From IMG/VR virus record IMGVR_UViG_3300028676_000016, positions 1-34,558 of that record: a DNA stretch of 34,558 bases; one strand, written 5' to 3'. This DNA is from a virus. The notes beneath the pieces are model-generated. The model searched no databases. It saw only the letters and a list, made by a program, of their open reading frames with translations, and was not told where the DNA came from. The position numbers and the translations under genes are program-made. Below, piece after piece: positions 1 to 34,558 of the stretch (its first letter is position 1; each line of letters starts with the position of its first letter).

Positions 1-134
1 ATATAATACATATGAATAATAAAATATATCAAAAGCTATACAATAAAATAACCATTTTATGACTTATTTCATTTTTAGAATGAGGCTATCACTAGGCTTG
101 AAGAATTAGTTTTCGTAATAAATATTATGTTAAC

Positions 135-163
135 TTGACTTATGCTAGAACTTAATTCATAAT
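135..163 (+). promoter_or_regulatory. Putative sigma-A promoter for the lysis genes
   Basis: TTGACT at 135-140 and CATAAT at 158-163 are separated by exactly 17 bp. It lies about 140 bp upstream of the first gene (300), and the hairpin at 204-232 sits between promoter and gene, so any transcript would pass through that hairpin first. Seen in sequence; activity is inferred. Confidence 0.5.
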
Positions 164-203
164 TTATCTATTAACTCAAAAATCAATAAGAAAAGCTAAT
201 TTT

Positions 204-240
204 AAGGGTTTGAATGAAAATTTCAAGCCTTTTTATTATG
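204..240 (+). terminator. Leader hairpin with T-tract (terminator or attenuator)
   Basis: Arms 204-214 and 222-232 pair over 11 bp with two G-T wobbles and a 7-nt loop, followed by a T-run and then ATTATG. This is the form of an intrinsic terminator, but it lies between a promoter (135-163) and the gene at 300. It could therefore be an attenuator, or the end of a transcript entering from the left. Three further hairpins of this window (2669, 2964, 11282) also run into a T-run followed by ATTATG. Confidence 0.55.
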
Positions 241-299
241 TAAAAAATTAAATAAATTTAAAGTTATGCCACTTAAAAGGCAAAAAGGAGACGATATTA

Positions 300-1181
300 A
301 TGGATAATACAACAACACAACAAATTATCAATTTTATTTCAGACAACTATGGTTATATTACTGGTCTTGGAATTTCAATTTATGGAGTTATAAAAACTAA
401 GATATTTCCTTTAATCAAAGAATTTATAACTGTAAAAAATAGTTTAATTAAAGATGAGAAAACTCGTACATTAGTAGAATCAGCAGAACAAAAAGTAAAA
501 GATTTATTAGAGATAACTATGAGTGCAATCGAAAAAACAACTAAAGAAGAAATTGTAAACAAAATTGCAAATGGTGAACTTACAAAAGATAGTTTATCTA
601 CATTACCATCAACTGTTATTAATAAAGTTAAAAATCAATTAAGTAATTCCTATAAAGAGACATTAAAAAGTGAATATGGAGATGTTGAAGATTACTTAGC
701 TACAAAAGCACAATATTTGTATGATAAGTACAAGAATGATGAGACTTCCGTTATTGGTACTGTTAAAGTTTCAGACGTAGCAAACGTTGTTACTAATGTT
801 ATAGGTACAACTGATGTTGCAAGCAAGACTACTGAATTATTGGATAAATTAAAAGATGTAGCAGAACAAAAAGTTGCTGATAATAATATTGTAAGTACAG
901 AAAATATTATTACTACTGAAACAATAGTTGAGGACAATGTACAAGCTAGTGAGGAAGTTAAGGTGGCAGAGAATGTTGATTCTAATGCTAGTGGTGTTAC
1001 TACCCAAGCAGAAGTTATTAATTCAAGTTCAGTTCCATCAATTGATGAAGTTGTAGAGCAAAAATCTACTACTGAAACTACTACAGTAGATGTTGATGCG
1101 TTACAAAAAGAATTAGCAGAAACAAAGGCAAAATTAGAAGCACTTCAATCAACTTCAACTAATAATTCAGTAACAGTATAA
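300..1181 (+). CDS. Hypothetical protein upstream of endolysin, possible holin-like/lysis-associated
   Basis: A 293-residue protein started by ATG with AAGGAG 9 nt upstream. The first ~40 residues contain a weakly hydrophobic segment (about residues 18-37, rich in Gly, Ile and Tyr). After this comes a long charged helical region (40-150) and a Val/Thr/Glu-rich low-complexity tail that ends in a short coiled coil (about 265-285). One N-terminal membrane-like segment followed by a helical body resembles LL-H-type phage holins, and the gene is 19 bp upstream of the endolysin, which fits a lysis role. It is much longer than usual holins and the segment is only marginally hydrophobic, so a virion-associated function is equally possible. 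I do not recognise the family with confidence. Confidence 0.4.
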   Translation: MDNTTTQQIINFISDNYGYITGLGISIYGVIKTKIFPLIKEFITVKNSLIKDEKTRTLVESAEQKVKDLLEITMSAIEKTTKEEIVNKIANGELTKDSLSTLPSTVINKVKNQLSNSYKETLKSEYGDVEDYLATKAQYLYDKYKNDETSVIGTVKVSDVANVVTNVIGTTDVASKTTELLDKLKDVAEQKVADNNIVSTENIITTETIVEDNVQASEEVKVAENVDSNASGVTTQAEVINSSSVPSIDEVVEQKSTTETTTVDVDALQKELAETKAKLEALQSTSTNNSVTV

Positions 1182-1200
1182 AAATAGGAGATGATATAAT

Positions 1201-2649
1201 ATGTTAGAAATTCAACAACAAATTATAAGTTATAATAAAACCTCAAGAAGTTCACAACCAATTTATATAGTTATTCATGATACTGGTTCTCCAAGCTCTA
1301 CTGCACAAAACAATCATGATTATTTTGCAGGTGGAAATCGTGGTGCTTCAGCAGACTTCTTTGTAGATTCAGATAATATAATTCAAATTATTGATACGGA
1401 CTCAAATTACAGTTGGGCAGTAGGTGACGGGAAAGGTGTATATGGTATTACTAATGCTAATTCTGTCTCTATAGAAATGTGTATAGGTTCAGATAGTACG
1501 CCTACAGAAACTACAATATCTAATACTGTTAATTTAACAAGATATTTAATGAGTAAATATGGAATAGGTATTGACAATGTAGTGAGACACTATGATTGTA
1601 GCCACAAGATTTGTCCGAACTGTTTTAGTGATAATAGTTGGTCTGCTTGGTATGAATTTAAAGAAAAAGTAACCAATGGTTCTTCAAACAAATTAGGATG
1701 GAATCAAAATGCTACTGGATGGTTTTATTGTACTGATATAGACAATGGATATTACTATAAGGGTGAATGGAAACAAATTGAAGGAGAATGGTATTCATTT
1801 GATTCTGATGGATATGCGAGATGTAGTAAATGGATTTTAGATAATAGTAATTATTATTATCTTGATGAGAATTGTGCAATGGTAAGTTATAAATGGGTAC
1901 AATATAACAATCAATGGTATTATTTAAAATCTGATGGAAAAATGGCTATAGGCTGGGTTCAAGATAGTTCTAATAAATGGCATTATTGTGATGAAAATGG
2001 AGTAATGCAAACAGGTTGGATTGAATTAGATAAAAAATGGTATTACTTAGGAACAGATGGTGCAATGTATGAAAAGGGGACATATACTATTGATAATAAA
2101 TCATATGATTTTGATAGTTCTGGTGTAATGATTGATAATACAGTTACTACGCCATCAACTTTAACTGCAAGTTCAACAACTAGTGTAGTATCAACGGATT
2201 TGTTTAACTTTGTAAAATTTTTTGAAGGATGCTATTTAACTTCCTATCTTTGCCCATCGAATGTGTTAACCATAGGAATAGGATGTACTAATACTAAATG
2301 GACTAGTTTAGGAACTATAGCTGAATCACAAGCCATAGAAGCATTTAATGAAGATATGAAAACTTTTGCTGATGGAGTAGATAAATTAGTTAGTAGTGCT
2401 GGAATTTCTTTAAATACAACACAACGTGAAAGTTTAATCAGCTTTTCATTTAACGTAGGTTTAGGTGCGTTAGCATCAAGCACTTTATGGTCTAATATCT
2501 GTAAAGGAGTTACCAATGCAGAAACTATAATTGAGAACTTTGGAAGATGGGTAAAAAGTAGTGACGGAAGCACTTTAGCGGGTTTGGTTAAACGTAGAAA
2601 ATATGAGGCGAATTTATACTTAACAGGTAGTTATTCAACAGGTGAGTAA
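1201..2649 (+). CDS. Endolysin: N-acetylmuramoyl-L-alanine amidase, wall-binding repeats, GH24 lysozyme
   Basis: A 482-residue peptidoglycan hydrolase with two catalytic domains. Residues ~18-150 are an Amidase_2 (T7 lysozyme-like) domain with zinc ligands His26, His130 and Cys138 and the DCSHKICP motif. Residues ~165-313 are glucan/choline-binding-type repeats rich in Trp-Tyr and G-W, which should anchor the enzyme to wall polymers. A Ser/Thr-rich linker (~314-333) leads to a C-terminal T4-like lysozyme domain (~334-478). That domain has the E-x8-C-x5-T catalytic pattern (Glu342, Cys351, Thr357), the C variant of the family's E-x8-D/C-x5-T motif. No signal peptide is visible, so release should depend on a holin. 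Its start has AGGAGATG 6-8 nt upstream. Two different muralytic domains flanking the binding repeats is the unusual point. Confidence 0.93.
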   Translation: MLEIQQQIISYNKTSRSSQPIYIVIHDTGSPSSTAQNNHDYFAGGNRGASADFFVDSDNIIQIIDTDSNYSWAVGDGKGVYGITNANSVSIEMCIGSDSTPTETTISNTVNLTRYLMSKYGIGIDNVVRHYDCSHKICPNCFSDNSWSAWYEFKEKVTNGSSNKLGWNQNATGWFYCTDIDNGYYYKGEWKQIEGEWYSFDSDGYARCSKWILDNSNYYYLDENCAMVSYKWVQYNNQWYYLKSDGKMAIGWVQDSSNKWHYCDENGVMQTGWIELDKKWYYLGTDGAMYEKGTYTIDNKSYDFDSSGVMIDNTVTTPSTLTASSTTSVVSTDLFNFVKFFEGCYLTSYLCPSNVLTIGIGCTNTKWTSLGTIAESQAIEAFNEDMKTFADGVDKLVSSAGISLNTTQRESLISFSFNVGLGALASSTLWSNICKGVTNAETIIENFGRWVKSSDGSTLAGLVKRRKYEANLYLTGSYSTGE

Positions 2650-2668
2650 CCAATAAATTAAAATTATT

Positions 2669-2704
2669 AAGAGTAGTCATTAGTTTGGTTACTCTTTTAT
2701 TATG
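2669..2704 (+). terminator. Hairpin after endolysin followed by TTTTATTATG
   Basis: Arms 2669-2676 (AAGAGTAG) and 2689-2696 (TTACTCTT) pair over 8 bp with one wobble, followed by TTATTATG. It starts 20 bp after the endolysin stop codon, so it probably terminates the lysis transcript. The ATTATG tail is shared with other leader hairpins in the window. Confidence 0.6.
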
Positions 2705-2741
2705 TTCAAAATTAAAAAAAGATAAATTAAGGAGTGATAAA

Positions 2742-2930
2742 ATGTCAAATGAAAAAATTTATTATTGTAAAGATAAAGAATGTAACCATAAATTAATTAA
2801 ATATAAAGATACCTATATTTGTATGGAATGTAAAAGTGCATATAAATTAATAGATAACTCAGAAGATTTGATTATCGATGACATTGTTATCTCTTTAGGA
2901 AAGTTAGAAATATTGGTAAGGATAAATTAA
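2742..2930 (+). CDS. Small putative zinc-ribbon protein
   Basis: A 62-residue protein. The start at 2742 is chosen because AAGGAGTG lies 5-7 nt upstream; a longer in-frame TTG start at 2685 would fall inside the preceding hairpin. The N-terminal half has two cysteine pairs, a C-x4-C and a C-x2-C about 16 residues apart, which would form one zinc ribbon. The C-terminal half is short and hydrophobic-acidic with no recognisable domain. It lies alone between two hairpins. Function unknown; a small regulator is a guess from the zinc ribbon only. Confidence 0.6.
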   Translation: MSNEKIYYCKDKECNHKLIKYKDTYICMECKSAYKLIDNSEDLIIDDIVISLGKLEILVRIN

Positions 2931-2963
2931 AGTACGTAGAATTAAGAATTTATCTTGAAATTG

Positions 2964-3001
2964 AAAGGCTTAGGGATTATTCTCTAGGTCTTTTTAATTA
3001 T
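2964..3001 (+). terminator. 12-bp hairpin plus T-run upstream of antirepressor
   Basis: Arms 2964-2975 and 2982-2993 pair over 12 bp (wobbles included) with a 6-nt loop, followed by TTTTTAATTATG. It ends the short transcript of the zinc-ribbon gene, or attenuates reading into the antirepressor gene. Confidence 0.6.
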
Positions 3002-3014
3002 GTTCAACTTTAAC

Positions 3015-3038
3015 CACGCTCCTTCATTTAAAGGAGTG
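3015..3038 (+). other. Hairpin hiding an AAAGGAG sequence in the antirepressor leader
   Basis: CTCCTT (3019-3024) pairs with AAGGAG (3031-3036) across a 6-nt loop. The AAAGGAGTG is a perfect Shine-Dalgarno-like sequence but is not at a useful distance from any long gene; only a 14-codon ORF (ATG at 3056, about 19 nt away) follows. It could be a leader-peptide control element or chance. Seen in sequence; role unknown. Confidence 0.3.
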
Positions 3039-3118
3039 ACACTGAATTTATTTTAATGGAGTTCATCTATAGGTGGATTACTAAAAATAAATTATATTAA
3101 GAAAGGTGGATGTTAGAT

Positions 3119-3952
3119 ATGAAACTAACTAAAAACAATTTAACAAAGAAATTAGGAATAAAGGATAATGAGGTAATAGAATTAATAACAACTTATAATA
3201 ACTTATTACCAATATTATCAGAAGAAGGTGAAGGATTTTGTGTAAATGCAAGAGACTTACATAACCAATTATTAATAGGTAGGGATTTTTCTACTTGGAT
3301 AAAAGGTAATTTAGAATCTTTAGATATGAAAGTAGGAGAAGATTTTGACGCTTTCTTTAAAGGTGACGTGGATTTATCACAAGAAGAAATAGAAAATATG
3401 TCATCACAACAAAGAAGTAGACAAGGTATTTCAACAGAATATAATCTTACTTTAGAATGTGCAAAACAACTAGCTATGGTTATAGGAGCAATGCCAAAAA
3501 CAAACAAAGAGACAAAAGAACTAAGCAAGATTACAAGAATATATTTTATAGAAGTTGAAAGAATATTAAAGATGGCAGTCAAATGGGAATTAATAAGAAA
3601 ACCCGAAAAAGAAAATTATAAAATCATGTGTGAAGAACTTAAAAAGTATTTTCTTAGAAATTTTAATAAAGAACCTATGTTTTATGATTATAGTAATGAA
3701 GCTGATGCTTTAAATATGGTTTGCTTAGGTGCTAAAGCTAAAAAAATTAGAGAATATATTGACGCACAAGATAACAATACTAGAGATTGGTTAGAAATAA
3801 AATATAATACATATTTAGATAAATTACAAGATTTGAACACAATGTATCTTAAAATGAACTTTGACAAAGATAGAAGGTATGATTTGATTAAACAAGGATT
3901 TAAAGCATTGTATCCTGATGCGAGTTTCTTATTGATTTGTGGTGATAAATAA
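3119..3952 (+). CDS. antA: Phage antirepressor with AntA domain
   Basis: A 277-residue protein. The ATG at 3119 is preferred over the one at 3110 because AAAGGTGG ends 9 nt before it, whereas it abuts 3110. Residues ~42-117 match the AntA/AntB antirepressor domain: F-C-V-N-A-R-D-L-H, G-R-D-F-S-T-W-I, a short acidic insert, then T-E-Y-N-L-T-L-E-C-A-K-Q-L-A-M. The C-terminal half (~150-277) is helical and charged and probably mediates oligomerisation or repressor binding. AntA proteins counteract the phage repressor or act as DNA-binding regulators. The stop codon overlaps the next start by 1 bp, so the two genes are translationally coupled. Confidence 0.88.
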   Translation: MKLTKNNLTKKLGIKDNEVIELITTYNNLLPILSEEGEGFCVNARDLHNQLLIGRDFSTWIKGNLESLDMKVGEDFDAFFKGDVDLSQEEIENMSSQQRSRQGISTEYNLTLECAKQLAMVIGAMPKTNKETKELSKITRIYFIEVERILKMAVKWELIRKPEKENYKIMCEELKKYFLRNFNKEPMFYDYSNEADALNMVCLGAKAKKIREYIDAQDNNTRDWLEIKYNTYLDKLQDLNTMYLKMNFDKDRRYDLIKQGFKALYPDASFLLICGDK

Positions 3953-4140
3953 TGAATATAGAAAATTTAGAATTAAAAGGATATAAAAATTACAAAGAGT
4001 TATGTTTAACTTTAGATTGGGAAATAAGTGCTGGAAATACAAAGAAAAAACAGTTAAGAATATTAAGTGAACTATGTGATTTTGAAAAACAAGGAAACAA
4101 ATTTGTTGTAAAGGAAATTTGTTGTAAAGGAAATGTATGA
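3952..4140 (+). CDS. N-terminal half of a split phage regulatory protein
   Basis: A 62-residue product overlapping the antA stop by 1 bp (TAATG). The sequence (NYKELC, GNTKKKQL, GNKFVVKEI) looks like the N-terminal domain common in Firmicute phage regulatory/antirepressor-like proteins, which normally continues into a larger C-terminal domain in the same chain. Here translation stops at 4138-4140 soon after an exact 16-bp tandem duplication (4099-4130). Removing one copy joins this frame to the following ORF without a stop, giving a 377-residue protein. I therefore read it as the 5' part of one gene, split by a frameshift; whether the fragment alone works is unknown. Confidence 0.7.
   Translation: MNIENLELKGYKNYKELCLTLDWEISAGNTKKKQLRILSELCDFEKQGNKFVVKEICCKGNV
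4099..4130 (+). repeat. Exact 16-bp tandem duplication that shifts the reading frame
   Basis: The unit AAATTTGTTGTAAAGG occurs at 4099-4114 and again at 4115-4130, followed by AAAT, the start of a third copy. Sixteen is not a multiple of three, so gain or loss of one unit switches the reading frame of the surrounding gene. With one unit the sequence reads N-K-F-V-V-K-E-M-Y-D-N-K and continues in the downstream frame to 5101. Confidence 0.95.
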
Positions 4141-5101
4141 TAATAAGGATGTGTGTATGGATATGAGAGGGAAACAGGATAATAATACACCTAAGTATGT
4201 TGAGAGTATTGAATTGAATATTATTGGAGAATTACTTACTGAAGGACAAGATAACAAATATGTTGTTGGACGTGGAGTATTACTCAGAAATGTAGGTTTG
4301 ACTAATACAAACTATTCATATTGCAAAAGAAGACAAGATAAACTTGCTACATATTTAGAAGTTAAAAGGGAAGTAGTTAATGATTATTATACTTGTGTTG
4401 ATTCTATGATATTAGGTAATTTAGAAAAGGCTCTCAAGAATTTATCTAACAAAAAAGTAATACAGTTAAATAGCACATTATTGATTTGTAAAAATGTACT
4501 AACAGATGTTACATATCAACATATTACTCAAGTAGATGAATTTGATGAAGAAATAGAAATAATTAAGCCAGTTGTTCAATCTGATGTTATTTATGTTCAA
4601 GCTACAGACGAAGAAAGACATCTTATTAACGTTTCAGAAAAGAAAGTTTTAACTAATATGGGATTTGAAAAATTAACAGATGTATTCTTAAAAAATAAAT
4701 TAAAGCAATACTATGACCAATGTTATAAAGAAATAAGAAGAGAAATGAAGGACTTAAACTTTTATTTTCAAGCTTATGATATAATTTATGACTTTGATAT
4801 TTTGGCAAATGAATTAGAAAAACATGGGTATGATGATTGGAGTAAAGAACTCAAAAAAGAACAATCAGATATAATTAATAGTGGTGCTATGAATAGAATA
4901 ATGGATAATGCTGAAAAAAGAAAAGATAAAGCTACTCCTGATTTTGGTACACTATTAAAATCTGATAAAAAATATATTAGAACTCAAGATGAATATATAA
5001 CAGGTTATAATCAACTAAATAATAGTGTGATTAATGTGAATTCTAAAAATATTAAGGCTAATGTTAAGAAAGCTAAAGAAATTAAAAAGTTGAACGTTTA
5101 A
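4133..5101 (+). CDS. C-terminal part of the split phage regulatory protein
   Basis: A 322-residue frame overlapping the previous ORF by 8 bp. Its first ATG (4133) has only the duplicated GTAAAGGAA as a weak ribosome binding site, so it may be reinitiated after the upstream stop. A second candidate ATG (4157) follows AAGGATG. The region after the linker (about residues 22-80) has the pattern expected after the N-terminal domain of Firmicute phage regulators: I-E-L-N-I-I-G-E-L-L, then a conserved N-Y-S-Y-x-K. The rest is helical and lysine-rich with no catalytic motif. It is probably a DNA-binding regulator or antirepressor-like protein acting with AntA; function inferred from neighbours and fragment similarity. 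Confidence 0.65.
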   Translation: MYDNKDVCMDMRGKQDNNTPKYVESIELNIIGELLTEGQDNKYVVGRGVLLRNVGLTNTNYSYCKRRQDKLATYLEVKREVVNDYYTCVDSMILGNLEKALKNLSNKKVIQLNSTLLICKNVLTDVTYQHITQVDEFDEEIEIIKPVVQSDVIYVQATDEERHLINVSEKKVLTNMGFEKLTDVFLKNKLKQYYDQCYKEIRREMKDLNFYFQAYDIIYDFDILANELEKHGYDDWSKELKKEQSDIINSGAMNRIMDNAEKRKDKATPDFGTLLKSDKKYIRTQDEYITGYNQLNNSVINVNSKNIKANVKKAKEIKKLNV

Positions 5102-5169
5102 AGTCTGTTATATTATATATAGAAGATTCATACCATGACTATTATAATAAATTCTAAACGTTCAACTTT
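5086..5169 (+). repeat. Perfect 15-bp inverted repeat overlapping the end of the regulator gene
   Basis: Arms 5086-5100 and 5155-5169 are exact reverse complements (left arm AAAGTTGAACGTTTA), with a 54-nt AT-rich spacer. The left arm contains the last codons of the upstream gene. There is no T-run after the right arm, so it is not a classical terminator. It could be a long-range RNA stem or a protein-binding pair of sites. Confidence 0.6.
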
Positions 5170-5189
5170 AACAAAATATATAAAATAAC

Positions 5190-5345
5190 AAATAATCAAT
5201 AAGTTAATTCTATTTGTGAGTCTGAAAGACGAAACAAAAGAACAACCGATAGGGCGTTAGGTGTATTCACTAAAGTTTGGGAGTATATGAGTCTTGTAGC
5301 TAACGCTACGCTTTTCTTCCCTTACGGTCAGAGGATATAAATTTA
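5190..5345 (+). ncRNA. Candidate structured RNA upstream of a GIY-YIG-type nuclease gene
   Basis: No ORF covers 5102-5377. Within it, 5217-5335 is clearly richer in G+C than its surroundings and holds several short helices: GTCT/AGAC around 5219-5229, a bulged TTAG(G)TG/CACTAA hairpin near 5257-5273, and GTAGC-TAAC-GCTAC near 5298-5311. The left side carries the 14-mer AAAATATATAAAAT (5173-5186). Clustered helices in GC-rich sequence suggest a functional RNA or cis element, but I cannot assign it to a known class and did not compute a fold. Confidence 0.3.
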
Positions 5346-5377
5346 ATAAAATATATTATATTATGGAGTGAGTTAAA

Positions 5378-5680
5378 ATGGGATATGTTTATATAATTAA
5401 AAATGAAAATAAATCTACTGATGATAAAATTTATATAAAAATAGGGGCAAGTAAGGATTACATAAAAAGAATAAATCAAATAAAGAGTTCATTTAAGTTC
5501 AATGGTAATTTAGATGAACTTTTTTTATATAAAGTTATTGAGTGTAAATCCTATTTGCGTTTGGAGAAAATGATCCATCAAATTATGTCCAGTCGAAAAA
5601 TAACTAATGAATGGTTTCTTACGGAGGAAAGTTTCTTAGAAGGTAGAATTTCGATGGTTGATTTATCAAGATATAATTAA
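5378..5680 (+). CDS. GIY-YIG-type nuclease domain protein (T5orf172/MUG113-like)
   Basis: A 100-residue protein with GGAGTGAG upstream of the ATG. It starts G-Y-V-Y-I-I-K-N, followed by I-Y-I-K-I-G-A-S-K-D-Y-I-K-R-I-N-Q-I. This is the GIY-YIG arrangement of the compact T5orf172/MUG113 group: Tyr near residue 3-5, I-K-I-G at ~25-28, Arg at ~36. A Glu that could be the metal ligand occurs at ~66-72. Members are small nucleases found in phages and mobile elements, often selfish. Here it follows an unexplained structured stretch rather than interrupting a recognisable gene. No DNA-binding domain is visible, so it may be a minimal or truncated enzyme. Confidence 0.65.
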   Translation: MGYVYIIKNENKSTDDKIYIKIGASKDYIKRINQIKSSFKFNGNLDELFLYKVIECKSYLRLEKMIHQIMSSRKITNEWFLTEESFLEGRISMVDLSRYN

Positions 5681-5719
5681 AATAAAATATATAAAATAAC
5701 TAATAAGGAGGTTAGAGAT

Positions 5720-5923
5720 ATGTTATATAATAATGAAATAGTACAAAAATATTTAAATAAACTTGATGGAATACAATTAGATAAAAATATTAAAACTGCC
5801 TACCCGACTAAAAATATAAGAAGTATTGATAATATTGATATTCATGAAGTTGAAAGATATGTTATTGCAAATATTAAATGGGAAAATACAATTGAAATGA
5901 GTGGTTGGGGAATGTCAATATAA
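5720..5923 (+). CDS. Hypothetical protein, 67 aa
   Basis: Preceded by AATAAGGAGG 9 nt before the ATG and by an exact copy of the 14-mer AAAATATATAAAAT (5684-5697). The product is a small mixed-charge protein with no cysteine cluster, membrane segment or known motif. It is 39 bp downstream of the nuclease gene and ends just before a hairpin at 5937, so nuclease and this gene form a two-gene unit. Function unknown. Confidence 0.55.
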   Translation: MLYNNEIVQKYLNKLDGIQLDKNIKTAYPTKNIRSIDNIDIHEVERYVIANIKWENTIEMSGWGMSI

Positions 5924-5936
5924 TATATATAAAATT

Positions 5937-5967
5937 AGAGAGATTAGAAAATAAAATTCTAGTCTCT
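5937..5967 (+). terminator. Putative hairpin terminator after the nuclease unit
   Basis: AGAGAGATTAGAA (5937-5949) pairs with TTCTAGTCTCT (5957-5967), leaving two bases bulged. The T-tract is poor, so efficiency is uncertain. Confidence 0.4.
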
Positions 5968-6002
5968 ACTTATCAATTGAAAGTCAATATCAGAATAAAT
6001 CA

Positions 6003-6089
6003 TTTGTTTTGTTTGGAATTATTTTCATAAAGGCTATTAATCGTAGCTTTTAAAAGATAATTTTTGCAAAGATTATACAACAAAACAAA
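6003..6089 (+). repeat. Nested inverted repeats ahead of the tail-fibre operon
   Basis: The outer arms TTTGTTTTGTT (6003-6013) and AACAAAACAAA (6079-6089) are exact complements. They enclose a second hairpin with arms 6029-6036 and 6044-6051 (8 bp, one wobble, 7-nt loop). The right outer arm ends about 10 nt before the AAGGAGG of the next gene. The inner hairpin could be an attenuator. Confidence 0.45.
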
Positions 6090-6114
6090 TCATACACAAA
6101 AGGAGGAAATTATT

Positions 6115-6432
6115 ATGGCTAATATTTTAAAAGGAACTTTTGAAGCAACAAATTATAGTCCAAATGCCACAGTATATCAAATTACAATGACCATTGATAG
6201 TGATTTATCAGACATAAATGATATAAATTCATTACTTTGTAATAATGGATCACGTTATAAAACAATTGATGGATTAGCTTATATAAGCACAAATAGTACA
6301 TCTATAGTCTATTCACCTAATTTTTTATATATGTACAAATTTGTCGCTGAACAAGGAATATTAAATAGTTCTACAGGATACAAAGATGGTATATGGAGAT
6401 GTGTTGGAAAAAAAGGATATGTAACAACTTAG
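6115..6432 (+). CDS. Hypothetical tail-module protein
   Basis: A 105-residue protein. The start is set at 6115 because AAAAGGAGG ends 8 nt before it; the longer frame from 6064 would include the inverted-repeat arm. The sequence is rich in Ser, Thr and Asn with beta-strand character, similar in composition to the following fibre genes, and ends in an aromatic-basic segment. It is the first gene of a tightly spaced block of probable adsorption genes (17 bp to the next). No recognised domain; a small tail-associated protein is inferred from position. Confidence 0.55.
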   Translation: MANILKGTFEATNYSPNATVYQITMTIDSDLSDINDINSLLCNNGSRYKTIDGLAYISTNSTSIVYSPNFLYMYKFVAEQGILNSSTGYKDGIWRCVGKKGYVTT

Positions 6433-6448
6433 AAAGGAGGGATTTATA

Positions 6449-7747
6449 ATGGATTTTGAATCTTATATAATGGCAACTGGACATACTGATGAGGAAATTG
6501 AAAAAGTAACTCAGACAATAAATAATATTCAAACAGGTGGTGCAGATTTAAGTGGTTATCCAACTTCTACAGAAGTCAATAATTTACTTAATAATAAAGC
6601 ATCAAAAAATGGTAGTACATCTGAAAATTTCTCAGCTAAAGATATGACAGTAGTAGGTAATATAATACCATCATCAAATGGGACACAAAATATTGGTTCT
6701 CCAGACAATAGATTTAGTACTATTTATGTAAATGAAGCGAAACTATCTACAAATACTTTATATATTGGTGATACTCCTGTTATGGGAACGAGTGAAGATA
6801 CTATAATGATTAAAGCAGATACAGACCAAAGTATAACCATGAAAAGTTCTGGAGTTGGTACTACTAAGGTAATATCACAAAGTAATGTTGAATTATCTAC
6901 AAGTGGGATGAATGCAAATGTTAATGTACAAGCTACTGGAAGTGGTGCTAATGCAAATTTAAGTGCTACAAATGAGGTAAATCTTACAGGAGCAAATGTA
7001 AACATTCATGGATCTACAAATATTTCTGGTGGAGCAACAGTAGATAATCTTACTGTTAATGGCAATATAGTTATGAATGGAAGTGCTTTTACCGTTGAAG
7101 CAACTACAGTAAAAATTGAAGATAATATAATTGAATTAAATAAAAATGAAGTAGGAACAGGAGTTACTACTGGCAGGGCAGGATTAAAAATTAATAGGGG
7201 TGATTCTGATGCATATTTAATGATATTTGATGAAACTGATGATAATTTTAAGGTCGGAACAGACTCAACTTTAAAAATTATTTCTACGAAAGATTATGTT
7301 GATAGTCAAGATGCTAATAAAGTTGACAAAGTTATAGGAAAATCGCTTATATTAGATACGGAAATTACACGTTTAGCTTCGATAACTGGAACTAATACAG
7401 GTGATGAAACGCAAGCTACAATAAAGAATAAAATAGGCGTTGCTAACACTAGTCAAGATGGATATTTAACATCTATAGATTGGAACACTTTTAATAATAA
7501 AGCTATTCTTTATCCAACAACTGATGGAATATCTGCAATAAAAATAACCAAAGCTGATAAAAGTACTCCAATCGTGACAGTAGATACTACAAATTCAAAA
7601 GTAATTCTTAATGGAACTTTAAATTTAATACCAATAACAACGGCACAAAGAAATGCATTAACAGGATTGAGTAGTTGTTCAATAGTATTTGATTCTGATT
7701 TAGGTTCTTTAATGTGTTACGATGGTTCAATTTGGTATCAATTATAA
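6449..7747 (+). CDS. Tail fibre-like structural protein
   Basis: A 432-residue protein, start supported by AGAAAGGAGG. It shows sequence typical of phage fibre shafts. Around residues 75-100 is N-I-G-S-P-D-N-R-F-S-T-I-Y-V-N-E-A, the 'distance to reference' motif of many tail fibres. Around 200-235 comes L-T-V-N-G-N-I-V-M-N-G followed by I-E-D-N-I-I-E-L-N. The middle is low-complexity Ala/Asn/Ser/Thr repeats likely to form a trimeric beta-helix. Near 305-320 is the G-T-N-T-G-D-E-T-Q element, also common in fibres. The C-terminus ends with a small Tyr/Trp-containing cap. It probably forms part of the receptor-binding apparatus with the next gene. Confidence 0.78.
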   Translation: MDFESYIMATGHTDEEIEKVTQTINNIQTGGADLSGYPTSTEVNNLLNNKASKNGSTSENFSAKDMTVVGNIIPSSNGTQNIGSPDNRFSTIYVNEAKLSTNTLYIGDTPVMGTSEDTIMIKADTDQSITMKSSGVGTTKVISQSNVELSTSGMNANVNVQATGSGANANLSATNEVNLTGANVNIHGSTNISGGATVDNLTVNGNIVMNGSAFTVEATTVKIEDNIIELNKNEVGTGVTTGRAGLKINRGDSDAYLMIFDETDDNFKVGTDSTLKIISTKDYVDSQDANKVDKVIGKSLILDTEITRLASITGTNTGDETQATIKNKIGVANTSQDGYLTSIDWNTFNNKAILYPTTDGISAIKITKADKSTPIVTVDTTNSKVILNGTLNLIPITTAQRNALTGLSSCSIVFDSDLGSLMCYDGSIWYQL

Positions 7748-7777
7748 AAAATAAAATACAAAGGAGAATGATATAAC

Positions 7778-9859
7778 ATGAGTTTATTTCCTTCAAGCCC
7801 AATAATGGGACAAACAACTACTCTAAATGGGAATTCATATTCATATGATTCTACAAAAGGATGGTTAAAACAAGCATCAACAACAAGTTCAATAATAAAT
7901 GATAGTGCAACAAGTTCTACTACAAATACATATTCAATAGATAAAATAAAATCATTAATAAGTAGTGGTACAAGTTTTGAGGTAGTATCAAGTTTGCCAA
8001 GTTCTCCAAGTTCTCTTAAAATATACATTTTAAACTCAAATGGTACTTATACAATGAATATATACGACACTTCTTGGCATACAATAAGTGGTTCAAGTAG
8101 TGGCACTTCATTTACAGATTGGGCAAGTTCAACAAATTATACGATATTAACATCATTTGTACTAGAAAATAATAATTTATATAGGTGTATAACTACTCAT
8201 ACTAGTGGAACAAGTTTTTCAGATAATAGTAGTTATTGGACTATTATAGGACATATCCATGCAAATAAAACTTATTTAGATAAAATAGGTGAAGATTCTA
8301 TTACTGGAGAAATGAAATATAATGGACAATCTGTAATAAATGCTGATGTTTCAAACAGAAGTAACGGGAAGGTAGTTACATTTAATTCTACGACTGGTAA
8401 AAATGAATATGCGACAGTTACGGTGGCTGGCATTGTTGGTAGTTCTACTATTACAACAGCAGGTGAAAATATTACTATAGCATCAGGTTCAGAACAAACT
8501 TTTGATCATCCAACAAGTACAAATATAGTTGTCAGTATAGAAGAACAGATTTCTGGTTCAAGCGTAACAGATACTCATGTGGATTTTTCAGATTCTAGTA
8601 AATACACTTTACAAGATAGTGTTAATATTAATACCATTAATAACAAATTATCACTAATAAATGGTGGAATAGATGTAAATACTTTATTACTACTTCATTT
8701 TAATGGAAGTGTAACTGATTCATCGTTGATACCAAATACAGTAACTAATAATGGAGTAACTTATAATAATACTGCTCAAAAATTCGGAACTAATTGTGCA
8801 AATTTTAGTGGAAGTTCTCAATATATGTATATCAATAGTAATAGTAAATTTAATTTTGGAACAAGTGATTTTACTATAGATTTTTGGTTAAAATATGGAG
8901 GAACTAGGATTACTAATTATCCAACTATTTTAAATACAAGTATGACTGGTTGGGTTGCTGGTGTTATGAGTTTAATGGTTGATACTACAGATGCTTCAAG
9001 TAAAGTTAGTTTGGCTTGTTTTTCTGCTACAGGAATAGCTACATCAAGTTTGATCTTTAATAATACATGGATGCATGTTGCTTTTGTTATGTCTAATCAT
9101 ACCCTTAGTATATATATAAATGGAGTTTTAAATACTAGTGTAAGTAATTGCACTGGAAATTATAATTTTGATTATAGTGCTGGTGGATTATTTATGGGAA
9201 GGAAACCATCAGAAAGTTTATATTTTAATGGTCAATTAGATGAATTTCGTATAAGCAATATTGCAAGATGGACTTCTAATTTTACTCCTAAGAATATGGA
9301 ATATTATCAATATTTAAACACTACTCCATTATATGCTAAAACAACTGGGAGTAGTGACTATAGTTTAACAACAATAGATACAATTACATCTTTAACAATA
9401 CCAGTAACTCTACCAAGTTCTAATTCTACTTGTAAGTGTTTAGTATCATTTGATAATGGAGTTAATTGGCTATATAGAAGTTCTGGGGTATGGTATAAAT
9501 ATACTGGAGATTTATCTATATCTTGGACAAGTTCAAATATAAATACTGACTTACAAACATATTTTACGAATATAAGTTTGATAACTTTAACTAGTGATTT
9601 AAGTAGTCTAGGGATTGTACCCGTGGCATTAGATTTTGCTTTTCAACTCAATACCCTGTCAAGTAATGAAACACCAACTATAGGTGCAATTACAATGGTT
9701 TATGTTAATTCATCACATAATGAATTTGCTAGTTATGGTAGTTATTCAGATAGTTACAGTACTTATGGAATCAAGAGAGTGTCAAATAGTCGATTGGCAG
9801 TAAAAAATAAATCCGCAGTTACTAAGATAATTAAAGTAAATATGGTGACTAGTGTATAA
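7778..9859 (+). CDS. Tail fibre/adhesin with carbohydrate-binding-like and LamG-like domains
   Basis: A 693-residue protein with AAAGGAG upstream. An N-terminal Ser/Thr-rich region is followed at ~110-160 by a W-A-S-S-T-N-Y and L-Y-R-C-I-T-T-H-T-S-G pattern, as in small chitin/carbohydrate-binding modules. At ~300-500 there is a concanavalin/laminin-G-like jelly roll: L-L-L-L-H-F-N-G-S-V-T-D-S at its start, F-T-I-D-F-W-L-K-Y, W-M-H-V-A-F-V, Y-I-N-G-V-L, and Q-L-D-E-F-R-I-S-N-I-A-R-W at its end. Such domains bind glycans. The C-terminal ~190 residues are beta-rich with no recognised fold. The protein most likely recognises a host surface polysaccharide; no enzymatic motif was seen. Confidence 0.8.
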   Translation: MSLFPSSPIMGQTTTLNGNSYSYDSTKGWLKQASTTSSIINDSATSSTTNTYSIDKIKSLISSGTSFEVVSSLPSSPSSLKIYILNSNGTYTMNIYDTSWHTISGSSSGTSFTDWASSTNYTILTSFVLENNNLYRCITTHTSGTSFSDNSSYWTIIGHIHANKTYLDKIGEDSITGEMKYNGQSVINADVSNRSNGKVVTFNSTTGKNEYATVTVAGIVGSSTITTAGENITIASGSEQTFDHPTSTNIVVSIEEQISGSSVTDTHVDFSDSSKYTLQDSVNINTINNKLSLINGGIDVNTLLLLHFNGSVTDSSLIPNTVTNNGVTYNNTAQKFGTNCANFSGSSQYMYINSNSKFNFGTSDFTIDFWLKYGGTRITNYPTILNTSMTGWVAGVMSLMVDTTDASSKVSLACFSATGIATSSLIFNNTWMHVAFVMSNHTLSIYINGVLNTSVSNCTGNYNFDYSAGGLFMGRKPSESLYFNGQLDEFRISNIARWTSNFTPKNMEYYQYLNTTPLYAKTTGSSDYSLTTIDTITSLTIPVTLPSSNSTCKCLVSFDNGVNWLYRSSGVWYKYTGDLSISWTSSNINTDLQTYFTNISLITLTSDLSSLGIVPVALDFAFQLNTLSSNETPTIGAITMVYVNSSHNEFASYGSYSDSYSTYGIKRVSNSRLAVKNKSAVTKIIKVNMVTSV

Positions 9860-9894
9860 ATCAAATAAAGAAAGAAGAAAGTGGGTGATTAAAT

Positions 9895-10257
9895 ATGATA
9901 GCTTATATTTATTTTAAAGACAGTTTTAAAATAATCCAAAAAATAGATAATATAACTTCTATAGATGATAGTAATAAGAAAATACAAGGTGATTCAATTA
10001 TTATATTTGGAGATTCACAAGAATATATAATTTTAGAGTCAGATACTATCACTCTGAATATCGGAGATACTATTGATATTTCTAATTTGACAGATGCAAG
10101 AGATTATTTTATTAAAGGAAAAGAAATATGGTATCAAGAACAAATTAAAAAATCTAATGAAACTATATCAAAATTAAATCAGTTAACAGACATGTATGGA
10201 CAAACTTTAGATTCCATTATGTTTGATATATTACCAAATATTACAACAACAGTATAA
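9895..10257 (+). CDS. Hypothetical tail-module protein, XkdW-position
   Basis: A 120-residue protein: an N-terminal beta-rich part (1-75) with no motif, then a helical segment (~78-110) with a short heptad pattern that may be a coiled coil. It lies 35 bp after the adhesin gene and 15 bp before a small XkdX-like gene. This is the position of accessory tail proteins or fibre chaperones in Firmicute phages. The ribosome binding site (AAAGTGGGTG) is weaker than those of its neighbours. Role inferred from position only. Confidence 0.55.
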   Translation: MIAYIYFKDSFKIIQKIDNITSIDDSNKKIQGDSIIIFGDSQEYIILESDTITLNIGDTIDISNLTDARDYFIKGKEIWYQEQIKKSNETISKLNQLTDMYGQTLDSIMFDILPNITTTV

Positions 10258-10272
10258 GAAGGAGGAAAGGAG

Positions 10273-10455
10273 ATGGAACAAATGAGCGCATTTATAGCTT
10301 TACAAATTATGAAACAAGCAGATATATCATTAGAAGATGGACAAGCTAAATATAGAGGATATTTTTTAACAACTAAATTATATGCGAAATATAAAGCAGA
10401 TTGCGATACTATTTTAACTACTGACGGATATTTAGACGTAATTGTAGAAGTTTAA
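10273..10455 (+). CDS. Small XkdX-like (CD1375-type) tail-module protein
   Basis: A 60-residue protein beginning near S-A-F-I-A-L-Q-I-M-K-Q-A-D-I-S-L-E-D. This resembles the very small proteins that follow tail-fibre genes in clostridial prophages. Two starts are possible: 10273, with the GAAGGAGG at 10258-10265, or 10282, with the AAAGGAG at 10266-10272; both have good spacing. It is the last gene of the adsorption block and is followed 11 bp later by a strong terminator. The biochemical role of this family is not known. Confidence 0.55.
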   Translation: MEQMSAFIALQIMKQADISLEDGQAKYRGYFLTTKLYAKYKADCDTILTTDGYLDVIVEV

Positions 10456-10465
10456 TAAAACAATA

Positions 10466-10514
10466 AAATAAAGTAGGAGAATAATATTGTGGGTTACTAT
10501 CTCCTACTTTATTT
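10466..10514 (+). terminator. Strong 15-bp-stem terminator ending the tail operon
   Basis: Arms 10466-10480 and 10500-10514 are perfectly complementary (AAATAAAGTAGGAGA and its complement), with a 19-nt loop. The A-rich 5' edge and T-rich 3' edge could let it act in both directions. Confidence 0.85.
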
Positions 10515-10599
10515 GTGCAATTTAGTATTCAATTTATTATTATAACATATTAGTTTTCATAAGTCTACAAGCTGAAATATTTAATTTAAATTAATCTAA

Positions 10600-10805
10600 G
10601 CTTTAAATTATATACTTCATTGATATTTCTGAGTTCGATTTTAGATATCTGTCAGAATTGAAGTGTAAAAAGTTATTGTAAAAGAAATATTTTATAAAGA
10701 GTTTATGTCCTAGTAGATTTTGATTTGTTCTAGTAGCAACCGTTCGTCGGTTTTATACGGGCGATTGGAACGACTAGGGCGAAACGAAGGAACGAGAATA
10801 GATGA
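10600..10805. ncRNA. Unexplained structured stretch between two convergent terminators
   Basis: 10515-10810 has no ORF. It lies between the plus-strand terminator at 10466-10514 and the minus-strand terminator at 10811-10836. A two-part stem pairs ACTTCA (10614-10619) with TGAAGT (10659-10664) and TTCTGA (10627-10632) with TCAGAA (10652-10657). Farther on, CCTAGT (about 10709) can pair with ACTAGG (about 10773). That stem encloses an AACCG-TTCGT-CGGTT hairpin in a GC-rich block. It could be a small RNA gene, an attachment site or another cis element. I see no convincing promoter. Confidence 0.3.
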
Positions 10806-10810
10806 AATTA

Positions 10811-10836
10811 AAAAAGAGTAAGGTTAATCCCTACTC
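10811..10836 (-). terminator. Intrinsic terminator of the RHH repressor gene
   Basis: On the minus strand, GAGTAGGG, a 5-nt loop and CCTTACTC are followed by six T residues, starting a few bases after the stop codon of the minus-strand gene (10841). Confidence 0.85.
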
Positions 10837-10840
10837 AATA

Positions 10841-11086
10841 CTAATATTCACGTAATCTTTTTAGAAAATCTCTTTTGATTTCTGGATGTGCCTCAAAGGT
10901 CAGCCATATGCAATCTAGTATTTTACTAATAGGACGTTTTTTAGATTTTGCTAATTTGTGCAAATCTTTATGAATATCCTCTCTAACACTTGTATGTAAA
11001 ACTAATCTAGTATCTTTAAGATATGAATATGAATTTTTCACTTTTTGACCATTAATATTAAAATATTCAGTATAAGGTATTTTCAT
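10841..11086 (-). CDS. Ribbon-helix-helix-like transcriptional regulator
   Basis: An 81-residue basic protein with AAAAGGAGTG upstream. Residues ~27-62 fit a ribbon-helix-helix fold: a beta-strand R-L-V-L-H-T-S-V, then R-E-D-I-H-K-D-L-H-K-L-A-K-S-K-K-R-P-I-S-K-I-L-D, the usual two helices with an S-x-x-I-x-x-x-I pattern at the second. It is the only minus-strand gene in the left half and is divergent from the resolvase/integrase operon. It has its own terminator, and palindromes lie in the shared upstream region, one next to its -35 box. Likely a repressor of itself and perhaps the divergent operon. The domain call is by pattern only. Confidence 0.6.
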   Translation of the reverse strand: MKIPYTEYFNINGQKVKNSYSYLKDTRLVLHTSVREDIHKDLHKLAKSKKRPISKILDCIWLTFEAHPEIKRDFLKRLREY

Positions 11087-11108
11087 AAATTAACACTCCT
11101 TTTAGTAT

Positions 11109-11138
11109 ATTTTAACATGAAATGAATAGCTTGGTCAA
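11109..11138 (-). promoter_or_regulatory. Putative promoter of the RHH regulator
   Basis: On the minus strand TTGACC (11138-11133) and TAAAAT (11114-11109) are separated by 18 bp. The palindrome at 11142-11153 begins 4 bp upstream of the -35 box, a place where a bound protein could influence polymerase. Confidence 0.5.
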
Positions 11139-11141
11139 TTT

Positions 11142-11153
11142 ATTTCGGGAAAT
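11142..11153. promoter_or_regulatory. Candidate operator palindrome 1 (ATTTCGGGAAAT)
   Basis: Arms ATTTC and GAAAT surround a GG centre. It sits next to the -35 of the divergent RHH-like gene. A second site with the same core lies at 11245-11260. Confidence 0.45.
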
Positions 11154-11244
11154 GCAGATTTATTACGTTGCCAATTTTATTATGTTGAGTAGATTAAAAG
11201 CATTGATATGAGTGTGATTAGATGGAATTGAAAAGTTTAAAATA

Positions 11245-11260
11245 TTATTTCGTGAAATAA
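11245..11260. promoter_or_regulatory. Candidate operator palindrome 2 (TTATTTCGTGAAATAA)
   Basis: Seven-base arms TTATTTC and GAAATAA flank a GT centre and share the core ATTTCGNGAAAT with site 1, about 100 bp away. It lies upstream of the hairpin and gene of the rightward operon. Confidence 0.45.
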
Positions 11261-11281
11261 AAAATTAAAATTATTATTTTG

Positions 11282-11314
11282 AAGGTTTGTAATTTATACA
11301 AGCCTTTTTATTAT
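11282..11314 (+). terminator. Leader hairpin with T-run before the resolvase operon
   Basis: Arms 11282-11291 and 11297-11306 pair over 10 bp with one wobble, followed by TTTTTATTATG. No gene lies immediately upstream on this strand, so this hairpin cannot simply end an upstream coding unit. That favours an attenuator or processed leader. Confidence 0.5.
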
Positions 11315-11351
11315 GCCTAAAAATAAAATTAGAAAGGAATTGATAAATATT

Positions 11352-11912
11352 ATGGAAGAAAAAACTGTAGTCGTTGAATTCAATCAGGATAACTTAGATA
11401 GATTCTTGAATGAATATTATAAATCCCATAGAAAAGGAAAAAGTCTCATTGTGGAAAATCCTTTACCTAGAAGTATGAATAAGATACTCGTTATCACAAA
11501 TCGTATTGTTCAAAATAACCACAAAAAATATAGGGGTATGTATGTTGAATACGTTCTTAAAGAACTGGGACTTGAAAAATTGGGTATATGTGAAACAGAT
11601 TTAAAGCTTCAATTTGTATTCCCTACAAAAGTCCGTCACGATTTAGATAATATGCTTGGAGGAATGAAAGAAATCATGGATAAATTCAGTGATGTTGGAA
11701 TGATCCAAGATGATAATTATTCTATTATAAAATCAATATCAGCGAGTGCAAGTTATGAGAAGGATATCTCTAAATTAATAATGTCTTTCGAAAACTGTAA
11801 ATATGATGTACAAGCTACTCTAGAACAAATGGAAAAGGAACGAATTAAAAGAGAAAAACGTGAAAACACAATGTCTGAAAAGAAAAAAGCTAAGAAAAAG
11901 AAGGTGAAATAA
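11352..11912 (+). CDS. RusA-like Holliday junction resolvase
   Basis: A 186-residue protein. The start at 11352 is favoured because AGAAAGGA lies upstream, whereas the longer start at 11313 is inside the leader hairpin tail; the spacing of 12 nt is longish. The core (about residues 85-125) carries the RusA signature R-H-D-L-D-N followed by G-M-K-E-I-M-D-K-F and G-M-I-Q-D-D-N, which supplies the metal-binding aspartates. RusA endonucleases cut four-way junctions in replicating or recombining phage DNA. The C-terminal ~30 residues are a Lys/Glu-rich tail that is not part of the family core. It leads an operon with a small protein and the integrase. Confidence 0.82.
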   Translation: MEEKTVVVEFNQDNLDRFLNEYYKSHRKGKSLIVENPLPRSMNKILVITNRIVQNNHKKYRGMYVEYVLKELGLEKLGICETDLKLQFVFPTKVRHDLDNMLGGMKEIMDKFSDVGMIQDDNYSIIKSISASASYEKDISKLIMSFENCKYDVQATLEQMEKERIKREKRENTMSEKKKAKKKKVK

Positions 11913-11915
11913 ATT

Positions 11916-12104
11916 ATGAAAATTTGTACATCAAATAAAAGAATTACTAGAGAATACTTAGCTAATCCATTTAGTAATATGTCCTACCATGAAAGATTGG
12001 TACAAGCTGGTGCAGTTGATTTAAGAGACAATTGTATTATTGAAGATTTAGGAAATGGTTATTGTAGGATTGTAGCAATAGATGAAACTAAAAAGATAAA
12101 ATAA
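11916..12104 (+). CDS. Hypothetical protein, 62 aa
   Basis: It begins 3 bp after the resolvase stop codon with AAGAAGGTGA upstream, so it is co-transcribed and probably coupled. The protein has one basic N-terminal stretch and a beta-rich C-terminus (I-I-E-D-L-G-N-G-Y-C-R-I-V-A-I). There is no known domain. Small basic protein of unknown role in the resolvase/integrase operon. Confidence 0.55.
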   Translation: MKICTSNKRITREYLANPFSNMSYHERLVQAGAVDLRDNCIIEDLGNGYCRIVAIDETKKIK

Positions 12105-12136
12105 ATTAAAACAACTTAGAAAGGATGCGATTTAAT

Positions 12137-13102
12137 ATGGCTAATGAATTACAAAGAAGCAAACAAATAGATATGGGTGGAAAAGATATCGAAAATGAAA
12201 TAAATAAGGATAATCTTAAATTACTTCAAAAGTATAAAAGAGATATGGAAATAAGAGAACTATCACCAAAAACCATATATAATTATGAAACAGATATTAT
12301 AGCATGGCTTAAATACATAGTCAAAAAACAATTTAATCCGAGTATTAAAGAATTAACTGAAGACGATATTGAGGAATTCTTTTATTTTTGCAAAAAAGAA
12401 GGTAATAATACAGAAAGAATGAAACGCAGAATGTCCTCTATTAGTGCTTTTTATAAATTTTTAAGAAGAAAGAAAGAAATAACAGAAAATCCATGTGAGT
12501 TTATTCCTAGACCTAAAAAGGGATTGCCAGTTGTGACTCAAACTTTTTTAACTCCAGATCAAGTTAATGAGTTAATAAAGAAATTAGAAGAATGCGATGA
12601 TTTACAATTGCGTACATATGCTATGTTTAGTTTATCTACAATGGCTAGAGTTAATGCTGTAAGTTCTATACAATGGGAACAAATTGATTTTGAAGAAAGA
12701 GTTGTTGAAGATGTTCTAGAAAAAGAAGGAAAAATCGTAAATTTATATTTTTCAGACAATGTAAAATATTTATTATTACAATTAAAGAAATATAGAGAAG
12801 AAAATAATATAGAGTCACCTTATGTATTTATAACAAAATATAATGGAGCATATGATAAAGTAACGACTGGAACATTAGGCGATTGGACTAGGAAATGTGG
12901 TGAAATGATAAATGTTTTAACGCTCCATCCACATGATTGGAGACATTCGGGATCTCAGCTACTTTCATTAAATGGATGTCCAATTGAAAAAATTTCTGAA
13001 CTTTTGAACCATTCAGGGCTAGATGTAACAAAAAACCATTATTTACGTCAAGATAAGAAAAAAATTAGAGCAGAGAAAGATAAGTATACTACTCAATTCT
13101 AA
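12137..13102 (+). CDS. int: Tyrosine recombinase (phage integrase)
   Basis: A 321-residue site-specific recombinase. The ATG at 12137 is preferred over 12125, which abuts AGAAAGG. Residues ~25-112 are the SAM-like core-binding domain (S-P-K-T-I-Y-N-Y). Residues ~135-315 are the catalytic domain with the full set: Arg171, Lys199, His266 and Arg269 in HDWR, His292 and nucleophile Tyr302. It is compact, like XerC/D and many phage integrases, with no extra arm-binding domain. Located downstream of the resolvase and followed by an intergenic stretch with a 12-bp inverted repeat where an attachment site could lie. It should integrate/excise the phage or resolve multimers if the prophage is a plasmid. 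Confidence 0.92.
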   Translation: MANELQRSKQIDMGGKDIENEINKDNLKLLQKYKRDMEIRELSPKTIYNYETDIIAWLKYIVKKQFNPSIKELTEDDIEEFFYFCKKEGNNTERMKRRMSSISAFYKFLRRKKEITENPCEFIPRPKKGLPVVTQTFLTPDQVNELIKKLEECDDLQLRTYAMFSLSTMARVNAVSSIQWEQIDFEERVVEDVLEKEGKIVNLYFSDNVKYLLLQLKKYREENNIESPYVFITKYNGAYDKVTTGTLGDWTRKCGEMINVLTLHPHDWRHSGSQLLSLNGCPIEKISELLNHSGLDVTKNHYLRQDKKKIRAEKDKYTTQF

Positions 13103-13148
13103 CATCCTCATTAATTACGAGATTTACAAAACATACCACACATAAACC

Positions 13149-13214
13149 AATCTCATAGTCTGTTATTTTTTGATATAAAATATAATGGAGATTATCCAAA
13201 AGGACTATGAGATT
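13149..13214. repeat. 12-bp perfect inverted repeat downstream of the integrase
   Basis: AATCTCATAGTC (13149-13160) and GACTATGAGATT (13203-13214) are exact complements with a 42-bp AT-rich spacer. The region 13103-13382 holds no gene except a 14-codon ORF. Its place beside int makes it a candidate recombinase-binding or attachment region, but a transcription stop is also possible. Confidence 0.5.
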
Positions 13215-13382
13215 AACTTAATTAAACAACTATGAAAAGGTAAAATATTTTTAGAATCATTATTAACTAATACCAAACATTTAATCAATCAATATTAATT
13301 CTATATTAATATTATACCTAAAAATATAAAAATTATACATTCTAACTTAACTATTCATAAAAAAGAAAGGATGTGCTATCAT

Positions 13383-13601
13383 ATGAACCCAATGAATGAT
13401 TCAACAAATAAATTAATAGAAACATTAAAAAAGCAAATTAAAATAAGAGATGACAAAATAAATGCAATTACAAGAAAAAATGAAGTACAATCCATAGTCA
13501 TCGAATCTTTTAAGAAAAAGTATAGGACAATTATACTAATATATACTATTCTCCTTATGATAAGTTCAGGAATTGCAATTTATAATTTAATATTTAAATA
13601 A
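13383..13601 (+). CDS. Small C-terminally anchored membrane protein
   Basis: 72 residues from ATG 13383 (AGAAAGGA about 10 nt upstream; the ATG at 13371 is too close to it). The N-terminal ~47 residues are a highly charged helical, probably coiled-coil segment. The last ~24 are a hydrophobic membrane segment (T-I-I-L-I-Y-T-I-L-L-M-I-S-S-G-I-A-I-Y). It precedes a BhlA/UviB-like gene by 78 bp. The pair could be holin and accessory membrane protein; role inferred. Confidence 0.55.
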   Translation: MNPMNDSTNKLIETLKKQIKIRDDKINAITRKNEVQSIVIESFKKKYRTIILIYTILLMISSGIAIYNLIFK

Positions 13602-13679
13602 ATAAAAGTATATAAACCTAATATTTATGAAAGGACAGTGATTAATAAAATAAAATAAATCATGAAAGGAGTTTTTAAC

Positions 13680-13994
13680 ATGAGTATTTCGTCAATGTCA
13701 GAATTAGTTCAAAATTTAGGATTCCCAATTGCTCTTGTATTGATATTAATAGTCCTAATAGTAAAATATATCAACAAACAAAATAAACTTACTAGGGAAG
13801 ATACAAAAGAACAGATATCTATTTTAAGACAAGAAAATAAGGAGGATAAGAAACTCTTTGAGTCAGCAGTTAACAGCTTTAACACAGCAGTATGCGAATT
13901 TAAAAGTGTTCAACAGGAGACAAATTCAATAAAAAGTGATTTAGTTGAGGTAAAGCAGGACTTACTTATTATTAAAACTAAAATGGACAAATAA
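13680..13994 (+). CDS. BhlA/UviB-like membrane protein, candidate holin
   Basis: 104 residues from 13680 (AAAGGAG 8 nt upstream; the longer start at 13662 would include the ribosome binding site). A single hydrophobic segment at ~12-30 (F-P-I-A-L-V-L-I-L-I-V-L-I-V) is followed by a basic edge and a long charged coiled coil to the C-terminus. This is the layout of the BhlA/UviB family of phage holins and bacteriocin-release proteins. If it is the holin, it lies far from the endolysin (1201-2649), which is unusual. Last gene before the convergent terminator. Confidence 0.6.
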   Translation: MSISSMSELVQNLGFPIALVLILIVLIVKYINKQNKLTREDTKEQISILRQENKEDKKLFESAVNSFNTAVCEFKSVQQETNSIKSDLVEVKQDLLIIKTKMDK

Positions 13995-13996
13995 AA

Positions 13997-14020
13997 AGAG
14001 TAACCATTTCTAGCTACTCT
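13997..14020 (+). terminator. Weak hairpin after the BhlA-like gene
   Basis: AGAGTA (13997-14002) pairs with TACTCT (14015-14020). It lacks a T-run, but directly follows the stop codon. Confidence 0.3.
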
Positions 14021-14115
14021 AAGTACTATCAAGAAATAAATAGTCATATGGTAAAAGAATACTGTTTATCTCTTTAACTTAATTATACACTTTTAAAAAT
14101 AAATGTCAATACTTT

Positions 14116-14181
14116 AATAAGGGACTATTAATAAATTTATTGCACTATAATGTGTTTTACTTTTATTAATAGTCCCTTATT
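14116..14181. terminator. Bidirectional terminator between the two opposing halves
   Basis: Arms 14116-14135 and 14162-14181 are perfectly complementary over 20 bp with a 26-nt loop. T-rich sequence follows on the plus side and A-rich sequence precedes, so it can stop transcription from both directions. It lies exactly where the rightward (ending 13994) and leftward (ending 14247) gene sets converge. Confidence 0.88.
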
Positions 14182-14246
14182 TTTTCGTTTTTTACTTTAT
14201 TAATAGTTGTTAAATTTATCCTTTTAATGAAATGCTGAATTATTAG

Positions 14247-14528
14247 TTATTTGCTTTTAATTTCAATTTCAGTATTAGGTTTAATCCATATTAATTGTGA
14301 ACCGTCAGCATATTCATATCCAGCATATGGTCTACCATCTTTTCTTTCTTCTTGTTCTTGTTTTAACTTATAACACACTGCATACATACATTCATCTGAT
14401 ATATCTTTGCTTTTATCTGACCATATAGATAAATGGGCATTATCTTTTATAGGTTTTGATTTTCCAATAAAAATTGAATTTGATAATAATGAATTTCCAA
14501 TGTGAATATCTTCCCACTTAATTCCCAT
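14247..14528 (-). CDS. Hypothetical phage protein (DUF7446-like)
   Basis: A 93-residue protein with AAGGAGAA upstream. The N-terminal part reads I-G-N-S-L-L-S-N-S-I-F-I-G-K, followed by W-S-D-K-S-K-D-I-S-D-E and V-C-Y-K-L. This resembles the small phage proteins grouped as DUF7446 (S-P-L-T-N-x-I-Y-x-G pattern). The C-terminus has an aromatic-rich loop. The stop codon of the upstream ThyX-like gene lies at 14530, 2 bp before this start, so they form one operon. Function unknown. Confidence 0.5.
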   Translation of the reverse strand: MGIKWEDIHIGNSLLSNSIFIGKSKPIKDNAHLSIWSDKSKDISDECMYAVCYKLKQEQEERKDGRPYAGYEYADGSQLIWIKPNTEIEIKSK

Positions 14529-14529
14529 A

Positions 14530-15228
14530 TTACTTATTCTCCTTTAAGCACAATTCTTTAAATATTGGTAATTCATTACATAACCTTAAAAAGTCTTTAG
14601 ACCACGAATACATTTTATGAAATTCTCTCTGATTATATATAGTCTTAAATTGTAAATAGTTACTGTCTACCCTTCTGCATAATTCAATTCCTTCGGGGCA
14701 ATTATGAATTACTCTATGAAAATTATCTTGAGTTGGATTGGCATTGTATTCTATTATCTTCTCATTTAATATATCTATTTGTCTTTTATCTGTATATTCG
14801 CTAAATAGCCCATCATATAAATCGAATTTAGTTAAACAATGCATTGTACTCATACTAGATACAGTATCTTGATGGTGATATCTTTCCCACTGTAACCAAA
14901 AACTTTGATCTGCTTCAATATTTACTGCTATCATAATTCCTTTTGTGGCACAATCATGACCAGAACTTGGTTTAGCATTGCCAAGATTTATTATTCTCTT
15001 AAGATGTCTTGTTGCTTTAATAATTCCTTCACTGAATTTTTCTAACTGTTCTTTAGGGAGTTTAGATAATTCTAACATTTTTTCTTTCCCGTAAAGTTGT
15101 ATTACACCTCTTAAATTCAGCACCTCATTTTCAAATTCTTGTGGTGTAAATTTCTTTTTTAACATTGGTAGTGCACTTGCTATTATACTTTCTTCTAAGT
15201 CATAAACTCTTAATCCGTAATATTTCAT
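14530..15228 (-). CDS. Divergent ThyX-superfamily-like protein
   Basis: A 232-residue protein whose conserved-looking positions follow flavin-dependent thymidylate synthase: S-G-H-D (89-92), then a hydrophobic strand, then W-L-Q-W-E-R-Y-H-H (111-119) with S-S-M-S at 124-127. Near the C-terminus is E-L-C-R-R-V and I-Y-N-Q-R-E-F (197-203), matching the ThyX E-L-A-R and N-x-R-E-L elements. The canonical RHR-x-x-S signature is not kept (here R-Y-H), so methylation of dUMP is not assured. Homologues with this altered motif occur in other Firmicute phages, from memory. With dUTPase and ribonucleotide reductase on the same strand, a nucleotide-modifying or binding role is plausible. The fold assignment is by pattern. 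Confidence 0.5.
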   Translation of the reverse strand: MKYYGLRVYDLEESIIASALPMLKKKFTPQEFENEVLNLRGVIQLYGKEKMLELSKLPKEQLEKFSEGIIKATRHLKRIINLGNAKPSSGHDCATKGIMIAVNIEADQSFWLQWERYHHQDTVSSMSTMHCLTKFDLYDGLFSEYTDKRQIDILNEKIIEYNANPTQDNFHRVIHNCPEGIELCRRVDSNYLQFKTIYNQREFHKMYSWSKDFLRLCNELPIFKELCLKENK

Positions 15229-15259
15229 ATTTCAAATTCTCCTTGTTATATATATTTTA

Positions 15260-15592
15260 TTATTTACTAAATTTATAATTTTTTTCACTTTCTAAATAAG
15301 CTTCTTCCATTTCATCTGGATCATATCCGCAATCTTCAATTTTATTTAAAAACTTATCTGTTAAATCTAAGTCTTCTAAAGAAGGATTTAATACTATTAA
15401 TTTACCATTTTCAAAACTTATACCTTCTGTATTCTCAATCATATTATGTAGTAACGTGAAGCCTTCTTTCCATTCGTCTCTTTCGGATTTTAATGTCATA
15501 ACTTCTTGTCTAAGTTTGTCCATTTCAGCCATCATTTCTAATATTGTTGGATTTACTATTTCGGTTTCATTTTTTAAACATGAATTATTCAT
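15260..15592 (-). CDS. Hypothetical coiled-coil protein
   Basis: A 110-residue acidic protein with GAGGGG upstream of ATG. Residues ~16-48 form a heptad-like charged helix. The C-terminal part is acidic with two short D/E-rich blocks. It is the second gene after the promoter at 15826-15854, between a 56-residue protein and the ThyX-like gene. No known domain. Confidence 0.5.
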   Translation of the reverse strand: MNNSCLKNETEIVNPTILEMMAEMDKLRQEVMTLKSERDEWKEGFTLLHNMIENTEGISFENGKLIVLNPSLEDLDLTDKFLNKIEDCGYDPDEMEEAYLESEKNYKFSK

Positions 15593-15628
15593 TTTTAATA
15601 CAACCCCTCATACTTTATTATTTGTCAG

Positions 15629-15799
15629 TTATTTCTTTTCTAATTGAACACTATACCACCATCTATTCAATCTTTTAACATTTAAATTAAATACTTTTGT
15701 TATTTTAGTATCCTTTATATATTCTTCTAATATTGTATCTCTCATTTTAAATGTGTTTGTCGCTAGAGATATTACTTTTAAATTGTTATTTAAATTCAT
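15629..15799 (-). CDS. Small basic protein, 56 aa
   Basis: ATG at 15799 has GAGGAAT about 6 nt upstream and lies 27 bp downstream of a consensus -10 box (TATAAT, 15826-15831). It is therefore the first gene of this operon. The product is basic, ends in R-L-N-R-W-W-Y-S-V-Q-L-E-K-K, and has no membrane segment. Unrecognised. The size, ribosome binding site and promoter position support it as real. Confidence 0.6.
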   Translation of the reverse strand: MNLNNNLKVISLATNTFKMRDTILEEYIKDTKITKVFNLNVKRLNRWWYSVQLEKK

Positions 15800-15825
15800 T
15801 TGTATTCCTCATCTTCCATAATTTA

Positions 15826-15872
15826 ATTATAGTACATATGTTTGCGTGTGTCAATGTTATTTTATATATTTT
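15826..15872 (-). promoter_or_regulatory. Sigma-A promoter with upstream AAAATATATAAAAT box
   Basis: Minus strand: box at 15872-15859, 4 bp, TTGACA (15854-15849), 17-bp spacer, TATAAT (15831-15826). Both hexamers are perfect consensus. Drives the operon 15799 to 14247. Confidence 0.85.
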
Positions 15873-15899
15873 GTTTTATACTCATTGTAGAATAACATG

Positions 15900-16175
15900 T
15901 TAAATTAATTTCCAATCTCTATCCCTTATCTCACTTACATAAACTGCTTCTGAATATTTGCATACATGATACCCTAATAGTTTTATCCATGCCTTTTCCT
16001 CATTATATGCTTCAATTTCTTTTATTTCTTTATCATCTATATCTTTAAATTTAAATAACATATTTTCATTTCTAAGAAAAAGTTTGCACTCTTCTGCCTT
16101 ATTTTCTTCATAGCCATAGTTGAATACTTCTGTATCACAACCTAAACAATACTTTTTACAATCTACACATTTCAT
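15900..16175 (-). CDS. Cysteine-rich N-terminus small protein
   Basis: A 91-residue protein with GGAGG upstream. Cysteines at about positions 3, 6, 10, 13 and 30 (C-V-D-C-K-K-Y-C-L-G-C) suggest a metal-binding knuckle. The C-terminal ~50 residues form a small mixed alpha/beta unit (E-A-Y-N-E-E-K-A-W-I-K-L-L-G-Y) like short phage proteins of unknown role. It is the last gene of the operon that starts at LigA or earlier. Function unknown. Confidence 0.5.
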   Translation of the reverse strand: MKCVDCKKYCLGCDTEVFNYGYEENKAEECKLFLRNENMLFKFKDIDDKEIKEIEAYNEEKAWIKLLGYHVCKYSEAVYVSEIRDRDWKLI

Positions 16176-16286
16176 TTTTTTACCTCCATTTATTATATAA
16201 TATTTACATATTAAGTTTTAATTTCCACATAAAATTTCAGTTTTACTTGGACTTTCTATCTCGCAAACCTAGTGATAGAGCCATTA

Positions 16287-16529
16287 TTATTTTATTTCAA
16301 TTTGTCCAAATTTTAAATTTTCACAAATTGCAAGATTCAATCCACATATCATAGTTTCTTTATTTAAATATCCTTCTGGTTCTCTTGAAGTTTTGTAAGG
16401 TAAATCACTCTCTATGGCGTTATAAGTTTCTTTATTTATAATACAATATTTGGCATTTGGTGTCATTGTTTTGATTTCACTTATTTTATCTATATCAATT
16501 TTTATAATACTATCTGGATTCCCAAACAT
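16287..16529 (-). CDS. Hypothetical protein, 80 aa
   Basis: Start at 16529 is chosen because AAGGAGG lies about 8 nt upstream; a longer frame from 16586 would run through the overlapping microprotein gene and the ribosome binding site. The protein has no cysteine cluster, membrane segment or known motif. It lies directly after a 36-residue membrane microprotein, with 1 bp between the stop of that gene and this start. Confidence 0.5.
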   Translation of the reverse strand: MFGNPDSIIKIDIDKISEIKTMTPNAKYCIINKETYNAIESDLPYKTSREPEGYLNKETMICGLNLAICENLKFGQIEIK

Positions 16530-16530
16530 T

Positions 16531-16641
16531 TTATAATTCCTCCTTATCATAATATTCATTGGAACTTGCACCCTTTGTAAATGCAAGTATTCCTAATATC
16601 ATTATTATCCAAACTATAAATCCTATAACTATTTTCAGCAT
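16531..16641 (-). CDS. Single-pass membrane microprotein, 36 aa
   Basis: ATG at 16641 is preceded by AGAAGTGATTT. Residues ~3-22 are almost entirely hydrophobic (I-V-I-G-F-I-V-W-I-I-M-I-L-G-I-L-A-F), followed by a short polar tail ending in K-E-E-L. The gene ends within the ribosome binding site of the next gene, and it begins 33 bp after the ligase stop. Too short to classify; it could be a host-membrane modulator. Confidence 0.5.
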   Translation of the reverse strand: MLKIVIGFIVWIIMILGILAFTKGASSNEYYDKEEL

Positions 16642-16674
16642 ATATCAAATCACTTCTTTCTTTATGTATTTTAA

Positions 16675-18723
16675 TTAATTAGCTTTAATTATTTGTAAGA
16701 ACTCGTCTTCATTTAACATTGTGATATTTGCTTTCCCATTTGCATTATCTTCTATGGCTTTTTTATCTTTGCTACTCTTAGTCATATCATGTCCACAAAT
16801 CAAGTAATCAAGTTTTACTTTGTAGTCCGTTTCTACAATAGCACCTAAGCTTTCAAGTAATTCCTTTAATTCTTGTTTCTTCATGTTGAACCCACCTGTA
16901 GGATATACCTTTTTACCTTGGAATTGTGTTTGTTGAGTTACTATAATTTCTTTTGGTTTATCTTCAATGAATGTTAAATAGCTAATTATCTCTTTTACCT
17001 TTTCAATTGTTTGTTTGTCACTAAAATATTCTACCATTGACTCAGATATTTTCTCTCCAACATCTTCAATTTTTAATAGTTCACTTTCACTAGTTAATAT
17101 AATCCTATCTAAATTATTATTAAAATGTAAACATATATTTTTAGATGCTTTCTTTCCTACATTTTCTATTCCAAGTGAATATAAGAAGCTACTTAACTTA
17201 CACTTTTTACTTTTCTCAATAGCTTTAATTAAATTATCATACTTTTTAATTCCAAACTTAGGCAAGTTAATTAATTGTTCTTTATATTGTTCTAGATTAT
17301 AAATATCTTTAATATATTTTATAAATCCTTTATCTATGAATTGTTTTAATGTTTCCTTAGATAATCCTACAATGTTAATGGCTTCCTTTCCAACATAATG
17401 AGATAAGGCTTGTATTAATCTATCAGGGCAACTTTCATTAGTACAGAATAAGAATCTAGTTGTTTTAGGTTGTCTTATCTCTACAGGGCTATTACAACAT
17501 GGACAAACAGTAGGATATATTATATCTCTAATATCTTCATTATTTAAACTTTCATCAACTATTCCTGTCACTTCTGGAATTACATCATTGCTTCTTCTAA
17601 TAAAAGCTTCTATATTAATTTTAATTCTTTTTCTTTCAATGTCATCGATATTATTTAATGTTGCTTGTTTAACTGTAACTCCCATCAATTCAACTGGTTC
17701 TGTTTTTGCTTTTGGGTTTAATCTGCCATATCGGCTGACATTCCATTCAACATCTAAGATTTTAGTTGTTGTCTCCTCAGCTTCATATTTGTAAGCTAGA
17801 GAAAAACGTGGGAATTTTTCAGTATATCCCATAGCTTGTCTAGTGGCTAAATCATTTATTGCGATAACTGCACCATCTATATCATAAGGAAGATTTGGTC
17901 TTTGTTCCTCTATTTTATCTATGGCTTGAATAATCTCTTCATATGTATTACAAATAGAATAATCTGTTACTGGTAATCCCCTATAAGACATATAATCTAA
18001 TTGTTGTTGATAAGTTTGAAAGTCTTTTTCTATATTATTTAAATTATAAAAATATATCATTAATTTTCTTTTAGCTGTTTCCTTAGTATCTAAATTTCTA
18101 ATTGCTCCAGCTACACTATTACGACAGTTTTTTAATTGTTCGGTGTACTTTTTATTATATTCTATAAGAGCTTTATTTGGCATGATACATTCTCCATGTG
18201 GAGACATTAAATGTGTTAACTTATCATTATCTTTTAATTGTAAAGGAAGATTAATAATTGATTTTGATTGTTCTGTAACATTTTCTCCAATTATTCCATC
18301 TTTACCTCTTGTAGAGCCTTGTACAAAATTAATATTATCATAATCAGTTTCAACAGTGAGTCCATCATATTTTTTTGTTAGGACATATTTTAGTTGTGGT
18401 AATTTAGTAGTATGAGTGCTATTATATTCTTTTACAAAGTTATCATTTTTTATTAACCAATCCTTTATTTCTTCAAATGAATTTGATTTGTCTAATGACC
18501 ATAGTTTAGTTTTTCGTTCTACTTTTTCAAAGCCTTCTAATACTTCTCCACCAACTTTTTGAGTAGGGCTATTGGGTAATATTGTTTTAGTTTCTTTTTC
18601 TAATTTAACTAATTTGTCATATTCATCATTCCATTGTTTGTCTGATACTGAAGGATTATCCAAAGTATAGTATTCATAGTTCCATTTGTTTAGGTTGTCT
18701 ATCAACTTATTCATTTCTTCCAT
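16675..18723 (-). CDS. ligA: NAD+-dependent DNA ligase
   Basis: A 682-residue full-length bacterial-type ligase that seals nicks using NAD+. Domain Ia (1-70) carries Y-Y-T-L-D-N-P-S-V-S-D for NAD+ binding. The adenylation domain has K-Y-D-G with the adenylated Lys118 and R-N-S-V-A-G-A-I-R-N-L-D (201-212). An OB fold follows at ~320-400. The zinc finger is made of Cys407, Cys410, Cys427 and Cys432. Helix-hairpin-helix repeats span ~440-590, and a BRCT domain with T-G-G-F and a G-x(n)-L-I-C-G core forms ~605-682. Start has AAAGGAGAATG; an exact AAAATATATAAAAT copy lies just upstream (18741-18754). Likely joins phage Okazaki fragments. Confidence 0.96.
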   Translation of the reverse strand: MEEMNKLIDNLNKWNYEYYTLDNPSVSDKQWNDEYDKLVKLEKETKTILPNSPTQKVGGEVLEGFEKVERKTKLWSLDKSNSFEEIKDWLIKNDNFVKEYNSTHTTKLPQLKYVLTKKYDGLTVETDYDNINFVQGSTRGKDGIIGENVTEQSKSIINLPLQLKDNDKLTHLMSPHGECIMPNKALIEYNKKYTEQLKNCRNSVAGAIRNLDTKETAKRKLMIYFYNLNNIEKDFQTYQQQLDYMSYRGLPVTDYSICNTYEEIIQAIDKIEEQRPNLPYDIDGAVIAINDLATRQAMGYTEKFPRFSLAYKYEAEETTTKILDVEWNVSRYGRLNPKAKTEPVELMGVTVKQATLNNIDDIERKRIKINIEAFIRRSNDVIPEVTGIVDESLNNEDIRDIIYPTVCPCCNSPVEIRQPKTTRFLFCTNESCPDRLIQALSHYVGKEAINIVGLSKETLKQFIDKGFIKYIKDIYNLEQYKEQLINLPKFGIKKYDNLIKAIEKSKKCKLSSFLYSLGIENVGKKASKNICLHFNNNLDRIILTSESELLKIEDVGEKISESMVEYFSDKQTIEKVKEIISYLTFIEDKPKEIIVTQQTQFQGKKVYPTGGFNMKKQELKELLESLGAIVETDYKVKLDYLICGHDMTKSSKDKKAIEDNANGKANITMLNEDEFLQIIKAN

Positions 18724-18759
18724 TTTTCATTCTCCTTTATATTTTATATATTTTATTAT

Positions 18760-18885
18760 TTAAACAACATCTTTTAATTCTTCTTTCTTTAGTTCTGATA
18801 TGTAGTAAGCAAAAGCCATTTCACCATATTCATCTGTAAAAGTCCAATTTCTATATTCATTATCTTTTTCATAACTTCTATCCAT
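18760..18885 (-). CDS. Small acidic protein, 41 aa, leading the ligase operon
   Basis: ATG at 18885 has AGGGAG 9 nt upstream; the in-frame ATG at 18894 overlaps the ribosome binding site. The product is acidic, with W-T-F-T-D-E-Y-G-E-M-A-F-A-Y-Y-I and a C-terminal E/K helix. It is the first gene after the promoter at 18964-18992, leaving a 79-nt leader, and is 36 bp upstream of ligA. Function unknown. Confidence 0.55.
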   Translation of the reverse strand: MDRSYEKDNEYRNWTFTDEYGEMAFAYYISELKKEELKDVV

Positions 18886-18963
18886 TCTTAACATCTCCCT
18901 TTATTATTTATGTATATTTTATTATGATTGGAATTTTTGGAACTATTTACTGCCCTTATGTAT

Positions 18964-19011
18964 ATACTAATATATTTGGCTTTGTTTGTCAATAGTTATT
19001 TTATATATTTT
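18964..19011 (-). promoter_or_regulatory. Sigma-A promoter with upstream AAAATATATAAAAT box
   Basis: Minus strand: box at 19011-18998, 5 bp, TTGACA (18992-18987), 17-bp spacer, TAGTAT (18969-18964). Located between the methyltransferase stop and the ligase operon. Confidence 0.8.
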
Positions 19012-19020
19012 ATTGTTTAT

Positions 19021-20595
19021 TTAGTTTAATCTTAAATAATTATTAGATGATGCTTGGCTCAATGTTAGTGTATCATATTCATTAACCGTTAATCCAAATT
19101 CAGCTACAATCCTTTTTTCTTCTTCATTCATACTTGAATATGATTTTTGTCCAAAGTCTGGAGGTAAAGCATTTTTGCCCTTGCCTGCTAAAATGTTGAA
19201 TACCTGAAGATGATCTTTATTTTTATACTTGATATGTATAGTTTGTTTTTTGTAACAATCTAGAATGAAATGCTCTGTTTCTATATTCTTATCACATCTT
19301 TTAATTGCTTCTACTATTTCATTCGTATCTATATTATATTTTGTTCCTTTGATATTATTAAATATTATGTTCAAATCATTTAAGGTATCAGGAACTCTAT
19401 ACATATAACTTCCATAGTAACCTATAATTGATTTGTTATTTATCTTATAACAACTATTAGTCTTCCAGCCACTATATAAATAAATATTACTATTCCACAT
19501 AGTATCTGAATAATAAGATTTATATGTGAGGTCATCAAAAACTTTAGCAACAGTTTCCTCGTAGCTTTTAGGAATAGATTGCATTAACTCTTCATAAAAG
19601 TATCTAACATTCTCTATCGTAAAAGCTATATTTTGTTGTTTCTCCATATTGCATGAGAAATTATCTCTTAATTTACTTGGAAGTTTCTTTTTAAAATCTG
19701 TTTCTTCTATAAATTTATTCCAGTATTTTAATGTTAGGTGACATATAAAACCATTAACTGTGAGTTTATCAGCATGAACTTTGTCATCACTTATTCTTAT
19801 CATGTTATCTATTCCAAATCCATTAAGTAATTTACCAAGTCTCATTTGTTCTTTGAATAATTCTATTGAAGCATTCTTTATTATTTTGTATTCAAATACC
19901 AATTTTTCTAATTTATTCACAGAAGGCATTAGGGATTGTAAATTATCTACATGAATATCTGGATTTTCTCTTTTGAATTCTCTTTCAAACATGGTTTCCG
20001 TATCAGACATTGGAACATTTATATATACAAATGCAGTTTCAACATCTGTTTCTCTTTCTGAATTACTAAATGCATTATCTATATATTCTATATAACCATT
20101 ATATTGTTCTATAAGTTTTAATAATTGCTTTCGTTGGTTGCTATAAGGATTTTTAAGAGTTTCTGCATTTAGTAGGCATAGTATTTTGCCTCCCACCTTT
20201 TCCTGTATTTGAATTGCTCGTAAAAGATGGTCTGAACCTTTATCAAAAGGTGGATTCATTATTATTAAATCATAAAATCTAGGTGGGTCAAAAGTAAGAA
20301 AATCGTCCCATACTACATTATATTTTTGACCTCGAAGTAAATTGTTTAGATTTTCGTCAAATTCAATAACATCAAATTTCAAATAATCTTTTGCTTTTTT
20401 ACCATAAGCTATCATTCTTCTGCAATGTGTCTCATAATATTCTTCATAAGCTTGTACTATATCTGCTTTTCCACAACTAGGTTCTAATATGTACTGGATT
20501 GATGATAAATTATATTGTTCCTCATTTAATTTATCAAGCATTTTAAATACAAGTTCTTTAGGAGTCGGATAAAATTGGTCGTTATTTGTAAACAT
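19021..20595 (-). CDS. Orphan N6-adenine DNA methyltransferase (DUF4942-type)
   Basis: A 524-residue protein. Start 20595 is favoured by AAAGGAG 9 nt upstream; the alternative at 20604 abuts it. The N-terminal ~200 residues are a class I SAM-dependent methyltransferase with motif I L-E-P-S-C-G-K (37-43) and catalytic N-P-P-F (114-117), typical of amino-methylating adenine enzymes. The C-terminal ~300 residues match, as I recall, the DUF4942 region associated with such enzymes in mobile elements. No restriction endonuclease lies nearby, so it is probably an anti-restriction or regulatory methylase. The gene lies between two box promoters and forms its own unit. Target sequence cannot be told. 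Confidence 0.75.
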   Translation of the reverse strand: MFTNNDQFYPTPKELVFKMLDKLNEEQYNLSSIQYILEPSCGKADIVQAYEEYYETHCRRMIAYGKKAKDYLKFDVIEFDENLNNLLRGQKYNVVWDDFLTFDPPRFYDLIIMNPPFDKGSDHLLRAIQIQEKVGGKILCLLNAETLKNPYSNQRKQLLKLIEQYNGYIEYIDNAFSNSERETDVETAFVYINVPMSDTETMFEREFKRENPDIHVDNLQSLMPSVNKLEKLVFEYKIIKNASIELFKEQMRLGKLLNGFGIDNMIRISDDKVHADKLTVNGFICHLTLKYWNKFIEETDFKKKLPSKLRDNFSCNMEKQQNIAFTIENVRYFYEELMQSIPKSYEETVAKVFDDLTYKSYYSDTMWNSNIYLYSGWKTNSCYKINNKSIIGYYGSYMYRVPDTLNDLNIIFNNIKGTKYNIDTNEIVEAIKRCDKNIETEHFILDCYKKQTIHIKYKNKDHLQVFNILAGKGKNALPPDFGQKSYSSMNEEEKRIVAEFGLTVNEYDTLTLSQASSNNYLRLN

Positions 20596-20645
20596 TATTA
20601 ACATCTCCTTTAATTTATTTTATTGGTAATTTAAACCTCTATTAC

Positions 20646-20691
20646 ATAATAGCACAAACTAAAATATTTGTAAAGGCATTTTATATATTTT
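20646..20691 (-). promoter_or_regulatory. Promoter with upstream AAAATATATAAAAT box, for the methyltransferase
   Basis: Minus strand: box at 20691-20678, 3 bp, TTTACA (20674-20669), 17-bp spacer, TATTAT (20651-20646). About 50 bp upstream of the methyltransferase start. Confidence 0.8.
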
Positions 20692-20721
20692 GTTATTATA
20701 GTTTTAAATAATTCTTTATAT

Positions 20722-20746
20722 AAGAAAAGACGAGTTTTACCTCGCC
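20722..20746 (-). terminator. Intrinsic terminator after the HNH gene
   Basis: Minus strand GGCGAG-GTAAAA-CTCGTC followed by TTTTCTT. It ends the dUTPase/HNH transcript before the methyltransferase promoter. Confidence 0.85.
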
Positions 20747-20851
20747 TAATTTATTTATTCTATTACTAGTCACCTTCCATGAAATATCACTTCCTTTCTT
20801 GTTTTATATAATTTGTTGAACTTACGATAAAAGTATGAGTTTATTGGGTTT

Positions 20852-21430
20852 TTATGTATCGAATCTACTATTTGTTTTTCTACTTCTACCTTTATGTCTT
20901 GGTGGCAATGGAGTTAGTCCTAAATATGCCCATTGTGCACCTCTTGCAATTGTGGAAAGTGTTGACTTTGGAATACTATACATTATAGCTATGTCTTTAT
21001 ATTTTATTTTACCTTCTTTGCAAAGGTTATAAACTTCAATAACTAAATCTTCTTTAAGTTTATTCATACAATTCTTTTCACCATTTCTTTTCTGTATGTA
21101 TTTACCTTCATGCTTTTGATTCTCAGATTTAGTAACCCATTCTAAATTGGTATCATAATTGTGATATTTAATTCCGTCTTTGTGATTTACTTCTATTTTA
21201 TTAACTGGGTCTTCATTCGGTATAAATAAGTATGCTACTGCCCTATGCACACTTCTAGCAAAGAAACCATCTTCAAATTTAACGCTACATTGTAGGTAAC
21301 CGTCTTTGTTTGGATTACAATTTAATAGTTTCCCCTTTTTACCAAGAATCCTTCCTTTGTTAGAAATTTCATATCCATTGTTTATAATCCAAATTTCATC
21401 TTCTAAATCTTCTATATATTCTTTTCTCAT
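20852..21430 (-). CDS. HNH homing endonuclease with NUMOD4 domain, free-standing
   Basis: A 192-residue homing endonuclease. Residues ~12-30 are a NUMOD4 motif (W-I-I-N-N-G-Y-E-I-S-N-K-G-R-I). The HNH core runs from V-H-R-A-V-A (61-66) through E-V-N-H-K-D-G (80-86) to N-L-E-W-V-T (95-100). Residues ~130-165 contain a helix-turn-helix-like DNA-binding segment (Y-K-D-I-A-I-M-Y-S-I-P-K-S-T-L-S). Such enzymes cut a cognate allele lacking them and spread by repair. It starts 5 bp after the dUTPase stop with a GGGGTG ribosome binding site inside the dUTPase end. It does not interrupt a gene, so it is a free-standing copy next to its probable target. Confidence 0.88.
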   Translation of the reverse strand: MRKEYIEDLEDEIWIINNGYEISNKGRILGKKGKLLNCNPNKDGYLQCSVKFEDGFFARSVHRAVAYLFIPNEDPVNKIEVNHKDGIKYHNYDTNLEWVTKSENQKHEGKYIQKRNGEKNCMNKLKEDLVIEVYNLCKEGKIKYKDIAIMYSIPKSTLSTIARGAQWAYLGLTPLPPRHKGRSRKTNSRFDT

Positions 21431-21435
21431 TGTAT

Positions 21436-21927
21436 TTATTTCACCCCACTACTTCCGAATCCTTTTTCATTTCTTTCACTCTCATCTAATTCGTCTACAA
21501 TAATTACTTCATCGGTTGATATATAACCTATAACCATTTGTGCAAGTTTTGTTTTAGCAGGAATATCAACTTCATAATCTTCTTGATTATAGACTATGAT
21601 TCCTATGTCCCCTCTATAATTGGAATCTAATGTTCCTAATTGTACTCTTAAATACGGTGAGCATTCTGTGTACGTAGGAGGCATTTCGGTAGGAGGATAT
21701 ATAGTACCAAAACAACCACCACAACCTTTTAATGTAATTCCACTTCTAGGTCTTATTGTGGCTTCTTGATTAGTTTCTAATTGTACTGATATTCCTGTAG
21801 GTATAACTATTGTTTGGTATGGTTGTATTGTTGCTTCGCTGAGTGTGAATAGATCAAACCCAGCATCTCCTTCTCTACCTTTAGTTGGAACTATTGCATT
21901 TTTATTTAGTTTTTTAAATTTTATCAT
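21436..21927 (-). CDS. dut: Deoxyuridine 5'-triphosphate nucleotidohydrolase
   Basis: A 163-residue trimeric-type dUTPase that converts dUTP to dUMP and keeps uracil out of DNA. All five motifs are present: D-A-G-F-D-L-F (21-27), R-P-R-S-G-I-T-L-K-G (59-68), G-T-L-D-S-N-Y-R-G-D-I-G (98-109, catalytic Asp101), I-P-A-K-T-K-L-A-Q-M (122-131) and G-F-G-S-S-G (156-161). A longer insert with Gly-Cys and Pro-rich sequence (69-94) separates motifs II and III. Ribosome binding site AAGGAGAG. Confidence 0.95.
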   Translation of the reverse strand: MIKFKKLNKNAIVPTKGREGDAGFDLFTLSEATIQPYQTIVIPTGISVQLETNQEATIRPRSGITLKGCGGCFGTIYPPTEMPPTYTECSPYLRVQLGTLDSNYRGDIGIIVYNQEDYEVDIPAKTKLAQMVIGYISTDEVIIVDELDESERNEKGFGSSGVK

Positions 21928-21966
21928 TTTTATTTCTCTCCTTCATAATTCTTATTATTTTATTAT

Positions 21967-22125
21967 TTAGTAAATTACATATGTTTTAGTATCTGAACAT
22001 TCTGTAATTGATTCCTTTGATATGTCTGTGTTTGGATATTCAGAATCCCCAACTACAACCTTATAGTCTTGGTTTAAAGTTTTAAGATATTCTATTAAGT
22101 CGGCTACTGTCATTGCTTCTTCCAT
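21967..22125 (-). CDS. Small acidic protein, 52 aa
   Basis: ATG at 22125 with GAGGTGAG about 7 nt upstream. The product begins M-E-E-A-M-T-V-A-D-L-I-E-Y-L and has a beta-rich centre (Y-K-V-V-V-G-D), the pattern of small phage proteins whose fold resembles a partial K-homology-sized unit; no family assigned. It overlaps the 3' end of the upstream membrane microprotein by 16 bp, indicating coupled translation. Confidence 0.55.
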   Translation of the reverse strand: MEEAMTVADLIEYLKTLNQDYKVVVGDSEYPNTDISKESITECSDTKTYVIY

Positions 22126-22268
22126 TTATTTCTCACCTCAATCCATTTGAGTTGTATTTTGATCTTTATAGATTCTAATGAATCGTAGATTAAATAAATA
22201 GGATGTACGATTAAATGTAAATATATAAAACATATAAATTGTTGTGTCAGTTCATATAATTTTTTCAT
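22110..22268 (-). CDS. Single-pass membrane microprotein, 52 aa
   Basis: ATG at 22268 with AAAGGAGAG 3 nt upstream. Residues ~10-28 form a hydrophobic helix (Q-F-I-C-F-I-Y-L-H-L-I-V-H-P-I-Y-L-I-Y) with two histidines, followed by a basic amphipathic tail. It overlaps the next gene by 16 bp. No family recognised. Confidence 0.5.
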   Translation of the reverse strand: MKKLYELTQQFICFIYLHLIVHPIYLIYDSLESIKIKIQLKWIEVRNKWKKQ

Positions 22269-22314
22269 AAACTCTCCTTTCTAAAAAAGACGATAACATG
22301 TAGTTTTTAACAAC

Positions 22315-22689
22315 TTATTTATTACCATATTTTTCTTTAAGTTTTAAGTATTGTTTATACTCATTTTCTGCTTCTCTCTTTTCCCTTTCTTCTTTGTCTT
22401 TCTTCCACTTTTTTCTTAGTTCTTCTTCATATTGTTCTATTTCTTCATTTGTAATCACACCTAAGTTGTTTAGTTCCTTTCGCAAGTAATCACTAGCAAA
22501 TAAACATTGTCTAATTTGAAAATTTCTGTATACATCTATTTCTTCATCTTGTTTATCGACCATAAACACACCTTTTTCTTTTGTGCTTTCATCTTCAACA
22601 ACTAATGTTATTTGGTCAGCAAATTGTGCCATATGAGTAAACACTATTCTTTTCCCTAATAAGTCTTTTTCTTTTTCTATAAAATTCAT
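22315..22689 (-). CDS. Hypothetical protein with charged coiled-coil tail
   Basis: A 124-residue protein with GAGGAGAG upstream. Residues 1-80 form a small beta/alpha unit; residues ~85-124 are a long Lys/Glu-rich helix. A ~210-bp region upstream (22690-22901) has no gene or clear promoter that I can see. No known domain. Confidence 0.5.
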   Translation of the reverse strand: MNFIEKEKDLLGKRIVFTHMAQFADQITLVVEDESTKEKGVFMVDKQDEEIDVYRNFQIRQCLFASDYLRKELNNLGVITNEEIEQYEEELRKKWKKDKEEREKREAENEYKQYLKLKEKYGNK

Positions 22690-22901
22690 TTCAAATCTCT
22701 CCTCTTTATTAATATTATTTTTAATTTATCAAACTTCCCTTAAAATATCTGTTTTATGTGCTTATTTAATTTTTAACCTAGCCTATAGCCCCATTCCATA
22801 AATTAAATTTTCATATTTTTAGTAATTTTAACTAATTTAACTATAGTTGCCTTAGAATTATTTTTTCTTAGAAATTTCGTTTTTAATGTTTTAAATCAAT
22901 C

Positions 22902-23237
22902 CTAGAGCATTTTATTTATAGTTTTGATTAAATCATCTAAAATTATATTATTTGGTAATCCTTTTGATTTAAGATTTAAATAATATTCCACGTTCTCTTT
23001 TATGTGAAATACTGTACATTTTTCACAAGCAAAAACTTCTTTATTATTTCCTTCAGTATCTATGTATTGTAATAAATATCCACCCCATAAAGTATTCTTT
23101 ATCTTAGAACATTCATCATATAATGGACAATAGCACATTCTACAATCATATTTATTATCTGATATATCAGAATGACAGGGATACCAATAACAATTAGTTC
23201 TGAGGTTTAAATTATTAGTATTTGTTTTAATCTTCAT
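22902..23237 (-). CDS. Cysteine-rich small domain protein (PF04071-like) beside class II ribonucleotide reductase
   Basis: 111 residues from 23237, where AAGGAG lies 7 nt upstream; the longer frame would start inside the previous gene. The first ~80 residues carry C-Y-W-Y-P-C-H (16-22), D-C-R-M-C-Y-C-P-L-Y (31-40), a Cys at 43 and C-E-K-C-x3-H (71-78). This spacing fits the cysteine-rich small domain (Cys_rich_CPC), whose cellular members are often found with cobalamin-related genes. The C-terminal part is a short helix. It lies in the operon of the B12-dependent reductase, separated by one 68-residue gene, so a link to B12 supply or radical chemistry is plausible but unproven. Confidence 0.65.
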   Translation of the reverse strand: MKIKTNTNNLNLRTNCYWYPCHSDISDNKYDCRMCYCPLYDECSKIKNTLWGGYLLQYIDTEGNNKEVFACEKCTVFHIKENVEYYLNLKSKGLPNNIILDDLIKTINKML

Positions 23238-23433
23238 ATAGAAACTCCTTAGCTTCGTTATAAGTTTCAAATACATAATCTTCGTTTATTAATACATGTT
23301 CTTTTAGATAGTTATCATATAAATTAATTATTGGAGGACAAGAGCTAGTAATTCTAACATAGCCCTTGAATACTCCTTCATTAATCTTGAAATTACCATC
23401 TATATAATATATATCTTGGTTACTTTCAAACAT
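23227..23433 (-). CDS. Hypothetical protein, 68 aa
   Basis: ATG at 23433 with AGGAGATAAATT upstream, 10 bp after the ribonucleotide reductase stop. It overlaps the start of the cysteine-rich gene by 11 bp. The predicted product is beta-rich in its first 45 residues, then a helix with E-A-K-E-F-L. No known motif; co-translated with the reductase by position. Confidence 0.55.
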   Translation of the reverse strand: MFESNQDIYYIDGNFKINEGVFKGYVRITSSCPPIINLYDNYLKEHVLINEDYVFETYNEAKEFLYED

Positions 23434-23443
23434 AATTTATCTC

Positions 23444-25855
23444 CTATTCACATTTAGTAAATCCACAGTCTACACAACTTATACATCCTCCAGAATGTTC
23501 TAATCCATGTCCACACTCAGGGCATTTACCTGTTTTTAAAGCAAAGGCGATATCACCATTATCTTTTTTAAATTTTAATTCTTCATCTGAGAAAATTGAT
23601 TTATAAGTTTTAATTTGTTTTATTTCTATATTACTAATTGGTTTTATTGTCTCTATAGTTTGATTTGATATTTCTTTTAAAAATGTTTTAATTTCTCTCA
23701 ATATAGAAGTTCCACAACTATTACCTTGACTTAATTGTATTCCTTTTGCTCTTTGAGTTGAGAAACTATTACATCCACCAACACCCTCAAAAGATTTTTC
23801 TATGTTGAATAAGTTGCCTCCCAATCTTAACATTCCACTCATTGCAATAACCATTCCTTGCAGATTACGTTCACAACCCCCAGATCCCGACCTTATTACA
23901 TACATATCTTGTATGGTTTTTTCAGTATTAGACCATCCAATCATTAATTTTAATTTTCCACAACCTATGTATACTTTTCTTTCGTAGTAAAATGTATCTT
24001 TAGCTTTAGGTTTCCATTGACCTCTTTCCAATGTTTCTATTAATTCTTTAGCTTTTTCTTCTTCTGTTTTTTCAGTAATCATTATACCTTGTCTCACTTC
24101 GTTTGGTCTAAATATAGTACATCCCTTTATACCGTTTTCCCAACAGAATTCATAAACCTTTTTTACATCTTCAAATGGATATTCAGTGGGAATATTAATA
24201 GTTTTACTACATGACATATCTACATGGAATGCTATAGCTTTAAGAACATCTAAATGTGCTTGTACTGGTAAATCCATAGCAGTTACAAATATATCTTCTT
24301 TAACAATACAATCTTTATTATTTTTGATTTCATTCCATACTTTGTAAGCATAGTCTTCCATCTTAACTATTTTAATATCATCGTCACTTTGTCCACCTAA
24401 TTTTACCTTCCTATCATATGATAAGCTAAATATAGGTTCTAAGCCAGAACTTGTATTGCTCCCAAAAGTTAACGACATTGTGCCCGTGGGAGCAATACTC
24501 ATTATCTTTGAATTTCTGATACCATATTTTAATATATCATCAGCTATATCTATCCATTCATTATCTTTTTCCATATGTTTTTGAATATATCCACTTTCAA
24601 TATATTTTTCTCTATCTAAAAATGGGAAACCCCCTTTTTCTTTGGCTAACTGAACACTTGACTTAAATGCTTCTTTTGATATGAAGTTCATTATTTCATC
24701 AATAACTTCTAATGATTCTTTACTTCCATAAACCATATTCAACATACATAAAGCATCTCCAAGTCCTGTAATTCCAAGCCCGATTGTCCTAAAAGCTTCT
24801 TGATAATTTCTATATATTTCATCTGGAAAATTATTTATATCAATTATATTATCTAGAAATTTAACTGCACTATGAGTTGTTTTACTTAATTTTTCATAAT
24901 TAATTTTTGCTTTATCTGTGAAAGGATTATCTATCATATTATGTAAGAATATACTTCCTAGATTACAAGCACCACCATATTCATTACGTTTTAATGGTTC
25001 TTTTGTAATAGGATTATTACCATAAACTGTTCCTGCTAAATATTCAGCACATGGATTGGAACAAACAATATTTTCTATGTACCATACTGTATTGTCTTTA
25101 TTCATATTATCATAGAAAAATATACCCGGTTCTCCATTATCATATGCTTTTTTCATAATTTGATCCCATAAGTATTTCGCACTTATTTCTTTCTTATATT
25201 TCCATTGTGATTCATCTTTTAATACATAGCCTTTATCATCGTATACTGGATAGTGTAAAAATATAGTTTCATCTTTTCTAACAGAGTTCATAAAATCATT
25301 ATCAACCATAACTGTTACATTAAAATGTACTAACTTTCCTTCATCATAAGATTTTGCATTTATGAAATCTTCAATGTCCATATTATATATTGAAGATACG
25401 CCCATATTTGCTCCCCTACGTCCTCCTTGAAGGATTGTGGCAGTTTGTGCATTAAACACATCAATAAAGCTTACATTTCCACTTGCAATAGCATCATTGG
25501 ATGTAGGAGTTCCTTTTGGTCTTAGTTGTGAGAAATCGTAGCCTATGCCACCTCCTTTTTGGTGTGTGAGTGCTCCAAGCTTGACTTTATTAAAAATGTC
25601 TTGTAAATCATCTTGTATTTGTGGTGCAACAAAACAATTATTTAATGTTAATGATGTTCCTATGCCACTGTTAGACATTGTTCTTCCTGCTGGATAAAAT
25701 AATCCTTTATCTAATATATTATAAAATTCTTCAGCTTCCTTTTTATCTTTAGAACAATAATTTGCAACCCTATGTAAATTTTCATCAATAGATTCTCCAT
25801 TCTTAGAGTATCTGTCTTCCCAAATTTTATAAAGTATTTCGTTTTCGATTTTCAT
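23444..25855 (-). CDS. nrdJ: Class II (adenosylcobalamin-dependent) ribonucleotide reductase
   Basis: An 803-residue reductase making deoxynucleotides with vitamin B12 coenzyme, so it works with or without oxygen. The redox pair is Cys74 (L-N-N-C-F) and Cys297 (G-G-A-C-N-L-G). The radical-site loop is N-P-C-A-E (267-271) with Cys269 and Glu271. H-Q-K-G-G-G-I-G and A-P-T-G-T-M (455-460) are the other family motifs. Residues ~630-720 form a TSCPD domain and the C-terminus (784-803) a CxxC...CxxC zinc ribbon for thioredoxin-linked reduction. No separate radical-generating subunit is needed. Ribosome binding site is a purine-rich GAAAGAGG. Confidence 0.95.
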   Translation of the reverse strand: MKIENEILYKIWEDRYSKNGESIDENLHRVANYCSKDKKEAEEFYNILDKGLFYPAGRTMSNSGIGTSLTLNNCFVAPQIQDDLQDIFNKVKLGALTHQKGGGIGYDFSQLRPKGTPTSNDAIASGNVSFIDVFNAQTATILQGGRRGANMGVSSIYNMDIEDFINAKSYDEGKLVHFNVTVMVDNDFMNSVRKDETIFLHYPVYDDKGYVLKDESQWKYKKEISAKYLWDQIMKKAYDNGEPGIFFYDNMNKDNTVWYIENIVCSNPCAEYLAGTVYGNNPITKEPLKRNEYGGACNLGSIFLHNMIDNPFTDKAKINYEKLSKTTHSAVKFLDNIIDINNFPDEIYRNYQEAFRTIGLGITGLGDALCMLNMVYGSKESLEVIDEIMNFISKEAFKSSVQLAKEKGGFPFLDREKYIESGYIQKHMEKDNEWIDIADDILKYGIRNSKIMSIAPTGTMSLTFGSNTSSGLEPIFSLSYDRKVKLGGQSDDDIKIVKMEDYAYKVWNEIKNNKDCIVKEDIFVTAMDLPVQAHLDVLKAIAFHVDMSCSKTINIPTEYPFEDVKKVYEFCWENGIKGCTIFRPNEVRQGIMITEKTEEEKAKELIETLERGQWKPKAKDTFYYERKVYIGCGKLKLMIGWSNTEKTIQDMYVIRSGSGGCERNLQGMVIAMSGMLRLGGNLFNIEKSFEGVGGCNSFSTQRAKGIQLSQGNSCGTSILREIKTFLKEISNQTIETIKPISNIEIKQIKTYKSIFSDEELKFKKDNGDIAFALKTGKCPECGHGLEHSGGCISCVDCGFTKCE

Positions 25856-25914
25856 GTTATTACCTCTTTCTTTCTATTATTATTTTTATTTTATTATATA
25901 AGCTATTTTAATAG

Positions 25915-26226
25915 TTATAAGCTAATTGTCTTACATATATTTTCATATTTATCTAGATTCTTATTTTTAATGGTCATCTGTTTTACATTATCAAGCATAA
26001 CATTACTAGCTTCAGCAAATTGATTAAATAAATTTGGATTATTCTTTTCTATTTCTTTATTCACTTCTTCTGTAATTGTTTTGTATATTTTAGATTTATT
26101 ACTTGCAAACAATCTATATACTTGTTTACTATGTATTTTCTTTCCTATGTATGGAATTTTATGATACCATTTATCTTTAATAGTAACCATATCTCTTAAC
26201 TCTTGTTCTTTTACTTTATCTAGCAT
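25915..26226 (-). CDS. Hypothetical basic helical protein, 103 aa
   Basis: Predicted all-helical and lysine-rich (L-F-A-S-N-K-S-K-I-Y-K-T-I), with A-G-G-A-G-G-A upstream. No domain recognised. It belongs to the run of small genes that precede ribonucleotide reductase. Confidence 0.45.
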   Translation of the reverse strand: MLDKVKEQELRDMVTIKDKWYHKIPYIGKKIHSKQVYRLFASNKSKIYKTITEEVNKEIEKNNPNLFNQFAEASNVMLDNVKQMTIKNKNLDKYENICKTISL

Positions 26227-26240
26227 TATTAATATTCCTC

Positions 26241-26426
26241 CTATGGTTCAAATTTAAATAATTCATAATCGTCTTCCACTAACCTATAATAATTATTACT
26301 GTCTTCACCAGCTTTTTCATTTAGAAATTCAACTATTTGCTTACCATAATAGTTATTTACATTATTACAAACTAATACATCATCATATATTTCTCTATCA
26401 TAATTATCTACACATACTATTTTCAT
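26241..26426 (-). CDS. Hypothetical protein, 61 aa
   Basis: Small acidic protein with V-C-V-D-N-Y-D-R at its start. Its start codon overlaps the stop of the upstream gene by 4 bp (ATGA), so translation is coupled. No motif recognised. Confidence 0.5.
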   Translation of the reverse strand: MKIVCVDNYDREIYDDVLVCNNVNNYYGKQIVEFLNEKAGEDSNNYYRLVEDDYELFKFEP

Positions 26427-26626
26427 AATGTAATCACCTCTATAATCTTATCTTTTATTTCATCAAAATTTAACAATTCGTTAGTAGAAATCCTTATATT
26501 TGCATCATAAATACTTTTATAATCAAAATTTATATCTAAATATAACAAGGTTAATTTATAATCATTGAAAGGTGCTTTATCATATTTAGTAGAAAAAGAA
26601 TTTATTATTATTTCGTCTTTATTCAT
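26423..26626 (-). CDS. Hypothetical protein, 67 aa
   Basis: AAGGAGATATCTAA precedes the ATG at 26626. The product is beta-strand rich with no cysteines or membrane segment. It overlaps the next gene by 4 bp. Unrecognised. Confidence 0.5.
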   Translation of the reverse strand: MNKDEIIINSFSTKYDKAPFNDYKLTLLYLDINFDYKSIYDANIRISTNELLNFDEIKDKIIEVITL

Positions 26627-26697
26627 TTAGATATCTCCTTAAATTTATATTCTTTTTATTTTATTAACAGTTGTTAAAATCAGCAATTGATTAGCTT

Positions 26698-26871
26698 TTA
26701 TTTTTCAATACTTAATAGTTGATTTCTCCATTGTATAAAACCAATTTTACCCCATTTGTTAAGTTTATTTTCTTTATTAGCCATTCTCCACAATTTTTGA
26801 AGTTCAGCAAATGACCATCCTAATTTTTCTTTTCTCTTTTTCTTATCTAAAAATATACAACCCTTATACAT
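26698..26871 (-). CDS. Small basic protein, 57 aa
   Basis: ATG at 26871 lies 2 bp after the stop of the preceding gene, whose last codons include A-A-G-G-T-G as the ribosome binding site. The product is very basic (D-K-K-K-R-K-E-K-L-G-W) and rich in Trp, with a helix L-Q-K-L-W-R-M. It could bind nucleic acid or a host protein; no family known. Confidence 0.55.
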   Translation of the reverse strand: MYKGCIFLDKKKRKEKLGWSFAELQKLWRMANKENKLNKWGKIGFIQWRNQLLSIEK

Positions 26872-26873
26872 TT

Positions 26874-27662
26874 TTATTCACCTTCTTTCTGTTCATTTTT
26901 AATTAATATCCATTTATCAGAATCTGTAACTTCAAGAGAAAACATCCCACTGTTATCATATAGAACTCCTTCACATTCAGCAACTCCATTATTGTCATAC
27001 ATCCACTTTTTAGCAGTTTCAAAGTCAACATATTCAATCATATTGCTTTTTAACTCAGTACAATAATTATATACACTTTGTAGCCAAGCAACTAATTCTG
27101 GAATTTTATCATATGTAATTTGACTTTCTGAACCTGTCCATACTATTTCACTATTATCTTTTAATGATATAATAGTTTCTGATTCATAATCATCATCTAA
27201 TCTTATAAACTCTATTGGTGATTGCTTTAATTGTTCAAATTTTGATTCAGTACTTATAATTTCTTCCACTTCAAAACTTATGTTTCTATTTGTATAATCA
27301 TCAAAATCTAAGTAATTATCACCTGTTTGACCTTCATCATATATTATTCTTCCGTTTATGAACTCATATATTTTATCTTTTGTGAGCCATTTATAATCAC
27401 TTTTCAATGCTTTGATTTTAAAGTTTCCTACAGTGGGTTGTTGTATATTAACTTCTTCTATTTTTTCTTCAACTTCTCTGTTCCAACATTTTATGCATAA
27501 TTCTTTATTGTACTCTTCTAGACAATGTTTTGGTTCTTTTAAATCTAAACCAATTTCCATACTGTTAGGACAATAATTTTCTATAATTTGTTTCTTTGAT
27601 TCCCATTGGTCTTCTTTAGGTAATTTTAAATTATTAACCCATATTTTTTCAATTGCTAACAT
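26874..27662 (-). CDS. Hypothetical phage protein with an N-terminal cysteine cluster
   Basis: 262 residues from ATG 27662 (AAAGGAG upstream; the GTG at 27671 overlaps that site). Residues ~25-65 contain four cysteines, ending in C-I-K-C-W-N-R-E-V, a pattern seen in many Firmicute phage proteins of unknown role and probably a zinc site. The remainder is an acidic beta-rich region in which strands such as Y-E-F-I-N-G-R-I-I-Y alternate with turns, suggesting tandem small domains. No catalytic motif found. Confidence 0.5.
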   Translation of the reverse strand: MLAIEKIWVNNLKLPKEDQWESKKQIIENYCPNSMEIGLDLKEPKHCLEEYNKELCIKCWNREVEEKIEEVNIQQPTVGNFKIKALKSDYKWLTKDKIYEFINGRIIYDEGQTGDNYLDFDDYTNRNISFEVEEIISTESKFEQLKQSPIEFIRLDDDYESETIISLKDNSEIVWTGSESQITYDKIPELVAWLQSVYNYCTELKSNMIEYVDFETAKKWMYDNNGVAECEGVLYDNSGMFSLEVTDSDKWILIKNEQKEGE

Positions 27663-27731
27663 TTTTAACACTCCTTTATTAATTAATTTATTAAAGTTCT
27701 AGTAAATCTATTCCTTTATCGTAACTTTGAC

Positions 27732-28307
27732 TTATTTTACTATATATCCTTTTAACCTTTTTACTCCATAAGAATTTGCTCTATGTTTCCATTGTTCTCT
27801 AGTTTCTCCATCTAGTCTTGCAACATATAAATCAATATAATTTAATGAATTAAAATTTTGTCCTCCTTTATCTGAGACAGTTCTAATACCATAATCTTTT
27901 TCTAAAAATATTTTAGTTCCTAATGGTAATACATTATTAGCAATAACTCCTTTTTCTAAAGGTCTTCCCTTACAATCAACATTTCCATGTATGCTATTCT
28001 CTTCTTCAAGCCCCGTATAAAAACTAACTACAAATTCTTGCCATTCAGGTTCATTTTTTTGTTCTTTAATACATTTTGTTTTTTGTATTTTTTCTTCTTC
28101 GGCTTTCTTTTTTTCAAATTCAATTCTATCTTTTTCAAATTGTACTTGTATTGGACTAATTAATAATCCATATCTATCTTTTTGTACCATTCCTTCATTT
28201 TCTTTTACAACTACTTGCGTTGTCTGGAACGGTGATATGTTACTTTCTGTTGGGAATGTAAAAAGTAAAGTTGCAGAAAGTATACATACAATCCTGTTCG
28301 TCAACAT
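27732..28307 (-). CDS. Secreted 3D-domain protein, probable peptidoglycan-lytic
   Basis: A 191-residue protein. Residues ~5-20 (I-V-C-I-L-S-A-T-L-L-F) are a hydrophobic signal-like segment, and ~55-85 a charged coiled coil. Residues ~91-163 form a 3D (Asp-Asp-Asp) domain like that of YocH-type and MltA transglycosylases: V-I-A-N-N-V-L-P-L-G-T, V-S-D-K-G-G-Q with Asp146 and Y-I-D-L-Y-V with Asp159. Such domains cleave wall glycan. The ribosome binding site is weak. It lies among early-type metabolic genes, far from the endolysin, so it may modify the host wall early or act in DNA entry. Confidence 0.7.
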   Translation of the reverse strand: MLTNRIVCILSATLLFTFPTESNISPFQTTQVVVKENEGMVQKDRYGLLISPIQVQFEKDRIEFEKKKAEEEKIQKTKCIKEQKNEPEWQEFVVSFYTGLEEENSIHGNVDCKGRPLEKGVIANNVLPLGTKIFLEKDYGIRTVSDKGGQNFNSLNYIDLYVARLDGETREQWKHRANSYGVKRLKGYIVK

Positions 28308-28324
28308 CTAATCAACTCGCTTTC

Positions 28325-28627
28325 TTAATTATTTTCCTTTTCATTTATGTACTTTTCAATCTCATTATAAGATTCTCTTAAATCTTTTCTACCACTACTA
28401 ACTAATTCTTTTGTATTATCATGAAGTCCATTAATAGATTTTTCAATCAAATCAGCTATAGGTTGAATTGGTTTTGCTTGTTCACCTAATTGTGCTTGTA
28501 TAATTTTTAAATTTAATAAAGCTATTCTTAAATCTTCTGTAACTTTTGTTGTGTTATTATTATGTGCTGATATTTTATCTAGCCAATGTTTCATTGTCTG
28601 GAGATATTGTTTAATTGTTTTAATCAT
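28325..28627 (-). CDS. Hypothetical helical protein, 100 aa
   Basis: Start 28627 is chosen because AAAGGAG lies 9 nt upstream; the longer frame from 28663 would overlap the previous gene. The product is nearly all helix, with coiled-coil-like stretches rich in K, E, N and Q. No cysteine or membrane segment. Unrecognised. Confidence 0.5.
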   Translation of the reverse strand: MIKTIKQYLQTMKHWLDKISAHNNNTTKVTEDLRIALLNLKIIQAQLGEQAKPIQPIADLIEKSINGLHDNTKELVSSGRKDLRESYNEIEKYINEKENN

Positions 28628-28653
28628 GTATTTTAACTCCTTTCTATTTAATC

Positions 28654-28893
28654 TTAAGTCCAAAATGTTTTAATATATTTTTCTTTATATTCTTCAACAG
28701 TTTCTTTTATATTTCCTTTTGTTATTTCATATTTAATATGCTCTAAATGTTCATTTAAACAATCTTCACAACACATATCAAATGTTTTGCTCCTATAACC
28801 AGAATTATCTGTATAAGCTTTTGATTTATTACTATAATCAATTTCTGTTTTACAGTAATCACATTCATAATAATGTTTAACTTGTTTACTCAT
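28654..28893 (-). CDS. Small zinc-finger-like protein, 79 aa
   Basis: Cysteine pairs C-D-Y-C near residue 11 and C-C-E-D-C near residue 41 would form a treble-clef-like zinc site, followed by a helical tail. Ribosome binding site GGAGG 9 nt upstream. A small DNA- or protein-binding adaptor is likely; target unknown. Confidence 0.55.
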   Translation of the reverse strand: MSKQVKHYYECDYCKTEIDYSNKSKAYTDNSGYRSKTFDMCCEDCLNEHLEHIKYEITKGNIKETVEEYKEKYIKTFWT

Positions 28894-28951
28894 ATAAAAT
28901 CCTCCTATAATTTATTAACATGATGGTAAAATCTGTATTTTAAGTGCTTTG

Positions 28952-29239
28952 TTATTTTGTCTTGTTATATTCATCTATTGTCATTGGTTGCTTGTCCTTA
29001 TTATATAATGGAGTAATTCCACTCGCATTAGTTCCACCACATTCAATATATACTATACTTGTTGTAGAATCGTAATAAACTTTATAATCCCAACCATTTA
29101 TATTATAACTATCTCCTGTAGAAATGAATCTATTATCTGATTTCTTGTTTGTGTTGGTTGTTACTGTATCCTCATTACAACCTATTAAACCTAAACTTAC
29201 TATTCCAATCATTAATATACTTAATACTTTCTTTTTCAT
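28952..29239 (-). CDS. Lipoprotein, DUF6440-like
   Basis: A 95-residue precursor: K-K-K at the N-terminus, a hydrophobic core and the lipobox L-I-G-C at 18-21, so the mature protein is anchored outside the membrane. The C-terminal ~55 residues have Y-D-S-T-T-S-I-V-Y-I-E-C-G-G and G-I-T-P-L-Y-N-K-D-K-Q-P-M. This resembles DUF6440 (D-x-E-T-G-V-Q-Y... G-I-T-P-L), as I recall it. Phage lipoproteins often block superinfection; here this is only a hypothesis. Confidence 0.65.
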   Translation of the reverse strand: MKKKVLSILMIGIVSLGLIGCNEDTVTTNTNKKSDNRFISTGDSYNINGWDYKVYYDSTTSIVYIECGGTNASGITPLYNKDKQPMTIDEYNKTK

Positions 29240-29272
29240 TTTTACACCTCTTTAACTTAATATAATTTGTTG

Positions 29273-29575
29273 CTAATCTTTTATGTATCCACAACTTGAG
29301 CTTTTACAACCATATGTATTGAGTTGTTCATTAACAGATTGTCCAAAGTATTCACTAGATTGATAATCTCTATTTATTAAAACTATATCATCTCCACATA
29401 ATGGGCATGAATCTCTATCTAATGACCATTCTTCAAGTCTTTCTGATAAATCATAAGCTAGATGTTTTGGATTGTCTGTAATCTTTACTATTAAATCATT
29501 CATAGATTCTATTGTTTCTTTTGTGTTAGTTCCACAATATTCCCATACTGCTTGTAATATTTCATCTGGTGACAT
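29273..29575 (-). CDS. Zinc-ribbon protein, 100 aa
   Basis: First gene after the promoter at 29611-29639, with AAAGGAAGTG upstream. The N-terminal ~50 residues are helical and acidic; the C-terminal half has C-P-L-C (near 57-60) and G-C-x4-C-G (near 89-95), a zinc ribbon. It leads the leftward small-gene operon. Possibly an early regulator; unrecognised. Confidence 0.55.
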   Translation of the reverse strand: MSPDEILQAVWEYCGTNTKETIESMNDLIVKITDNPKHLAYDLSERLEEWSLDRDSCPLCGDDIVLINRDYQSSEYFGQSVNEQLNTYGCKSSSCGYIKD

Positions 29576-29610
29576 TTCTTTATCACTTCCTTTCTTATTG
29601 GATAATTTTA

Positions 29611-29657
29611 AGTATACTCTTATATATTTATCTTGTCAATACCATTTTATATATTTT
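29611..29657 (-). promoter_or_regulatory. Sigma-A promoter with upstream AAAATATATAAAAT box
   Basis: Minus strand: box at 29657-29644, 4 bp, TTGACA (29639-29634), 17-bp spacer, TATACT (29616-29611). Second of two tandem promoters of the operon that begins at 29575. Confidence 0.85.
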
Positions 29658-29720
29658 ATTATTTATCTTTTATGACTATATGAATAATGTTGCAAAGAGT
29701 TTTAAATCCTTACAACATTT

Positions 29721-29768
29721 ATAATAGCATTATTTGGTTATCGTGTCAATTATTATTTTATATATTTT
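29721..29768 (-). promoter_or_regulatory. Sigma-A promoter with upstream AAAATATATAAAAT box
   Basis: Minus strand: box at 29768-29755, 5 bp, TTGACA (29749-29744), 17-bp spacer, TATTAT (29726-29721). The box overlaps the stop codon of the topoisomerase A gene (29767). First of two tandem promoters about 110 bp apart. Confidence 0.85.
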
Positions 29769-31809
29769 ATTGTTTATTGGCGATTAACTTCAATACTCTA
29801 TCTTTGCTTTGTCTACAATTATGAATAAATGATCCAGTATTATTTAAACTACCTTTATATTTATCAGCAGTAATATTGTACTCAACATCTTTCTTCTTTT
29901 GAGTTTTAATACTTATAGAATCTTTATATTCACATATTCCAACAACTTCATTGTTTTCAAACTTAGCTGATTCTATTTTGATATATTGTTTAGTTCTACC
30001 TACCATATCATTACTATTTAGTATTAAAACTTTACCCTCAGCAGTTAATATAACTAATTGTTGATTTTCTATAACTACTTTAATTATCTTCTCGTCTTTG
30101 TTTAAATCTAATAGATTGGGAATAAATTCACCCATCTCACTAGGTTTACATGTTTCTATATCATTAGCTTTAACATTAAATACTCTGCCTTGGTTTGATA
30201 ATAGAATAATTGTATTAGTATTATTAGCAGACAATATTTCTAAAACTTTATCATTATCTTTTAACTTTTGTTGCTCTGAAAATACTCTATTCTTTTTTAA
30301 ATATGATTTAGTTAAAACTATTTGTATTCCATATTCTTCTACTATATTAGTTTTTGACACCCTAGTTTTATCATTGTATATTATTTCAGTTAATCTTGGT
30401 TTACCAAATTGCTTTTTAATGTCTTCTAATTGAGATATTATAATATTATGTATAAACTTCATATCAGATTTTTCAATGTTTAATTGTTTAATTTCGTCTT
30501 CTAATTTAGATATATTTTTGATTTTATTTATAATCCACTCTTCATTGATATTAATTAATCTAATAGTAGAAATATATTCAGCTTGCTCTTGAGTTAATTT
30601 AAAATATTCAATTAAATTTTCTAAAGCAACACTTTCTTTCTTTGATGTTTTTATTATTTCAATTGCTTTATCTAAATCTTGATTTACTATTTGTAACCCG
30701 TATAAACTATGTAATGTTTTTTCTTTTTCTGCTATATCGTATTCATATTCTTTAATTATACAAGTTTCTCTATGAGTTACCCATTTAGTTATAATATTTT
30801 CTAAAGTCATTAATTGTGGAGTTTTATTATCTAAATCTAAAAGAGTAAAGTTACAAGCAAATTTGCTTTCAAATGGTGTATACTTTCTAAGTTTCGCTAC
30901 AAATTTATTAATATCAGTATTCTTTTTAATATAAACATCTAAAGCAATACCATCTTTATCTGAAGCATTGTGATAATCAGTTATTTCTTTAAACAACCCT
31001 TTTTCAATGCATTCTGCTACTTTATCTTCTATGTTTTCAATATATGTTTCATATGGGACTTCATATATAGTTATTTTTCCTTTCTTTTCATCATATTTAT
31101 ATTTTCCTATAATAGAAAAACTTCCTTTTCCTGTTTTATATATCTTTTCAAATAATTCTTTATCATATGGAATTTGACCACCTAAAGAGAAATCAGGACA
31201 TTTTAATAATTCTATAGATTTATCTATATCTTGTGTTTGTATATATGATATAAAACTATCGCAAGTTTCAATTAAATTATGTGCAGGAATTTTACTTGCT
31301 TCACCTACAGCAATACTTTGACTTGTATTTGTTAAAACATTTGGGATTATTGAAGGAAGTGTAAGTGGCTCATTCTCTGTATTATCAAAATTTCTTTTAA
31401 ATTCAACATTGTTTTTGTTAATATTGTGCAATAAAGATTTACCATATTTAGATAATTTACATTCTATATATCTCGGACTAGCACCCACACCATCTTTTTT
31501 TCGTTTATCTCCAAAACTTCCTTTAGGCTCTAAATAGAAATTATTTAAACTATTATTTGCCATATTCTTCATAGACTTATACAACGGCATATCACCAAAG
31601 ACATAAAATACCATTGTATAAGCTCCAGCTCTTAATAATTTAATAAAAGTCTTTTCTGGATTAATCCCATTTTTATGTAATGCCCATTCAACTTTTCTAT
31701 GAACAGGAAGTAGTCCATCGGTTACAGAAGGTATATTATTTACTAATATTTCTCCTGCATATGGAATAAATTCATCTTCCATTACTTCAATTATATCTCT
31801 TTCAATCAT
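29767..31809 (-). CDS. Type II DNA topoisomerase, GyrA/ParC-like subunit
   Basis: 680 residues from ATG 31809 (AGGAG 8 nt upstream; the GTG at 31818 overlaps that site). This is the DNA-cleaving subunit. The winged-helix core is at ~15-140, with D-G-L-L-P-V-H-R-K (31-39) and the catalytic Tyr114 in S-P-R-Y-I-E. The tower and long coiled coil follow to ~460. The C-terminal ~220 residues have short beta-blade-like strands (I-I-L-L-S-N-Q-G-R-V, L-V-I-L-T-A-E-G-K-V) of a reduced pinwheel. It begins 11 bp after the end of the B subunit and should form the heterotetramer with it, relieving supercoils in phage replication. It is shorter than host GyrA (about 800-830). Confidence 0.9.
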   Translation of the reverse strand: MIERDIIEVMEDEFIPYAGEILVNNIPSVTDGLLPVHRKVEWALHKNGINPEKTFIKLLRAGAYTMVFYVFGDMPLYKSMKNMANNSLNNFYLEPKGSFGDKRKKDGVGASPRYIECKLSKYGKSLLHNINKNNVEFKRNFDNTENEPLTLPSIIPNVLTNTSQSIAVGEASKIPAHNLIETCDSFISYIQTQDIDKSIELLKCPDFSLGGQIPYDKELFEKIYKTGKGSFSIIGKYKYDEKKGKITIYEVPYETYIENIEDKVAECIEKGLFKEITDYHNASDKDGIALDVYIKKNTDINKFVAKLRKYTPFESKFACNFTLLDLDNKTPQLMTLENIITKWVTHRETCIIKEYEYDIAEKEKTLHSLYGLQIVNQDLDKAIEIIKTSKKESVALENLIEYFKLTQEQAEYISTIRLININEEWIINKIKNISKLEDEIKQLNIEKSDMKFIHNIIISQLEDIKKQFGKPRLTEIIYNDKTRVSKTNIVEEYGIQIVLTKSYLKKNRVFSEQQKLKDNDKVLEILSANNTNTIILLSNQGRVFNVKANDIETCKPSEMGEFIPNLLDLNKDEKIIKVVIENQQLVILTAEGKVLILNSNDMVGRTKQYIKIESAKFENNEVVGICEYKDSISIKTQKKKDVEYNITADKYKGSLNNTGSFIHNCRQSKDRVLKLIANKQ

Positions 31810-31820
31810 ATCATTCACTC

Positions 31821-32034
31821 CTAATCTAATTCATTTAAATCAACATTAACTATTCTTTCTCTTATAAATGCTTTTCTATTATCTATATCATCACCCATAA
31901 GCATATTGAAATAATAATCAATTTGCTCTTCTTCTTTTTCATTGTATTTTATTTTTATAAATGATTTTTCTCTTGCTTTTGGACTTAATACATAATCCCA
32001 AAATTCATCTTTATTGAATTCTCCTACGCTTAAT
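31821..32034 (-). CDS. Topoisomerase GyrB-like subunit, exon 2
   Basis: The last 70 residues of the B subunit, downstream of a group I intron. It reads L-S-V-G-E-F-N-K-D-E-F-W-D-Y-V-L, and ends with the conserved F-N-M-L-M-G-D-D and R-K-A-F-I-R-E-R as in GyrB/ParE C-termini. There is no start codon or ribosome binding site; it is readable only when joined to exon 1. With splice points GGGTT / ATTAAGC the junction reads K-K-G-L-L-S-V-G-E-F, matching the family K-G-L-G motif region. The boundary is good to within a few bases. Confidence 0.82.
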
Positions 32035-33100
32035 CTTTATGTTTCCATAAAGGCAGACTATATCTTGTGTGTATGATATACAACACCTTACCGTTTCGGT
32101 TCTCATAGGATTCGTTTCCTAAAACCTAGACATGTACCAATAATGTCCCTACTTCCCAACAACGGGAATAGTCGTTACAGATTTTAAATATGTGTTTTAA
32201 TTTATTTATATGTATTAATTTGCTAATAAATATGTCCAATTTTTATCATACCAAATAGCAATGAAACTGTTTTTGTGTGAACGTCCTATATAATCTTTCC
32301 ATACTTCATTTAATTCATCGCCCATATCTCTTCGTTTTCTTATATATATGACTTCTACCTCAGTATATTTAGAAGCCCTATTCTTTTCGCCTGGTCTACT
32401 TTGTCCTTTTGCAAAATGCCAATCTTTATTTTCTTCATCATATACATCATAGTGAATATCTTTAAATGTATCTCCATGCCAAGCTTTTTTAAACGCTCTA
32501 TGAGTTATTAAATCCTTGTAATATATTTCATAAGCTATGTCTATATATAATTTCTTTTCTTTGTATAATTCTCTTATAAAATATACATCTTCATTTGACA
32601 AAACTCTTCTTCCTGAAGCACCTAAAACATTATTATACATTAATTCGTTTAATTTGTTATTTCTAATCAATTTAGATTCCATTCTACTAATTTCTATCTT
32701 ATCGTCTGATTCAAATAATTTTTCAAGTTTAAAATTTTTCATTCTATATTTTATTATCTCTTCATATAATTTTGGACATCTTTTATAATTTTGCTTATAA
32801 TTATCATCTTCACAATTATGTATATGATTTTGCATTCTTTTATCAAAATTGGACGTACTACCAATATAAAATTTATTGTTTATTGTATTTATTATTTTGT
32901 ATAATGTTTCCGTATAAACTCACTCCTTATATCTTTTAATTTATTTAAACACATATTTAACTTTCCACGGTATTACCATATCCTTTTAGTATAGGAGTTA
33001 GGCTCTCTTACCACCTTAGTATTTCTACTTGGTTGACCGTTAGCTATGCAATTACATAACCCCCATGGTATTGGGAAAAATAAGTAAGGGCTAGTATGTC
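32035..33100 (-). other. Group I intron in the topoisomerase B gene
   Basis: On the minus strand the 5' exon ends AAGGGTT and the intron soon offers AGCCCTT, giving P1 with a U-G pair near the junction. Core helices include ACC-A-AGTA-GAAA-TACT-AA-GGT (P4/P5-like), GACTAT pairing with ATAGTC (P7-like) and ACCG-AAA-CGGT between them (P8-like). A terminal CTTTATG-GAAA-CATAAAG hairpin ends in G at 32035, the expected last intron base. An endonuclease ORF lies in a loop. Protein continuity across the gap is the strongest proof. The 5' site could be off by 1-2 nt. About 1066 nt long. Confidence 0.85.
32215..32913 (-). CDS. Intron-encoded GIY-YIG homing endonuclease, non-ATG start
   Basis: The frame upstream of the first ATG (32835) encodes T-L-Y-K-I-I-N-T-I-N-N-K-F-Y-I-G-S-T, the catalytic GIY-YIG motif, then N-F-D-K-R-M. 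The true protein therefore begins near 32913-32919, about 232 residues. Upstream AAGGAG (32928-32923) is followed only by GTT, TAT and ACG in frame after a TGA, so the start would be ACG (9-nt spacing) or another non-standard codon. The middle and C-terminus contain a helical DNA-binding region with two similar repeats: L-S-N-E-D-V-Y-F-I-R-E-L-Y and Y-T-E-V-E-V-I-Y-I-R-K-R-R. It should cut the intronless topoisomerase allele. Start codon is the open point; the copy could be decayed. Confidence 0.75.
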   Translation of the reverse strand, partial: TETLYKIINTINNKFYIGSTSNFDKRMQNHIHNCEDDNYKQNYKRCPKLYEEIIKYRMKNFKLEKLFESDDKIEISRMESKLIRNNKLNELMYNNVLGASGRRVLSNEDVYFIRELYKEKKLYIDIAYEIYYKDLITHRAFKKAWHGDTFKDIHYDVYDEENKDWHFAKGQSRPGEKNRASKYTEVEVIYIRKRRDMGDELNEVWKDYIGRSHKNSFIAIWYDKNWTYLLAN

Positions 33101-34558
33101 AACCCTTTTTTAATGCCAATTGAGTCAATATTTTTGTTTCCTAATTTGTCAATTAACTTTTGTTTTTCTTCTTCGTTATATACATAATGTGTGTTACCTT
33201 TTTTATCTACTATTTCAAATCTAGGAGATATTACTATATAAACTCTACCTTGTTTAACTAATGTAGGCATATATTTATATAAAAATGTTAATATTGATAA
33301 ATTTATTCCATGTCCAAATGCATCAGAATCACATAACAAACCAATAGAACCATATCTTAATTTATTTATATCAAAAGTTTCAATATCTTTAAAATGTTTT
33401 AATTCTGATTTTGGTATTTCAATTCCACATCCCATTGCTTGGATGATTCCTAAAGCTGGAGTATTATTCAATACATCACTAATACTACAAGGTTTTTTAA
33501 GCGAGTTAATAAATCTACCACGCAAACCTAGACAACCCATAATAGTATTATCAAATGAATCTGCTATTGTTGAGTTAGCACTAAGTCCTTCATCAACTAA
33601 AAATATTCTATCTTCAAGTTTGCTGTTTTTCATATCACAATCTCTTAGTCCTTCAATTTTTAATTTTAAGCCTTTTTTTACTCCTTGAAGCTTATTTTTA
33701 ATATCTGATTTGGTTTTTTGTGCTGTATCATTAGCTCTTTTATTAATTAATATTTGGTCTGCCAACCTTTTAGCATCTAATGGATTTTCCATTAGGTATA
33801 CACTTAGTTTATCTTCTAAATCTTGATTTATAAATTGTTTTATAAAGGGATTGTCTATAGATAGTTTTGTTTGATTAGCGTAGCTTGTTTTAGTTGAACG
33901 ACTTAATAATATACAAATTAAACTATCTTCTATGTCCTCAAATTTGATTTTTTCACCTTTCTTATACATTTTATTAGATTCAATATATTTATGTAATGAA
34001 TTGGTTAAGGCTTGTCTAACTGATTTTGTTGTGACATTCAAATTTAACTCTGTTAACTCACTACTATTATGATAAAATTCTTGTAGTTGAGTATTGTTAT
34101 TAAATGTAAAAGCAATATTATAATCCATTTTATATATTGGTTTTGTTGGTACGTCTTGTCCTTCTGCTTCGCCTTTAAATTCAATAATATCAATCATACT
34201 ATCATCATTAGTTAACTCTTTAATATATGCTGATATATTATCATAGTTATAAATGTTTTTTGTATTATTCAATTTATCATCAAATATCAACTCGATTCCA
34301 TTATTAACCATTGCTTGTTTTCTTAATTTAGTTTCTATCCATTCAGTAGGTATATCAATTGATGTAAACACATTCAAATCAGGTTTATATGATATTATTG
34401 TTCCACTTAATCCTTCTATGTAACTATTTTCTATTAATAATACTTTTTCTCCTTCATCCTTAGTTAAATGATAGTCATTATCTTCTTTTACAAATTCTCC
34501 ATTTATTTTATCAATAGGTCTTCCTTCTTTAAATTTAAGAGTGTGTTTCAAACCATTT
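33101..34558 (-). CDS. Topoisomerase GyrB-like subunit, exon 1, cut by the window end
   Basis: About 486 codons of the ATP-hydrolysing B subunit. The 5' end, with the main ATP-binding residues, lies beyond 34558; the frame is open to the edge and the TTG at 34551 is not the real start. The visible part begins in the ATPase/transducer region (G-T-I-I-S-Y-K-P-D). It continues into the TOPRIM domain with V-D-E-G-L-S-A-N-S and C-D-S-D-A-F-G-H-G, the metal-binding D-x-D. It ends ...D-S-I-G-I-K-K-G-L, where the intron enters. Without splicing it would stop three codons later. Pairs with the A subunit downstream. Confidence 0.88.

Follow-up and report, generated by a model that had tools for sequence, protein, structure and literature searches.

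We consider it likely that a recent 16-bp tandem duplication frameshifted the gene for a two-domain phage protein of the phrog_36702 family, and that it arose as an ordinary copying error rather than as a working switch. The duplication lies in a 34,558-base linear virus record (IMG/VR IMGVR_UViG_3300028676_000016), which was analysed over its full length and is referred to here as the window. On the + strand, the unit AAATTTGTTGTAAAGG occupies positions 4099–4114 and is repeated exactly, head to tail, at 4115–4130, followed directly by a partial third copy, AAAT, at 4131–4134. This arrangement, described in the initial annotation, was confirmed by inspection of the sequence and by Tandem Repeats Finder, which reported an array of 2.25 copies in 36 bases with 100% matches and a score of 72, above that of every other array among the 47 detected in the window. 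The array at 4099–4134 is the sole perfect tandem duplication with a period of 10–60 in the 34.6 kb. Such an exact 16-bp duplication is not expected by chance: no perfect duplication of period 16 appeared in 30 first-order Markov shuffles of the window, and no repeat run of at least 16 at periods 10–60 was seen in 10 shuffles.

Through the 16-base shift, one ancestral gene has become two ORFs on the + strand, at 3952–4140 (62 aa) and 4133–5101 (322 aa), which overlap by 8 bases. The first copy of the unit encodes KFVVK plus one base and the second shifts the reading frame; the 62-aa product is native to residue 55 and then reads ICCKGNV before a stop, while the 322-aa ORF starts in the linker and carries the rest of the protein. 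Removal of one unit gives a single frame of 377 codons ((1150−16)/3−1 = 377), and the 377-residue fusion that had been proposed thus follows arithmetically. The two ORFs match consecutive parts of the phrog_36702 profile, which has 412 positions and the PHROG annotation "unknown function": the 62-aa ORF matches positions 12–69 (E 3.4e-8), covering the N-terminal domain, and the 322-aa ORF matches positions 83–390 (E 4.4e-22), covering the C-terminal part. Neither the split gene nor its relatives matched a Pfam family, and a PDB sequence search with the protein returned no match. Programmed frameshifting was considered and not adopted as an explanation of the two frames; ORF 4133–5101 lies in the +1 frame, and no recognised slippery site was found at the overlap by inspection.

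The intact state of the gene is seen in its relatives. A single ORF of 373 aa is present in L005 and L006 (86% nucleotide identity to the window), one of 376 aa in L007 and L008 (82% nucleotide identity) and one of 384 aa in L009 and L010 (45% amino-acid identity). All 15 aligned relatives match phrog_36702, of which Geobacillus virus E3 GP200 (AJA41519.1) is a known example. They have the same two-domain layout as the window protein, which, unlike its relatives with their single uninterrupted frame, is cut in two by the duplication. When L007 is aligned with the window at the DNA level, a single gap appears that is exactly 16 bases long, and L007 stays in frame through KFIIKEIYDNKEVCMDMRGKQ at the window's break point. 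The 16 alignment columns of the second copy are absent from L005–L010, and there is no repeat at the site in any of them. A wider profile search found 18 loci, with both parts in one open frame in 17; the remaining locus, L043, has the N-terminal domain alone in common. These results uphold the view that there was one ancestral protein, and a check for homologues that are always two separate proteins found the opposite. An ancient split gene was rejected on the basis of the intact relatives and the lack of decay described below. Scans of genome contigs addressing the host question yielded no relatives, and in plasmid and phage collections the matches were limited to Geobacillus virus E3 and, at ~30% identity, a single record from Bacillus velezensis.

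Several other observations were made among the relatives. First, the N-terminal domain of L005 (2812–3010) is very different from that of the window (3952–4140) while the C-terminal part is 94% identical, a pattern that would fit a swap of the N-terminal domain at this hinge. Second, the N-terminal module (KNYKELC...) seems to be a mobile domain, since it also begins proteins in L030 (3377–4312) and L043 (2001–2588) whose remainders resemble, by eye, GIY-YIG and HNH/AP2-type endonucleases. Third, another exact short tandem duplication, of 14 bp present twice, lies at 1871–1898 of L027, upstream of a phrog_36702 homologue. Lastly, the homologue in L033 (1960–2080), one of the 17 with both parts in a single frame, has an open frame with no ATG, GTG or TTG at the expected start; translation may begin at ATT, or the start may have been lost.

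Most likely, replication slippage produced the duplication, the two sites involved being AAAT words separated by 16 bases. In L007, a one-copy relative, AAAT bounds the 16-base stretch on either side with the same spacing as in the window, so that slippage or microhomology repair could have produced the second copy, and AAAT at both unit ends is the likely microhomology used. An exact duplication bounded by microhomology that is already present in an undisrupted relative is compatible with this origin but is not proof of it, as such pairs are common: the window contains 303 four-base identities 16 apart, and nothing special would therefore be needed for the duplication to arise. Once formed, the second copy would frameshift the gene into two overlapping ORFs with the break at the junction of the N-terminal domain and the linker, and the function of the protein would probably be lost or altered. 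Slippage between direct repeats of 20 bases should remove one copy at a low rate, and reversion would occur solely at this low rate, that of any short two-copy duplication, with no evolved switch.

To characterize the allele beyond the window, we compared it with other IMG/VR contigs. Three further contigs with different taxon numbers carry the same two copies and are 100% identical around the site, with 1 difference to the window in 21,425 bases, 0 in 5,962 and 0 in 5,347. With the window included, the two-copy state is thus found in all four assembled contigs, and because they share it with 0 or 1 other differences, the allele is clonal; the four contigs are separate assemblies that represent a single clone and may come from a single site. 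The two-copy form has apparently become the majority allele in the clone. The initial annotation had suggested that both states may coexist, and an exact scan of IMG/VR for the one-copy form found no contig of this phage with it, in a searched set from which near-identical records may be absent; a looser scan, with a gap range that admitted one copy and excluded two, returned L007 and L008 only. An assembler reports the majority state of each sample, so a rare one-copy form would not appear in contigs.

The coding pattern shows no long decay in either part of the split gene. With L007 as the outgroup, 30 synonymous and 8 nonsynonymous changes fall on the window branch over 300 C-terminal codons, compared to 30 and 9 on the branch of the intact L005 over the same codons. 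The dN/dS of the N-terminal part against L007 is 0.24, and neither part contains extra stops. Since there is neither decay nor an extra stop, the coding sequence suggests that either the duplication is young or both parts are still in use. The absence of decay is also compatible with a gene that reverts frequently and with a split gene that still works.

To place the break in the protein, a structure model was made for the intact relative L007 with a 15-sequence alignment (mean pLDDT 86.5). In the model, two helices and a pair of strands form the N-terminal domain at residues 14–56, with the last strand at 50–56; a linker with pLDDT below 50 follows at residues 60–72, and a long C-terminal part spans residues 77–368. 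By this model, the last N-terminal strand would be coded by the duplicated unit and kept in the first ORF, while the second ORF would start in the linker. The break is thus predicted to sit just before a disordered hinge, with each ORF holding a whole domain, and the two domains, being left whole, could exist as separate chains. A break placed at random along the gene is somewhat likelier to damage a domain than to leave both whole, which counts against an accident. The N-terminal domain may be called winged-helix-like from the order of its predicted elements, a label with no fold match behind it. In a PDB fold search the L007 model matched nothing at E below 0.001, and matches in a viral structure library were uncharacterised phage proteins with low TM-scores, apart from one labelled thymidylate kinase. 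Assignment of a function by fold was abandoned on these results.

The genomic setting bears on the earlier suggestion that the gene is a lysogeny regulator next to antA. Directly upstream is indeed a gene for a 280-aa AntA/AntB-domain protein (3110–3952, + strand); its stop codon shares one base with the start codon of the split gene (TAATG). This neighbour is not conserved: in L005 (1910–2812) and L007 (1946–2836) a different, unrelated gene, GIY-YIG/T5orf172-like by our reading, precedes the phrog_36702 gene, with the one-base TAATG overlap kept. Holin and endolysin genes lie further upstream of the split gene and structural genes downstream, and the window carries an integrase at 12125–13102. 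Pfam detected no regulator domain within the split gene, AntA being confined to the neighbouring gene. With a family of unknown function in PHROG, no Pfam family, no PDB fold and a position between holin/endolysin and structural genes, the regulator assignment is unsupported, and none of these observations links the gene to lysogeny control.

Two further features of the window were observed. Just after the phrog_36702 gene, at 5210–5335 on the + strand, is a conserved intergenic element of ~130 nt with the core AACAACYGATARGGCGTTAG ... GTCTTGTAGCTAACGCTACGCTTT. It is 91% identical in L005 and 78% identical over 100 nt in L009; its core is also found in L007 and, in another gene context, in L058, and its second half is 96% identical over 48 nt in L037, again after a phrog_36702 gene. 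Rfam gave no match anywhere in the window, this element included, at E up to 1, and the single-sequence fold of the element was not unusual (z −0.84); a few compensatory pairs were seen in 5 sequences. Separately, a topoisomerase II matching one profile, phrog_28877, is encoded on the − strand (29767–34551) in two ORFs, 33091–34551 and 29767–31818, between which lies an unrelated 206-aa ORF (32215–32835), perhaps an inserted homing-type gene.

An unlikely alternative to a recent accident is that the split is tolerated or useful, with both ORFs translated and the domains acting as separate or re-associating chains, the second ORF being started either at ATG 4133 in the overlap, through reinitiation, or at the internal ATG 4157. 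The 8-base overlap of the ORFs, the lack of decay in either part and the two predicted whole domains are in line with it. An SD-like AAAGG lies 2 nt before ATG 4133, a spacing too close to the ATG. A possible internal start for a C-terminal product (MDMRGKQ...) lies at 4145–4159 on the + strand, with AAGGA 7 nt before ATG 4157 as weak evidence, and L007 and L005 have a comparable internal site; at −5.8 kcal/mol, however, it would rank fourth beside 28 ATGs downstream in the ORF and is no stronger than several chance ATGs there, and the linker of more distant relatives has no matching conserved ATG. The sites at 4133 and 4157 are no more than suggestive of translation of the second ORF.

Improbable, too, is the phase-variation device envisaged by the initial annotation, in which gain or loss of one 16-bp unit would toggle reversibly between full-length and split protein. 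In its favour, an exact repeat disrupts the frame, loss of one unit would give the 377-codon frame, and neither half shows decay. As in simple-sequence contingency loci, an out-of-frame tandem repeat lies inside a coding sequence. Unlike those loci, the window has two full copies rather than a multi-copy array, there is no repeat in the relatives with nucleotide identities of 82% and 86% or elsewhere among L005–L010, and a single repeat-number state was observed among the four assembled contigs, a comparison at the level of contigs and not of reads. The scans for a one-copy form likewise speak against a switch, and neither a recombinase target nor a repeat array was noticed nearby. A more elaborate version, in which loss or gain of one unit at the domain hinge would switch a DNA-binding-like protein between joined and split forms that are both functional, is very improbable. 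Finally, an assembly or sequencing artefact, conceivable for a metagenomic contig, is extremely improbable and was rejected because three more contigs agree with the window at the site and the 36-base array is below standard short-read length.

A precedent for reversibility comes from fission yeast, in which microhomology-mediated tandem duplications that can revert occur inside the coding region of ssp1 (PMC13207564), and this favours a switch to the extent that the anatomy is shared. In both cases a short exact tandem duplication in a coding region, with a few bases of microhomology, causes a premature stop (PMC13207564), and loss of one copy could in principle revert either. Unlike the yeast duplications, that of the window is in a phage gene and has been seen in the duplicated state alone; the anatomy is alike, and reversion may be possible. 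The preferred reading, a recent accidental duplication, offers a well-documented natural case in which a short tandem duplication disrupts a gene of an environmental phage clone, and the intact relatives allow it to be dated and interpreted. If both states were found in one population, a two-copy, microhomology-born duplication would constitute a working phage switch.
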